Shown piece by piece: positions 1 through 50,756 of a stretch of DNA of 50,756 bases. Source of the DNA: a virus; the IMG/VR virus record IMGVR_UViG_3300050821_008276, positions 1 to 50,756 of that record; one strand, given 5' to 3'. The notes below the pieces were generated by a model. It saw only the letters and a list, made by a program, of their open reading frames with translations. It was not told the origin of the DNA and searched no databases. Each line of letters starts with the position of its first letter. The first letter of the stretch is position 1. Both the position numbers and the translations under genes were made by a program.

Positions 1-97
1 CGCAGCAAGAAAGCGCCGGCAGTGGTGCGAGGTAGGACAGACGAGCTTGGACTAGCTCGGGGCTTGGTCCGGGTTCGGTTTGAATCAGCTCGCCGAG
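1..97. repeat. Terminal direct repeat, left copy
   Basis: These 97 bases are identical to 50660-50756. The gene on the minus strand at 277 continues in frame across the join, so the repeat marks a circular or circularly permuted molecule and was probably left by assembly of a closed sequence. A real short packaged terminal repeat is possible but less likely, because the repeat lies inside a coding region. Confidence 0.95.
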
Positions 98-277
98 ACC
101 GAAGTCAATAGCAACGTGGAAAGAGTCCATCTGATCATCGTGCAGGAGCTTAGTCAAATCCTGGCAGTACTGTTGATAAAGTTCAACCGAAGAGAAATAA
201 TTCAGCAGCCCGCCGGCACTCTTTGTCGCAATACTAATACTACGCCGCCGTGCTTCATTCGTCGATTCCCAAGGCAT
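1..277 (-). CDS. Hypothetical 103-aa protein, N-terminal 92 codons (gene crosses the contig join)
   Basis: The ATG at 277 follows a strong ribosome site (AGGAGGTG, about 5 bases away) that overlaps the stop of the nuclease gene at 288. The frame stays open to base 1. Joined to 50659 through the terminal repeat, it ends with TAA at 50625, giving 103 residues. The protein starts MPWESTNEARRRS, then becomes mixed and helical, with a Pro/Glu-rich stretch near residue 75 and a hydrophobic tail. I do not recognise the family. It lies between the PD-(D/E)XK nuclease and the glycoside hydrolase on the same strand, in the leftward early unit. Confidence 0.75.
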   Translation of the reverse strand, partial: MPWESTNEARRRSISIATKSAGGLLNYFSSVELYQQYCQDLTKLLHDDQMDSFHVAIDFGLGELIQTEPGPSPELVQARLSYLAPLPALSCC

Positions 278-287
278 TTTACACCTC

Positions 288-1280
288 CTAGTGTCTTTCC
301 AAAGGATTCCAGTTACGTTCCCCGTAGTTCATCGCCATCCAGGCTTGATGATCACGGACCATACAGGGGGTTTTGAACTCACACCCACCGTATTCGTTGC
401 AGGGCTCGCCGAAGGCGGGAATGCTGATGCCTTCGAGGTAATGCTTCTTCGCAATCTCCAGCTTGCGGCAAGTCCCTTCCAGCCATTCGTCTACTTTCCA
501 GTCAGGCTGATGAACGATGGCTTGGGCGGAGTCGTATTTGGTTTTGAGTATAGAGATTCCTCGTACCAAAGTTCCATCGATCTTGATTCCAAGCTCACGC
601 GCACCCCATGCGTAGGAAGCAAACTGCCCCCGCATATCCCACTGATTAGGCCAGCTTTGGCCAAGTGAAGAGGTAGTTTTGTCGTCCACCTGATAACACC
701 CGCCGTATATGTCCAGAATGACGTCGAGCCGCCCGCAATAAAGAAGGGGCATGTTGGTCTCCGGATGGTTGACTGGAAACGGTAGACAAAAATTCCACTC
801 AATGCCAGGTTTGTCACCAATAGTCGCAATGGTGCCGAAGGTGGCATCATCGAGCGGGAAGACGCTGGAGTAAAACTCGAGAGCTCCACACATTCTGTCC
901 AAGGTTTTGGCTGTGTTATGCTCAGGCTCTTCGCCGTAGGCCAGCATAAGGGCTTCGATGCCAAGAGTGAGACAGTCGTCAGGGGTCTCAATGACGCAAT
1001 GCTCTTGGCCAGTGACCTCCATTCGGATAGCTCCGGTGTTGTCGTCAGTGATGGCGGTGTATACATCTCGATCGAAGAACCCTTGGTAATAGGCGAGGCG
1101 CTGAACTTCAAGGCCTCGCGCAAAAGCTGCTCCTGCTGTGAGGTGTATGGACTTTCCTCCGTCGGGGGTGTAATTTTGAATATATGCTGCATCGAATCTC
1201 CTGGAGCAAGAGAGCGCGGCGATCATTGTCGAATCAATGACGGAGGGGAAGCGCCGAGCGTGGCCGGTGGGGTTAAGCAT
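288..1280 (-). CDS. PD-(D/E)XK nuclease, Cas4/RecB-like with Fe-S cysteines
   Basis: This 330-aa protein has the core of a RecB/Cas4-type exonuclease: GRLD with D186, followed by VDDK with D199/D200 and K201 on the next strand. One cysteine lies near the N-terminus (C25, in SCSRRF) and three near the C-terminus (C294, C300, C306), the spacing known for 4Fe-4S clusters in Cas4 and AddB nucleases. The likely role is 5'-3' or ssDNA exonuclease work in phage recombination or replication, beside the RecA-like ATPase on the same strand. The start ATG overlaps the upstream stop (TAATG) and follows GGAG. There is no CRISPR context, so it should not be named cas4. Confidence 0.82.
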   Translation of the reverse strand: MLNPTGHARRFPSVIDSTMIAALSCSRRFDAAYIQNYTPDGGKSIHLTAGAAFARGLEVQRLAYYQGFFDRDVYTAITDDNTGAIRMEVTGQEHCVIETPDDCLTLGIEALMLAYGEEPEHNTAKTLDRMCGALEFYSSVFPLDDATFGTIATIGDKPGIEWNFCLPFPVNHPETNMPLLYCGRLDVILDIYGGCYQVDDKTTSSLGQSWPNQWDMRGQFASYAWGARELGIKIDGTLVRGISILKTKYDSAQAIVHQPDWKVDEWLEGTCRKLEIAKKHYLEGISIPAFGEPCNEYGGCEFKTPCMVRDHQAWMAMNYGERNWNPLERH

Positions 1281-1570
1281 TACGTTATCTCCAGCACGTC
1301 GTCGTAGGGAGCCACGATAACGTTCATCGTGTCGAGGTAGAGGATACGATGTTGCGCGTCGATCAAGGCGTCCATGAGTATAAAGTCGGCTTGCGCGCGA
1401 TCGGCTTTGATATTGGCTGAACCTATACCGCTGTCCAGGCTCTCGCCGACATAGCGAAAGACGTAACAGCCGTCTCCGAACTCGCCTGGGACGTGGTAAG
1501 CGTCACAATGGATCAGACGCTGGTGTGAGTTAACCCACACGTCCGCGCCAGTTTTTACACAAAGGCTCAT
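1280..1570 (-). CDS. Hypothetical protein, 96 aa
   Basis: Small acidic protein, coupled to both neighbours: its ATG overlaps the end of the 107-aa gene and its TAA shares bases with the nuclease ATG. Residues 45-65 (SLDSGIGSANIKADRAQADF) and a hydrophobic VIVAPYDDVLEI end suggest a compact fold. I do not recognise a family. Tight coupling with the nuclease makes a DNA-metabolism role possible, but this is context only. Confidence 0.7.
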   Translation of the reverse strand: MSLCVKTGADVWVNSHQRLIHCDAYHVPGEFGDGCYVFRYVGESLDSGIGSANIKADRAQADFILMDALIDAQHRILYLDTMNVIVAPYDDVLEIT

Positions 1571-1890
1571 CTTGAAGCCTCCACAATTGCTTTAGGATTG
1601 GACTCGAGGGCGTATACATAGTCCTCGAGCCAAGGGATGAATTGCTCGTAAGTGCCCCAACCATTGGTGGCGCTGTAGAGCTTGTAGAACTCCGGGCGAG
1701 CTTTCAACTCGGCCAAACCAGCGCGGATAGGGCCAGCGATCTCGCACGCGAGGCGACAGCCGCACTCTTCTGGCCGCCACATGTAGCGGTAGAAACCTGC
1801 CGCGTCGGCCATGTGAGTCAGATTATGCGTGATGTTGCGATGATACAACTCATTCCCATCGTCGTCACGGAGATAGACGTCAAGGCTCAT
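1567..1890 (-). CDS. Conserved phage hypothetical protein, 107 aa
   Basis: The N-terminus MSLDVYLRDDDGNELYHRNI, followed by THNLTHMADAAGFYRYMWRPEE, resembles an uncharacterised small protein seen in many phages with the pattern SLDVYL...NITHNL..MA..AG.Y..LW.PEE; this is from memory of the family, not a search. C43 and C45 are close together but there is no full zinc site. The ATG follows AGGAGCAGAA, just after the stop of the outer-membrane protein gene. Function unknown. Confidence 0.75.
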   Translation of the reverse strand: MSLDVYLRDDDGNELYHRNITHNLTHMADAAGFYRYMWRPEECGCRLACEIAGPIRAGLAELKARPEFYKLYSATNGWGTYEQFIPWLEDYVYALESNPKAIVEASR

Positions 1891-1898
1891 TTCTGCTC

Positions 1899-2621
1899 CT
1901 AGAAAAAAGAGTAGTTAAAAGTGCCCATGAACACACCTTTCGTGCCGACAGGGTTTTGATCTCCTGCGCGGCGGGTTGAAAGGTAGTTTAGGCGGAGGGA
2001 AACGGGACCACGGCTCAACGAGACGCCGAGGATGTAGCTAAGCTGCCACTTGGCCTTGACCGAGATGTCTTGCACTGTCCCGGCTGGACCGAAGTCCCCC
2101 GCTGTGAGCGCGGTAGCGTAGGTATTCCACTCCGCGCGATACAATGCCGGACCGGCTTCTACGCCCAGTGTAAACCCATGGCCAATGTCCCAGTACGGCT
2201 CGACCGTCAGCGCAACGGCTTGCGTGAGGCCAGAGGACGAAAAATTCCGAAACGTGCCACAGTTGTTGTTGGTGCAACTGTCTGTCGAGGCGTTGTAACC
2301 GCCAGACACTCCGTTTCGCGTAAATCCGTCCTCGGGTACGGTTGCGTGCCAGGTGACCGCGCCGAAGTTGTAATAGGTCGCGTGGGCTCGGAGGCCAGGA
2401 GTAAATCCAGCTGGCTGTAGTAAGTTCGCCAGTAGTCCCACACGACCGGCTGGCGCGTTGATTGGCGTCGAGTGAGCAAACCCTTGATCATAGTAAACAT
2501 TGTTGCCAGTCCGAACGTAAGATGCCGCGCCAATGCCGGCTTCTATTTCAAAAAACGACTGCGCTTGCACCGTGCCACTCGCAGCCAGAGCTATTGCTAT
2601 TACGGTCATGTGCCTTTTCAT
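1899..2621 (-). CDS. Outer-membrane beta-barrel protein with signal peptide (probable phage moron)
   Basis: This 240-aa protein starts with a typical Sec signal peptide (MKRH, hydrophobic core, cleavage after GTVQA). Alternating aromatic/hydrophobic strands follow, and the end is NYSFF, matching the terminal aromatic signature used by BAM to insert barrels. Two cysteines near residues 113-121 (DSCTNNNC) may form an extracellular-loop disulfide. In known phages, small outer-membrane proteins (for example Lom of lambda) alter the infected cell surface or block further infection; that role here is inference. It sits just downstream of a rho-independent terminator, so it is probably expressed apart from the genes before it, though I could not identify its promoter. 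Confidence 0.8.
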   Translation of the reverse strand: MKRHMTVIAIALAASGTVQAQSFFEIEAGIGAASYVRTGNNVYYDQGFAHSTPINAPAGRVGLLANLLQPAGFTPGLRAHATYYNFGAVTWHATVPEDGFTRNGVSGGYNASTDSCTNNNCGTFRNFSSSGLTQAVALTVEPYWDIGHGFTLGVEAGPALYRAEWNTYATALTAGDFGPAGTVQDISVKAKWQLSYILGVSLSRGPVSLRLNYLSTRRAGDQNPVGTKGVFMGTFNYSFF

Positions 2622-2660
2622 GGCAGCCCCCGATGGTTGAGTGAGGTAAGACCCTCAGCC

Positions 2661-2682
2661 AAAAAGCCCGCCGAAGCGAGCT
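2661..2682 (-). terminator. Rho-independent terminator with UUCG-type tetraloop
   Basis: On the minus strand AGCTCGC, loop TTCG, GCGGGCT (one G-U pair) is followed at once by TTTTT. It stands between the SSB-tip protein gene (ending 2797) and the outer-membrane protein gene (starting 2621). The rest of 2622-2796 shows no gene, and I see no convincing promoter there. Confidence 0.85.
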
Positions 2683-2796
2683 TGATGGAGAATTAGGTGC
2701 CGGTACTTTCGGGAGGTGGTCTGCAACTATGCACACGTGCTGTCGCGGTTAGCCCGAAGGCATTAAGACTTTGATCCGAATTTCCCGGCGTAGGCT

Positions 2797-3219
2797 TTAA
2801 AACGGTATGTCGTCGAACTCCGTGTCGGTGGCATCTTGCGCGGGCTTGCGCGGATACGGCGCGAAGACTGTGTCAGACGGAAGCTCCTCGACACTTTGGT
2901 CTGTAATTGCGAGCAACTTATTGATCTGCTCGTCAATTGCGTTCAACTCCATTTGCGCGGCCGCGCGGAGTTCAGTTTGCTTTTCATGCAAGCCGGCTAC
3001 CATTCCCATCACAACTTGTTCGCGCGTAAGTTTTTCGTTCTCGTCGAACTCTATCTCACGCGTACAAACTAGAACTTCCCCCTCCTTGCGATAAAACGCA
3101 ATGCCGTGCTCGTCGGCCCAGTCGTGAAGTTTGTACTGGATTTCTTCGACTGTTTTGTTTTTAGCATAATCGTAATGCTCGGCCAGACGAGCATAGATGC
3201 CTACGGTAAATTTTGTCAT
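2797..3219 (-). CDS. Small helical protein ending in an SSB-type C-terminal tip (FDDIPF)
   Basis: Start chosen at ATG 3219 (MTKFTVGIYA), which follows GGAGACATTGTG and overlaps the upstream stop; an open frame further upstream lacks a ribosome site. The 140-aa product has an N-terminal mixed region, a long helix or coiled coil at about residues 64-112, a Pro-rich linker, and ends TDTEFDDIPF. Bacterial single-strand DNA binding proteins end in DDDIPF, the peptide that recruits ExoI, PriA, RecQ, RecO and others. No OB-fold is apparent, and the phage's own ssDNA-binding candidate (45702-46142) lacks such a tip. It may dock on host SSB partners. A highly diverged SSB is the alternative. Confidence 0.72.
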   Translation of the reverse strand: MTKFTVGIYARLAEHYDYAKNKTVEEIQYKLHDWADEHGIAFYRKEGEVLVCTREIEFDENEKLTREQVVMGMVAGLHEKQTELRAAAQMELNAIDEQINKLLAITDQSVEELPSDTVFAPYPRKPAQDATDTEFDDIPF

Positions 3220-3401
3220 CACAATGTCTCCACGTCGTAGTAATGCCGAAGGAAATCCGCCAGGCTGATGGCCCAATAGTCTTCGAGGTCGTCGAAGAAC
3301 CTATCCTCATCGACTGTAAAATCTGACGGAAACGTAAAAACCATCTCGTCAAACACATAAGCCTGTACGGGTTCAACTTTACACTTGCCTAAGTAAAACA
3401 T
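3219..3401 (-). CDS. Hypothetical acidic protein, 60 aa
   Basis: Very acidic and aromatic: DEDRFFDDLEDYWAISLADF. The ATG follows GGGAGAATGAG, and the stop overlaps the next ATG (TGATG), so it is coupled to the SSB-tip protein. Such acidic small early proteins can act as DNA mimics, but nothing specific shows this here. Family not recognised. Confidence 0.65.
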   Translation of the reverse strand: MFYLGKCKVEPVQAYVFDEMVFTFPSDFTVDEDRFFDDLEDYWAISLADFLRHYYDVETL

Positions 3402-3402
3402 C

Positions 3403-3537
3403 TCATTCTCCCATTAAGCGCAGCCACGAGTCGCGGTAGTCGGCAAAGCTTGGAAAGAAAGCCCAATTGCCGTAATTACGTTGAATCGCAGCTTTGTACT
3501 TGATGTAGTTCAGGAAAATCTGTGTGTTAGGGTTCAC
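3403..3537 (-). CDS. Hypothetical protein, 44 aa, GTG start
   Basis: GTG at 3537 is preceded by GGAGGGATAA and overlaps the stop of the membrane peptide gene (GTGA). The product is rich in aromatic and basic residues (QIFLNYIKYKAAIQRNYGNW) and ends WLRLMGE. The well-placed ribosome site and exact coupling on both sides support a real gene. Function unknown. Confidence 0.6.
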   Translation of the reverse strand: MNPNTQIFLNYIKYKAAIQRNYGNWAFFPSFADYRDSWLRLMGE

Positions 3538-3629
3538 TTATCCCTCCATATGTTTCTCGCCAGACCGGCCAGTATAGCCACGAATGCGAGGATAAGTAGC
3601 AAAAGAGCCAACGAAAATAATATGTCCAT
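3534..3629 (-). CDS. Single-span membrane peptide, 31 aa
   Basis: MDIL, then a continuous hydrophobic segment of about 20 residues (roughly 4-23), then a basic tail RNIWRDK. Its ATG overlaps the stop of the zinc-ribbon gene (TGATG), and its stop overlaps the next GTG. Likely an inner-membrane peptide with the basic end in the cytoplasm. Function unknown; early membrane peptides of phages often modify host membrane proteins. Confidence 0.6.
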   Translation of the reverse strand: MDILFSLALLLLILAFVAILAGLARNIWRDK

Positions 3630-3859
3630 CACCAGTTCTCCGGGTCAATACAAGCCGCTTCGCCCCAGGTGCAAACGCCGCACATGTAATTGTTGAAGTC
3701 TCTCGCCCAAAGTTTAGTGGGATAGACTTCGACGCCGTTTTCATCCACGCCTGTGACAACTGGAAAACCATCACAGACCGCGCATCGTTTGTCATAATCC
3801 GGCTTCCACGTCACAATAGTCCGCTCGGGGCTATTTGCCGACTGATCAATCACTTGCAT
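3629..3859 (-). CDS. Small zinc-ribbon-like protein, 76 aa
   Basis: Two cysteine pairs, CAVC near residues 26-29 and CGVC near 60-63, spaced as in a zinc ribbon; a further Cys lies near the end (AACIDPENW). The start at 3859 has TAGGAGA directly upstream. It is part of a chain of coupled small early genes. A nucleic-acid or protein-binding role is plausible; no family recognised. Confidence 0.68.
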   Translation of the reverse strand: MQVIDQSANSPERTIVTWKPDYDKRCAVCDGFPVVTGVDENGVEVYPTKLWARDFNNYMCGVCTWGEAACIDPENW

Positions 3860-3966
3860 TCTCCTATGAAATACCCTGGCACGCGCATGTTCACGACGTC
3901 GAGGGTTATGGTCCAGGCTACGAAGAGCCAGACAGCAACGGCAATGCTAATCATGGCAGTCTTCAT
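3850..3966 (-). CDS. Single-span membrane peptide, 38 aa
   Basis: MKTAMISIAVAVWLFVAWTI is a membrane segment of about 18 residues behind a one-lysine start, followed by a short polar tail. It could be a signal anchor. The ATG overlaps the upstream stop (ATGA), and its end overlaps the zinc-ribbon start. Unknown function. Confidence 0.6.
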   Translation of the reverse strand: MKTAMISIAVAVWLFVAWTITLDVVNMRVPGYFIGECK

Positions 3967-4199
3967 TGCTTGTGCTCCAGATATTCCTTCAGTATCGCGG
4001 CGGCTGCCAACAGCGACTCCACGTCGAAGTAACCATCAAGGCAAAGCACGTCGCACGACACTGCCGCGTAGCTTCCCACTTCGCGATCGAGACGACGGTC
4101 TGCTATCGCGGCAACTTCGTTGTTGTGTATCCTGCGCTGGTTAGCGATCCGCAGGGCTTCGATGTACCGCGGATCTTCACGCTCTTGATCTGTGCTCAT
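3963..4199 (-). CDS. Hypothetical protein, 78 aa
   Basis: I start this gene at ATG 4199 (MSTDQEREDPRYIEALRIAN), which overlaps the upstream stop as ATGA; the longer open frame would overlap the whole neighbouring gene. The protein is helical and ends LLAAAAILKEYLEHKQ. No family recognised. Confidence 0.65.
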   Translation of the reverse strand: MSTDQEREDPRYIEALRIANQRRIHNNEVAAIADRRLDREVGSYAAVSCDVLCLDGYFDVESLLAAAAILKEYLEHKQ

Positions 4200-4420
4200 T
4201 TCTTCACCATCTGGCCTAAGCCGCCCAATATAGATTTTACATCCACACCTGGCGCAGTCCCGCGTGCCTTGGCCACTGAAGATGCACGCGCCACAGTCGC
4301 TGCACCGTGTCGCACTTTTCGCAAGTCGTCGATCGCTTGGTTCAACTCCTCGCGCGTAATTGTGCCGAGGGCACATTTTTGCCTCCACATGGCTAGTTTA
4401 GCCGAGATTTCTGGGGTCAT
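4196..4420 (-). CDS. Conserved phage hypothetical protein, 74 aa
   Basis: N-terminal MTPEISAKLAMWRQKCALGT then ITREELNQAIDDLRKVRHGA resembles a small helical family common in phages (start, W-R-x-K, T-x-EE, A-I-x-x-L-R); from memory, not a search. The tail is basic (GGLGQMVKK). ATGA overlaps on both sides show translational coupling. Function unknown. Confidence 0.72.
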   Translation of the reverse strand: MTPEISAKLAMWRQKCALGTITREELNQAIDDLRKVRHGAATVARASSVAKARGTAPGVDVKSILGGLGQMVKK

Positions 4421-4629
4421 TCGCAGCTCCCGTATTCCATGTCCGATCGTTGGTTACCTTTATTGGCGAGAATCTCTGGAAACTCGCCGATGATTGCCGA
4501 GCGAATGGTGAGATGCCCCATATCGACTTGGCCATTCGACGGCACTGCATTGTTTTTCAGCGTGTATTCCACATCGGCGCGCGGTCCTACGTACTCTAAA
4601 ATACGCAAAACCCTGACTATGTCGGTCAC
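4417..4629 (-). CDS. Hypothetical protein, 70 aa
   Basis: Starts MTDIVRVLRILEYVGPRADV and contains RSAIIGEFPEIL. Coupled to its neighbours by ATGA overlaps. A pattern of the type RILEYVGPR...VEYTL occurs in several phage early proteins, but I cannot assign a function. Confidence 0.68.
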   Translation of the reverse strand: MTDIVRVLRILEYVGPRADVEYTLKNNAVPSNGQVDMGHLTIRSAIIGEFPEILANKGNQRSDMEYGSCE

Positions 4630-4829
4630 TTAAATTCTCCCTTTGGTAAATAAGCAACAATCTTGCGATCTCTGTTGAATACAACATGTGCGAACTCGGG
4701 ACAAATGCCTTCCTCGACGACTAACACAGTGTATTCAGGCTGTGTGAAAAACGGCTTTGCGCGGTGCCAGTCTTCGGTCTTTTTCACTTCCCCCGAAGCC
4801 AGCTCGAAAACAAAATACACAGTTGTCAT
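4626..4829 (-). CDS. Hypothetical protein, 67 aa
   Basis: Compact, beta-rich looking sequence (MTTVYFVFELASGEVKKTED; YTVLVVEEG; KIVAYLPKGEFK). Coupled to both neighbours by ATGA overlaps. No family recognised. Confidence 0.68.
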   Translation of the reverse strand: MTTVYFVFELASGEVKKTEDWHRAKPFFTQPEYTVLVVEEGICPEFAHVVFNRDRKIVAYLPKGEFK

Positions 4830-4960
4830 TTTTCAATCCTCGTCGGCGCGCGCCCAATTACCCAATCGCGCGCCTCATAAAATTCCAGACGAAGCCACGT
4901 GAAAATACATTGAACCAACGTAGCCTTCTCAATATGCCAGCCATTCAGGACTACTTTCAT
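4826..4960 (-). CDS. Hypothetical protein, 44 aa
   Basis: Product begins MKVVLNGWHIEKATLVQCIF and ends VIGRAPTRIEK. Its stop overlaps the next ATG. The ribosome site is weak; it lies 15 bases after the stop of the ribbon-helix-helix gene and may depend on re-initiation. Hypothetical, basic at the C-terminus. Confidence 0.55.
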   Translation of the reverse strand: MKVVLNGWHIEKATLVQCIFTWLRLEFYEARDWVIGRAPTRIEK

Positions 4961-4975
4961 AGCCGTTTAATCAGC

Positions 4976-5173
4976 TCAGACACTTTCATTTTCCTCTCCC
5001 TCCACTATGTTCAAATAATTCGTCAGCAAACTCACAAACAGGTCCGACCTAGCCCCATACGGTACTTTGCCGAGCAAATCAGACCACAAAAACCGATCGA
5101 GCCTTTCGGCCAGATCGGCAGGTAGATTGACGTGAACCTCGCGCGGAGGATTCGCGTTCGCCGGTCTAGGCAT
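4976..5173 (-). CDS. Ribbon-helix-helix-like DNA-binding protein, 65 aa
   Basis: After a Pro-rich lead, REVHVNLPADLAERLDRFL fits the first strand and helix of an Arc/CopG ribbon-helix-helix fold, with ARSDLFVSLLTNYLNIVE as the second helix. Such proteins bind palindromic operators as dimers, so this is one candidate ligand for the repeated palindrome described at 5809-5843. The acidic tail (EGEENESV) is unusual. The start overlaps the upstream gene end by 8 bases. Confidence 0.65.
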   Translation of the reverse strand: MPRPANANPPREVHVNLPADLAERLDRFLWSDLLGKVPYGARSDLFVSLLTNYLNIVEGEENESV

Positions 5174-5546
5174 GGTGAAAATGCTCCTTTGCCCTTGCGC
5201 GCGAGTAGTCGTCTAGCAATTTCACTACTCGAGACGCGAGAGTTGTTGTGTTTGCATACATATCGACTGCGTTCTTTAAATCCGCCGTGAATCGCTTGGC
5301 AGCTTCGCTGTGGCAGTTCTTACACCATTGAAGTTCGACTATCTCAAACTTCACCGGCGCGTTAGCGTGCTCTTCCAGTGGCTCATTGCATTGCAGCCAC
5401 CAGCCCGAGCGTTCCTCGCGCATTAACACAGGCTGCATCTCATGCACTTCCCCGCATGCGCGGCATTTTGACTGCTTCACAAACCAACAATAGGGCTTGG
5501 TCTGCGCGGTGGCTTGGGCTACCAGAGCCTCAAAAGTCGGAAGCAT
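5166..5546 (-). CDS. Two-CxxC zinc-binding-like protein, 126 aa
   Basis: Start taken at ATG 5546 (MLPTFEALVAQATAQTK), preceded by GGGGAGGTTGCT. CRAC and CKNC pairs lie about 47 residues apart, a likely structural zinc site, followed by a helical C-terminal half (DLKNAVDMYANTTTLASRVV) and a His-rich end. It overlaps the preceding gene by 17 bases. Family not recognised. Confidence 0.65.
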   Translation of the reverse strand: MLPTFEALVAQATAQTKPYCWFVKQSKCRACGEVHEMQPVLMREERSGWWLQCNEPLEEHANAPVKFEIVELQWCKNCHSEAAKRFTADLKNAVDMYANTTTLASRVVKLLDDYSRARAKEHFHHA

Positions 5547-5760
5547 AGCAACCTCCCCAAGGCACGACTTCGCATGCGCGGATAACTGTGGGATAACCAT
5601 CCAGACATTCTAGCGCGAGCATCTCAGCCAGCTCCTTTGTCGCGCAAAGGTCAGCGTCTGAAGGCTCGTGCGTAAGAATAATGATAGCCCTGCGAGTGCA
5701 TGGCCAAGCGAGCGCAGTGCAACCTAACTGCAGCTCTACAATACATTGAACGGTAAACAT
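5530..5760 (-). CDS. Hypothetical protein, 76 aa, first gene behind a consensus promoter
   Basis: ATG 5760 (MFTVQCIVELQLGCTALAWP) follows GTGGAGACAACT and lies about 55 bases downstream of the predicted start of transcription at about 5816, so it should be among the most strongly transcribed early genes. It has several Cys residues and a hydrophobic RRAIIILTHEPSDADL segment. Family not recognised. Confidence 0.65.
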   Translation of the reverse strand: MFTVQCIVELQLGCTALAWPCTRRAIIILTHEPSDADLCATKELAEMLALECLDGYPTVIRACEVVPWGGCYASDF

Positions 5761-5808
5761 AGTTGTCTCCACAACAATGCAAAACCCTGGCTAACTACAG
5801 AATCATTC

Positions 5809-5843
5809 AACCGCTAGTTTACATTATAGTAAACCCGGCGGTG
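5809..5843. promoter_or_regulatory. Dispersed palindrome element, copy A (operator over the -10 box)
   Basis: Read on the plus strand: AACCG, TTTAC (5818-5822), six bases ATTATA, GTAAA (5829-5833), then CCCGGCGG. The same layout occurs at 9016, 20618, 36691 and 48176. Here the six central bases are the -10 hexamer of the consensus promoter, so a bound dimeric regulator would cover it. Confidence 0.7.
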
Positions 5844-5851
5844 TTTGTCAA
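5823..5851 (-). promoter_or_regulatory. Perfect consensus sigma-70 promoter, leftward
   Basis: On the minus strand TTGACA (5851-5846), spacer of 17, TATAAT (5828-5823): both boxes match the E. coli consensus exactly. It reads into the gene at 5760 and on through the chain of small early genes. The -10 box is also the centre of the palindrome TTTAC-N6-GTAAA. Confidence 0.9.
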
Positions 5852-5854
5852 GTA

Positions 5855-6001
5855 CTATTTTTCCAGCCGCTTACGTACTACGTCAATCAGCTCGATGGTA
5901 GCTTGCCAAGCTATCGCGAAGGCTGACACTCCACCGAGCCAAAACAAAAACACAACCGCAACCCAGGTCATTGCTTGGTCACTAATCTGCTCAATATGCA
6001 T
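5855..6001 (-). CDS. Single-span membrane protein, 48 aa
   Basis: MHIEQISDQA, then a hydrophobic segment at about residues 12-32 (WVAVVFLFWLGGVSAFAIAW), then a basic tail VVRKRLEK. Its ATG at 6001 has a very strong ribosome site (AAAGGAGGTG), which lies between CTCACA and TGTGAG and could be covered by a 6-bp stem. The stop lies just before the consensus promoter. Confidence 0.65.
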   Translation of the reverse strand: MHIEQISDQAMTWVAVVFLFWLGGVSAFAIAWQATIELIDVVRKRLEK

Positions 6002-6025
6002 CTCACACCTCCTTTGTCTTATGTG

Positions 6026-6119
6026 AGTGCCTAGTTTTACGCTCGCCCCGCATGCGAGGTGGAGACTTGAGCAACCCTTTCAGGTCTCTTTCACCCTGAC
6101 GACTGGTTAACTAGGCACT
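6026..6119. ncRNA. Three-way-junction structured element (leader or small RNA)
   Basis: AGTGCCTAGTT (6026-6036) pairs with AACTAGGCACT (6109-6119), an 11-bp closing stem. Inside are CTCGC/GCGAG (6042-6046, 6054-6058) and a 9-bp stem GAGACTTGA/TCAGGTCTC with one G-U-type pair (6062-6070, 6080-6088). It lies about 20 bases ahead of the strong ribosome site of the 48-aa gene on the minus strand. It lacks tRNA D- and T-arm motifs. Whether it is an mRNA leader, an RNA gene or a DNA structure cannot be told. Confidence 0.4.
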
Positions 6120-6223
6120 GGCATAAAACAGATCCGCGCGGGCGAGTCAACTCCACGTACTCTAGACAATTGCCATTGCCTCGGATCAATCCCGCGCCAC
6201 GCCTGACACGGGAGGAGACACTA

Positions 6224-6400
6224 CTACCGTTCAATCGTAATGGTTAACGACTCAAACTCATCATAGTTTAAATCTTGCACCCAGACCAATTGACAATACA
6301 GCTTATGCGCATACAATTGGTCTGTCGCGCATACCGACCACCGGCGCGTATCTTGCCTTCCATCTCTAATCCACGTCGTAACAAACAGCCACGTTTTCAT
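6224..6400 (-). CDS. Hypothetical protein, 58 aa
   Basis: Two adjacent ATGs occur; I use 6400, which is 6 bases after GGAG (MKTWLFVTTWIRDGRQDTRR). The sequence looks like a single small alpha/beta unit (TWLFVTTW, LYAHKLYCQLVWVQDL, ESLTITIER). No family recognised. The 172 bases upstream to 6572 hold no gene, only a 7-bp hairpin at 6526-6543. Confidence 0.62.
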   Translation of the reverse strand: MKTWLFVTTWIRDGRQDTRRWSVCATDQLYAHKLYCQLVWVQDLNYDEFESLTITIER

Positions 6401-6525
6401 CATTCGCTCCACGTTCCCGCGCACCATTGCGCATATCGCGGGGGTCTTAGTTCAAGCCGTTGAAAGGTGACTAACCTTCCCCGATACTCTACGCTAGTCA
6501 GACGCCCAGTACCCCCTGGATATGC

Positions 6526-6543
6526 GCCGTCCCGTAGGACGGC
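6526..6543. other. Perfect 7-bp hairpin in an intergenic stretch
   Basis: GCCGTCC, loop CGTA, GGACGGC. It lies between the 201-aa gene (ending 6573) and the gene starting at 6400 on the minus strand. There is no T-run on either side, so it is not a standard terminator; it could stabilise or process the early transcript. Confidence 0.45.
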
Positions 6544-6572
6544 TCACCATGCGCCGAGCTACGCCCGGCCGA

Positions 6573-7178
6573 TTACAGCCCGCTAAGCCCAGCCAGCGCG
6601 TTAGCAGCCGCGACACTTGCCGCCTCATTAACCTTCTTTTCCTTCTTCGGCGGCCGAATACGTTCAATCTCAGCCGCGACTTCGTCCTGTGCGCGCAAGG
6701 CTGCGTGAATCTTCGCGCGTTCTTTCACATCCACAGCCGGATTCGGATTTTCATCCGTTGCCGCCGGCGCGCCAAGTGCTGCAAGGTAAGTCTGCACTTC
6801 CGGCAATGTCTTGCCGTACAAATTCGCCAAAGCCTTAGCCAACAGTCCGCCAGTGGGTTCACCATCACCCGAGCCCTTCATGCTCCATTCGCCATTCTCG
6901 AGTGCTTCGATCAAACCCGACACAGCCTTCTCAGCCTCTTCAGCCGTTTTCTTCGTGCTACCGGCATCGCTAAGCTTCTGCCGCGCCCCGTGCGTGGCAA
7001 ACCGCGCATACATCTCGGCTTGTGGGTCCAACGTGAATTGATGCACGGCACCATTGGCAAACTCCGCGCGAAACACTACCACGCCGTTTTCGCCATAGGT
7101 CTCGCTCAGCTTCATTTTCTTCACAGCCTTCGCCACCTCGGTCGATTCTACCGTGCCTTGCTCTTGAACGTCTGACAT
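6573..7178 (-). CDS. Conserved phage hypothetical protein, 201 aa
   Basis: Start at ATG 7178 (MSDVQEQGTVESTEVAKAVK), preceded by GTGGAGATTGGCAAA. The middle part (YARFATHGARQKLSDAGSTK, then a helix and an EWSMKGSGDG segment) resembles an uncharacterised phage protein family in which a predicted domain of the type RF..HG..QK..D... precedes G-W...G; from memory only. The C-terminus is Ala/Lys-rich and basic (IRPPKKEKKVNEAASVAAAN), suggesting nucleic-acid binding. It is large for this part of the genome. Confidence 0.7.
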   Translation of the reverse strand: MSDVQEQGTVESTEVAKAVKKMKLSETYGENGVVVFRAEFANGAVHQFTLDPQAEMYARFATHGARQKLSDAGSTKKTAEEAEKAVSGLIEALENGEWSMKGSGDGEPTGGLLAKALANLYGKTLPEVQTYLAALGAPAATDENPNPAVDVKERAKIHAALRAQDEVAAEIERIRPPKKEKKVNEAASVAAANALAGLSGL

Positions 7179-7244
7179 TTTGCCAATCTCCACTAAATTA
7201 GGGCTATCGCCCGGGTATGCGCCAATCACCGATTGGCTGAATTC

Positions 7245-7272
7245 AGTATAGTCCATCTACCGCAAAATACAA
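7245..7272 (-). promoter_or_regulatory. Possible leftward promoter before the 201-aa gene
   Basis: Minus strand TTGTAT, 16 bases, TATACT (7250-7245). The -10 box matches 5 of 6, the -35 only 3 of 6. A short hairpin (CCAATC/GATTGG) follows at the predicted start of transcription. Confidence 0.3.
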
Positions 7273-7273
7273 A

Positions 7274-7630
7274 CTACTTTTTAAACTGTTCGCGCAATTG
7301 CCGCATCATTTCCTCTTGTGCAATTGCCTCTTTTGTCTCTTCCGCATTGGCTATCGCCAGCGGATTCGCCGTCGCATTACTCGTGTCAAACCGCAAAAAC
7401 CGTTTGACCTTCGTCAGTGGCGCTTGCACAATGTGAATCCCGCATTGTTTTGCCACCTCACACAATCCATCCTCCGGATCATTGCGCACTTCCGCGAGAA
7501 ACTTATAAAACGAAAGCCGTTGCCCCGCGCACTCACTCGCTGTTTTAAACTCAGCCAGCGCTTCACCTTCACTCGCCACCTGCTGCAGCGCTATCCGGAA
7601 CCATTCCGGAAATACTTTCTTACGTGCCAT
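7274..7630 (-). CDS. Hypothetical protein, 118 aa
   Basis: Begins MARKKVFPEWFRIALQQVAS, with ATG 7630 behind GGAGGTGAGAT. Helical, charged, ending in a Gln/Lys-rich helix (EEMMRQLREQFKK). Two cysteines (near 33 and 62) but no metal motif. Unknown function; small basic early proteins of this kind often bind nucleic acid or host proteins. Confidence 0.68.
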   Translation of the reverse strand: MARKKVFPEWFRIALQQVASEGEALAEFKTASECAGQRLSFYKFLAEVRNDPEDGLCEVAKQCGIHIVQAPLTKVKRFLRFDTSNATANPLAIANAEETKEAIAQEEMMRQLREQFKK

Positions 7631-7655
7631 ATCTCACCTCCATCCAATACACTAG

Positions 7656-7675
7656 CCAAAGGGCGAACCCTTTGG
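7656..7675 (-). other. Perfect 8-bp hairpin with UUCG tetraloop
   Basis: On the minus strand CCAAAGGG, TTCG, CCCTTTGG. It lies between the 25-aa membrane peptide gene and the 118-aa gene. No T-run follows, so it is more likely an mRNA-stabilising or processing hairpin than a terminator. Confidence 0.5.
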
Positions 7676-7691
7676 TAAGCGCACTAGCCAG

Positions 7692-7769
7692 TCACAGCCA
7701 GACGTTCAGCCACCCAAGCGCAGCCATTACCAAACACGTTACCGCAAACCCGAACAGAACCTTGCTCAT
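7692..7769 (-). CDS. Membrane peptide, 25 aa
   Basis: MSKVLFGFAVTCLVMAALGW then LNVWL: almost entirely one transmembrane segment. ATG 7769 overlaps the stop of the upstream gene (ATGA) and follows GAGGAGCGCAGA. Very short, but its position and ribosome site support translation. Confidence 0.5.
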   Translation of the reverse strand: MSKVLFGFAVTCLVMAALGWLNVWL

Positions 7770-8008
7770 TCTGCGCTCCTCAAAAAGTGCGACCCTGACG
7801 CGCGACTCACCACAAACTTATACCCCCGCGTCAGCACAATCCCATGCGAGTCCCGTGGGTAGCACTCCAGCCAGCTCAGTGCATCGTCCACAGTCCACGC
7901 GTAATGCACATTCATTGTCCCTTCCCACTCAACCATCACTTGGTAAGGTCGCAATGCGTCATGCACGGCGCGGATGAAGTCTGTGAGTTTGTTAAACATG
8001 TTATACAT
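7766..8008 (-). CDS. Hypothetical protein, 80 aa
   Basis: Starts within the end of the preceding gene (overlap of 8 bases); a second possible start is ATG 7999. Contains FIRAVHDALRPYQVMVEWEG and SWLECYPRDSHGIVL. No family recognised. Confidence 0.65.
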   Translation of the reverse strand: MYNMFNKLTDFIRAVHDALRPYQVMVEWEGTMNVHYAWTVDDALSWLECYPRDSHGIVLTRGYKFVVSRASGSHFLRSAE

Positions 8009-8186
8009 TTTCCTCTACCTCCACGCACGCCCTAAACATCTCTAACCAACACGCCGTCTCATAAGCCGTATATCCGTTCGCGGCACAATCCGCCACCTCT
8101 CTTTCCTCTTCCCATCCACTCACCGGCGCGCATTCAATCGCCACCAGCGCGTATGCCACCGCACTTCTAAATTGATCCATGGTCAT
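8001..8186 (-). CDS. Hypothetical protein, 61 aa, first gene of the leftward unit
   Basis: Tandem ATGs at 8189 and 8186 follow GGAG; 8186 gives the better spacing (MTMDQFRSAVAYALVAIECA). Acidic helical protein with ACWLEMFRACVEVEENV at the end. It is the first gene leftward of the origin-like region, so it is probably expressed very early. Confidence 0.62.
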   Translation of the reverse strand: MTMDQFRSAVAYALVAIECAPVSGWEEEREVADCAANGYTAYETACWLEMFRACVEVEENV

Positions 8187-8254
8187 CATAGTCTCCACTA
8201 CGTAAGCCAGTCTAACTAAACACAACCGTGCGCTCCTGAACCCAGGGAGAACCT

Positions 8255-8273
8255 AGTGCGGGGTCACCGCACT
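8255..8273. other. Perfect 7-bp hairpin
   Basis: AGTGCGG, loop GGTCA, CCGCACT, in the gene-free region just before the leftward gene unit. No T-run follows, so it is not a standard terminator. It would fall in the 5' leader of transcripts from the promoter at 8416-8444. Confidence 0.4.
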
Positions 8274-8415
8274 CGGCGCGCATACATCGTTGCACTTTTG
8301 TCCAGCCCCTTACCATCGTTGGGCACTGGCCCTGCAACCCCCTTTTACCTCGTCGGGCAATTGCCGTTTGCTACCTGGGAGGGGGCTTACCGCGCACCGC
8401 CACTCCATGACTACT

Positions 8416-8444
8416 ATTGTAGGTGGGCACATTGAAACATGCAA
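8416..8444 (-). promoter_or_regulatory. Probable leftward promoter for the early genes
   Basis: Minus strand TTGCAT (8444-8439), 17 bases, TACAAT (8421-8416). The -10 box is 5 of 6, the -35 is 3 of 6, and the spacing is ideal. It would start transcription near 8409, ahead of the gene at 8186. Confidence 0.42.
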
Positions 8445-8496
8445 ACACTATTTACTAGGTACAAACCCTAGGTTTTGGTCGATGCAACATCGCAAC

Positions 8497-8775
8497 ATTG
8501 AAAATCGACATACACGGCATACACGACGGCGTGACGAGGCATGCCTAGGGAGGGGGTAGGTGAGGTGTAAGGTGTCAGTAAGCTATATGTAGTTTAGTAT
8601 TCATATTATTATTATGATATATTTTTTTATATACTTACTTACAACTACTACCTACCTTACTCTCTCCTTACACCTACCTTACCACTCACCCTCCTACCAA
8701 GGGTCACCCTCTGGCCCCTCCGTGTATGCCGTGTATGCCGTGTACGCATGTTCCCGTGTTTCGATAGTCTATCGA
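8497..8775. other. Putative replication origin: AT-rich core with inverted arms
   Basis: In the gene-free region 8187-9256, bases 8581-8640 contain only 9 G/C, far below the rest of the genome. They are flanked by inverted matches: 8510-8525 with 8721-8736 (16 bp exact) and 8563-8572 with 8666-8675 (10 bp exact), with weaker matches between. Three 9-bp iterons lie at 8722-8748 and a palindrome TCGATAG-T-CTATCGA at 8761-8775. An unwinding element with initiator sites is the simplest reading. I see no gene here. Confidence 0.6.
8722..8748 (+). repeat. Three tandem 9-bp iterons
   Basis: GTGTATGCC, GTGTATGCC and GTGTACGCA, head to tail. The inverted copy of the first unit and a half lies at 8510-8525. 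Iterons of this size are typical binding sites of replication initiators. Confidence 0.7.
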
Positions 8776-8837
8776 CTGACGCGCTATCATAGCCTCTATC
8801 ACCATGCACCATCCATGCGCTCGCTATGCACTCACTA

Positions 8838-8851
8838 CATTCGCGCGAATG
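8838..8851. other. 14-bp perfect palindrome
   Basis: CATTCGCGCGAATG in the gene-free region between the two transcription units. It may be a protein-binding site. Confidence 0.4.
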
Positions 8852-9015
8852 ACTGTCACATGACAACGAGCTTTCGACGTGCTTACGCACGAGCCGCGCG
8901 TCAGGCTGCAGTAAGCTAGACGAAGGCTCCGCGTAAGACCCGGCTGGGGGGCAAATCACAGACGGTCGTGCGCGCGATATAGCACTCTCGTGTGGTGAGA
9001 GAGGGAATGACCAAA

Positions 9016-9050
9016 GACCGTCGGTTTTACATCCGTGTAACGTGGCGGTT
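9016..9050. promoter_or_regulatory. Dispersed palindrome element, copy D
   Basis: GACCG, TTTAC (9026-9030), six bases ATCCGT, GTAAC (9037-9041), then GTGGCGG. It lies about 140 bases upstream of the late promoter, in the origin-like region. An outer inverted repeat CCGTCGG (9018-9024) and CCGACGG (9058-9064) encloses it. Confidence 0.6.
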
Positions 9051-9104
9051 GATTGGACCGACGGGGTTCGGGCGTGCGGGAATCCCCAGGAACGGGCCAG
9101 GAAC

Positions 9105-9131
9105 GGGCATGGCGGGCATGGCGGGGGAGGG
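9105..9131 (+). other. G-quadruplex motif
   Basis: Four G-runs at 9105-9107, 9114-9116, 9123-9127 and 9129-9131 with loops of 6, 6 and 1 bases on the plus strand; further GGG runs lie just upstream. It is about 60 bases ahead of the late promoter -35 box, so it may affect replication or promoter opening. Confidence 0.5.
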
Positions 9132-9153
9132 TAGGTAGATTAGTAGCAACGGC

Positions 9154-9169
9154 GCGGCCCGGGGGCCGC
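9154..9169. other. GC-rich hairpin upstream of the late promoter
   Basis: GCGGCC, loop CGGG, GGCCGC. No T-run follows. It lies between the G-quadruplex motif and the late promoter and may insulate it from upstream transcription. Confidence 0.4.
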
Positions 9170-9191
9170 CATTGACCGCCGGTTCTACAGC

Positions 9192-9220
9192 TTGACTACT
9201 GGGGAACTCTGGCCTAGAAT
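9192..9220 (+). promoter_or_regulatory. Rightward (late unit) promoter
   Basis: TTGACT, 17 bases, TAGAAT: each box matches the sigma-70 consensus at 5 of 6. Transcription would start near 9227, leaving a 30-base leader before the first ATG at 9257. A half-copy of the dispersed element (ACCGCCGGTTCTAC, 9175-9188) lies directly in front of the -35 box. Confidence 0.75.
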
Positions 9221-9256
9221 CTGTTGTCTAATCGGGCAATTGGGTAGGAGGCTGAG

Positions 9257-9454
9257 ATGACTGGTCGGTTCATAGTGACGGTGGAAGAAGTAGCGACTGA
9301 GAAGATCGCGGGGAAAACGGCGGAGGAGATTGCGCTGACGCTGGGGGCGCGGTATGACGCGCCGATCAGCGCGGAGTGGATTACGGCCGTTTGCTCTAGC
9401 GATGGGTTCAGGACGGTGATGGCGCGTATGGGAGGTTCCTGTGGCGAACGCTAA
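9257..9454 (+). CDS. Hypothetical protein, 65 aa, first gene of the late unit
   Basis: ATG behind TAGGAGGCTGAG. MTGRFIVTVEEVATEKIAGK then TAEEIALTLGARYD looks like a small helical fold, possibly helix-turn-helix-like. No family recognised. Its leading position behind the late promoter suggests it is made in quantity. Confidence 0.65.
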   Translation: MTGRFIVTVEEVATEKIAGKTAEEIALTLGARYDAPISAEWITAVCSSDGFRTVMARMGGSCGER

Positions 9455-9575
9455 ACCAAAGGGAATGATGAAGATCGCCGGAGTCTCGGCGGTTAAAGTT
9501 GGCAAACCTCGCACGGCTAAGGCGACCAAGGTCGCGCGGATGCCGAAGCAAAAAATGGCAAAGGTGAAGAAATGA
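9441..9575 (+). CDS. Highly basic small protein, 44 aa, GTG start
   Basis: GTG at 9441 follows GGGAGGTTCCT and overlaps the end of the preceding gene. The product has about a dozen Lys/Arg with Ala/Val spacing (KVGKPRTAKATKVARMPKQK), like the tails of histone H1-like or nucleoid proteins. It could condense DNA or coat the packaged genome. The stop overlaps the next ATG (ATGA). Confidence 0.62.
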   Translation: MANAKPKGMMKIAGVSAVKVGKPRTAKATKVARMPKQKMAKVKK

Positions 9576-12160
9576 AACTTCGACTGTGGCTTGCTGGAGC
9601 AATGTTGGTTGCGGGTAGCGCGCAAGCGCAGATTCCGCCGACCATTACGGTCAACGGGACGTCGTACTCGCAATGCGGGCTGGAGAACGGCAACTGCACC
9701 TGGACCGGCGGAGGAACGCGGTTTGTGGCGTTCGGTGACGCGCCGCCTGACGATCCGACTCAGCAAGTGACACTGTCGACCACTGCGGTGGCAAGCGGCG
9801 GAGGCTGCTACATCGGCGGGATTAACTGGGCCAATGGCAACAACGATCCCGCGCCAGGCTACGGCAAGGCTTGCTGGTCGGCTGCAGGTGGCCCACCGTT
9901 GCCCACAGTGACGCTCACTGCCGCGCCAGCTTCCATCAAGTCCGGTTCTTCCTCCACCCTCACACTCTCCACCTCCAATGCTACCTCTTGCACTGGTCCT
10001 GTCAGCGGCACTAGTGGTACTGCTAGTGTATCACCTACTGTCACCACGACCTACACTGAAAATTGCACTGGGCCTGGTGGCACTGCTAGCGGTAGTACTA
10101 CTGTCACTGTTAGCGCTGGTACTCCCGCCCCGACTGTGACATTGCAGGCGAATCCGACTACCATCTCAGCCGGTGGGTCTTCCGTAATTTCCTGGGGCTC
10201 GACCAATGCTACTTCGTGTTCTGGTGTGGGCACTGGTCTGTCTGGGTCTGTTACTGTCTCCCCTGCTAGCACTACTACTTACACTGAAACGTGCTCAGGG
10301 GTTACAAGTCCTGCCGCGTCCGCTTCGGTCACCGTCACGGTCTCGACGAGCTGCCCGCCGCCGGTAGGTTTCAACACAGGCACGCCGACTACCACCGCAG
10401 GTGGGACTCCGAATGGCCTGATCTCTGGCGACACGCCGGACTCGGCTTCGCTCCGCGTCTTTGGCAACGGTGTTCCGTTCTCGCTTTCCGTCGTCACCTC
10501 AGCCACCAAAGCCGACACTGTCGAGTGGAGCATTACCAATTCTTTTAACCAAGTCGTTGGTACGGGGTCTTTTCCCGTACCGTCCGGGGTGCAGACGACT
10601 TCTATTCCAGTCACCTCGACTATTGCTGGATACTTCGAATTGTCGGCGACACTGGCGAGCGAGGGCGGCTCCATGCCGGCGCGCGGGACTCAACCAGCCG
10701 GCTACATTGCTTTTGGTGTCGAGCCCGGTGCGGTTGTTCCCGCGGTGACTTACGCGTATCCGGACCAGCATAGGTTCGGTATGCAGGGGTTCAATGACCA
10801 ACTCGCCGCGCTGAATGCCCTCGGAGTTCGTTTCACCATCGACGATCGTGAGCAAAGCCAGGAGGAACCCAATGGACCCAATACTTACACGCCTTCCCTC
10901 GGGGACTTGGATCCTTTCTACGCCTCCAATCCGTCAATCATGCGCCTTATCCGGCTCGACGGAATACCCGCTTGGGACTCGATTACCGGCCAATTCAACG
11001 ACAGCTACAGTTTGCCTACCAACCTTACCGAATATGGGCAATATATGGCAAAGGTCGGGACTGATACGGCCAATATTGGCACCGCGTATTACTCGAGCCT
11101 GCGGCATAATTACTACCAAGTGACTTGGGAGCCTAGCGCGGGATGGCCGATTGCGGGGGGCACGGCTGGCGCGAACGATACGGTCGCGGATTTTGTTTCT
11201 CTCTACCAAACAGTCTACACGAATTTGCACTCCACCGACTCGAAAGCTCTGGTGATGGGTCCGACAGAGCCTTTCCCGAACAACGGCACTACGGCGAGCG
11301 GGAATCGGATCACCGGTACGCCAGGGCTGTGCACGTACTTGGATGGAGTGACTACGCATGGGTATTACAACGCGCCGACTGTTCCCGCAAACCCGCCTGA
11401 GTTGCAAGACGGCATGGATGCCGCGGACGCAGCCAACGCGCTGGACAACGAAATGATTGCGCTGCGCAGCATCATGCAGACGTGCAAACCGAATATGATC
11501 CTGTGGGCAACTGAGCTTGGAATCAGCTACGACGTCGGGGTAAGCTACGCTGGCGCGACACAGAACCAACTCTACGCGCAAGCTGCGGTAGCAGTGCGGG
11601 CGCACTTGATCACACTTGGCGAAGGCGCGCAGCTGACGACGTACTTTTTCGGGCCTGATTTTCCCGATTCGTTGTCAGGCTACGGCTCTTTCTTCGACTT
11701 GAACGACTCGCAAGGAGCTTTCGGCGCAACGAACCTCGCACCCAAGCCAGAAGCAATGGCTTTCGCGGCACTGTCGAAGATTATCGACGGCACGCAGACG
11801 ATGGGCAGGTACAACCTCCCGACTTGCAATGTGGCGAACGGCTGTGTGCATGCTTATGCCTTCCAGCAACTTGGCAACGGCAAAGTCATCAGCGCGCTGT
11901 GGGTCCACAACAACTCGCAGTGGCCGACTGGCGGCACGTATAGCTCGACGTATAGCCAACCCTACACGTTAACGGTGGATGCGGCCGGAGCGAGCGGCAC
12001 CGTAATAGTCCTTGACATGTTCGGAAATTCGTCTACAATGTCATATAGCGGGGGCCAAGTTGCACTGACCCTTACCGAGTCCCCAATCTACGTTATCTCC
12101 AACAATGCCTCTGTGACAACTGGACTTGTCACGGCGCCTGTTGGCTACACAGGTCAATAA
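9572..12160 (+). CDS. Secreted Ig-like plus clan GH-A glycoside hydrolase
   Basis: 862 aa. Sec signal peptide (MKLRLWLAGAMLVAGSAQAQ). Two Ig-like beta domains at about residues 110-185 and 187-265, each with a Cys pair and the repeated pattern PTVTL-A-P--I--G-S...NATSC...TTTYTE-C. The C-terminal 480 residues resemble a (beta/alpha)8 glycosidase of clan GH-A: likely acid/base E520 (VTWEP) and nucleophile E648 (ILWATELG). The likely job is cleavage of a cell-surface or capsular polysaccharide. A cleavable signal on a gene leading the late unit suggests it is exported before lysis, not only carried on virions. The substrate cannot be told. Confidence 0.75.
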   Translation: MKLRLWLAGAMLVAGSAQAQIPPTITVNGTSYSQCGLENGNCTWTGGGTRFVAFGDAPPDDPTQQVTLSTTAVASGGGCYIGGINWANGNNDPAPGYGKACWSAAGGPPLPTVTLTAAPASIKSGSSSTLTLSTSNATSCTGPVSGTSGTASVSPTVTTTYTENCTGPGGTASGSTTVTVSAGTPAPTVTLQANPTTISAGGSSVISWGSTNATSCSGVGTGLSGSVTVSPASTTTYTETCSGVTSPAASASVTVTVSTSCPPPVGFNTGTPTTTAGGTPNGLISGDTPDSASLRVFGNGVPFSLSVVTSATKADTVEWSITNSFNQVVGTGSFPVPSGVQTTSIPVTSTIAGYFELSATLASEGGSMPARGTQPAGYIAFGVEPGAVVPAVTYAYPDQHRFGMQGFNDQLAALNALGVRFTIDDREQSQEEPNGPNTYTPSLGDLDPFYASNPSIMRLIRLDGIPAWDSITGQFNDSYSLPTNLTEYGQYMAKVGTDTANIGTAYYSSLRHNYYQVTWEPSAGWPIAGGTAGANDTVADFVSLYQTVYTNLHSTDSKALVMGPTEPFPNNGTTASGNRITGTPGLCTYLDGVTTHGYYNAPTVPANPPELQDGMDAADAANALDNEMIALRSIMQTCKPNMILWATELGISYDVGVSYAGATQNQLYAQAAVAVRAHLITLGEGAQLTTYFFGPDFPDSLSGYGSFFDLNDSQGAFGATNLAPKPEAMAFAALSKIIDGTQTMGRYNLPTCNVANGCVHAYAFQQLGNGKVISALWVHNNSQWPTGGTYSSTYSQPYTLTVDAAGASGTVIVLDMFGNSSTMSYSGGQVALTLTESPIYVISNNASVTTGLVTAPVGYTGQ

Positions 12161-12162
12161 TC

Positions 12163-12831
12163 ATGAGAGTCTACGGCGCAGGTGGTGTGCTTGTTTCGGA
12201 ATCGCCTTCGCGCGAAGCCACTAGCGAGCCTCTGGCCGTCGAACCGAAGATGAATTGCACCTTGCTCGAAGATGCTCGCGCGCTCGCGCCAGTGTCGGTG
12301 GAACTCGAGGCAGTCCGACTTTACGCGGAGTCCGGCTCGCTCGCATCGGTCTCCCGCGAACTCGGCATTGCTATCTACGAGCTTCAAAAGCTCCAACGTA
12401 CCTCCTGGTGGCAAGCCGAGCTAGCCGCCCTCCGGCGCGAAGAAAGCGCGATGAAGAACGCGCGCTTGACCCGCATCCACAACCTAACACTCGAAGCCCT
12501 CGAGGACCGTCTTGAACACGGCGACTTAGTAATGAAGGGCCGTGGTTTTGTCCGCGCGAAATTGTCCGGCCGAGACCTCGCGCGCATCTCAGAAGCCGTG
12601 TTCAAACAACGTCAACTGTTGAACGGTGAACCGACTCACATCGACAACAGCAACAAGAAGCTGGAAGAACTGAGCCAAAAGCTCCGCGCGCTTGGCGCGA
12701 AAGACGCTACACACCTGACGATCGATATGGAGGCGCAAGATGTCACGCCTATCAATAGAACCTCCGATCGAGCCCGAGTGGAGCCTCGCCAGCCTGAATT
12801 CGCTGGACACGATACTGAAGGAGATGATTGA
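12163..12831 (+). CDS. terS: Terminase small subunit
   Basis: 222 aa. An N-terminal helix-turn-helix region (AVRLYAESGSLASVSRELGI) is followed by a helical oligomerisation part and KGRGFVRAKLSGRDLARISE, VFKQRQLLNGEPT, a pattern typical of phage small terminases. It recognises the packaging site and regulates the large subunit. It sits two bases after the glycosidase stop and before the large terminase, with one small gene between. The ribosome site is weak; a later start at Met30 is possible. Confidence 0.78.
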   Translation: MRVYGAGGVLVSESPSREATSEPLAVEPKMNCTLLEDARALAPVSVELEAVRLYAESGSLASVSRELGIAIYELQKLQRTSWWQAELAALRREESAMKNARLTRIHNLTLEALEDRLEHGDLVMKGRGFVRAKLSGRDLARISEAVFKQRQLLNGEPTHIDNSNKKLEELSQKLRALGAKDATHLTIDMEAQDVTPINRTSDRARVEPRQPEFAGHDTEGDD

Positions 12832-13078
12832 TGACTGGTTCTCTGCCTGGGTTAATTACCATGGGTTCGACTGTGAAGACGATGTGGCCTGGGTTGAAAG
12901 CTCTCTTCGATTCCAGGTATTCACTGTTAGAGCAAGCACTCAAGACTTGCTCGGAGCCATTGCCGAGTTCGACGATGCCCTCACTAGCTGGCTTGGGTCA
13001 ACTCGCACCGTTGTCTGGCGAACAAGGCCACACTGGACTCACCATCTGGTCATTGAATGCGAGTGCGCTCGACGATAG
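12740..13078 (+). CDS. Hypothetical protein, 112 aa, overlapping terS by 92 bases
   Basis: ATG at 12740 has a strong ribosome site (GGAGGCGCAAG) inside terS. The product begins MSRLSIEPPIEPEWSLASLN, is acidic and Trp-rich (DDWFSAWVNYHGFD, EDDVAWVESSLRF) and contains LLGAIAEFDDALTSWLG. Its composition looks like a real protein, unlike the alternative frame at 12831-13085. It lies between terS and terL, so a packaging accessory role is plausible. Confidence 0.62.
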   Translation: MSRLSIEPPIEPEWSLASLNSLDTILKEMIDDWFSAWVNYHGFDCEDDVAWVESSLRFQVFTVRASTQDLLGAIAEFDDALTSWLGSTRTVVWRTRPHWTHHLVIECECARR

Positions 13079-13087
13079 GGGCTGAGT

Positions 13088-14623
13088 TTGGCCCGCAAAC
13101 CGAAAGACTACCCCTGGGAAACCGCTGCGGCGGAAAGGATACAACTCGATGCACATCTTATCGCGGGATTTTCTGAAACCTTTCTTGCCGCCGGTTTCGA
13201 TAAAGCTAAACCAACACCTAGTTTTCACTACGACCTCTGGGAATGGGACTGCTCAAGTTCTGAGCTCGGTGTGGCTGTCTGTCCTCGTGGGCACGCCAAG
13301 ACGACAGGTAGTACTATTACCTGTACTCTTGCCGACGTCCTGTTTGGGGCAGAAGATTTTGAAATGCTTATTGGGGTTAACGAGAAAAAGGCGGCGCAGT
13401 TCTTAGAGAACATTACGTATATTCTGGAAGACAGTGCGTACCGGGACTTGCAGGAAGTCTTCCAGGTCCAGGTGCTGAAGTCGAACGAGACGGAGTTGGT
13501 AGGAAGGGTCAAAGGCCGTGAGTTCTGCGTCATGGCCCGTGGTGCAGGGCAGAAAGTCCGTGGTGAGTTGTGGCGCCAGATGCGGCCTGGGAAAATCCGG
13601 GTCGATGATCTTGAAAACGATGAAGACGTTTTGAACGATCTCTCGCGCGCGAAGTTGAAATACTGGTTCATGAATGCGGTCTTGCCGGCGGTCAGCGACG
13701 ATGGCAAGATTAGAATGGTTGGGACGATTTTGCATGAAGACTCGTTGCTGAATAACTTCTTGCATCAGTCTCAACTTTTCGCGGCAGAGCTTCTAGAGAA
13801 AGGCGAGGAGCCTACCTGGAATGGTTTCTTCCGCCGCGCACACAAGTCTTACTCGAACTTCACCGAGCTGCTTTGGCCCGAGAAGTTCACGGAGAAAAAA
13901 CTCCGCCAGATTCAGAAGCGCTACGAGCAGTTGCGGAACAAGAACGGCTACTCGCAAGAATACCTCGGCATTGCCATTGCTGAGGGCAATGAGTTCTACG
14001 TCAGTGAGGGCTTTGTGCCTATGGAGGGCAAAGACTTCGAACGCTCGATGACGATCTACGGTGCGATCGACTTTGCAGTTTCGGAAAAGAAAGACACTGA
14101 CAACACAGCTTTTGGCATCGTCGGCGTGAACTCGGACAACATCGCCTGTGTTCTAGAGATGCACGCGGATCTGATCGATACTTTAAAGGCAGCGGAAAAA
14201 TGGTTCGAACTCGATCTCTTGTACAAACCGGAATTCTGGATAGTCGAGGCGGAAAACATCGCCAAGTCTATCTTACCATTTCTCACTTTGATGATGCACG
14301 AGCGAAACCACTACCTGCCAATGAAGCTCGTAAGCCCCAAAAACGACAAGAAAATGAGAGCCCGGAGTTGGCAAGCGAGACATGCTGCGCGTGGGGTCCG
14401 GTACAACACGAATATGCCTGGTGGTTTTGAAGAACTGAAGCAGGAGATGCAAGGCTTTCCCCGCGCGAAGCACGACGACCGTGTAGACGTACTGAGCATG
14501 ATAGGTATGGAGCTGGCGACAATGGTCCCTGCTCTGACCAAGGAAGAGCAAGATGAAGAAGACTACGACGAAATGGTTGCTACAACGGGAAGCACGGGCC
14601 GCAGCGAGACGACAGGTTACTGA
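13088..14623 (+). CDS. terL: Terminase large subunit (packaging ATPase/nuclease)
   Basis: 511 aa from a TTG start, the only start that keeps the N-terminus; a weak AGGGG lies upstream. Walker A is CPRGHAKTT (about 65-73), Walker B IRVDD (170-174) followed by LENDED, then coupling motif MVGTILHEDS. The C-terminal RNase H-like nuclease starts at GAIDFAVSEKKD (D328), with a later acidic site in KHDDRVDVLSM. It translocates DNA into the prohead and cuts concatemers. The end is acidic (KEEQDEEDYDE). Confidence 0.93.
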   Translation: MARKPKDYPWETAAAERIQLDAHLIAGFSETFLAAGFDKAKPTPSFHYDLWEWDCSSSELGVAVCPRGHAKTTGSTITCTLADVLFGAEDFEMLIGVNEKKAAQFLENITYILEDSAYRDLQEVFQVQVLKSNETELVGRVKGREFCVMARGAGQKVRGELWRQMRPGKIRVDDLENDEDVLNDLSRAKLKYWFMNAVLPAVSDDGKIRMVGTILHEDSLLNNFLHQSQLFAAELLEKGEEPTWNGFFRRAHKSYSNFTELLWPEKFTEKKLRQIQKRYEQLRNKNGYSQEYLGIAIAEGNEFYVSEGFVPMEGKDFERSMTIYGAIDFAVSEKKDTDNTAFGIVGVNSDNIACVLEMHADLIDTLKAAEKWFELDLLYKPEFWIVEAENIAKSILPFLTLMMHERNHYLPMKLVSPKNDKKMRARSWQARHAARGVRYNTNMPGGFEELKQEMQGFPRAKHDDRVDVLSMIGMELATMVPALTKEEQDEEDYDEMVATTGSTGRSETTGY

Positions 14624-14658
14624 GGTAATGCAAATGCCGGAAGTCAAGGAGATGCTCA

Positions 14659-14838
14659 ATGGATCAGCCCAAAAAAGTTTGGCCGCTGGTGGAGCTGCGG
14701 GACTTGAGTGTCCTGGGCGGTGCGTTGCAGGACGAGCTGTACGCGGTAGTAACGAATCCGAAGTTCGACAACATGTCACTGTCGCAGACAGTGGGTGTGC
14801 TGGAGTTCCTCAAATGGAACCTGATCAACGGTGCATGA
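14659..14838 (+). CDS. Hypothetical protein, 59 aa
   Basis: ATG behind AAGGAGATGCTCA. MDQPKKVWPLVELRDLSVLG then GALQDELYAVVTNPKFDNMS, LSQTVGVLEFLKWNL: a small helical protein in the terminase-portal interval. The longer open frame that runs across this region in another phase is less protein-like. Function unknown. Confidence 0.7.
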   Translation: MDQPKKVWPLVELRDLSVLGGALQDELYAVVTNPKFDNMSLSQTVGVLEFLKWNLINGA

Positions 14839-14900
14839 CCTGTGGCATCTGTGGCGCGGAGATGCACCGCTGCAATTGCGACTACCACAACGGAGGTTGA
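14835..14900 (+). CDS. 21-aa cysteine-rich microprotein
   Basis: The sequence MTCGICGAEMHRCNCDYHNG ends with one more G. Its ATG overlaps the stop of the 59-aa gene (ATGA), and its last codons hold the portal gene's ribosome site. CxxC followed by HxCxC could hold one zinc. Too short to be certain; translation would depend on coupling. Confidence 0.4.
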   Translation: MTCGICGAEMHRCNCDYHNGG

Positions 14901-14903
14901 TCA

Positions 14904-17090
14904 GTGGCCTGGGAGATAGAGGAAGCTATTGACATTCACACGCTGGTAGCGTGCCCGAACATCTGTGAGCTAATGGATGAGTCGGACTTGGCTCAACTCG
15001 GCTTCCGCGTTTGCGATAACTTTGTCGCAGACCAAAACTCCCGGCGCGAGTGGGAGAAACGTATGGGCAAGGCGATGGAGCTGGCCTTGCAGGTTGTGGA
15101 AAAGAAAACTTTCCCCTGGGAAAACGCGGCGAATGTTAAGCTTCCTCTCATCACAACTGCGGCGCTGCAGTATCAGTCTCGCGCTTACCCTGCTCTTCTT
15201 AACGGCCCTATGCCTGTGGCTGCTAAAGCCATCAAGCCGGGAGATCAGCAGGAAGAGACTCGGGCAGTGCGCATTAAAATGCATATGTCCTACCAGATAT
15301 TGGAGGAAATGCTCGACTGGGAAGAAGAACAGGACAAGGCTTTTTTGATCCAGGCTATTATGGGCTGTGTGTTCAAGAAGACTTGGTACGACCCGATACG
15401 CGGGATTAATCGCTCGGTCTGCGTCAATCCGAGGGACCTGGTTGTCAACTACTGGGCCACGTCGATTGAAGAAACCCAGCGCGTAACCCACGTCATGTAC
15501 ATGTCTCACAACGCCGTTCGTGAGATGCAATTGACAGATCTCTTTTGCGAGTTCAAAGATGGCACCAAACATGCCCAACTCCCGACTCTACGCGACGGCA
15601 ACGGTATCGACAAACGGCAAGGTACTAACCCGCCTCCCGTCGACTCAGACACTCCATACGAGCTATTGGAACAATGCGTCTACCTTGACCTGGACAACGA
15701 CGGGTACCGTGAGCCATACGTGGTTACCGTCCGGTATGACTCTAGACAGGTTCTGCGAATCGCTCCCCTCTACACCCGCAAAGACATTACATGGACAACG
15801 CCTCGCAAAGGAAGTAGCAAGAAACCGCAGGTACTACGTATTGCCCCGTGTGGGATGTATACCAAGTACACCTTTATCCCCTCGCCAGATGGTGGCTTCT
15901 ATGACCTCGGCCTCGGAGCTCTGCTCGGCCCGGTTAGCGAAATCATTGACTCTGCGCTTAATCAAATGCTCGATGCAGGCACGCTCCAGAACGCAGGCGG
16001 CGGGTTCCTCGGCAAGGGCGCGAAGCTCAAGAAGGGAGACATTCATCAAAGCCCAGGAAAGTGGACAACGTTAGACTGTCTGGGCTCGGACATGAAGGAT
16101 AACATTCTGCCCTTGCCAGTACCCGCGCCAAGCGAGGCTTTGTTCAAGCTCGTTCAGCTGCTGATCGAATGGGGCCAGAACGTGATCGGTGCCACTGACC
16201 TTCTCCTTGGCGGCAACCCTGGCCAAAATACTCCTGCGCAAACGTCGCAGACCATGGTCGAACAAGGGATGACAACGTTCAATGGAATATATAAACGGAC
16301 TCATAAAGCCTTTACCAGAGAACTGCAAAAACTCTTCCGACTTAACGTTAATTTCTTGGCGGATGGTAAGACGTCGTACTACGATGCTAAGGGCAATTCT
16401 GCGGATATATTCGACGCGGATTACTCGCCAACGGGGATCAATCTCATCAGACCCGCTGCGAATCCCTTCTATATGTCTGACGTCCAAAGAATGAACCAGG
16501 CTCAGGCTATCTTCACCGCGTCGGTGCAAATGCCTGGGTTCGACCGTTACCAAGCGACTCTCTATTGGCTCGAAGCCTGGAAGGTGCAAGACCCCGATCG
16601 GTTCGTGATCAATCCACAGTACTTCATCGACGACGAGACTCTAAAGTCCCAAGGCAAACCACCGTCTGGCAAAGTCCCAGCTGGCGCGCAGCCTTTGCCG
16701 AATCCGAAGATGCTCGATTCCCAAGCCAAGCAAATCACCGCGCAAGCCAAGGCCGACGACGTCAAGTCCAAAGTCCAGATTGCTATGCAAGAACTGGAGC
16801 AAGACAAATCCAAGCTGCAAGCAGAAATTGCTCTACTCACAGCCCAGGCAGCAGAAGCCATGGCAAATGCCAAGGGGGTCGACACTGGCCATCAGATAGC
16901 TATGTTGGAAATGCAGATAGGCGCGAAGAACGCTCACCTCGACGGGGTGATCAAAGCCATGGCTCTCGCGCATGAGATGGTGAAGACTCAAGACAAGGGA
17001 GAAGAAGACGATGCCCAACGTGAGCACGAGAGATCAATGGCTAGCTTGGCAGCTAAGTCAAGTAACACAGGAAGTTCTGGCGGGGCTTAG
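14904..17090 (+). CDS. Portal protein
   Basis: 728 aa from GTG (after CGGAGGTTGATCA). Residues 40-200 are rich in aromatic and helical segments; LLGGNPGQNTPAQTSQTM, then EQGMTTFNGIYKRTH is a recurrent portal motif in phages of this kind. The C-terminal 150 residues form a long Gln/Lys/Ala coiled coil, a possible barrel. It forms the dodecameric ring at one capsid vertex for DNA entry and joins the gp4-like adaptor. Length fits P22-like portals. Confidence 0.88.
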   Translation: MAWEIEEAIDIHTLVACPNICELMDESDLAQLGFRVCDNFVADQNSRREWEKRMGKAMELALQVVEKKTFPWENAANVKLPLITTAALQYQSRAYPALLNGPMPVAAKAIKPGDQQEETRAVRIKMHMSYQILEEMLDWEEEQDKAFLIQAIMGCVFKKTWYDPIRGINRSVCVNPRDLVVNYWATSIEETQRVTHVMYMSHNAVREMQLTDLFCEFKDGTKHAQLPTLRDGNGIDKRQGTNPPPVDSDTPYELLEQCVYLDLDNDGYREPYVVTVRYDSRQVLRIAPLYTRKDITWTTPRKGSSKKPQVLRIAPCGMYTKYTFIPSPDGGFYDLGLGALLGPVSEIIDSALNQMLDAGTLQNAGGGFLGKGAKLKKGDIHQSPGKWTTLDCLGSDMKDNILPLPVPAPSEALFKLVQLLIEWGQNVIGATDLLLGGNPGQNTPAQTSQTMVEQGMTTFNGIYKRTHKAFTRELQKLFRLNVNFLADGKTSYYDAKGNSADIFDADYSPTGINLIRPAANPFYMSDVQRMNQAQAIFTASVQMPGFDRYQATLYWLEAWKVQDPDRFVINPQYFIDDETLKSQGKPPSGKVPAGAQPLPNPKMLDSQAKQITAQAKADDVKSKVQIAMQELEQDKSKLQAEIALLTAQAAEAMANAKGVDTGHQIAMLEMQIGAKNAHLDGVIKAMALAHEMVKTQDKGEEDDAQREHERSMASLAAKSSNTGSSGGA

Positions 17091-17283
17091 GCTGCGCCGG
17101 CAGGAGTACGTAGAATTGCTCGCAAGTGGCGGCACGACGTTCAAGGAAATGGAAGCCACCGCGATGCGAACAGCCGACGTGGTAGGTCGGATAGCTGAGG
17201 TAGATAGTTTGATTAACTTACTGATTGAGGAAGACGATGACAGAGATCGCGAAGACAGTCCGGAAGGCGTTGAGGGAACCTGA
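17011..17283 (+). CDS. Small helical phage protein, 90 aa
   Basis: Overlaps the portal end by 80 bases in another frame. MPNVSTRDQWLAWQLSQVTQ then EVLAGLRLRRQEYVELLASG and an acidic tail (EEDDDRDREDSPEGVEGT). Small helical proteins just after portal genes are common in podoviruses. Function unknown. Confidence 0.65.
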   Translation: MPNVSTRDQWLAWQLSQVTQEVLAGLRLRRQEYVELLASGGTTFKEMEATAMRTADVVGRIAEVDSLINLLIEEDDDRDREDSPEGVEGT

Positions 17284-17626
17284 ATGGGTCCCGTCCGGAA
17301 ACAAGATAGCAATTCAGCTGGATCTGGTGGAAAGCTTTTCGCACGGTGGGATTTTTGTTTTGCCCTCCCAAAGTGAGCGCGATGCCATGAACCAGACCGA
17401 AGGCACCGTGGCAGCAATGGGGCCGCTAGCCTTCAAAGACATGCGCAGATGGGACAGCGAGTTGCAAGCTTGGATCCAAACAGACTGGGTTCACGTCGGC
17501 GACCGGGTTAAGTTCCAGAAGCACCACGGCTGGGTCCATATGGAAAAAGACTCAGAAGACAACAATGTCGAGTATCGTATTATGCATGACACGGACTTGA
17601 CAATGGTATACAGGGGCAAGCAATGA
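17237..17626 (+). CDS. GroES-like co-chaperonin
   Basis: 129 aa. Start at ATG 17237 behind GAGGAAGACG; a TTG 12 bases earlier is also in frame. PSGNKIAIQLDLVESFSHGG then IFVLPS is the first strand and the mobile-loop region; TEGTVAAMGP, VHVGDRVKFQKHHG and VEYRIMHDTDLTMVY match the rest of the GroES beta-barrel. It may cap host GroEL to help fold the capsid protein, as gp31 of T4 does; that parallel is inference. It lies between portal and scaffold, with an ATGA overlap to the latter. Confidence 0.8.
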   Translation: MTEIAKTVRKALREPEWVPSGNKIAIQLDLVESFSHGGIFVLPSQSERDAMNQTEGTVAAMGPLAFKDMRRWDSELQAWIQTDWVHVGDRVKFQKHHGWVHMEKDSEDNNVEYRIMHDTDLTMVYRGKQ

Positions 17627-18468
17627 GCACGCTCGACGAAGGAAATGAAGTAGACACAGGTGGTGATAACGAAGCCATCGAACGTGAGGCACGGGTGCAA
17701 GGCTGGCGCCCGGCGGACGAGTTTAAGGGCAAGGAAAAGGACTGGGTGGATGCAGAGACTTTCGTTGCTCGTGGGCGGGAGATTAAGCAGTTCACAAAGC
17801 GCGAAAATGAAGCCTTGCGCCGGGAGTTGGCTGAAGCAAAGAGCCGGCTCGAAGACCAGGGAAAGACGATCGAGGAAATTCGGAAGTACCACGAGGGCAT
17901 GGAGAAGCGCGCTATCGACGCGGCTCTTGCTCGGATGAAGTCAGAACGGCGCGCAGCTATGGTCGCAGGCAACATGGAGCTGGCCGAAGAAATCGCCGAT
18001 GAGATGGACGAGTTGAAGAGCGCTCCGTCCGCAGTGCCGAAGGTCCAGCCAGCGGCTGCCCCAACCAAGCAAGTCGAACAACCGCCGCAGCTCACACAGT
18101 GGTACAAAGACAACGCGACGTGGTATAACACCTCGCCGGAGAACGAAGACATGGTTGCCTTTGCCGATGGTCATGCAGCACGACTGGGTAAACGCGTTGA
18201 CCTTTCTGTGGAAGACAGGCTCGAAGAGTTGGATGAGCGCGTACGGAAGATGTTCCCCGATCGTTTTGGTGTAAAGAAAAAGATCGCTATCACCCCAGGT
18301 GCTGGCGAGGGCGGAAGTGGTGTGAGACCACGCACGGGCAAGAAATCCGTGTCGGCTCTTCCCGACGACGCAATGAGAGCAGGGCAACGTTATGTCAAAG
18401 CGGGGATCTATAAGACCCTCGAAGACTATGCCGAAGAATATTGGAAACAGCCAGGAGCAGGATCATGA
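17623..18468 (+). CDS. Probable capsid scaffolding protein
   Basis: 281 aa, acidic and strongly helical. A coiled coil runs at about residues 55-130 (KRENEALRRELAEAKSRLED), followed by a Pro/Ala linker and a basic region near 235-262 (GVKKKIAITPG, RPRTGKKSV). Position between portal and capsid genes, charge pattern and length fit a scaffold that binds coat protein through its C-terminus. Assigned by context and composition. Confidence 0.72.
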   Translation: MSTLDEGNEVDTGGDNEAIEREARVQGWRPADEFKGKEKDWVDAETFVARGREIKQFTKRENEALRRELAEAKSRLEDQGKTIEEIRKYHEGMEKRAIDAALARMKSERRAAMVAGNMELAEEIADEMDELKSAPSAVPKVQPAAAPTKQVEQPPQLTQWYKDNATWYNTSPENEDMVAFADGHAARLGKRVDLSVEDRLEELDERVRKMFPDRFGVKKKIAITPGAGEGGSGVRPRTGKKSVSALPDDAMRAGQRYVKAGIYKTLEDYAEEYWKQPGAGS

Positions 18469-19010
18469 AGATCACAGACAATGATGACGGGCAAGAGATG
18501 GATCTGGGCCCGCAAGAACGTATTCCCTCGCGCATGGCGGTGGACGAAGTTGTCAATCCGCGCGCGCGGAACCCCGAACTCGAGGGCGGTTTCGAACGCA
18601 CTCGCACGATGTTCGGCACAGGTAAGCTAACATTGGCAGTCACGAAGATTCCAGGGTACCATCTCCACTGGATCGCGGACTACCCAGGCAGGCTCGAAGA
18701 CGCGGAAGAAAACGGCTACGAGTACGTATTGCGGTCGGAAGTCAAGCGCGCTCGCCGGCGCGGCAACGACACCGATTCTGCTGGCGAATACATGACCTGC
18801 ATCTCCGGGTCACACGACAGCGGGAAGCCGTTGACCATGCATCTGATGAAAATCAAGCAAGAGTGGTACGAAGAGAATTGTGCCTTCTACCAGTCTCGCG
18901 CGCGCAAGGTCGACGAACAAATCAAGTCCGGCAAAATAGACGGTGTTAGGCGCCCGGAGACTTATATTCCTAAAGGCTCTAGCATCTCGATTGACACCAA
19001 ACGTGAATAG
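18465..19010 (+). CDS. Conserved phage capsid-region protein, 181 aa
   Basis: ATG 18465 overlaps the scaffold stop (ATGA) after AGGAGCAGGATC. Contains the pattern GYHLHWIADYPGRLEDAEEN then GYEYV, which recurs in a family of phage head-region proteins that I know only as uncharacterised. Basic stretch KRARRRGN. Possibly a head accessory or capsid-bound protein. Confidence 0.7.
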   Translation: MKITDNDDGQEMDLGPQERIPSRMAVDEVVNPRARNPELEGGFERTRTMFGTGKLTLAVTKIPGYHLHWIADYPGRLEDAEENGYEYVLRSEVKRARRRGNDTDSAGEYMTCISGSHDSGKPLTMHLMKIKQEWYEENCAFYQSRARKVDEQIKSGKIDGVRRPETYIPKGSSISIDTKRE

Positions 19011-19018
19011 GTGACAAA

Positions 19019-19648
19019 ATGGCAAACCCGCTTAGCCCGCATGGATTTTCCGTGCTGGCTGCGAACGGAGCGTTTGACTATAGCTCCCAGTGCCACATGT
19101 ATGAGATTCCGTTGAGCGACGCAACGAACACTTATGCAATTGGCGATGCAGTCAAAACGATTACCGGCGGCGGCTCGGACACTAGCAATCCCTGGGGGAC
19201 ATTTGGCATTCCCCAAGTTGTCAAGTGCACGGGCGCTACCACGGAACTTGCTCGCGGTATTATCGTGAGTGTGTTCCGCAACCCGTACGCGCTGGACTAT
19301 ACCTATGTCCCACAGGTGAAGCTCCAGAACTACTACGTGATGGTCGCAGATGATCCCAATTTGGTCATGGAGATCATGGGCGACAACACCGCTGCAGGTG
19401 TAACAGCAGGCTGGATCGGTGGCAATGCGACGTACAACGCAACAGCTGCGCAGACGATTCCTACCGGCCTCACCAGCGTTCTCAGCACGATGACACTGAC
19501 GACTGGTACCATCGCCGGCACAGTCGGGTTCCCGCTCAAAGTTCTTGGTGTATCCCAGCGGGTCAATGTAAGCAACAGCGCCAACACGCCTTTCATCGTT
19601 ACGTGGAATGCTCACGAACTGAAGAGCTCTGGCACGATCGGACAATAA
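19019..19648 (+). CDS. Probable capsid decoration or head protein, 209 aa
   Basis: Begins MANPLSPHGFSVLAANGAFD; Gly/Thr/Ala-rich beta sequence with no charged helices, directly before the major capsid gene. The position and composition fit a decoration protein or a minor capsid protein. No specific family recognised. Confidence 0.62.
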   Translation: MANPLSPHGFSVLAANGAFDYSSQCHMYEIPLSDATNTYAIGDAVKTITGGGSDTSNPWGTFGIPQVVKCTGATTELARGIIVSVFRNPYALDYTYVPQVKLQNYYVMVADDPNLVMEIMGDNTAAGVTAGWIGGNATYNATAAQTIPTGLTSVLSTMTLTTGTIAGTVGFPLKVLGVSQRVNVSNSANTPFIVTWNAHELKSSGTIGQ

Positions 19649-19660
19649 GGGGAGGCTATC

Positions 19661-20584
19661 ATGGCAGCAGTTGGCGGTCCGATTACCACTGGTTCCCACC
19701 CCCTAGCGCTCTGGCCTGGCATCCACGGCTGGTGGGGTCGTATGTACAACGAGCATGTCCCAGAGTGGACTGCGTTGTGCGACCAAGAGATGTCCACGCA
19801 GAACTATGAGAAGGATACCCAGATTATCGGGTTCGGTCTCGCGCAAGTGAAGCAAGAAACGGCCTCGACAAACTACGTCTCGGAAGTGCAAGGCTTCTCC
19901 AGCATCTGGACCCACGTTGAATATTCGTTGGGCTACATCGTCTCACAGGTAGAGTTGGAAGATGACCTCTACGAGTCGGTGTCGAAAACGCGTTCTCGCG
20001 CGCTGGCCTTTGCCTTCAACCAGACGAAGGAAAACGTCGTAGCAAACGTTTATAACAACGCGTTCACTGCCGGCTTCATCGGCGGCGACGGCGTTTCACT
20101 GTGCAACACGGCCCACCCGAATACCTCGGGCGGCACGTGGTCGAACATGTTGGCTGTCGGTGCTGACCTGTGCGAAGCCTCCATTGAAGATCTGATTATT
20201 CAGATGATGGGCGCGACGGACGACGTCGGCAACTTGATCAATATCATTCCCAAGAGCCTGCACATCGCACGCCAGGAATGGTTCAATGCCAACCGTATTC
20301 TCAAGTCAGTGTTCCAGTCTGGCACGGCTGATAACGACATCAACGTGCTCAAGGCCACGAACAGCATCCCCGGCGGGATTCACCTGAATCACTATTTCAC
20401 CTCGCCACATGCATGGTTCCTCCGCAGCAATGCGCCGAACGGAATGATTTACTTCAACCGCGTCGGTATCACTTTTACTCAGGACAACGACTACGACACG
20501 GACAATGCCAAGGCCAAGTCTCGTGAACGTTACTCGATCTTCTGGGGCGATCCGCGTTGCGTATGGGGCTCGAACGGTCCGTAG
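19661..20584 (+). CDS. Major capsid protein
   Basis: 307 aa, with a strong ribosome site (AGGGGAGGCTATC). MAAVGGPITTGSHPLALWPG then HGWWGRMYNEHVPEW; LGYIVSQVELEDDLYESVSK and NTSGGTW, then NGMIYFNRVGITFTQDND look like an HK97-fold coat protein, with the E-loop near 60-90 and the A-domain later. It builds the icosahedral shell. The element copy B follows its stop. Confidence 0.85.
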   Translation: MAAVGGPITTGSHPLALWPGIHGWWGRMYNEHVPEWTALCDQEMSTQNYEKDTQIIGFGLAQVKQETASTNYVSEVQGFSSIWTHVEYSLGYIVSQVELEDDLYESVSKTRSRALAFAFNQTKENVVANVYNNAFTAGFIGGDGVSLCNTAHPNTSGGTWSNMLAVGADLCEASIEDLIIQMMGATDDVGNLINIIPKSLHIARQEWFNANRILKSVFQSGTADNDINVLKATNSIPGGIHLNHYFTSPHAWFLRSNAPNGMIYFNRVGITFTQDNDYDTDNAKAKSRERYSIFWGDPRCVWGSNGP

Positions 20585-20617
20585 GGTTGGCGACATAGCC
20601 AGGGCGGTGTCGGTATG

Positions 20618-20653
20618 AACCGCCGGTTTTACACCATCGTAAACCCGCCGGAG
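20618..20653. promoter_or_regulatory. Dispersed palindrome element, copy B
   Basis: AACCGCC, TTTAC (20628-20632), six bases ACCATC, GTAAA (20639-20643), CCCGCCGG. As RNA, 11 of 13 arm positions can pair. It sits between the capsid stop and the next ATG at 20661; the GGAG at its right edge is that gene's ribosome site. Confidence 0.65.
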
Positions 20654-20660
20654 TGTCTCC

Positions 20661-20876
20661 ATGTCCAACCAAAAACTTCGAATCACTCGAATGAATCTAA
20701 ACGAGAAGGGCCCGAGCAATGGCCCCTCGCAGCCGATTATCGGGTCAGAAACAATCCGCAATACTCCATATGAGCACACTGGTACGCCTGTGCGTTCATC
20801 CGGTCCTGTACACCAGCCTAACTCAAGCCTCGGCGCCAAGCGCGTCCCGCATCCTATTTACGGCAAAAAGGCTTAA
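20661..20876 (+). CDS. Hypothetical basic protein, 71 aa
   Basis: Begins MSNQKLRITRMNLNEKGPSN, is low in hydrophobic residues and rich in Pro/Asn/Ser/Lys, so probably unstructured alone. The ribosome site GGAG comes from the adjoining palindrome element. It could be a small capsid or DNA-contacting protein. Confidence 0.65.
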   Translation: MSNQKLRITRMNLNEKGPSNGPSQPIIGSETIRNTPYEHTGTPVRSSGPVHQPNSSLGAKRVPHPIYGKKA

Positions 20877-20885
20877 GGAGATATC

Positions 20886-21659
20886 ATGGCAGCAGTCGCA
20901 TCGCAACAACCAACAGGGTTCTTGTCGGGCATTAGCTCCGATGCGAACTTTCAGCCACTGGATCTCTGCGGCGTGCAGAATCCTTTTTTCTACCACGTTT
21001 ACTCGGACGACTTCGACAACGCTGGGGATCTGATCGCAGCCACCGGCGCATACACGCCGACGGGGACTGGATCAGCAACTTTGACTCCTGCTACGGCAGG
21101 TGGTGCCGTCACGATCTCCGCGTTGACGGGAAGCTTTGAATATCTTGAAATTACCAACGCTTCGTTCACCGTAAACATCGCGCCGAAGAAGTTCTTCTAC
21201 CAAGCCCGTGTGGCGATCAGCACCGTAGCTACGGCAACGTTTGTGGCAGGCATGTTTGCTACCGGCGCGAACCCGATCTCGGCCGCTGTGAATGGCGTGT
21301 ACTTCAAATGGGTCGGCGGCACGGGGCTGAGCATCAACGTCACAGTAGCAAGTGTGACAACCTCGGTGGTTATTCCTGCAGCCGCTTACACCATGGCCAA
21401 CGCAACGAACATTGACTTGGCGTTTGCTATCACTCGCCTGGGTGATGTGCTTGCCTACGTCGACACTCAGCTGGTCGGCTACATTCCGCAGTCGAACATC
21501 AACACTCCTGGCAATCCGCAGAACGCAGGTGCAGTCGCACGTATGACAGCACCGACATTGCCAAGCGCTTTGTTGACGCCGACATTGGGTCTGTCTACGA
21601 CTGCTGGCACGACGCAGACCATGACAGTGGACTTCCAATCCGCCCTGCAGGAGCGTTAA
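20886..21659 (+). CDS. Beta-rich virion protein, 257 aa
   Basis: ATG behind AAGGAGATATC. MAAVASQQPTGFLSGISSDA; a Gly/Thr/Ala beta sequence with FEYLEITNASFTVNIAPKKF and DLAFAITRLGDVLAYVDTQL, like a lectin-type jelly roll. Lies among small virion genes between capsid and tail. It might decorate the capsid; this is inferred from composition and place. Confidence 0.65.
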   Translation: MAAVASQQPTGFLSGISSDANFQPLDLCGVQNPFFYHVYSDDFDNAGDLIAATGAYTPTGTGSATLTPATAGGAVTISALTGSFEYLEITNASFTVNIAPKKFFYQARVAISTVATATFVAGMFATGANPISAAVNGVYFKWVGGTGLSINVTVASVTTSVVIPAAAYTMANATNIDLAFAITRLGDVLAYVDTQLVGYIPQSNINTPGNPQNAGAVARMTAPTLPSALLTPTLGLSTTAGTTQTMTVDFQSALQER

Positions 21660-21660
21660 A

Positions 21661-22110
21661 ATGGCCAACTTCGCCGTGGCCACTCAGATTTTGATAGATG
21701 GCCCTCGTAACACAGTATCAAAAGTAACCGGTGACCTTACCACAGCGTTGGCCACAGGACCTACTGTCATTATCGACCCGGCGCTGTTGACTGATATGTT
21801 GCCGGGCATGGCAGGGCCGCATTTGGCCTCGTTGCTTCGTATTGATTATATTGACTACTCGATCACAGACGGCCTTGGGATTATTTTGACCTGGGTAGCT
21901 TCGGCTCCAGTGGCTATTGTCGAGTTGTACGGCCGCGGTAGGCTGGAAGCGAAACAGTTCGGAGGCTACCAAAACAACGCTGGGGCAGGTGTTACAGGGC
22001 AGATTGCCTTGACCACCTTTGCCACTGGCGCAGCGACACCGACTGACGCCTCGCTCTTGCTTGTGATTCACACGGTCAAGTATCGCCCCATCACACTTGG
22101 AGGTGCATGA
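21661..22110 (+). CDS. Small virion protein, 149 aa
   Basis: Starts one base after the previous stop. MANFAVATQILIDGPRNTVS; hydrophobic beta strands (YIDYSITDGLGIILTWVASA) and a Gly-rich QFGGYQNNAGAGVTG. Resembles small structural proteins that phages keep in this position. Function unknown. Confidence 0.68.
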   Translation: MANFAVATQILIDGPRNTVSKVTGDLTTALATGPTVIIDPALLTDMLPGMAGPHLASLLRIDYIDYSITDGLGIILTWVASAPVAIVELYGRGRLEAKQFGGYQNNAGAGVTGQIALTTFATGAATPTDASLLLVIHTVKYRPITLGGA

Positions 22111-22343
22111 TGGAACTGTTTCATATTCCGAAATTGCCAGTAGTTGTTCATGAAGAGCCGGTGGTTGAACCAGAAGTCGAACCGCCTCACGTTCTCGGCA
22201 CTCGTGTTGGCGACAAAGTCATGTGGAATGGTATCGGTCCTTTGACTGTAAACCGTATCACAGAAGAAGGCCACATCTATGCGCACTGTCTCACCATGCA
22301 GCTCTGCGTCAGTGGTCCTGAGAAGTTTGACAAGGAGTCGTAA
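22107..22343 (+). CDS. Hypothetical protein with SH3-like appearance, 78 aa
   Basis: Two ATGs (22107, 22110) behind GGAGGTGC, overlapping the previous stop. Pro/Glu/Val-rich N-terminus, then VGDKVMWNGIGPLTVNRITE, like a small beta barrel. Overlaps the next gene by one base. Unknown role among virion genes. Confidence 0.65.
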   Translation: MMELFHIPKLPVVVHEEPVVEPEVEPPHVLGTRVGDKVMWNGIGPLTVNRITEEGHIYAHCLTMQLCVSGPEKFDKES

Positions 22344-22669
22344 TGGCCGGCCAGTTCCAGGTAGCATATGCCTTTGCCACGCCTTCGTCGACCGGCGACA
22401 CGACCATTGTCGCCGCGCAGACAGGCCAACGTATTATCGTCTTACAGCTTTGTGTCATCACCAGCAACAGTAACACAGTAAAGTTTCAGACTTCATCCGG
22501 CCCAGCAGACATTAGCTGCACTTGGCCTCTCGCGCAAAACGGCGGCTTCGTGCTGCCGTATAGCGAGCTTGGCTGGATGCAGACCAACATTGGTGATGCG
22601 CTAATGTTTGCTCAAACCACCGCGGTATCAACGGCGATCCAACTCGTCTGGTGCCCCGCTAATTTCTAG
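22343..22669 (+). CDS. Small beta-rich virion protein, 108 aa
   Basis: MAGQFQVAYAFATPSSTGDT, TIVAAQTGQRIIVLQLCVIT and FVLPYSELGWMQTNIGDALM match a frequent small phage structural protein pattern (AA..GQRI.VL.L......FVLPY...GW..T..G..L). Likely exposed on the head or tail. Known to me only as a hypothetical family. Confidence 0.7.
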   Translation: MAGQFQVAYAFATPSSTGDTTIVAAQTGQRIIVLQLCVITSNSNTVKFQTSSGPADISCTWPLAQNGGFVLPYSELGWMQTNIGDALMFAQTTAVSTAIQLVWCPANF

Positions 22670-22678
22670 GAGAATGTT

Positions 22679-23143
22679 GTGGCAACTTATTCTGTAACAG
22701 TGCCCAACGGCGCACTCACCGCGGGGAACGATGTGATTACCCTTGTACCGGCTTCGAGCCGTCGAATCTGGGTGACAGAGTTTTCGATGCAGGGCATGGG
22801 AACGTCGAGCGCGGCAAGTGAAGTCGATCTGTTGTATATCACCACGGCAGGTGTCACCGGTGGTGGTGCGCTCACGCCGTCGAAAGATGTCTACGCACCA
22901 GCATCGGCTTCCACTGTCAACACTACCTGGGGCACACAGCCTGTCGTTGGTACCGAGCCAGTGTGCGGTGCTGCGCTGTGCGCGAACGCCAACGGAGGCA
23001 TCTACCGTTGGACCGCGAGACCTGGGCAAGAAGCCAATTGCATCGGCGGTATTGCCAATGGCTTAGGCTTCTCCCTTCGCACGAGAGTCGCCGGTGGTGG
23101 CAACTACACCGTCTCTCTCACATGGCAAGAGGACCCGATCTAA
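22679..23143 (+). CDS. Small beta-rich virion protein, 154 aa, GTG start
   Basis: GTG after AGGAGAATGTT. MATYSVTVPNGALTAGNDVI, RRIWVTEFSMQGMGT and a C-terminal AGGGNYTVSLTWQEDP strand. Looks related in plan to the preceding 108-aa protein. Its stop overlaps the next ATG. Confidence 0.66.
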   Translation: MATYSVTVPNGALTAGNDVITLVPASSRRIWVTEFSMQGMGTSSAASEVDLLYITTAGVTGGGALTPSKDVYAPASASTVNTTWGTQPVVGTEPVCGAALCANANGGIYRWTARPGQEANCIGGIANGLGFSLRTRVAGGGNYTVSLTWQEDPI

Positions 23144-23409
23144 TGCCAGTCTATTCATTCACAGTCCTAGCGGATCTGCCGCCCAACGTAGATATCAACG
23201 CGGCAGAGACGCTTGTCGCTCAGTGCATCGCTACTACGTTGGTCGAGTCCCACATGCCAGGGAATGTGATGGTGACACTGGATAAGATCCACGGCAATAC
23301 GGAGGTCACAGCGTTCTCGATCTACGCTGCGCCTCCGATAGTACTAAATAGCAAAGGAACTTCGACGGCTCTCCAACGCAAGGTCTCCGGTAACGCACGC
23401 GCCAAATGA
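23143..23409 (+). CDS. Hypothetical small virion-region protein, 88 aa
   Basis: ATG 23143 shares bases with the previous stop (TAATG). Product MPVYSFTVLADLPPNVDINA; AETLVAQCIATTLVESHMPG. Compact alpha/beta appearance. The stop overlaps the next start (ATGA). No family recognised. Confidence 0.62.
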   Translation: MPVYSFTVLADLPPNVDINAAETLVAQCIATTLVESHMPGNVMVTLDKIHGNTEVTAFSIYAAPPIVLNSKGTSTALQRKVSGNARAK

Positions 23410-24716
23410 CAGTTCTAATCGTCACTACTGGAACATCGGTTACACTATCTGGCACGTGGACCAGCACGAATCAGATAGAGACTTGGGCCGGTGCCGGTGG
23501 TGGGGAAGGAGATGATTCACTGGGAGGTGGCGCAGGGGGTGGCGGAGGCTATTCGTCGGTTAGTAATGTGGTGGGGTTAAGCGGCTCCATACCGATTCAA
23601 ATCGGCGCAGGAGGCGCGGGACACAACGGAGCAAGTGGCGCGCCAGGCACTGCGACTTGGTTCAATGGATCGAGTCTATCCACCTCTACTGTCGGATCGA
23701 ACCCAGGCCTCGGTGGTGTGTTCAGCGGCACAGCAGCCGGCACCGGTGGTGCTGGTGGCACGACCACAGGCGCTGTAGGCACTACGAAGTTTGCCGGAGG
23801 CGCAGGTGGCAACGGCGGTGATGATCCAAGCTTCGGTGGTCCTGGCGGCGGAGGCGGTGGAGCTGGTGGACCAGATGGCGCTGGTAAGGCAGGAGCTACG
23901 CCGCCGACTGGTGTAGGCAATGACACAGGCGGTGCTGGCGGTGCTGGCGATAATGGCGTGGCTGGTGGCGCCGGTGGTACAGGCGGGACAAGCGGTTCGA
24001 AGAACGGTGGCACAGGAGGGGCAAATGCTAATGGCGGTGGTGGAGGTGGGGGTTCCTTTGCGGACAATGGTTCTGGCAATACTGGCGGTACCGGTGGGTT
24101 TCCTGGCGGGGGTGGTGGCGGCGGAGATAATGGTGGTCCTAATGGCGTTGGTGGGCCAGGCGCGGGAGGTCAAATCAGGCTCACTTGGACGCCGGCTGTA
24201 CTTGGCATTGGGACGAACTGGACTGATGCGCTTGTACCGAACTTTCCGTGGGCGAGGCTGACGAGGCCAGGGACGAATTGGACTCAGTACCAAGGCACGC
24301 AAGTCAGTCCGAGAATGCCGAACAATGCAATAGCTTTTACCTGTACGTCAACGGACTTGCCGCCTCGCGCGAAGTATCCTGCTAACCGTACAGTATGGGA
24401 CGGGTGGTCGCAAGAGCCCAGGGCTGCCGACATAATGGGGGCTGGTGTATGGACTGAGCTACCTCCACAGACCATGCAATCATTGAGGCGCAGGTATGAC
24501 TACAGTGGCTGGGTGCAAGGGCCACCGGCTGCGAGCATAGTCCCACCCAATATTGCTAACTGTGTATTTGACCTCCCACCGCAGTCTAGGCTTAGCCAGT
24601 ACGCTAAATTTGCAACATTGTTCCAAGGGCAAACTGCAGGGCCATTAGCCCCGACAGCAGCCCCACCGATTCACTACAGCTATCTGCCGCTGATTGGCGT
24701 CGGTAACGGGAGATGA
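23406..24716 (+). CDS. Glycine-rich adhesin-like virion protein, 436 aa
   Basis: A short N-terminal strand region is followed by about 230 residues (29-258) dominated by Gly with Ala, Asn and Ser, in runs such as GGAGGNGGDD and GGGGGGGSFADNGSG, then a C-terminal region with Trp and Pro (GTNWTDALVPNFPWARL). Gly-rich segments of this kind form stacked polyglycine-II helices in T4-like fibre adhesins and carry receptor-binding loops; applying that here is inference. It could be a receptor-binding or capsid-surface protein. Confidence 0.7.
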   Translation: MTVLIVTTGTSVTLSGTWTSTNQIETWAGAGGGEGDDSLGGGAGGGGGYSSVSNVVGLSGSIPIQIGAGGAGHNGASGAPGTATWFNGSSLSTSTVGSNPGLGGVFSGTAAGTGGAGGTTTGAVGTTKFAGGAGGNGGDDPSFGGPGGGGGGAGGPDGAGKAGATPPTGVGNDTGGAGGAGDNGVAGGAGGTGGTSGSKNGGTGGANANGGGGGGGSFADNGSGNTGGTGGFPGGGGGGGDNGGPNGVGGPGAGGQIRLTWTPAVLGIGTNWTDALVPNFPWARLTRPGTNWTQYQGTQVSPRMPNNAIAFTCTSTDLPPRAKYPANRTVWDGWSQEPRAADIMGAGVWTELPPQTMQSLRRRYDYSGWVQGPPAASIVPPNIANCVFDLPPQSRLSQYAKFATLFQGQTAGPLAPTAAPPIHYSYLPLIGVGNGR

Positions 24717-24717
24717 A

Positions 24718-25197
24718 ATGGGACGCGCAGACTTCTGGCAACCCGGCGGTTGGAACATGCTGTGTGTTGTCTGTGGCTTCAAGTACAAGAACACAGATAT
24801 GAAACTGAGGTGGGACAATGTGTGGGTGTGTCCGGAGGACTGGGAACCGAGGCAGCCACAGGATTTTGTGCGTGGGGTGAAGGACCAGATGTCGGTGCCG
24901 TACGCGAACCCGGAGCCTACGCCGACATTCAGCGGCGACATACCGGTGCCGACTGGGGAGATTGTCGTAGGCACGCCGAGTGTTTATATCAACGGTGTGC
25001 TGACGGCTGCGTATACAATCCAGCTTCCCTACGGAGCCATTAGCTTCACCAGCCCACCAGCGAGTGGTGCAGCAATCCAGTGGACAGGGACATGGCTGCA
25101 TAACTCTGGCGCGCAGCAAAAGTTCACTACGCCTTTTCAGTTTGCCATCGGCGACGGCGCGACGACGAACTTCAATATCTACTGGAGCTACATCTGA
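24718..25197 (+). CDS. Zinc-ribbon virion-region protein, 159 aa
   Basis: Start at ATG 24718 behind GGGAGATGAA. LCVVCGFKYKNTDMKLRWDN then VWVCPEDWEPRQPQDFVRG is a frequent phage family (CxxCG...R.W.G..VC..DWEPR.PQDFVRG), known from memory. The second half is a beta domain with PSVYINGVLTAAYTI. It stands just before the tail adaptor, so it may help head-tail joining. Function unproven. Confidence 0.75.
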   Translation: MGRADFWQPGGWNMLCVVCGFKYKNTDMKLRWDNVWVCPEDWEPRQPQDFVRGVKDQMSVPYANPEPTPTFSGDIPVPTGEIVVGTPSVYINGVLTAAYTIQLPYGAISFTSPPASGAAIQWTGTWLHNSGAQQKFTTPFQFAIGDGATTNFNIYWSYI

Positions 25198-25925
25198 TGG
25201 CCACCGATTTCCCAGTCACTCAGAACCAGATCATCATCGCGACGATGTTGGAGCTGGGAGCGTTGGATCAGTCGTCGCAGCCTAATCCGAATGACTACAC
25301 GAATATCAGCTTCGCGCTGAACCTCTTACTCAAGACCTGGATGGCAAGTGGCATCGCACTGTGGAAGGTGTCTACGATTCAAGTACCGTTTGTTGCTAAC
25401 ACACAGACTTACTACATCGGCCCGACAGCAAGTGGACCAGGAGCGGTGATTACGGACAGGGTCTTGCGTGTGACTGAGGCTGAGATTGTGAATACTATCT
25501 CTCAGCAGTCCATTGACCTGTGGCCACTTGCGCGCGAACAGTTCGTCGAGCTGAGTGGCAAGTATACCTCGTTTGGTGTACCGACGCAGTACTGGTTCGA
25601 ACCACTGGGTAGTGAATTGAACAGTCCGAATTCTCGTATAACGTTCTACCCGATACCGAGCAACAGTGTGTTCACGGCATACTTGAAGGCCCTGCAACCG
25701 CTGACGAACGCAGTCAACCTGTCGGACGTCATTGACTTTCCGGCGGAGTACTACTGGCCTTTCATCAAATGCCTGTCGTATGAGCTCGCCAACCAATACC
25801 CTGTGTCGAGCGAACGTTATGCTCGAATAGAGAAGCGCGCCATTGGTCAGCTCGAATTGATTGAAGAGTGGGGCCAAGAGCAAGACGTAGAACTCCGCAT
25901 CAAGTTTGATCGCAGGGGGCATTAA
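25197..25925 (+). CDS. Head-tail adaptor, P22 gp4-like
   Basis: 242 aa, mostly helical. LNLLLKTWMASGIALWKVST, YPIPSNSVFTAYLKALQPLT and FPAEYYWPFIKCLSYELANQ fit the P22 gp4 tail-accessory family, which forms a ring under the portal and plugs the filled head. Order portal, adaptor, hub agrees. Stop overlaps the next start region by one base. Confidence 0.75.
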   Translation: MATDFPVTQNQIIIATMLELGALDQSSQPNPNDYTNISFALNLLLKTWMASGIALWKVSTIQVPFVANTQTYYIGPTASGPGAVITDRVLRVTEAEIVNTISQQSIDLWPLAREQFVELSGKYTSFGVPTQYWFEPLGSELNSPNSRITFYPIPSNSVFTAYLKALQPLTNAVNLSDVIDFPAEYYWPFIKCLSYELANQYPVSSERYARIEKRAIGQLELIEEWGQEQDVELRIKFDRRGH

Positions 25926-28792
25926 TGGCTGACATGCAACCACTACGGCTGCAGGTGATTGAGCAGATCAACAGTCGAGATGCGACATTGAACTATGACT
26001 CGAAGCTCGTCAATGGGCTGATTGAGCAAGGTCAGATAGGCATGCGCGCGGTGAAGCGTGCAGGGTATAGCCTGGCCTTCCAAGGCGAAGGTGGGACTGG
26101 CCAAGGGATTTATAACTACAATGGGACTTTGTACGGAGTCTCGTCAGACTTCCTAAACCAGTATGGCGGTGATGCCACTATCGCGCCGGTACAGATCCAA
26201 AGCAACGCCGCGTTCTCGGCTAGGCAAGGCGCTGCTGTTGCAGGGTTTCTTGGCCAGTTGTACCTGTTCGGAGGCGTGAATGCTAGTGGAGTGCTGTCCG
26301 ACGCTTGGACTTCGATTGATGGGATTACTTGGAATCCGCTAAGCGGCGCGCCAGCAAACCGTTCGTACGGCAAAGCCATTGTGCTGAACAACGTGCTGTT
26401 TCTGATGGGCGGGTTGAACTCGGCCGGCACTTACCTCAACGATGTGTGGAGCACACCAGACGGCGTAACGTGGACAGAGGTTACAGCCAATGCTCCATGG
26501 GGCGGAAGAACAGACTTTGAAGTCCAGTTGTTCAACGGCTCGATCTACCTCGCTGGTGGCCAGGGCTACCCTGGACCTAACAGCGGTGTGCCGAATTCAG
26601 GCCTGTGGCATGACGTATGGACGACGCCAGACGGAACCAACTGGACCGTGCAGAACCCAAGCTGCCCTTGGATCGGCCGGCGGAGGTTTGGATTCTTCAA
26701 CGTCGGGACGACGATGTATGTGCTCGGTGGCTTCATGGGCTTCGGCACTACGAACACGACGTTCCAGAACGCGGTGTCAGACCAATGGGCTTCGACGAAC
26801 AATGGAGTGACGTGGACTCGCGTGAACACGAATCCGTTCAACGTCGGCGGCTGTCCGATGTATCCTTTTACTGTGATCACGTCGATCGGCATTGGAGCAG
26901 TGTATGGCACCGGCGTGACTGTGACGAACGGAGCCAGCGGTGGTGGAGCTGCCGCGTATGCTTACACCGATAGCACAGAAGGGGAAAGCAATAACATCTT
27001 CAATGATTACTCGGAAGTCAAGACTGTTACGTTTACCACAGTCGGTTCAGGCTATACCACGCCTTGCACTTTCGTCTGCAACAACGAGGGCACGAGCATT
27101 CCCGCAGTCGGCTATGCATTTATGGATGGCACGTCTGTGAGTGGTGGCAGGTCTGGCGAAGTCGTGTATGACCCAACGAGTGGACTGTATTACTTCTTCA
27201 CCACGTACATCAACGGCGCGCAGTCGAATGAAATCTGGACTGCTCCGGATGGAGTCACCTGGACGCTGTTCACTTCCGCGCCAGGGTACGCAACACGCAG
27301 CATGATACCTGTGGTGTATGGAGATATCTTTATTATCGGCGGCTACAACTCAACCGCAAACACTTACTACAACGACGTGTGGGCACTGGAAGCTGGCTCG
27401 ACTAGCTATCCGCTGAGCCCGACTGTGCCGAATGAATTCTACAACTTTAACCAGACATCAAATGGCCTTGCCACTCCATACCTTGTGTTCAAGTCTGCGC
27501 ACCAAGGTTACTACTTCAGCGCCGCACTCGCTTCTCTTAATCGAATCACCAGTGCAAATTACCCCGCAGTTACAGTCTATGGTTTGGTTTACCTCGATAC
27601 CACCTTCTACGTCATGGACCCCAATGGGAAAATTTGGGGCTCTAACCTAAACGATCCGACGAACTGGACCGCGCTGAACGAAATCGCGATTCAGAACGAG
27701 CCAGACGGCGGTGTGGGTATTGCCAAGGTCGGACCGTACTTGGTTGGCTTCGGGCAGTGGTCGTGTGAGTTCTTCTACGACAATGCTAACGCGGCACCTG
27801 GGTCTCCGCTTAGCGCGAACTCGACATTGGCTTATCAAGTCGGTTGTGCCGTCGGTCGAAGCATTTGTGAGATGGAAGGCTCTGTGATCTGGGTGGGACA
27901 GACGAGCACAGAGGGCGCGAAGGTATATGTGATGCAAGGCTATACGCCAGTGGTAGTGTCGACTCCGTTTGTCGACCGGATCATTCAAAACGATCCACTC
28001 ACTCTGGTCCAGTCCTTTGCCACGACTCACTTCGGTCATCCGTTATATGTATTGACTTTGTTGACAACAGGTGTTACACTGGTGTATGACTTTGGTTCGC
28101 AAGACTGGTACACATGGTGGAGTTCGACTCCGGCCGCGCCAGTTACTGTGACGTCGATTAGTGTCGCGCCGTTGAGCAGCTCGACTTACGCGCTAGCACT
28201 GGCCAGCACCGCGCCGTTGTCGCATGGTCTGCAGGATGGAGACCCGGTGGTTATTTCGAACACTGTGCAGCCGCAATATACAGGACTGTTCAATGTAACG
28301 GTGACTGGCGCGCAGACTTTCCAGTATGTCATTTCGGCAACGGCTACGCCAGAGACCTATGCTACTGTACAAAGCTGGCAGACCGGCCCGTTCTTGCCGA
28401 TAGATAGCGCGGAGTTGACCGACGTTGGCTACATGCAAGACCCGAGCAATGGCAATGTCTATGCGCTGAGCTACGCTACCGGCAGTGACAATGGGAATCC
28501 AATAGACTTCAACGTCGTGACCCCGCGCTGGGACGGTGGTGTGATGGCGAAGAAGTTCATTCGCCGCGTCAGCATTGTTGGCGATGCTACCTCAAGCAAT
28601 GTCATGGTCCGTCGGTCTGAGACAGACTACCAAAACTGGATGCCTTACCGCATGATCTGGATGCAAGCCTCGTGGCCGTTTGCCAGCGCGCTCGGCATGA
28701 CCACTCGCACAGCCTTCCAGCTCCGCCACACCGCCTTCACGCCTCAGCGACTCGAGGCATTGGAAATTGAAATCGAGACCGGAGTAGCCTAG
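25925..28792 (+). CDS. Tail hub/DNA stabilisation protein, P22 gp10-like, with kelch propeller
   Basis: 955 aa, about twice the P22 gp10 length. The N-terminus (LVNGLIEQGQIGMRAVKRAG, EGGTGQGIYNYNGTLY) and the second half (VGPYLVGFGQWSCEFFYDNA, SICEMEGSVIWVGQTSTEGA) fit the gp10 hub family. Residues of about 95-490 are an insertion with repeated D-W-T/S--DG-TW units and GG turns (at least six), a kelch-type beta propeller. The hub seals the tail after packaging and anchors fibres. The propeller may bind a receptor or another tail part. Confidence 0.78.
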   Translation: MADMQPLRLQVIEQINSRDATLNYDSKLVNGLIEQGQIGMRAVKRAGYSLAFQGEGGTGQGIYNYNGTLYGVSSDFLNQYGGDATIAPVQIQSNAAFSARQGAAVAGFLGQLYLFGGVNASGVLSDAWTSIDGITWNPLSGAPANRSYGKAIVLNNVLFLMGGLNSAGTYLNDVWSTPDGVTWTEVTANAPWGGRTDFEVQLFNGSIYLAGGQGYPGPNSGVPNSGLWHDVWTTPDGTNWTVQNPSCPWIGRRRFGFFNVGTTMYVLGGFMGFGTTNTTFQNAVSDQWASTNNGVTWTRVNTNPFNVGGCPMYPFTVITSIGIGAVYGTGVTVTNGASGGGAAAYAYTDSTEGESNNIFNDYSEVKTVTFTTVGSGYTTPCTFVCNNEGTSIPAVGYAFMDGTSVSGGRSGEVVYDPTSGLYYFFTTYINGAQSNEIWTAPDGVTWTLFTSAPGYATRSMIPVVYGDIFIIGGYNSTANTYYNDVWALEAGSTSYPLSPTVPNEFYNFNQTSNGLATPYLVFKSAHQGYYFSAALASLNRITSANYPAVTVYGLVYLDTTFYVMDPNGKIWGSNLNDPTNWTALNEIAIQNEPDGGVGIAKVGPYLVGFGQWSCEFFYDNANAAPGSPLSANSTLAYQVGCAVGRSICEMEGSVIWVGQTSTEGAKVYVMQGYTPVVVSTPFVDRIIQNDPLTLVQSFATTHFGHPLYVLTLLTTGVTLVYDFGSQDWYTWWSSTPAAPVTVTSISVAPLSSSTYALALASTAPLSHGLQDGDPVVISNTVQPQYTGLFNVTVTGAQTFQYVISATATPETYATVQSWQTGPFLPIDSAELTDVGYMQDPSNGNVYALSYATGSDNGNPIDFNVVTPRWDGGVMAKKFIRRVSIVGDATSSNVMVRRSETDYQNWMPYRMIWMQASWPFASALGMTTRTAFQLRHTAFTPQRLEALEIEIETGVA

Positions 28793-29491
28793 ATGAAAAA
28801 CTTTTTGAAGATCGCCCAAGGCTGGAACGTCACGAGCCTTGCCCTTGAGATCCACCAGCATCCGGAGCTCTGGAATGTCGACAAAGAAAGACTCAGCGAA
28901 GCCGGGCCACACCGAGACTCTGATGATATGTGGATCCGTCTCAATGATAAAACACCTTTCGTGGAGTCAGGTGATTGGACGAACTTCAATTCCGAACATG
29001 AGTCAATCTGGTACCCAGCTTACTATGCATTACCTTCCATCAGAAAGCTGGTCTTTGATCTGGCTCGGTGCGTGGAAGCCGAGCGGATTGGCGACGTGAT
29101 ACTGTGGCGGGTGAAGCCCGGCCACAAGATTCACAAGCATATAGATAGGAGTTGGCATGTGGACTACTATGATAAGTTTAACATCTGCATCCAGTCCGCT
29201 GTCGGAGCAGCTTTCGTATATGACGATGAGTCTATTAGGGATAACCCTGGTGATGTGCATCGTTTTGTTAATACTGTCCCGCATGGGGTTGTGAACGAGT
29301 CGGACCAGGATTATATAGTCCTGTGTGTGTGCCTCAGAGTACACGACTATGAGAGGAGATTCAAACGTGAAAACCTTGGACGAGGAACTGAGCGTGATGC
29401 ACTTCTTCCCGACGCCGGGGAACCCAGTGTACATGAGGCGGATGAAGGCGAAAGCGGGACGAGTGATAGGCTCGCACAAGCACACGTATGA
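28793..29491 (+). CDS. Aspartyl/asparaginyl beta-hydroxylase-like 2-oxoglutarate oxygenase
   Basis: 232 aa, starting right after the hub stop. ILWRVKPGHKIHKHIDRSWH gives the iron ligands H116-x-D118, and TVPHGVVN gives H164, the distal His; R182 could hold 2-oxoglutarate. The fold is the double-stranded beta helix of Asp/Asn beta-hydroxylases. The last about 45 residues, charged and low-complexity, overlap the cupin gene in another frame. Placed among virion genes, it may hydroxylate a virion or host protein, which is inference. Confidence 0.75.
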   Translation: MKNFLKIAQGWNVTSLALEIHQHPELWNVDKERLSEAGPHRDSDDMWIRLNDKTPFVESGDWTNFNSEHESIWYPAYYALPSIRKLVFDLARCVEAERIGDVILWRVKPGHKIHKHIDRSWHVDYYDKFNICIQSAVGAAFVYDDESIRDNPGDVHRFVNTVPHGVVNESDQDYIVLCVCLRVHDYERRFKRENLGRGTERDALLPDAGEPSVHEADEGESGTSDRLAQAHV

Positions 29492-29684
29492 TCACTATAG
29501 CATACTGTGCACGGGGCTAGTGAAGGTTGAGTACGACGGCGGCGAAGTAGAGTGGTACGAGTCAGGTGATGCGATTACGGTTCCCGCGGGAGTCGAACAC
29601 CGCATCACGGCGATATCAGATATTGTTTGGTTCTGTATCCACGGCGTGGACGACGCTGACGACGTAGCACTTGAAAGGGGCTGA
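29367..29684 (+). CDS. Cupin-domain protein, 105 aa, GTG start
   Basis: GTG at 29367 behind AGAGGAGATTCAAAC. GSHKHTYDHYSILCTGLVKV with H37, H39, H43 and later AGVEHR (H78) is a standard cupin metal site, on a single small beta barrel. It overlaps the hydroxylase gene by 125 bases. Small cupins bind metals and act as enzymes or sugar-binding units. Its partner may be the hydroxylase next to it. Confidence 0.75.
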   Translation: MKTLDEELSVMHFFPTPGNPVYMRRMKAKAGRVIGSHKHTYDHYSILCTGLVKVEYDGGEVEWYESGDAITVPAGVEHRITAISDIVWFCIHGVDDADDVALERG

Positions 29685-29685
29685 T

Positions 29686-31020
29686 ATGCCAGCAGCATGG
29701 GTGGGGGCAGCGGCTAGCGCTGTGGGGGCGATTAGTAGTGTTGCGGGGGGAGGCGGTGGCTCGTCTGGTGGCTCGACTAGCAGCGGTTCGAGCACGGGTG
29801 GGTATAGCGATCCTGGGTCGTTGATCTCGGGTGGGCTGAGCGCGGCATTGGGATTGAATCAACTGCTCGGGTCAGGCCCTAGCACGGTGCAAGGCAGCGC
29901 GCAAGCTGGCGCGGTAGCGGCCAATCCGGCTGGACAATTCGCGCAAGGCTATGAGCCGGCGCTCGAAGCGTTGCTGCAAGGCCCAGGACTGACTAGCCAG
30001 ATACTGGGGGATCAGTCGGCTGAGAATGGATTGCTCGGCTCGATCATGGGCTCGGCTAATATTAGCACGAACACAGGAGCCATTCCTACCAACGTGGGAA
30101 CGAACATCGGCGCGCTGACCAGTGCGGCCAACGTAAGCACGCCTGGGCAAAATGCACAACTACAGGCGCTGGTGGATAACCCGACGCAGCTGATTAAGAC
30201 CCTGCAAGGCGGAGGAGTGTCGACGCCAGCGAGCTTGGAAGCCGTGGCAAACCAGAACCCGTACGGGCTGAATGCCGGTGAGCAGTTCCAAGAGACCCAA
30301 GGCGCGCAAGCATTGAACCGTAGCCTCGCACAGACCGGTCAAGTTGGCTCTGGCAATCAACTCGTTGCCGCGGAACAGTACGGGCAGAACTTTGCTTCCC
30401 AGTCTCAGGCTGCCAACATCGCGCAGATGGAAAGTGCGCAGTCGACGATCAACCAGACGGCTAGCACGAACCAAGGTCTGCAACAGATTGTGAACCAGAT
30501 GGGGCAGAATCAGTTCGGCAATACGGCTACACTTGCGGAGCTCGAACAAAGCCAGCAACAAGCGAACTTCTCGAACCTGCTCGGCGGACAACAGTTGCAA
30601 ACGCAGCAACAGCAAGACACCGCGTCGAACACATTGGCGCAGCAACAACTCCAGACGCAACAACAAACGGCGAGCCAGACTAATCTGCAAACCTTGCTGT
30701 CGCAGCTGATGGGCATTAACCAAGGCGCGACGAGCCAGGAACTGCAAGAGCTGAATCCACTGTTGAGCGCTACGGAAACGAACCAATCCAGCCCATCGTC
30801 GGCTGGACAGATTCTGTCGGAAGAGTTTGCGAATGCCAACAACGCGGCAGGGAATGTGACCTCCGGCATCGGCGGGATTGCGAATGGGCTTGGCAGTGGC
30901 ATCAACAGTATTGTGAATGGGGTGAACGGCCTCGCGCCAAGCGGAAGCGAGAACCTTGGCGCGGCAGCCACATCGACACCTGACGATTTGATCAGCGGCT
31001 TTACTGACTCGGGATTCTAA
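29686..31020 (+). CDS. Ejection (internal virion) protein 1, 444 aa
   Basis: Start at ATG 29686 behind AAAGGGGCTGAT. Ala/Gly/Ser-rich N-terminus with a hydrophobic helix (WVGAAASAVGAISSVAGGGG), then a Gln-rich helical C-terminal half (QQLQTQQQQDTASNTLAQQQ). It is the first of three proteins after the tail hub, matching the three ejection proteins (gp7, gp20, gp16) of P22. These leave the head before the DNA and form a channel across the envelope. Confidence 0.7.
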   Translation: MPAAWVGAAASAVGAISSVAGGGGGSSGGSTSSGSSTGGYSDPGSLISGGLSAALGLNQLLGSGPSTVQGSAQAGAVAANPAGQFAQGYEPALEALLQGPGLTSQILGDQSAENGLLGSIMGSANISTNTGAIPTNVGTNIGALTSAANVSTPGQNAQLQALVDNPTQLIKTLQGGGVSTPASLEAVANQNPYGLNAGEQFQETQGAQALNRSLAQTGQVGSGNQLVAAEQYGQNFASQSQAANIAQMESAQSTINQTASTNQGLQQIVNQMGQNQFGNTATLAELEQSQQQANFSNLLGGQQLQTQQQQDTASNTLAQQQLQTQQQTASQTNLQTLLSQLMGINQGATSQELQELNPLLSATETNQSSPSSAGQILSEEFANANNAAGNVTSGIGGIANGLGSGINSIVNGVNGLAPSGSENLGAAATSTPDDLISGFTDSGF

Positions 31021-31022
31021 TC

Positions 31023-32264
31023 ATGGCCTCGTTTATTCCGATCTACCAAGGGTACGTGGATGCTGTGCGCCAGAATGCTGAAGCGAAGTTGGCCAAGCAG
31101 GATCTGGTTATTCACCAGCTGCAAGGGCAGCAACAGCTGATCGATATACAGAACCAGATTCAAGAGCGCAAAATTGCCGCGCAGGTGTGGGGGCAACAAG
31201 GGACGACACCGGATACGGCTGGTGCCGGTGATGATCCAAGTGAGCAGAACGCTGCGCGGATGGACAAGATGGCGCAGGCTCTCGCGCCGGTTAATCCCAA
31301 AGCTAGTCTCGAATGGGCTACCAAAGCCAGCACGCTGCGAGACCAAGTCGCTACGAGGAAGAAGGATCAACTGGCTGCTGGTGCCGCGCAGATGAAGGCT
31401 GTGGGGGATCTGTTTGGCGCGGTGAAGGATCAGGCAGGGTACACCGCCGCGTTGCAGACACTGGCCGCGCAAGGCGTGGATATTACTAAGTTTCAATTGT
31501 CGGGTCAGTTGGACCAAGATACGCCGAAGCTCGAACAGCTTGCTAAGGGATCGCAGACGTATAGCGAAAAGCTCACTGCCGCGCACCAGAATGTTACAGA
31601 AGACCAAGCGCAGGCTAACTACTTGGAGAAGGTCCGGCATGACCGGACTGATGAAGGGCTGAAGGGCGCGCAGATAAACTTGCAAGGTCAGTCGCTTGCG
31701 CTGAGGGATTCGGTCGAGAAGTCCAACCTCGATTATAAAGCCCGCTCGGATGCTCGTGCCGCTGCAGGGTTCCAACGTTCGACCGACATGGATCTGGCCA
31801 AAGCCCAAGCGCAAGCCGGACGACCGACTGCCGCGGACAAGACCTATGTGGAAAGCTTGATCGCGACTGACCCTGTGTTGAGCACCTTGCCAGACAACCA
31901 GAAGAAGGCTGTTGCCGCGGAGATGGTACTGAGCGCGCGGTCCAGGCTGGCCAAAGGAGTAAAGAAACCTGGTGACTTGCCTAGCGCGGACGACTTCATG
32001 AACGAAGTTGATAAGGTCAAGGGTGATATCAGCAAGCGAGTGACGTCAACCACGTCTGGTTTCGGCCCGTGGAAGTCGACGGATTCGACGCTGGCTCCGC
32101 GCCAGGCTAAGACCGGCGGCACAGGCACTCCCGGCAAGCCACCGTTGCCACCGACTGCCAACAGCCCCGCGGACGTGGCGAAGGTAGCCATTGGCTCTTC
32201 GGTTATGATCAATGGCAAGCTGTACAAGAAAACCAGCGCGACTGAAGTGGAGCCGATAGAATGA
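31023..32264 (+). CDS. Ejection (internal virion) protein 2, 413 aa
   Basis: Starts MASFIPIYQGYVDAVRQNAE and is helical through most of its length, with Gln/Ala/Lys-rich segments and a Pro/Gly/Thr linker near residue 360 before a short C-terminal beta unit (GSSVMINGKLYKKTSATEVE). Composition and position fit a second ejection protein. Its stop overlaps the next start (ATGA). Confidence 0.7.
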   Translation: MASFIPIYQGYVDAVRQNAEAKLAKQDLVIHQLQGQQQLIDIQNQIQERKIAAQVWGQQGTTPDTAGAGDDPSEQNAARMDKMAQALAPVNPKASLEWATKASTLRDQVATRKKDQLAAGAAQMKAVGDLFGAVKDQAGYTAALQTLAAQGVDITKFQLSGQLDQDTPKLEQLAKGSQTYSEKLTAAHQNVTEDQAQANYLEKVRHDRTDEGLKGAQINLQGQSLALRDSVEKSNLDYKARSDARAAAGFQRSTDMDLAKAQAQAGRPTAADKTYVESLIATDPVLSTLPDNQKKAVAAEMVLSARSRLAKGVKKPGDLPSADDFMNEVDKVKGDISKRVTSTTSGFGPWKSTDSTLAPRQAKTGGTGTPGKPPLPPTANSPADVAKVAIGSSVMINGKLYKKTSATEVEPIE

Positions 32265-34687
32265 ATATCAACGACGCCTTCGCGCAACCTGCGAACACCG
32301 ATACACCTCCACTACCGCCTACTCCCGGTAGCAAAGCCGTTCTTGTGTCTTCCCTCTTCGGAGGAGGCAATGACCAAAAGCAAACGCAAAGCCCACTTGG
32401 ACAGTCAAAGGCAGCACTTCCAAAAGCAGAAGAAAAAGAAGCGCTTGCGAGCCCTGCGATTGCTAAGCCTAATCCGCCAAGCCCGGGCGACGTGCAAAGA
32501 AACGTCAATGATCTCGGAGGAGGAAAGCGAGATATAATGGCGAAGGTCAACTCGGACTTTCAAAAGGAATTGCCGACGGCTGAGAAGATGTCAATGGGCT
32601 TTGCTATGGGAGATGTGGCAGGGCCACTCAAAGGTATTAAGGCAGCGATCAGCGCGGTGACGAACCGTTCGGCTGGTGTGTCGAGCTTGCAAGCGGTGAC
32701 CTCAGTCGCAGGGGACACCATTGGCAAGCTGTCCGACAGCCTATACACTCTGGGCAAAACCAACACGGGCTTGCGCATGCAGTGGTTGACAGATGTGAAA
32801 AACTTTCTACCGAAGGACTGGGCAGAGCACGCTGAGAATATTTACCATTCGTTCGAGGACCCTTCGGTTAAACTCTCGCCTCGCGCGCAAGAGTTGAAAG
32901 AGAAGGCCGTCGAGCCGATCATGGCGAAGAACAAAGTCATGCTCCAAAAGCTTCGTGTGCTAGGAGTCCAAGTTGGCCCTGACGTGGAGAAGTACATATC
33001 CCGTGTGCCCGTTGGCAAGAGCTCGCTGGTTGACACGATCCAAAGCGTCGTGCCTCAAGGAAAACCGAGAGGCATCAGCACGTATGCGCCGGAAGCGCAG
33101 GCTAGAAAAGTCTTTGGCATGGTCGATGACTCTGGCACAGAGACTGGACATATCGTGCAGTCAAAGAACAATAATTCGTTTCAAGTATATCAAGGCGGTA
33201 AGATTACAGGCAGTGGGAAACTTTCGGCTAAGGATCTGGAGGACAAATCAGTTACGTTTATGGGGAACAAGTACTCATTAACGGATAGCACAACCAAGGC
33301 GATTGAGGCGAATACGCCATTGCGCTATCACCATGATCCACTGGTTAGCGCGATCCAGGGAAATATTAATTTGAGCGAGGCTCTTCACAATGCGTCGTTT
33401 CTCGAGCAGCTTAAACACTCGCCAGAGTTTAACTCTGTCGTTGTCGCGCCTAGTAAAGAGGCACCAGGGGGTTATAGAGAAGTCAACATTCCTCAGCTCC
33501 ATGGATATAAGTTCGATGCGAAGGTCGCTAATGTACTCGACGACTTCTCAGGCCCGGCGCATACGGGTGGGTTCGCGGTGCTCAACAACGTCGCAAGAGC
33601 CACGGTAGGGTCGTTGTTCTGGAACCCACTGCCGCACGTGATGAACGTTCTCGACCATAAGTTGATCGAGGGTGGGTTGGTAGGGAACTTGAAGGCGTTG
33701 ACAGTCGACTTACCGAGTACGATGAAGACGGCGATAGCGGCTCACAATGATGTGATGACCATGTCGCCGCTGTATCGGGAAGCGATCAAGTCCGGCGCGG
33801 GACTGATGTACCCTGCGCTGGCTACGAGGAACTTTGCTGAGAACATGGCGAAGGAACTGGGTACGGCGCCTGAGATGACTGGGGTAGCTAAGGCTTGGGG
33901 GTATGCTAATCCCGCGGCGATGGTCAAGGCTATCTACGCACATAGCGCGAAGTCGCTCTGGTCCTGGAACGACGTGATTATGATGCACGCCTACCGGACT
34001 CATATGGACGCAGGGCAGAGTCTGCCAGAGGCTATCAAGGAAGTCGAGAAGCACATACCGAACTACCGGCTGCCGAGTGAGATCGCTGGCTCGCGGGCGC
34101 TGTCGCAGATCATGCAGACTGTGCCTACCTTCGCGCGGTATGACTACGGTCGACTTGCCTCGTATGGCAACATGGTCAAGGACTTGATCGGACGAGATTC
34201 GAGCATTGCGGATAGAGCACATGCGTTGGATCAGATGGCGATGTTGGCTGTCTCGAGCGCGGTGATCTACCCGGCTATGGATGCAGCTATTAGAAAAGTG
34301 ACTGGGAATAACGATGCGAGTATCAGGCGCTTCGGCGCGGACTCGGTGCCACAGGCGATCTATAAGTTTAGCACGGGGCAGAGTGGCTACTCGCAATTGA
34401 TGGGATCGACGTTGAGCCTTAGTCCTGCGCTACGCATACCGACTGAGATCATGACCGGCAAAGATACGTTCACAGGGGAAAAGCTGAACACAGGCAAGGC
34501 TATTGGACGCTACATTGGCGAGGTGATTCCACCGGCTGGATTGGCTGAGCAGGTGGTGTCTGGGCGAAAGGGCCTTGGCGAAGTCGCTGCCGCGCAGGTC
34601 GGTATAAACCTGCCTAGCCAGAAAGAAGTCCTCGCGCGGAACAAGGCTATCGCGCGGGACAACAAACGCAAGAAGGATACGCAATGA
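32261..34687 (+). CDS. Ejection (internal virion) protein 3, 808 aa
   Basis: Largest of the three. A Pro/Gln/Lys-rich N-terminal 100 residues is followed by a long helical body; stretches such as GGFAVLNNVARATVGSLFWN and MLAVSSAVIYPAMDAAIRKV may enter membranes. It contains no lysozyme or transglycosylase motif that I can recognise. By position it corresponds to P22 gp16. It ends RNKAIARDNKRKKDTQ, strongly basic, and overlaps the ATP-grasp gene by four bases. Confidence 0.68.
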   Translation: MNINDAFAQPANTDTPPLPPTPGSKAVLVSSLFGGGNDQKQTQSPLGQSKAALPKAEEKEALASPAIAKPNPPSPGDVQRNVNDLGGGKRDIMAKVNSDFQKELPTAEKMSMGFAMGDVAGPLKGIKAAISAVTNRSAGVSSLQAVTSVAGDTIGKLSDSLYTLGKTNTGLRMQWLTDVKNFLPKDWAEHAENIYHSFEDPSVKLSPRAQELKEKAVEPIMAKNKVMLQKLRVLGVQVGPDVEKYISRVPVGKSSLVDTIQSVVPQGKPRGISTYAPEAQARKVFGMVDDSGTETGHIVQSKNNNSFQVYQGGKITGSGKLSAKDLEDKSVTFMGNKYSLTDSTTKAIEANTPLRYHHDPLVSAIQGNINLSEALHNASFLEQLKHSPEFNSVVVAPSKEAPGGYREVNIPQLHGYKFDAKVANVLDDFSGPAHTGGFAVLNNVARATVGSLFWNPLPHVMNVLDHKLIEGGLVGNLKALTVDLPSTMKTAIAAHNDVMTMSPLYREAIKSGAGLMYPALATRNFAENMAKELGTAPEMTGVAKAWGYANPAAMVKAIYAHSAKSLWSWNDVIMMHAYRTHMDAGQSLPEAIKEVEKHIPNYRLPSEIAGSRALSQIMQTVPTFARYDYGRLASYGNMVKDLIGRDSSIADRAHALDQMAMLAVSSAVIYPAMDAAIRKVTGNNDASIRRFGADSVPQAIYKFSTGQSGYSQLMGSTLSLSPALRIPTEIMTGKDTFTGEKLNTGKAIGRYIGEVIPPAGLAEQVVSGRKGLGEVAAAQVGINLPSQKEVLARNKAIARDNKRKKDTQ

Positions 34688-35991
34688 AAGTTCTGTTCAT
34701 TGATGTGGATGGGGTCTGTGTGGACATGGCCGTGCGGAGCCAGTGGGCTGGCCATCAGTGCAAGGTGTTCATATCGCCTCAGAAGTGTGATAACATCGGC
34801 AAGGGCTTGGTCACGCGGGTAAACGATTGGGAGGCTCATATGGATTGGGCGGACCTGATCGTGATGACTGGTGTGGGAAAGTACATGCGGAAGTTGGATG
34901 CCTACTTCGCCAAAGGCTATCCGATCCTCGGTACCAACTGGGACGCGGCACAGCTGGAGATTGATCGCGAGTGCGGTATGGATTGCTTCGAGCGCGCGGA
35001 TATGGACTGTCTACCGTACCAGTCTTTCACTAGCCTCGACGACGGCATTGCTCATGTGAAGAAGACCAAGGGGACTTACGTTAGCAAGCCTCTGCATGAC
35101 CACGCGGACAAGTCGACGAGCTATGTCTCGTCTGGCCCCGACGACATGATCTTCATGATGGAGAAGTGGAAGAAGCAAAGCAAGAACTATCCGTTCATCT
35201 TGCAAGAAAAGCTCGACCTGATTGGCGAAGTTGGCGTGTCAGGCTGGTTCGGTCCTGGCGGCTGGTGCGGCGTCTGGGAAGAAGACTTTGAACACAAGAA
35301 GCTTATGCCGGGCGGCATCGGGCCTAACACTGGCGAGATGGGAAATGTATGCAAGTATGTAGACGACTCAAAATTAGCGCAAGACTTTCTGCTCCCACTC
35401 ACGGACACCCTCCATGCGTTAAAGTTTGTTGGGAATTTCGCCATGGGTCTGCTGGTTCCAAAGCACGGCCCACTTCATCCGTCAGAGTGTACGGCCCGGC
35501 TTGGTTGGCCTATCACTTTTATGCAGACGCACTTGCACAAGCAACCTATGGTGGAATTCTTTGCGGACTTGGTGCACGGAAAAGACGCGCTGAAGGTGCG
35601 TAGAGATCATACGTGTGGAGTGGTGATGGGGATCAAGCCCTTTCCGTACGAAAGTTTCGCAGAGCCTGAGTTGTGCGAAGGCTATCCGTTGCTGAACATC
35701 ACGCAAGAGGACATGGATCATGTGCATCTCGGACAAGTCCGCGCGGGAAAGTGTCTCGTCGGAGACAAGCTCAAAGAGCAAGACGTCTTTGTTACTGCTG
35801 GCTGCTATGTTGCCTGTGTTGTGGATCGTGGGAGGAATGTGCTCGAAGCTTGTGACCGAGCGTTCGAGCGGACGAAGAACATCCGCATACCTAACTCGCC
35901 TCTGTACCGGAACGACATTGGGCATAAGCTCGCCGATACCATCAGCGCGTTGCAGAAGAAAGGCTACTGCGAGGAGTGGGTAAATGGCTAA
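34684..35991 (+). CDS. PurD/GARS-like ATP-grasp enzyme
   Basis: 435 aa, close to PurD length. Rossmann-like N-terminal region (MKVLFIDVDGVCVDMAVRSQ), then ATP-grasp: PFILQEKLDLIGEVGVSGWF and GPNTGEMG (213-220), the PurD signature GPNTGGMG with one change. The usual metal site E-F-N-x-R-x-G appears as SECTARLG (E268 kept, Asn replaced by Thr270). PurD joins glycine to phosphoribosylamine; here the substrate pocket may differ. It is coupled to an ejection protein gene and the fibre gene, far from nucleotide genes, so a virion- or peptide-modifying ligase is possible. Confidence 0.75.
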   Translation: MKVLFIDVDGVCVDMAVRSQWAGHQCKVFISPQKCDNIGKGLVTRVNDWEAHMDWADLIVMTGVGKYMRKLDAYFAKGYPILGTNWDAAQLEIDRECGMDCFERADMDCLPYQSFTSLDDGIAHVKKTKGTYVSKPLHDHADKSTSYVSSGPDDMIFMMEKWKKQSKNYPFILQEKLDLIGEVGVSGWFGPGGWCGVWEEDFEHKKLMPGGIGPNTGEMGNVCKYVDDSKLAQDFLLPLTDTLHALKFVGNFAMGLLVPKHGPLHPSECTARLGWPITFMQTHLHKQPMVEFFADLVHGKDALKVRRDHTCGVVMGIKPFPYESFAEPELCEGYPLLNITQEDMDHVHLGQVRAGKCLVGDKLKEQDVFVTAGCYVACVVDRGRNVLEACDRAFERTKNIRIPNSPLYRNDIGHKLADTISALQKKGYCEEWVNG

Positions 35992-36691
35992 GCCGCTACC
36001 GCCGGCACCGGTTGGGACTGAGCCTGTGCCGAAGGATCCCTCGAAGACTAGCGCGTACATTAGCAAAGGTACGTGGGCGCAGATGCGAGACTGGTTGAAT
36101 CTGTTGCAGAAGTTATTGAAAGGCTGGACGAACGATGGCACGACTGTGACCATACCGTACAACCTGGATGTGACGGGCACGCTGGCTAGTGGCGCGCAGA
36201 CTGTGACGGGGAATGTTACAGTCAATGGGACTTTGACAGTCAATGGTCCGACGCATACGACAGGGAATGACGCGCTGACTTATGTCAATGGTTCGCTGCA
36301 GGCTATAACCACAGCAACCACGACGACTATCACTCACTGGACCGCGTTCTATGATAACCTTGGAGTGAACTTCAACGCAACGACAGGGATATTTACAGCG
36401 CCAGTCACGGGGTATTATTTTATAACAGCTGGTGTGTTGTTTGGCTCTACGGCAGGTGTGGTTGGCGCGGACACTATTCTGACCGTGAACAATAACGGGA
36501 CAACGATCGCGACTGGCGTAGGCGCGGAAGAAGCAACAACGGCATCTAACCACACAGCCTATGTGTCGGCTGTGGTATCGATGGCAGCCGGAACTACATT
36601 GGCTATCCAGGTGCAGCAAACCAGCGGCGCCACTAGGTCGCTCGGGGCGAACGCCACTGGCACCTATGTGTCGATAGTGAGATTGTTTTAA
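35984..36691 (+). CDS. Tail fibre/spike protein with C1q-like head, 235 aa
   Basis: Short Pro-rich N-terminus, helix (TWAQMRDWLNLLQKLLKGW), a repetitive beta stalk (GTLASGAQTVTGNVTVNGTL), then about 125 residues resembling a C1q/TNF jelly roll: GVNFNATTGIFTAPVTGYYF, SAVVSMAAGTTLAIQVQQ and a terminal YVSIVRLF. C1q-like domains trimerise and bind diverse ligands, so this is a likely receptor-binding fibre. ATG overlaps the ATP-grasp end by 8 bases. Confidence 0.72.
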   Translation: MAKPLPPAPVGTEPVPKDPSKTSAYISKGTWAQMRDWLNLLQKLLKGWTNDGTTVTIPYNLDVTGTLASGAQTVTGNVTVNGTLTVNGPTHTTGNDALTYVNGSLQAITTATTTTITHWTAFYDNLGVNFNATTGIFTAPVTGYYFITAGVLFGSTAGVVGADTILTVNNNGTTIATGVGAEEATTASNHTAYVSAVVSMAAGTTLAIQVQQTSGATRSLGANATGTYVSIVRLF

Positions 36692-36725
36692 ACCGCCACT
36701 TTACCGTGGCGTAAACCCGACGGAG
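36691..36725. promoter_or_regulatory. Dispersed palindrome element, copy C
   Basis: AACCGCC, TTTAC (36700-36704), six bases CGTGGC, GTAAA (36711-36715), CCCGACGG, directly after the fibre gene stop and before the holin candidate. CGCCAC-TTTACC-GTGGCG can form an alternative 6-bp hairpin. The right edge again supplies the ribosome site GGAG. Confidence 0.65.
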
Positions 36726-36732
36726 TTTGACC

Positions 36733-36960
36733 ATGACCCTCGTTCCTGTTCCGGTGCAGACAGTAAACAATGCGCCAATGTATTTGAAGTTTGCCATCGG
36801 TGTCATTGGCGCGTCGCTCTGGGCTTACTTCGCCATCGCTCACGTGCAAGACACCACAGGCTTTCTAGAGTTCGACAAGCTTATCCTGGCTGGGCTGGCC
36901 GGGCATTTGCTTGGTACTTCGAATCAGCCCAAACAGGTGTTACCTTTTCAATCTAACTGA
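36733..36960 (+). CDS. Putative holin, 75 aa, two membrane segments
   Basis: ATG behind CGGAGTTTGACC, from the palindrome element. Hydrophobic spans at about 19-36 (LKFAIGVIGASLWAYFAIAH) and 47-60 (DKLILAGLAGHLLG), and a polar tail. Size, two spans and the start of the lysis block support a holin that permeabilises the inner membrane at a set time. The second candidate is at 38136. Confidence 0.6.
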   Translation: MTLVPVPVQTVNNAPMYLKFAIGVIGASLWAYFAIAHVQDTTGFLEFDKLILAGLAGHLLGTSNQPKQVLPFQSN

Positions 36961-36970
36961 GGAAGAAATC

Positions 36971-37327
36971 ATGTCTGATATTTTTGAGCAATTCGGGGCG
37001 CTGTTGGGTAATGAGGCTTTCGCGGCAGTCAACGCGGTAGTGTCGGCAACCTTGACGGATATTCAAAGCGAGCCGCAGGCTTGGTTGAACCCACTGTCGG
37101 GTCCGATCAAAGGTGCAGCGGTTGTGGCACAGCTGACGGCTGCATTGCCCACGCTCGAGTCTTCATCGGTCACCTCTGCAGCGCAGTTGGTCGCTGTGTT
37201 GTGGCAAAAGCTGGGTGCGGACTTAGCCAAGGCGGCTCCTACGCCCGCTACTCTTGCCGGGGAGGTAGCACCTGCCGCGCCTGCGGCCGTTGGCAATGCC
37301 TCGGGCGTTGAACACTCGGGGACGTAA
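36971..37327 (+). CDS. Hypothetical Ala-rich protein, 118 aa
   Basis: Begins MSDIFEQFGALLGNEAFAAV; helical, with KGAAVVAQLTAALPTLESSS and a Pro/Ala-rich tail. It lies between the holin candidate and the peptidase in the lysis block. No family recognised. Confidence 0.62.
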   Translation: MSDIFEQFGALLGNEAFAAVNAVVSATLTDIQSEPQAWLNPLSGPIKGAAVVAQLTAALPTLESSSVTSAAQLVAVLWQKLGADLAKAAPTPATLAGEVAPAAPAAVGNASGVEHSGT

Positions 37328-37329
37328 TC

Positions 37330-37800
37330 ATGGGCGCCATCACGCTGCAGTTTGTTGGCAACAGATCGTTTGGGTCGACGCTGATCCAGTGGTTCGATCA
37401 TGGGACTTATAGCCATGTGGACACAGTGCTAGCAGACGGCAGTTTGCTTGGCGCGCGAGATGACAAGATCGGCGATGTACCTGCGGGGGTTCAGATCAGG
37501 CCGGCGACTTACGTAGCTGGGTACGCGACGAAGATCGTGGTATTACCGTGCTCAGGGGAGGTAGAGAAAGCTTACTATGACTTTGTGAGAGCGCAGATTG
37601 GCAAGCCGTATGATAGTCTTGCCATCGCTGCGTTTGCCATAGGGCGAGATTGGATGAACCCTGACGCGTGGTTTTGTTCCGAGATGGTAGTAGCAGGCAT
37701 GGTGGACTCGAAATACCTGGTGCACAAACCCAGCGCGCCGTGTAACAAGCTAGCACCCGACGATGCGCTGCTTATTTGTTCAATGTTCGTAGACGTCTGA
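37330..37800 (+). CDS. Permuted NlpC/P60 (YiiX-like) cysteine peptidase, 156 aa
   Basis: GTYSHVDTVL supplies a catalytic His (H29) early in the chain, and PDAWFCSEMVV supplies Cys116 later, the circularly permuted order of YiiX/YebB-type papain folds. GARDDKIGDVPAGVQIRPAT is typical of phage members. It may cut peptidoglycan peptides or an ester/amide bond during entry or lysis. Neighbours are lysis genes. Confidence 0.72.
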   Translation: MGAITLQFVGNRSFGSTLIQWFDHGTYSHVDTVLADGSLLGARDDKIGDVPAGVQIRPATYVAGYATKIVVLPCSGEVEKAYYDFVRAQIGKPYDSLAIAAFAIGRDWMNPDAWFCSEMVVAGMVDSKYLVHKPSAPCNKLAPDDALLICSMFVDV

Positions 37801-37809
37801 GGAGACGCC

Positions 37810-38124
37810 ATGTCTTTTTCTACTTACCAGTATGCAAGGTTTTGCAACGCGCTGTTGACAACGTCGTTCGTGGCGGTGTACACGACTCCGGCTTCTACAC
37901 AGGCGATTGTGAAGACTGTGGTCATTGCGAACTTCGGCGGGTCGGCGGCCACTGTGACCATTGATATGCCGGGTGGTACAGGGTTTTTGCAAGAAAGCAT
38001 TCCTGGGGATACCACTTTAATTCTCAATTGCTTGGTAGTGCTGAACACCGGTGAGGCTATCACGGCCGAAGCCAGCGCCGGGGCTACGATATACTTGACT
38101 GTCAGCGGACAGACGGGACAATAA
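37810..38124 (+). CDS. Small beta-rich protein, 104 aa
   Basis: MSFSTYQYARFCNALLTTSF then KTVVIANFGGSAATVTIDMP: a beta sandwich-like sequence similar in style to the small virion proteins near 22 kb. ATG follows GAGGAGACGCC. It could be a fibre accessory made late. Family not recognised. Confidence 0.62.
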   Translation: MSFSTYQYARFCNALLTTSFVAVYTTPASTQAIVKTVVIANFGGSAATVTIDMPGGTGFLQESIPGDTTLILNCLVVLNTGEAITAEASAGATIYLTVSGQTGQ

Positions 38125-38135
38125 CGGGGGCTGGT

Positions 38136-38345
38136 ATGCTGCCGAACGAAGAAAAAGAAATTACGGTAATGGTGCGGGCTGTGTTGAGCTTGTGCAAACA
38201 GATCCGCGCGGACTCGCGTGAGACCAATGAGATGGTGAAAGAGCTGAAGCTCTGGAGGAAGTTTGTCGTATGGGGCTTCGGCATTATCACCGTGGTGATA
38301 ACACTGTTGGAATTTACCAAGGACATACTGGGATGGACCAAGTAG
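38136..38345 (+). CDS. XhlA-like or holin-like membrane protein, 69 aa
   Basis: N-terminal charged helix (VMVRAVLSLCKQIRADSRET), then one hydrophobic span (FVVWGFGIITVVITLLEF) and a short tail. Layout (coiled coil then one C-terminal membrane span) resembles XhlA-type lysis proteins. It overlaps the endolysin by 13 bases, as holin genes often do. It is the alternative holin, or a partner of the one at 36733. Confidence 0.58.
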   Translation: MLPNEEKEITVMVRAVLSLCKQIRADSRETNEMVKELKLWRKFVVWGFGIITVVITLLEFTKDILGWTK

Positions 38346-38809
38346 ACCAGAGGTTTATTGCATGTATCACCCTTATCATTAACCGTATCGAAGGAGGTTA
38401 CGTCAATGATCCACAGGACCCAGGCGGTGAGACAAAGTACGGCATTAGCAAAGCGGCATACCCCAATCTTGACATTGCTGGTCTCACCATTGAGCAAGCC
38501 CAAGCGATTTACTATAGCGATTACTGGGCTCCTTGTGGGGCTAGCGCTCTCCCTAGCCAGCTGGACTTGTGGTTGCTCGATGGCGCGATTAATCACGGGG
38601 TTGATGAGGCTGTGAAATTGTTGCAAGGAGTGTGTGGGGTGGAGCAAGACGGGGCCTTGGGCCCGGACACAGCGTTTGCAGCGGCTGCCTTAGAGGAGCC
38701 AGAAATGTATCTGGTCGCGCGAGCTAACCACTATCAAACGCTGCCTGGCTGGGAACATGATAAGAACGGGTGGCAGAAGAGGCTGTTCATCATCGCGCGG
38801 GGATGCTGA
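38333..38809 (+). CDS. Endolysin, glycoside hydrolase family 108-type
   Basis: 158 aa from ATG 38333. NRIEGGYVNDPQDPGGETKY then GIS is the GH108 (ZliS-like) signature, with catalytic Glu20 in EGGY. WLLDGAINHGVDEAVKLLQG and the later peptidoglycan-binding-like part follow the family. It hydrolyses peptidoglycan glycan strands. No signal peptide, so release needs a holin. It ends inside the 3' end of the opposite-strand helicase gene. Confidence 0.85.
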   Translation: MDQVDQRFIACITLIINRIEGGYVNDPQDPGGETKYGISKAAYPNLDIAGLTIEQAQAIYYSDYWAPCGASALPSQLDLWLLDGAINHGVDEAVKLLQGVCGVEQDGALGPDTAFAAAALEEPEMYLVARANHYQTLPGWEHDKNGWQKRLFIIARGC

Positions 38810-39989
38810 GAATGAGTTCCCCGGCGACAGACTTGCGTATGAGCATACCTGCTTGGATCAGGCCTGTCATCAAAGAATCGAACTCGTCAAAGTTAGGCAC
38901 GGCGCTGTGCATTGCCGCGTAAGCCGCCGTGATTTTTATCTGCCCACTGGCCTTCACTAGCTCAATCAGTCGATCCGCCTGGACCGAGTCCTGGCTTTTC
39001 CCGACTCTGTCGAAAACTTTCGGCAGATCGCTTTCCAATAGCGTCAATTCTTGCTCGGCCCTCTGCAAGTCCTGCCTCGTGATGACTAAGTCCTCTGATC
39101 TCGATGCGGAAAGTATCATAGCGAGCTTGTGTATGTGGGTCTGCTTCCGCGCTACGTACCCACCGAACCTCGAGTCCTCGAGCAGACCATTTCCCTTTGT
39201 CGCAAAATGTCTCTGATACCATTCCGTTCCCCATTCGACTGCCTCCTGAGTCATTCCAAACTCGCCTGATAAGGCAGCTATCTCCGTTAAGTCCGCGATC
39301 AAATCGGCTTCCATCTGTGCTATATCCATGCCAGCTACAGCCATGCCCGGGTATGCTACATAGTTCCGTTTCTCCTCTGCATAGACGAAAATACACCTTG
39401 ACATAAAGCCTCCCCCGATCATATACTCGGGAAAGTTTCCACTGATCCACGCGGGGGTGGTACAGGCTATCATGTTGATCCATGGATTGAGTACCTCATC
39501 GTTGCCAGATCCTTTGGTTTCTTTTCTAAAAACTCCTTCTCGTCCATCCCAGAGGGAAACCAAGAGATCGACCATTTCTCTGTCACCAGGGGCCATGAGA
39601 TTTCCAAATTCACTGGAGGCGATGGTAAGCGGGGACATGTCGAGTTCGGTTCCGTCTGGCAGCGTAAACTTCTCACCTGCGCCAGCAAAAGATTTAACGA
39701 GGGCCTGCCAGGTGATAACGTCAGGGCCGAATCGAATACCGTCGACGCGCCGCAAGAGCGACATTGCAATTTCCACTGTGGTAGACTTAGAGACAATTCC
39801 TGGAGGAGCGACAAGGATAATGTATTCATTGCAGTACCATTTAAAGTAGACTTGATCGAGCCAGCACTTGCGCCGGATTGCGCCGGCGAGAGCTGACACC
39901 GCGCACCAGCGGTACATTTTGTTAGGGGCTTCGCCGAACTGGGTGTACTTCTCGAAGGCCTCGATCCAGTCAGGAAAGATTCGCGGCAT
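38790..39989 (-). CDS. DUF3987-type primase/helicase ATPase, 399 aa
   Basis: IILVAPPGIVSKSTTVEIAM is a P-loop (residues 57-76) in which Ser67 replaces the usual Gly before Lys68. FGPDVITWQALVKSFAG, MSPLTIASSEFGNLMAPGDR and PWINMIACTTPAWISGNF fit the DUF3987/D5-like ATPases that act as phage replicative helicases next to polymerase genes. The N-terminal primase part typical of D5 proteins is absent. It is the last gene of the leftward unit. Confidence 0.75.
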   Translation of the reverse strand: MPRIFPDWIEAFEKYTQFGEAPNKMYRWCAVSALAGAIRRKCWLDQVYFKWYCNEYIILVAPPGIVSKSTTVEIAMSLLRRVDGIRFGPDVITWQALVKSFAGAGEKFTLPDGTELDMSPLTIASSEFGNLMAPGDREMVDLLVSLWDGREGVFRKETKGSGNDEVLNPWINMIACTTPAWISGNFPEYMIGGGFMSRCIFVYAEEKRNYVAYPGMAVAGMDIAQMEADLIADLTEIAALSGEFGMTQEAVEWGTEWYQRHFATKGNGLLEDSRFGGYVARKQTHIHKLAMILSASRSEDLVITRQDLQRAEQELTLLESDLPKVFDRVGKSQDSVQADRLIELVKASGQIKITAAYAAMHSAVPNFDEFDSLMTGLIQAGMLIRKSVAGELILSIPAR

Positions 39990-39998
39990 AGTTATTCC

Positions 39999-40298
39999 TT
40001 ACCAGGAGCATCCACGGAAGTATATATAGCAGTAGGTTTTGTTGTCTTCGAAGTCTGTGTCCGTTGTTATGCGGGGAACAGCGCGCCACCAAATGTTTTT
40101 GTGGCCGTGCAATTGCTCAGTGAATTCAGCAATTGCCCAAGACATAAGCGAATCTACTTCATCCACAGGACCACGCCCATGTACTTTAAAGTGGTCAAAG
40201 CCATGTTCGTTGGTCAGGTCCGCGCGCTGTGCGTCGCCGCAGACAGTAATACCGTTCTCCGCTAACCAGGTGTTAAGTTTATCGAGTGGGTTATTCAT
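39999..40298 (-). CDS. Hypothetical protein, 99 aa
   Basis: ATG 40298 (MNNPLDKLNTWLAENGITVC) behind GGGGAGACTGCTC; overlaps the polymerase end by 4 bases. RGPVDEVDSLMSWAIAEFTE and WWRAVPRITTDTDF suggest a small alpha/beta fold. Family not recognised; it lies between polymerase and helicase. Confidence 0.68.
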   Translation of the reverse strand: MNNPLDKLNTWLAENGITVCGDAQRADLTNEHGFDHFKVHGRGPVDEVDSLMSWAIAEFTEQLHGHKNIWWRAVPRITTDTDFEDNKTYCYIYFRGCSW

Positions 40299-41023
40299 GA
40301 GCAGTCTCCCCAAGAAGTCTCAGAAGTCTTGATTCCCACGGGCATGACCATTGGGTCAGCATAGGGCACTGTGATTGTGCACAAGTCTCTAACCAATCGT
40401 AAAAAATAATCCTTTCGCTCCGCGGGAAACTGTCCGATAAGAGAATCATGCACTTGCATGAGCAGCTCGAGTCCTTCGCCATGTTCTTCCTCCCATTCGT
40501 CTATCGCCACAAGTCCCTTGTTGATGATGATCGAGGTTGTGGACTGGCCGATCCATGCGACGGCTTCGTTGTAGATAGTCCCCTCGATTCGATCAAAAAA
40601 CTTTCTACGATATCCGAAAGCGTTAGAGACAGTTGCGGTAGTATCCATTTGGCGTACGATACGCTCATGCCATGTCTGAATTTCAGGACATTTTTTAAGA
40701 TACCATTGTTGTACACGTACACAGCGAGACACCTCGAGTCCGATTCGTCCTGATATGTTTTCAGCTTTACCAAGATAGTTTGTTCCGTGGCATAGTGATT
40801 TGAACTGAGTGTAAGCAGGTTCAACAGTCTTATTAAAGCCGGGATCATTGTAGTACTCCTTGCCCATCTCGACATATGGTTTGCGGCCAGTCTTGAAACA
40901 GTCTTTGAGGAAGGCGCAGTCCGACTCCCAAGCGACCGTGCGTAGGTCGGCGGACTCCAAGTCCAGATCAAAGATCATCTTGCCTGGATCAGGCACTAGC
41001 ATTCTGCGTATATTTGGCAGCAT
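40295..41023 (-). CDS. DNA polymerase A, C-terminal catalytic part
   Basis: 242 aa with family-A palm motifs: A, MIFDLDLESADLR (D21); B-like, FKSLCHGTNYLG (K75, Y83); C, LLMQVHDSLIG (H192-D193). It lacks the thumb and the exonuclease, which are in the overlapping upstream frame. ATG 41023 has AAGGA only 2 bases away. Either it is made as a second subunit, or a +1 shift before 41023 joins it to the upstream part; a sequencing error is the third option. GTRKMLPNIRRMLVPD in its extended frame looks like continuous polymerase. Confidence 0.85.
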   Translation of the reverse strand: MLPNIRRMLVPDPGKMIFDLDLESADLRTVAWESDCAFLKDCFKTGRKPYVEMGKEYYNDPGFNKTVEPAYTQFKSLCHGTNYLGKAENISGRIGLEVSRCVRVQQWYLKKCPEIQTWHERIVRQMDTTATVSNAFGYRRKFFDRIEGTIYNEAVAWIGQSTTSIIINKGLVAIDEWEEEHGEGLELLMQVHDSLIGQFPAERKDYFLRLVRDLCTITVPYADPMVMPVGIKTSETSWGDCS

Positions 41024-42740
41024 TTTCCTTGTCCCTCTCCGCGTTGGTTTTGTTCTCTTTGCCCGGCAGATTTTGCATGTTCATACCAGAGCCAAAAGCG
41101 TTCTCGCTAGTACTGAATCGAAATGTAACCGCCCCTGCAATGTTAATGGAGCAGCGGAGTCTTCCGTCTGTATCGCGGACGTCGCGAAGGAATGTAGAAG
41201 CGTAGACAGAGACTGACCGGAACTCAGTGATGAGATCAATAAGAGGACCGACAATTGGCTCTCTCTGTCTAATCTTCTGAAGACATTCATCATCGCACGA
41301 AGGTTGTCGTATCTTTCCTGGCTTGGCTTGCTTGCCGCGCTTGTAGACTGGGGGGAGTTGGAGCTCGCCATAGAAAAACTCCTTCATTTGTTTGGGTGAC
41401 TTGGGGTTTAGAGGGTGACCGACGACGTAGGTTATGTCGGCGAGGAGTGAGGCGGCATGAGCGTCCATGTCTTTCTCGAGCTGTTGCCTCATCTCATCGT
41501 CGACTCGCATGCCACGGTTCATCATGCGGAGGACGGCTGGCCAAAGGCGCATCTGGAAATTGACTTGCTCGTCCAGCTTCAGCGCGCGAGCTACCCCTTG
41601 CAACGCCTCGTCGCATTCAAAGGTTCGAACACAATCTTCACAGTTGTACCGCCACAGCACACGTTCATCCATACTCGCCGACCAGGTCTTACCGTCGTCT
41701 TTCCAGTAACGGTAAGATTCGCAGTACATTGACGCCAGAAAATCCAGCGACTTGGGCACGCCTGGGAAGCACACGTGTTGATAGAGCATTGTATCTCTGA
41801 CAACTCGAGGGATGAAGTGGAAGTATCGGAAGATGTACTGGATATCGTACATAAAATTCTGGCCCACGACTGCAGCTCTCGCATGCGTGAGAAGGAGATA
41901 AAGTCGGTAGACAATTTCTGTCTCCTCTTCGAGGTTCCAATAGCCCTCGGGTCGGCGCGAGTCGAGGAAAGGGATGCATATCGCGTCGGTCTTGTTCCAG
42001 GCAATGCCGAGGCAGGCTGTGTGGAAGTTCCGGGTCTCGATGTCGACTGAAAGGGTTACCGGTTCAACAGCACGCTCAAGCTTCGCTTGAAGGAACTCCA
42101 GAACCGAGATCGCTTCGGCGAAGGTGGGCTCGACGCAGAAGTTGTATCGGGCGACAGGGAGGCCGTCCGTAAGTATTGATCTAGCCCGCCGGAAGTCTTG
42201 GACCACAATTCTTCTGAGAGACCATTGACGAAGTACTCCTGCGGGATTGTAGGTGGGGAGACAGGTTGGGCGCCAATCTCCGCTAAGCGTTGCTGTAAGT
42301 TGGCTTGCGCGCCAGGAGCCAATACCCCATTCGTTAGTAAGGACCCATAGAGCTGTGTTGCCGAGGGCGATGATGAGCTTAGGACGGACGGTCTCCACTT
42401 CCGCGCGAAGAAGTCGAATGCCTTCATATACTTCCGGCGATATGACTCGCCCGTTATAGCGTATTCCACCGCGGCTGAGGAGCGCAGCTTCTTCCGTTGC
42501 CGTGGAAGCAATCCAGTTGTTAATGTCGTTCCCCGGCGGCCGGGTGCGCGCGACGTTGGTAAGATAGCAGTCACTTCGTTTCATCCCTGCCTCGCCCATC
42601 ATGAGCGAGAGCTCAATACCGCTGGCACCCACGAAGGGCACACCCAGTTGCATCTCTTCCGCGCCTGGAGCTTCGCCGACGAGCATCACCTCGGCGTTAG
42701 GTGGGCCGACTGGTTTGACTTGATGGCCTTGGACTATCAT
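40989..42740 (-). CDS. Uracil-DNA glycosylase (family 4-like) fused to DNA polymerase A exonuclease/thumb part
   Basis: 583 aa. Residues 15-190 are a family-4-like uracil-DNA glycosylase: VGEAPGAEEMQLGVPFVGAS, TRPPGN (66-71) and PTYNPAGV; the N-terminal CxxC of the Fe-S cluster is missing. From about 225 a 3'-5' exonuclease follows with intact sites: D233-x-E235, D299 and Y365-x3-D369. The thumb and start of the polymerase domain run to NMQNLPGKEN, then a charged tail and stop. The palm is in the next frame (40295-41023). UDG-polymerase fusions are known from SPO1-like phages. Confidence 0.82.
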   Translation of the reverse strand: MIVQGHQVKPVGPPNAEVMLVGEAPGAEEMQLGVPFVGASGIELSLMMGEAGMKRSDCYLTNVARTRPPGNDINNWIASTATEEAALLSRGGIRYNGRVISPEVYEGIRLLRAEVETVRPKLIIALGNTALWVLTNEWGIGSWRASQLTATLSGDWRPTCLPTYNPAGVLRQWSLRRIVVQDFRRARSILTDGLPVARYNFCVEPTFAEAISVLEFLQAKLERAVEPVTLSVDIETRNFHTACLGIAWNKTDAICIPFLDSRRPEGYWNLEEETEIVYRLYLLLTHARAAVVGQNFMYDIQYIFRYFHFIPRVVRDTMLYQHVCFPGVPKSLDFLASMYCESYRYWKDDGKTWSASMDERVLWRYNCEDCVRTFECDEALQGVARALKLDEQVNFQMRLWPAVLRMMNRGMRVDDEMRQQLEKDMDAHAASLLADITYVVGHPLNPKSPKQMKEFFYGELQLPPVYKRGKQAKPGKIRQPSCDDECLQKIRQREPIVGPLIDLITEFRSVSVYASTFLRDVRDTDGRLRCSINIAGAVTFRFSTSENAFGSGMNMQNLPGKENKTNAERDKENAAKYTQNASA

Positions 42741-42743
42741 AGG

Positions 42744-43157
42744 TTAGCCTCGGAAAGCAGGTGGGTCCGCGCGGTCAATGGTTTCGATGGCTGCGAGGGC
42801 GAGAGCCATGATTTTGAGATAGCGCATGCGGAAAGGACCGCGGCCACCGGCAGCTTGGTTGAGCTGATGGTTAATGTACTTGGACCAGGCGTAGACAGGG
42901 ACAGTGTCGTCGTGGTCTTCGTCGAGGCCCATGGACTCCTGGCGTTCGCGTTCTTCCAGGCACTCGGTCATAATGTCGTGCTGGCGGTTGTACTGAGCGC
43001 GGCGACGTTTCTGTTCTTCCGTGGGCGGAGGCCCATAGTTCTTGCCTTCTTCCTTGACTTCGGCGAGACCGAAGTTGCTAGGTTCTGATTCGGTTTCGGC
43101 AATAGCCTTCAATGCGGTTTCGAGTGTTTGCTCGGGCTTGCTAGGTGTGACTTTCAT
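42744..43157 (-). CDS. Conserved phage protein, 137 aa
   Basis: ATG 43157 behind GGGAGCCGTGAA. After a charged N-terminus, DIMTECLEERERQESMGLDE then DHDD and a helical region ending KIMALALAAIETIDR resemble a common phage family (ERxRQ...G...EHDD...), from memory, sometimes placed near nucleotide metabolism genes. Function unknown. Confidence 0.68.
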   Translation of the reverse strand: MKVTPSKPEQTLETALKAIAETESEPSNFGLAEVKEEGKNYGPPPTEEQKRRRAQYNRQHDIMTECLEERERQESMGLDEDHDDTVPVYAWSKYINHQLNQAAGGRGPFRMRYLKIMALALAAIETIDRADPPAFRG

Positions 43158-43158
43158 T

Positions 43159-43347
43159 TCACGGCTCCCATTTGTAGAGTTTGTAATCGTCTTCAACCAC
43201 GCGATAGTAGCAAGGCGAATGATTGCCGCTGAATTCGCTGTTGAGTACCCGCGCAATGACTTTAGCCATGCGCTCGCAAACAACAAGTGTGACGAAACTT
43301 TCTTCGTACATCTCGTCGTCAAAGTTTGAAACACAAGCTACTCTCAT
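43159..43347 (-). CDS. Hypothetical protein, 62 aa
   Basis: MRVACVSNFDDEMYEESFVT and a C-terminal CYYRVVEDDYKLYKWEP. Its ATG overlaps the methyltransferase stop (ATGA), so they are translated together. Small acidic protein with two or three cysteines. Unknown function. Confidence 0.68.
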   Translation of the reverse strand: MRVACVSNFDDEMYEESFVTLVVCERMAKVIARVLNSEFSGNHSPCYYRVVEDDYKLYKWEP

Positions 43348-44615
43348 TTCAAAGCCTCCAATCGTTCAATCGCTATTCCGTGGAAAGCCGGGTCTAGTTC
43401 AAACCCAATCGCACGGCACTTGCACTCTTGCGCGGCAGGGAATATGGTCCCTGTTCCGCAGAAAGGATCGCACACGAGGTCGCCAGCCGCCACAGACCTA
43501 CGTAAGAGGTTTGTGTAAGCCCCCACAGGCTTTTGGGCAGCATGCCCCAAGTTTTCATCGGTGTCCGCACTGAATACATCCGAGACAATAGCGTTAACAC
43601 TTCTATCCCCCTTCACCGCGTACAGAACTAATTCGTACCCTCGACGAGGGCCCATAGTAGGCCAAGGCACACGACGACTACTAGCATGGCTTTTGCTATA
43701 AACCAAGGGAGTACGATGAACGCGCCAACCAGACTGACTAAACAACTCGCGAAGATAATGATACCTGTCAATATCGGCGAAGACATACATATGCGCCTTA
43801 GCTTTTGTAACATGATAGCTCCATTTAGCAAAGTCCACCATCATCTCGCGCCAGCGGTCGCCGTCAATGTCATCGTACTCGTGCATTACTTCGACAGCCC
43901 CGCCGCCGTCTTTGAAAGACTGTGCCCCCATGCCGTAAGGAGGGTCGGTAAGGATAACATCGATTGAGCCAGGGTCAACAGAAGCAGCCCTAAAATCACC
44001 AAGCTCCAGGCGATGCAGAGACGAAAGAGTTTTGACATTAACCGACTCCGATAGGCGAGTGAGACGAGATTTCTCTTCACGCTTTTGGAGGATCTTCATC
44101 GCGTCTTTCACGGACGGCGCCGAGGAGATCTCCTTGTCTTCGAGATGCTTGGCCACAATGAGTTGATCGCGGACTCGAGTGACATTAGAGTCAGTGCCCT
44201 CCCGCGTAGTCGCCGAGATACCATGGTCGGCATTCTGGCGCGTACGAAGCGCGTGGAGGAATTCAGTCGCGGCCGCTTTTTCCTGCCATGATAGATCTTC
44301 GCGCCGAATGTTCTCATCGAGCTGGGCCTCGTAGGTTTTCAGTTCAGAGTCGGAGTAGAAGACGACTGGGACTTGGCCCACTTCAAGTGTATCGTCCCCA
44401 AAGCGAACAGCAATTCCCATAGCAGCAAGGTGGCGACAGGCTCTTGTTCGACGCTCACCCGCGATAAGACTGCCTCCAGGCTCCACAATAATTGGCTGGA
44501 GTAGTCCGACGGACTGGATGGAGTTAGCAAGCTCCATAACTTTTGCGCCATCAAAGTGCTTTCGCTGTCTGTCAGGGGCGACATGGATTTGCTCCAAAGG
44601 ATAGTAGTGTATCAT
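43344..44615 (-). CDS. ParB-like nuclease domain fused to a DNA methyltransferase
   Basis: 423 aa from ATG 44615 (overlaps the previous stop as ATGA). Residues of about 1-105 form a ParB/Srx-type domain (RQRKHFDGAKVMELANSIQS; GERR at 53-56), followed by a helical segment to about 200. Then a beta-class amino-methyltransferase: motif IV DPPY at 224-227 before motif I DPFCGTGT at 383-390. It likely methylates adenine N6 or cytosine N4 in phage DNA, protecting it from restriction or controlling replication. No restriction partner is seen. Confidence 0.85.
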   Translation of the reverse strand: MIHYYPLEQIHVAPDRQRKHFDGAKVMELANSIQSVGLLQPIIVEPGGSLIAGERRTRACRHLAAMGIAVRFGDDTLEVGQVPVVFYSDSELKTYEAQLDENIRREDLSWQEKAAATEFLHALRTRQNADHGISATTREGTDSNVTRVRDQLIVAKHLEDKEISSAPSVKDAMKILQKREEKSRLTRLSESVNVKTLSSLHRLELGDFRAASVDPGSIDVILTDPPYGMGAQSFKDGGGAVEVMHEYDDIDGDRWREMMVDFAKWSYHVTKAKAHMYVFADIDRYHYLRELFSQSGWRVHRTPLVYSKSHASSRRVPWPTMGPRRGYELVLYAVKGDRSVNAIVSDVFSADTDENLGHAAQKPVGAYTNLLRRSVAAGDLVCDPFCGTGTIFPAAQECKCRAIGFELDPAFHGIAIERLEALK

Positions 44616-45250
44616 GAGGGGAAGTCCTCGAGGGTAAGTACGGGCATTTGCATCCAAGTGGCAATACTGTGCTCGTTTACTGCTCCTCTCGATGTAGACC
44701 AGCCTGTAAGAAGGCAGATAGCATCGCAGGTAAGCAGCGCGCCAACATCCCGCTGAACAATGAGCCTGATTGGGTCAGTGATCTCGTTAAGCTCGGCCGG
44801 ATTGACCGCAGCGACGTGGCGGCGAATGCGAGCTGCCGCGGCATGGAACGCAGGAAAGTTGTGCTCGTCGTAACCAGTCATTGGGCCGGCGATATAGACC
44901 TTGGTTATTTCGACTTCTTCTTTCCCTTTCGCGCGGTATTTAATGCTATAGCTACAGCCTGCTTTTGCGGCTTGCCCGCTTTGATCTCCGTCTTGATGTT
45001 TGACGAGATTGCTTTCTTGGACTTTCCTTGCTTGAGCGGCATTGTAGAACTCCCTAAGTTCGAGAAGCTCGGTGGTTTCGCGCCCGAGCATGCGCATGTC
45101 GGACTGATACCAGTCCGCGATCATTTTGTACTCGGCGAGGTACTCGACTATATCGCGCTCGATAATGAAGCCGCCATAGTCTTTACAAAAGCCGGTGATC
45201 TTGCGCGCCCACTCGCGCGCGTCTTCCATTCGTTGTTCGATAGAGTTCAT
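44612..45250 (-). CDS. DUF4406 (nucleoside 2-deoxyribosyltransferase-like) protein, 212 aa
   Basis: The C-terminal half, TKVYIAGPMTGYDEHNFPAF then AAARIR..., DVGALLTCDAICLLTGWSTS, GAVNEHSIATW, is the DUF4406 fold related to nucleoside deoxyribosyltransferases. The N-terminal 110 residues are a helical, charged extension not part of that fold. A role in nucleotide salvage is likely by fold, alongside the MazG-like neighbour. Confidence 0.75.
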   Translation of the reverse strand: MNSIEQRMEDAREWARKITGFCKDYGGFIIERDIVEYLAEYKMIADWYQSDMRMLGRETTELLELREFYNAAQARKVQESNLVKHQDGDQSGQAAKAGCSYSIKYRAKGKEEVEITKVYIAGPMTGYDEHNFPAFHAAAARIRRHVAAVNPAELNEITDPIRLIVQRDVGALLTCDAICLLTGWSTSRGAVNEHSIATWMQMPVLTLEDFPS

Positions 45251-45654
45251 GCCAGCTTCCCATGTTTGTAAGGCCGCGATTTGTTGTACTCCATCTTGGC
45301 GAGGACCGCGGCAGCAAGGCGAAGATGGTACGCGCCAGCGTAGTCAAAGGCACGAATGAGTACGTCGGCGAGCTCAATCTCTTCCGACGAGAAACCTGGG
45401 CAATGCATGTCCGGACAAGGCTTGCGAATGCCCTCGGTCATCTCGCCGAGCTCGCTGTGCATTAGGGCGATCTTGGAAAGCTTGACGTCGGTGATGTACT
45501 GGCGTACGTCATTGCCTCCTATTTGGCCCCACTTTTCGAGCGTGTTGAGCGCGTCAAAGTACTGGTCCCAGAAGCCGTGCTCGAAACTGTTCGTGTAGCA
45601 AGCGTGCGAAAGCCAATCAATCGCGTCAATGACTTCAATGTCAATCGGTTCCAT
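45247..45654 (-). CDS. MazG-like nucleotide pyrophosphohydrolase, 135 aa
   Basis: All-helical. The two acidic motifs of the MazG/dUTPase superfamily are present: E68-L-G-E71 in MHSELGEMTEG and E94-L-A-D97 in EEIELADVLIR, which bind Mg. It should cleave nucleoside triphosphates to monophosphates. Its ATG lies 26 bases after an AAAGGAG site with a hairpin between. Overlaps the next start by 4 bases. Confidence 0.78.
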   Translation of the reverse strand: MEPIDIEVIDAIDWLSHACYTNSFEHGFWDQYFDALNTLEKWGQIGGNDVRQYITDVKLSKIALMHSELGEMTEGIRKPCPDMHCPGFSSEEIELADVLIRAFDYAGAYHLRLAAAVLAKMEYNKSRPYKHGKLA

Positions 45655-45660
45655 AGCATA

Positions 45661-45688
45661 GAGGGAGCCGGAGCTCCCCCTCTCCTTT
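45661..45688 (-). promoter_or_regulatory. Hairpin between ribosome site and start codon of the MazG-like gene
   Basis: Ribosome site AAAGGAGA at 45688-45681; GGGAG/CTCCC stem (45663-45667 with 45674-45678) between it and the ATG at 45654. Folding would bring a distant site to a normal spacing; opening it would not. A translational control site is possible. Confidence 0.4.
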
Positions 45689-45701
45689 AGCTAGTTAGTG
45701 G

Positions 45702-46142
45702 TCAGGCTGCTGAAACGGCAGTGATCTTTTCTTGCGGCTCGTTGTTGTAGATCTCGTGGCCGACCTGGACGCGCGCGTAGAGATGCATGAGGTCGCGCGG
45801 CTGAAACGGACCGTCGTTCTTGCCCATGGCCTTGCGGAACTTGCCAAGCTTAACGTTCTTGCCCTTGCCTTCGGCGAGGTCGCCGTTTTCGTCCAGCTCA
45901 AGCATGATGCCGTAGGTGAGGATGAGGCGAGCGCGGCCTGTGCGGTCTTTCTGATGGTCGTCTTCGATCTCAAAGACCACGTCGAAGCGAGCCCAAGGAG
46001 CTTGGGATTTTTCCGAAAAGCCATTGGCAGCCTTGACGTCTGCGACGAAGGCAGAGTAAACACCAGGCTCGATAAGAATCCGTTCGGTGGAAGTCGGGCC
46101 AGAGATCTGGGTGTCGAGGAAACTGTTTGCGTCGAATGCCAT
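45702..46142 (-). CDS. Probable ssDNA-binding OB-fold-like protein, 146 aa
   Basis: Start at ATG 46142 (MAFDANSFLDTQISGPTSTE). PGVYSAFVADVKAANGFSEK, WARFDVVFEIED, KNVKLGKFRKAMGKNDGPFQ and LYARVQVGHEIYNNEPQEKI fit a phage family seen next to Sak4/RecA-like genes that is thought to bind ssDNA. It has no acidic SSB tip at its end. Predicted role: coating ssDNA in replication and recombination. Confidence 0.66.
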   Translation of the reverse strand: MAFDANSFLDTQISGPTSTERILIEPGVYSAFVADVKAANGFSEKSQAPWARFDVVFEIEDDHQKDRTGRARLILTYGIMLELDENGDLAEGKGKNVKLGKFRKAMGKNDGPFQPRDLMHLYARVQVGHEIYNNEPQEKITAVSAA

Positions 46143-46170
46143 GATAGAACCTTTGAAAGATAGAAATTGA

Positions 46171-46461
46171 TTACTGGATAGTGGTGAGGTCGTCAGCCTC
46201 GGGACCAACGAGGCCCTCCTTTTTAACGCCTAGAAATCGTTCGTCTTGCTCGATGCAGTCCATGATTTCCATGATCTTCATCATCTGGGTACTTTCGTCG
46301 ATGCTACGGCCAGCGGCCATAATACGCCCGGCACCGCTGGACCAGCCCATGTAGAAAAAGACTTTGCACATCTTTTTCATCAAGGGCGGCATCTTCATCT
46401 CAACCCGCTTGCCGTTCGGGTTGATGGCTTTGTCCCAGTCTTGCTCAATTGGTGTTGGCAC
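46171..46461 (-). CDS. Hypothetical protein, 96 aa
   Basis: Met-rich, basic N-terminal half (KRVEMKMPPLMKKMCKVFFY) and an acidic end. It lies between the ATPase and the ssDNA-binding candidate and overlaps the ATPase gene by 17 bases. Helical; family not recognised. Confidence 0.65.
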   Translation of the reverse strand: MPTPIEQDWDKAINPNGKRVEMKMPPLMKKMCKVFFYMGWSSGAGRIMAAGRSIDESTQMMKIMEIMDCIEQDERFLGVKKEGLVGPEADDLTTIQ

Positions 46462-47362
46462 TTAGGCCTCCTGACTCGTTACGCGCCTTCCACTTTTTGA
46501 ATATCTGGCCAAAGTCTGGCGCGATGTTGGCCTTGATAGGCAGGTTGCGGGTCTTGAGATCCGCCTGGGTGTTCGCCGTGTCCCAATAGAATTTGTCTCC
46601 GTCCCGCACCGCCAATGCTACATCGCTGAACATTGGAGGTATCTTCGGTGGAAGGGCTTTGCCGAGGGTTGAGACAGTGATCTTACTCCCGCCAAGAACG
46701 ACGTCAGTCTCTCGTTCAATATGACTAAGGAGAATGAAGTGGCATCTGCAGGAGTCGGTGAGATAAAGGAGCAGTTTTTCCACTTGATCCTGAGCAATCC
46801 CCCACTCGGCCTGGGATTTGACTGGCTTACCTCCGACAGCCATTGACATAGCCGCGCGGGAGAGTCCGGTGAGTCCATCGAACGCAAGTACACGGTCCGT
46901 CCCCCAGTCGAGAACGCGGCCAAAATTTTGTCCGGTTCGCTCGTCCACAAATCCATTGAGATTCCGCATGAGGTCGATGTATTTGTTGTACTTGCCTCGA
47001 TTGTGGTCTTGCATCTTGGCGAGGTCGGCATGGTTGAGTGTGTTTACCGAGGTTGCCGCCGTGATCATCGCGTCGAGATCGCTGACGGTAGGTTGAATGT
47101 AATTCCAGTGAAGGTTCGGTGGAATAGCCTTGCCCTTGTCGACCCAATAGCCAAGGAGAGACTCCATTCCAGGCTCCAGCATCTGGACGAAGACTTCATA
47201 TCCATAGTCCACTGCCGTGGCGATAGATGTAGTTTTTCCTGAACCAGTAGGACCTTCAATGAGGACGTTGACGCCTGGTAGATTCCCGGCGCGCAGGTAG
47301 TCAGGTGTGACTGCCACCGCGGGGGGAGTCTGGGGCTTGGTAGCGGAAAGTTGGTCACTCAC
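46445..47362 (-). CDS. RecA/Sak4-like single-strand annealing or recombination ATPase
   Basis: 305 aa. NVLIEGPTGSGKTTS is Walker A (G37-T44), RVLAFDGLTGLS Walker B, and CHFILLSHIERETDV a switch-like segment; this is the AAA_24/Sak4-type RecA core without the C-terminal domain of RecA. Such proteins drive phage recombination with an SSB partner, here probably the product of 45702-46142. The PD-(D/E)XK nuclease could provide the exonuclease. Confidence 0.78.
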   Translation of the reverse strand: MSDQLSATKPQTPPAVAVTPDYLRAGNLPGVNVLIEGPTGSGKTTSIATAVDYGYEVFVQMLEPGMESLLGYWVDKGKAIPPNLHWNYIQPTVSDLDAMITAATSVNTLNHADLAKMQDHNRGKYNKYIDLMRNLNGFVDERTGQNFGRVLDWGTDRVLAFDGLTGLSRAAMSMAVGGKPVKSQAEWGIAQDQVEKLLLYLTDSCRCHFILLSHIERETDVVLGGSKITVSTLGKALPPKIPPMFSDVALAVRDGDKFYWDTANTQADLKTRNLPIKANIAPDFGQIFKKWKARNESGGLSANTN

Positions 47363-47690
47363 TTAACACCTCGATAGAAACGACTGCAATGAGTTGCATG
47401 TCAACGGGATTGTCAGGTTCGTGCACGCGGACTTCGCAAGAGACGAGAATGAGGTCTTCTTGCTCTTGCCAATCGAGAAGCTTGTCGAGGATTTCTTTGC
47501 CCGCGCCAAGCTTCTTCGGCACCCAACCGATCTGGGTGCCTTGCCATAGGACCTTGATCGCACAGGTGTCGTACTGGTTGCCTTTGTCTTGGATCAGACT
47601 AAGCACGTCGAAGGCTTCGATCTCAGCCTTGTGCGCTTTGTACCCGGCGGAATGTTGCGTGCCAGTCATTGTGAATTCAAGCAGTTCCAT
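47355..47690 (-). CDS. HIRAN-domain protein, 111 aa
   Basis: GTQHSAGYKAHKAEIEAFDV, DKGNQYDTCAIKVLWQGTQI then GWVPK match the HIRAN domain (G......L..EP.N.YD..A..V....IG.VP), which in HLTF binds the 3'-OH end of ssDNA. Here it is a stand-alone domain overlapping the recombination ATPase gene. It may sense DNA ends or stalled forks. Confidence 0.74.
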   Translation of the reverse strand: MELLEFTMTGTQHSAGYKAHKAEIEAFDVLSLIQDKGNQYDTCAIKVLWQGTQIGWVPKKLGAGKEILDKLLDWQEQEDLILVSCEVRVHEPDNPVDMQLIAVVSIEVLSE

Positions 47691-47693
47691 TTG

Positions 47694-48005
47694 TTACTCC
47701 TTTTCTCGGTCGTTAGGAAAGAGATAAATCGCGCCGGAGACCGAAATGCCGGAGCAGATTTTGATTGTCCAACCTTTGCCGCTTTCGATAGGCCAGGCCG
47801 CGCCGACTTTAGTCCAGCTGGTGCATTCTTCACCGGTGTTTCTATCGATCCAGTTGTTCGGCACTACGACGTTAAATGGGTTAAAGGCAGATTGTTTGGC
47901 CTGTGCGACTGGCTTGCCCATATCGTAACGTTGGGCCTTGGTCTTACGCACGCGCTTGGGCTTTGGCGCGTAGCTCTCCACATCGATATTGTCTTCGGCA
48001 GTCAT
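47694..48005 (-). CDS. Hypothetical protein, 103 aa
   Basis: Basic N-terminus (KPKRVRKTKAQRYDMGK) and a beta-rich second half (GKGWTIKICSGISVSGAIYL). The second half looks like a small phage protein family known to me only as hypothetical. ATG follows the stop of the zinc-finger gene by overlap. Confidence 0.65.
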   Translation of the reverse strand: MTAEDNIDVESYAPKPKRVRKTKAQRYDMGKPVAQAKQSAFNPFNVVVPNNWIDRNTGEECTSWTKVGAAWPIESGKGWTIKICSGISVSGAIYLFPNDREKE

Positions 48006-48604
48006 TCTTTTCTCTCAAATTGTTCCAAGGCACGGAGGATACGGAAGGCGAGCTTTTCAAGCCGTTCCACGCGGGCGACAAGGCTGTTTTGTTCGTAGCC
48101 CTTCGGAAGTGGCATGCTCTTCAAATGCGCTTGGAGCCTTTCGAACTCGTCCGGCGCGAGAGAGGAATGGTCTATGACCGGCGGTTTTACCGTATTGTAA
48201 TCCCGCGGTTCTTTGGTCTTAAACACTCCTGGTTGATCCTCGTAGCGAGGAGCGTTTTGGTCCTTCCCCTTGTGCATCGGGCCGTAGATGGGACCGTAGA
48301 GCTGGCCCAAGGCGAGCGCGTCTTCTACGCGGTCTTTTTGGGAGGCGAGCTCGCGCAAGTGGTCTTTGGTGCCTTTGCCGAGAAGGCCTTGGGTCTGTGG
48401 GATATTGAAGGCGAACTTGTACTGGCGCGCAGAGATGCCGTGAGTGACGTTCACATGGCAACCGAGGGCGATGAACTGCTTGCCGCAGATGAAGCAAGTG
48501 AGAGAATCTCGATTCATGTATTCGAGCATGGCTGTGCGAGTTTTAAAACGCCAGTCGGCGCCCATTTGTGCAAGTTGGGCTTCGGTTACATAAGAGTGTT
48601 TCAT
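48002..48604 (-). CDS. Ros/MucR-like zinc-finger protein, 200 aa
   Basis: DSLTCFICGKQFIALGCHVN then VTHGISARQYKFAFNIP gives C37-x2-C40-x9-H50-x4-H55, the single zinc finger of Ros/MucR regulators, whose next residues (HGISARQYKFAFNIP) also match. The C-terminal 130 residues are helical with a coiled coil end. It may be a transcription regulator. A copy of the palindrome element (48176-48210) lies inside its coding sequence, so self-control is conceivable. Confidence 0.74.
   Translation of the reverse strand: MKHSYVTEAQLAQMGADWRFKTRTAMLEYMNRDSLTCFICGKQFIALGCHVNVTHGISARQYKFAFNIPQTQGLLGKGTKDHLRELASQKDRVEDALALGQLYGPIYGPMHKGKDQNAPRYEDQPGVFKTKEPRDYNTVKPPVIDHSSLAPDEFERLQAHLKSMPLPKGYEQNSLVARVERLEKLAFRILRALEQFERKE
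48176..48210. promoter_or_regulatory. Dispersed palindrome element, copy E (inside a coding sequence)
   Basis: GACCGGCGG, TTTAC (48186-48190), six bases CGTATT, GTAAT (48197-48201), CCCGCGG. Unlike the other copies it lies inside a gene, that of the Ros/MucR-like protein, so chance resemblance is more possible; the 35-base similarity speaks against it. Confidence 0.5.
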
Positions 48605-48606
48605 GT

Positions 48607-48777
48607 CTATTCATCCTCATAAGCTATTGTGATACGAATTGCTCTGTCGTTTAAGTTGATCAAACGAAGTTTGACGAAAAAGTCGTCCCATGTAAAGACT
48701 TCCGGCGAAGTAAGCCCACAGGTGTCTGATGGCACCTTTGGCACTACAAAGGTTGCTATAAGATTTTCAGGTTTCAT
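48607..48777 (-). CDS. Hypothetical protein, 56 aa
   Basis: ATG 48777 (MKPENLIATFVVPKVPSDTC) behind GGAGGCGCATAGAC; ends RAIRITIAYEDE. Beta-rich. Overlaps the end of the zinc-ribbon gene. No family recognised. Confidence 0.62.
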   Translation of the reverse strand: MKPENLIATFVVPKVPSDTCGLTSPEVFTWDDFFVKLRLINLNDRAIRITIAYEDE

Positions 48778-49057
48778 GTCTATGCGCCTCCAAGAGAAAT
48801 TCACGTATGAGCATTGGCTTTGGTAAGGTAGCCATGACCTTGTTGCTGTAAATGTCGCGGAGGGAGCCTCCGAAGCGAGGGCGGCACTTGCAGCAATAAA
48901 GTCCAGTGAGGCGCCAAGAGGAAGCGCCGTAGTTGATACGACACCACACTTCTCCGCACGTCCAGCAATACGCGCCGAGGTTCACGGGCTGGTCGGGATA
49001 AAGCGTCTCGGTAAACACGTCTTGGCCGTCGACGGAGAAGTGGGTATAGTCGTTCAT
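48767..49057 (-). CDS. Small zinc-ribbon protein, 96 aa
   Basis: AYCWTCGEVWC and YCCKCRPRFG provide two Cys pairs for a zinc ribbon, C-terminal half helical (PKPMLIREFLLEAHRHET). It overlaps both neighbours, so it is translationally coupled. Likely nucleic-acid or protein binding; no family recognised. Confidence 0.68.
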   Translation of the reverse strand: MNDYTHFSVDGQDVFTETLYPDQPVNLGAYCWTCGEVWCRINYGASSWRLTGLYCCKCRPRFGGSLRDIYSNKVMATLPKPMLIREFLLEAHRHET

Positions 49058-49425
49058 TTGGTGAGTAGGCTCCGCGCGTGAGCTTGCATGGCTTCGAGAG
49101 TAACGTAGGAAGCCGGTTTGGCAACGACAGGCTGTTCGATTGGATAGTAGGTCGAGCCAGGCCTACCGCGACCAGCATGGTGGGAGCGAACCATGCGAAC
49201 GCGGCCTTCGTTGGCCAGGGCTTTACACGCGCCGTAGACGGCCATGTTGGACTCTTCGTTTAGCATTTTGAGAATCTGGCCTACGTCGAGGCCTTCGGGA
49301 TGAAGAGCGATAAGACGCTCGACATTGCCTTTGATTCCGGTGCCATAGACGCTCATTCGCGCGGCAGCTTGACGTTTGTTCATCGAGGCCAGGCCCGATT
49401 CACGAGATTTTGTTTCACGGGCCAT
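49054..49425 (-). CDS. Winged-helix-like DNA-binding protein, 123 aa
   Basis: Basic N-terminus, then NVERLIALHPEGLDVGQILK, ESNMAVYGACKALANEGRVR then MVRSHHAGRGRPGSTYY: two helices, a recognition helix and a wing, as in MarR/Rrf2-style or replication-type winged helices. One of three small regulator candidates in the leftward unit. Target unknown. Confidence 0.68.
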   Translation of the reverse strand: MARETKSRESGLASMNKRQAAARMSVYGTGIKGNVERLIALHPEGLDVGQILKMLNEESNMAVYGACKALANEGRVRMVRSHHAGRGRPGSTYYPIEQPVVAKPASYVTLEAMQAHARSLLTK

Positions 49426-49435
49426 GGCGGGCTCC

Positions 49436-50608
49436 TTAAAGTGGCGATGGATTGTCAGTGATGAAAGTCTTGAGCGCGTTGAAGGCCGACCGCTTCGTCG
49501 TTCCGTTCTCGGCTACAAGGCCATAGGTACCGCCGTCTTCTGAGACGCAGATGAGTTCGTACCAGGTGATGTTTTGCAGGTTGTAAGTGGATGCGCCGGC
49601 GTAGTACTCAGCCATTGCCGCGTCAAGGTAGGTCTTTTGCTGCGCCTGGGTATCGCCGGCCGTGTTGCCGATCTCGGTGAGCCAGACCGGGAGACCGAAG
49701 GACGAGGCGAAGGCAAGCATGTTCAGGCCTCCGGTAGGGGAACCGCAAGGTGCCGCGGTGCCACTCGATCCAGTGTTCTCGATATTGCCAGACGACTGAT
49801 ACCAGTGCCACGTGATGGTGTTGGCAGAGACGATCGGTCCCCCGGTATTGCCATCAGGGTCAACGCCTGTGGTCATACCGTTGGTGAAGCCTTCGCACAG
49901 CTCGACTTGACCGGCCCAAACGAGGACAGCGTTGGGTTGGACTGAAAGGACACCGTCGTGAGCCCCGCGCATGGTTCCGCGCACGGCGAGCCATTCGTCT
50001 TCCGGATAGCACTGGGGTTGGAGGCCATCCCCGGTCCAGCCACAATAAGCGTCAGGCTCGTTGCTCAACTCATAGAACGCGGTGTATGGCGCACAGGCTG
50101 TGGCAATTGCTTGCCCGAGCGCGTAACCGTTGTTGTACGAGGTTGTTTCGTCACCCGGCACAGGCGCGGCGATCAAGATAGGCAAGCCGACGAGGCCACC
50201 GTTGAAAAGGGCTTCACACCATGTGGCCATGATTGTGTTGTCTGTCGGCGCGTAGCAGTCCATACGGCCTACTGTGACGCCGAGCTCTTGCATGAAGGTG
50301 ACAACTGGGCCGGTACCGAGGGACTGGTAAATGGCAAGCCCAGGGTGGAGGTTCACGCCGTAGAAAGTCTTGCGCGGATCGACCGGGAACGAGACCCAAT
50401 TTCCTGCGGTCCAGCTCCACCAATCATCGTTAATGTTCTCCTGGTAAATTGTGCCATTCCACCAGAGGAGAAGGATTACGTCCTCGGTGAACCCGGCATC
50501 GCTGCCGTTTAGTAGAACTGTACCGGATGATACAGTCCATACCCCTCCGCCGTTGTCTGTGATGGAAGACGCGGAAGGGATAGTCGTGCCATTTGCTGAT
50601 GCTGTCAT
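49436..50608 (-). CDS. Clan GH-A glycoside hydrolase with N-terminal binding module
   Basis: 390 aa. Residues 1-80 (ANGTTIPSASSITDNGGGVW, VLLLWWNG-like WWNGTIYQEN, WWSWTAGNWV) form a small Trp-rich module found on bacterial and phage carbohydrate proteins. The rest is a (beta/alpha)8 glycosidase: acid/base Glu184 in YELSNEPD and nucleophile Glu312 in VWLTEIGN, as in GH5/GH39-like enzymes. No signal peptide. Likely a polysaccharide depolymerase, yet it is on the early strand far from fibre genes, which is odd. The start has CTTGGAGCTTTACTA. Confidence 0.78.
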   Translation of the reverse strand: MTASANGTTIPSASSITDNGGGVWTVSSGTVLLNGSDAGFTEDVILLLWWNGTIYQENINDDWWSWTAGNWVSFPVDPRKTFYGVNLHPGLAIYQSLGTGPVVTFMQELGVTVGRMDCYAPTDNTIMATWCEALFNGGLVGLPILIAAPVPGDETTSYNNGYALGQAIATACAPYTAFYELSNEPDAYCGWTGDGLQPQCYPEDEWLAVRGTMRGAHDGVLSVQPNAVLVWAGQVELCEGFTNGMTTGVDPDGNTGGPIVSANTITWHWYQSSGNIENTGSSGTAAPCGSPTGGLNMLAFASSFGLPVWLTEIGNTAGDTQAQQKTYLDAAMAEYYAGASTYNLQNITWYELICVSEDGGTYGLVAENGTTKRSAFNALKTFITDNPSPL

Positions 50609-50624
50609 TAGTAAAGCTCCAAGG

Positions 50625-50756
50625 TTAGAACAAAAGGCTCAAAGGCCCGGAAATACCGGCGCAGCAAGAAAGCGCCGGCAGTGGTGCGAGGTAGGACAGA
50701 CGAGCTTGGACTAGCTCGGGGCTTGGTCCGGGTTCGGTTTGAATCAGCTCGCCGAG
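50625..50756 (-). CDS. Hypothetical 103-aa protein, C-terminal part (continues at the left end)
   Basis: This piece holds the stop codon TAA (50627-50625) of the gene that starts at 277. Bases 50660-50756 duplicate 1-97; only 50625-50659 adds the last 11 codons (ending SGPLSLLF). A 7-bp inverted repeat (50656-50662 with 50672-50678) lies where the contig closes. Confidence 0.75.
   Translation of the reverse strand, partial: LGELIQTEPGPSPELVQARLSYLAPLPALSCCAGISGPLSLLF
50660..50756. repeat. Terminal direct repeat, right copy
   Basis: Identical to bases 1-97. Removing one copy gives a closed molecule of 50,659 bp in which the minus-strand gene is intact. Confidence 0.95.

Follow-up and report, generated by a model that had tools for sequence, protein, structure and literature searches.

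The 50,756-nucleotide stretch of virus record IMGVR_UViG_3300050821_008276 analyzed in this study (hereafter the window) encodes a protein, P0001, that ends in the C-terminal docking tip of bacterial single-stranded DNA-binding proteins (SSBs). The reading favored here, which we hold to be moderately probable, is that P0001 is a non-OB accessory replication or recombination protein showing its SSB-like tip to SSB-tip pockets, probably those of host enzymes, and recruiting or occupying them. P0001 is encoded on the minus strand, with its ATG at 3219 and its stop codon at 2797-2799; on the plus strand of 2797-3219, the same frame is closed. The product of 140 residues ends in ...FAPYPRKPAQDATDTEFDDIPF*, with the SSB-type tip DTEFDDIPF as its terminal nine residues, and the FDDIPF end noticed in a preliminary description of the sequence is therefore present on the predicted protein. 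That description also called the protein helical, with a Pro-rich linker: a long helix is indeed predicted at residues 66-108, but three strands and one short helix precede it in the model, and the linker contains proline but is short (approximately 23 residues). Since an ORF similar to the 60-residue acidic ORF likewise adjoins the tip gene in the nearest relative, these two genes probably form one transcription unit, judging from their arrangement (Table 1). Directly downstream of the tip gene, on the same strand (1899-2621), lies a gene for a 240-residue protein with a signal-peptide-like start and the look of an outer-membrane beta-barrel, of which diverged counterparts occur in two related phages (G003 and G004).

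Table 1. Coordinates of the tip gene, its parts and associated genes in the window, and of small tip-bearing proteins in other phages
Feature	Position	Strand	Basis or remark
Tip protein P0001, 140 aa	2797..3219	-	Residues 48-112 match phrog_2479 (unknown function)
N-terminal beta-beta-alpha-beta domain, residues 2-58, fast-evolving	3046..3216	-	AlphaFold2, 4 sequences, block pLDDT 75-88
Long helix, residues 66-108, possible oligomerizing coiled coil	2896..3024	-	Block pLDDT ~57-78; overlaps phrog_2479 match
Disordered Pro-containing linker, residues 109-131	2827..2895	-	pLDDT ~47-57; alignment
SSB-type C-terminal tip DTEFDDIPF, residues 132-140	2800..2826	-	Sequence; DDFPF in homologue P0003
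Acidic ORF, 60 aa	3219..3401	-	Stop overlaps tip gene start (TGATG)
Probable phage ssDNA-binding protein, 146 aa, ends ITAVSAA	45702..46142	-	DUF669 weakly matched by 2/7 family members
Sak4-like ssDNA annealing ATPase, candidate phage-internal partner	46445..47362	-	phrog_124 E 4.9e-12
PD-(D/E)XK (RecB/Cas4-like) nuclease candidate, gene cluster of tip gene	288..1280	-	PDDEXK_1 E 0.035, weak
phrog_23504 proteins, phages of Erwinia, Escherichia and Sphingomonas	L085:2405-2635, L086:2435-2650, L087:2390-2629, L088:2438-2671		Near helicase, exonuclease, clamp or polymerase genes

Related phages were retrieved by means of the gene for the SSB candidate (45702), and their records were searched for the tip protein. 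The nearest homologue, P0002 (62% identity to P0001), is encoded by phage contig IMGVR_UViG_3300050821_004725, while P0003 is 45% identical and has a different linker and the C-terminus GAPDDFPF. P0004 (44% identity) has kept the body and lacks the tip, ending in FAPRRHNDDVTDV. The preliminary description had held that loss of the tip in all homologues would speak against its proposal; among the four known family members, P0001 counted, three keep the tip (among them two that are closely related) and P0004 has lost it. A tRNA-Ile gene (L065:1896-1969) starts six bases past the P0004 stop codon, which suggests that insertion of the tRNA took away the tip, and the retention of the body in this member indicates that the body has a job independent of the tip. 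In the alignment, the residues FAP followed by a PR or RR pair recur in the linkers of the homologues. All four members match phrog_2479 over approximately 60 of the 107 profile positions, mostly helix (E 2.8e-7 for P0001 and 7e-8 for the best member). No real homologue of P0001 was found by tblastn among 50,697 annotated phages, and none was found in scans of GTDB genomes.

As had been stated of the ssDNA-binding candidate at 45702, its C-terminus (ITAVSAA) carries no tip. Its family was compared by hhalign with a two-sequence alignment of the tip-bearing phage proteins L022 and L031, both alignments being shallow. The phage also encodes a DUF3987 primase/helicase and a family A polymerase, and the replication and recombination genes share a minus-strand region with the tip gene; the PD-(D/E)XK nuclease candidate is found in all five related phages. 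The DNA polymerase A of the window (40295-42740, minus strand) consists of two overlapping ORFs split just before motif A, the first half carrying a fused uracil-DNA glycosylase domain. The same split occurs in G001, G002 and G003, with extra junction sequence in G003, and the gene is uninterrupted in G007; the split would represent either gene fission or an old insertion site.

One potential explanation for a tip on a separate protein is that it docks on another phage protein, with the Sak4-like annealase as the most plausible candidate (others being the nuclease, polymerase or primase/helicase), supplying in trans the tail missing from the phage SSB. The Sak4 of phage HK620 binds SSB-coated ssDNA only via NDYPPF, the terminal six residues of the cognate phage SSB (PMC5928155), and the window phage has both Sak4 and a tip-less SSB candidate. 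However, the same pair is present in G002, where the tip is lost, and in G003 and G007, which have no tip protein, and no other SSB-type tip was found in these three genomes. The absence of the tip protein from G003 and G007 implies that it is dispensable. We consider a phage-internal partner unlikely. Since all related phages examined have Sak4, those without a tip included, Sak4 in particular is unlikely to be an obligate partner on this gene distribution, and the idea that it requires P0001 is weakened; host partners are favored over it.

The tip is difficult to attribute to chance. Based on amino-acid composition, the probability of an ORF ending in [DE][DE][ILVFM]PF is approximately 4e-6, and that of FDDIPF approximately 5e-9; a regular-expression scan over all ORFs of the window found no other SSB-type end. 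Among 2353 ORFs of phage loci not selected for the tip (a set that includes overlapping reading frames and counts repeated loci), a single SSB-type end was found, belonging to a P0001 homologue. Compared with P0002, the last 22 codons of the tip gene contain six synonymous and no non-synonymous changes, whereas 53 residues differ over the other 118 codons (0/22 versus 53/118 non-synonymous codons, hypergeometric p 9e-6), with pN reaching 0.31-0.51 in sliding windows over codons 1-60. Within the last nine codons, there are four synonymous and no non-synonymous changes (pS 0.86, pN 0), and the stop codon has changed from TAA to TAG. Because the codon changes are exclusively synonymous and even the stop codon is altered, these sequence comparisons indicate that selection acts on the tip at the protein level, and that it does so independently of the body. 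Against the nearest relative, pN/pS is 0.39 for the tip gene and 0.04-0.12 for the polymerase, primase/helicase, Sak4 and SSB-candidate genes, and the tip protein is 62% identical while the SSB candidate is 97% identical. Two further minus-strand genes evolve much faster than their neighbors when compared with G001 (7274-7630, pN/pS 0.85; 44612-45250, pN/pS 0.60).

These data also bear on the proposal that the tip is merely an exposed acidic C-terminus kept for some other reason, or that the identity of the tails reflects recent recombination, with SSB pockets not used. The two nearest phages are identical over a run of approximately 29 nt upstream of the tip, and pS is lower over the last 22 codons (0.42) than in the body (0.71), so a recombination boundary is possible there. 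However, the tip codons themselves have a pS of 0.86 with zero amino-acid change, and DDFPF follows a different linker in a third, diverged phage, which makes this proposal decidedly improbable.

AlphaFold2 modeling of P0001 reached a pLDDT of 60 with two sequences and 71 with four. The four-sequence model has strands at residues 2-17 and 22-32, a helix at 37-45, a strand at 49-58 and the long helix at 66-108, the rest being disordered, and it contains no five-stranded OB barrel. No SSB profile was matched in PHROGs by any of the four members, or in Pfam by the two members scanned, and the SSB, Enc34, T7 and DUF669 profiles did not match the tip protein. These results agree with the earlier view that the protein lacks an OB-fold, and the confident OB model that would have counted against that view did not emerge; since confidence in the model is moderate, an OB fold is only disfavored. 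Foldseek searches of the model against the PDB and the BFVD viral models returned nothing at E <= 0.001. Sub-threshold Pfam, NCBIfam and PADLOC matches of the body to Imm75, PspAA or APS reductase were deemed chance, as were the designed TIM barrels that alone were returned by a PDB sequence search. That P0001 is itself a divergent ssDNA-binding protein of non-OB fold, with a tip working as in any SSB, is highly improbable: it shares the SSB layout of an acidic tip after a disordered linker and lies in the same minus-strand region as replication and recombination genes, but it has neither a matching profile nor an OB in its model, and a better conserved SSB candidate is already present.

The preferred reading thus remains that of a separate protein presenting its tip to SSB pockets. 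Recognition of the SSB tip by host proteins is through the acidic residues and the Phe at its C-terminus (PMC7913777, PMC4118853, PMC11981726). In P0001, the small beta-rich domain and the long helix would act as a scaffold, which the helix would probably oligomerize to give several tips per assembly, and the short disordered linker would present the tip. The terminal Phe, the Pro and the acidic residues could then dock in the SSB pocket of host proteins such as ExoI, PriA, RecO, RecQ, chi or DnaG, bringing these enzymes to the phage replication site or occupying their SSB pockets. The gene would belong to the early replication/recombination region of the phage and be expressed early. Since the tip is preserved while the body changes fast, the phage probably employs it to draw repair and replication enzymes in or to divert them. 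As a speculation, sensing of phage SSBs by defense systems (PMC13381803, PMC12887533, PMC10732053) is a possible reason for carrying the tip off the SSB; the passages considered from two of these reports (PMC13381803, PMC12887533) give no role to the SSB tail.

A scan of 2.9 million viral contigs for codons specifying EFDDIPF followed by a stop yielded 35 stretches. The corresponding ORFs encode SSB, Enc34-type, T7-type and DUF669 proteins, one group of T7-like primase-helicases and small proteins with no SSB family match. The T7-type primase-helicases include L012:636-2291, with the C-terminus LEFDDIPF, and others in L013, L018, L026 and L029; small proteins of no known family with EFDDIPF ends are encoded at L030:1384-1548, L034:9346-9516 and L019:9551-9877. 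Additionally, phrog_23504 (L021 and L024; gp57 of Erwinia phage AH03 and others) comprises small CxxC proteins with putative zinc-binding cysteines, whose homologues in 16 annotated phage records align through the last residue; the four inspected end in DDIPF, KVPF, DEIPF and KIPF. In three of these four, the gene lies directly downstream of an annotated helicase gene and is followed by sliding clamp or DNA polymerase genes, with an annotated exonuclease just upstream in two of the three, while a putative exonuclease and a thymidylate synthase are encoded nearby in the fourth record. The occurrence of phrog_23504 tips in replication modules supports, at the level of gene content, a wider deployment of SSB-like tips by phage proteins other than SSBs. 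We tentatively suggest, as a possibility short of even odds, that phages have repeatedly placed the docking tip of SSB on unrelated scaffolds other than SSB, encoded in replication modules, giving rise to a class of tip-presenting proteins that commandeer or obstruct the SSB-interacting enzymes of the host, of which P0001, with its frozen tip and fast-evolving body, would be a clear member.

Bacterial replication and repair have a hub in the SSB-interacting proteins, which phages are known to exploit chiefly by way of phage SSBs or of recombinases binding the host tip. A tip on a non-SSB protein would be the reverse strategy, and it offers a simple, testable handle in a 10-residue peptide and one terminal Phe. 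No description of a non-SSB phage protein that mimics the SSB tip was found in the open-access literature, most subscription papers being outside the scope of the search. If the favored reading is true, the tip signature could reveal tip-presenting proteins across phages from sequence alone.

Acidic C-terminal tails are present on gp4 and gp2.5 of phage T7, and T7-type primase-helicases provide a precedent for tips on non-SSB phage proteins. The T7-type primase-helicases ending in EFDDIPF resemble P0001 in this respect, but they are large enzymes with an unrelated body. The phrog_23504 proteins, like P0001, are small, lack an SSB family match, are encoded in a replication module and carry a C-terminal tip (DDIPF, DEIPF, DKIPF or KVPF); however, their CxxC body is unrelated. 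With phrog_2479, P0001 has in common the helix region (residues 48-112), and the match breaks off close to where the 107-position profile ends, short of the linker and tip; a weak relative in L078 has neither linker nor tip. Compared to the bacterial SSB C-terminus (DDDIPF), P0001 shares the final DDIPF, the acidic run, the terminal Phe and the preceding disordered Pro-containing linker, but it lacks the OB domain, and its linker is approximately 23 residues long rather than the 56 of Escherichia coli (PMC7145534). The HK620 SSB tail (NDYPPF), which loads Sak4 (PMC5928155), is likewise a phage-encoded SSB-type tip in a phage with Sak4; in HK620, however, the tip is on the SSB itself, whereas in the window phage it is carried by a separate non-OB protein.
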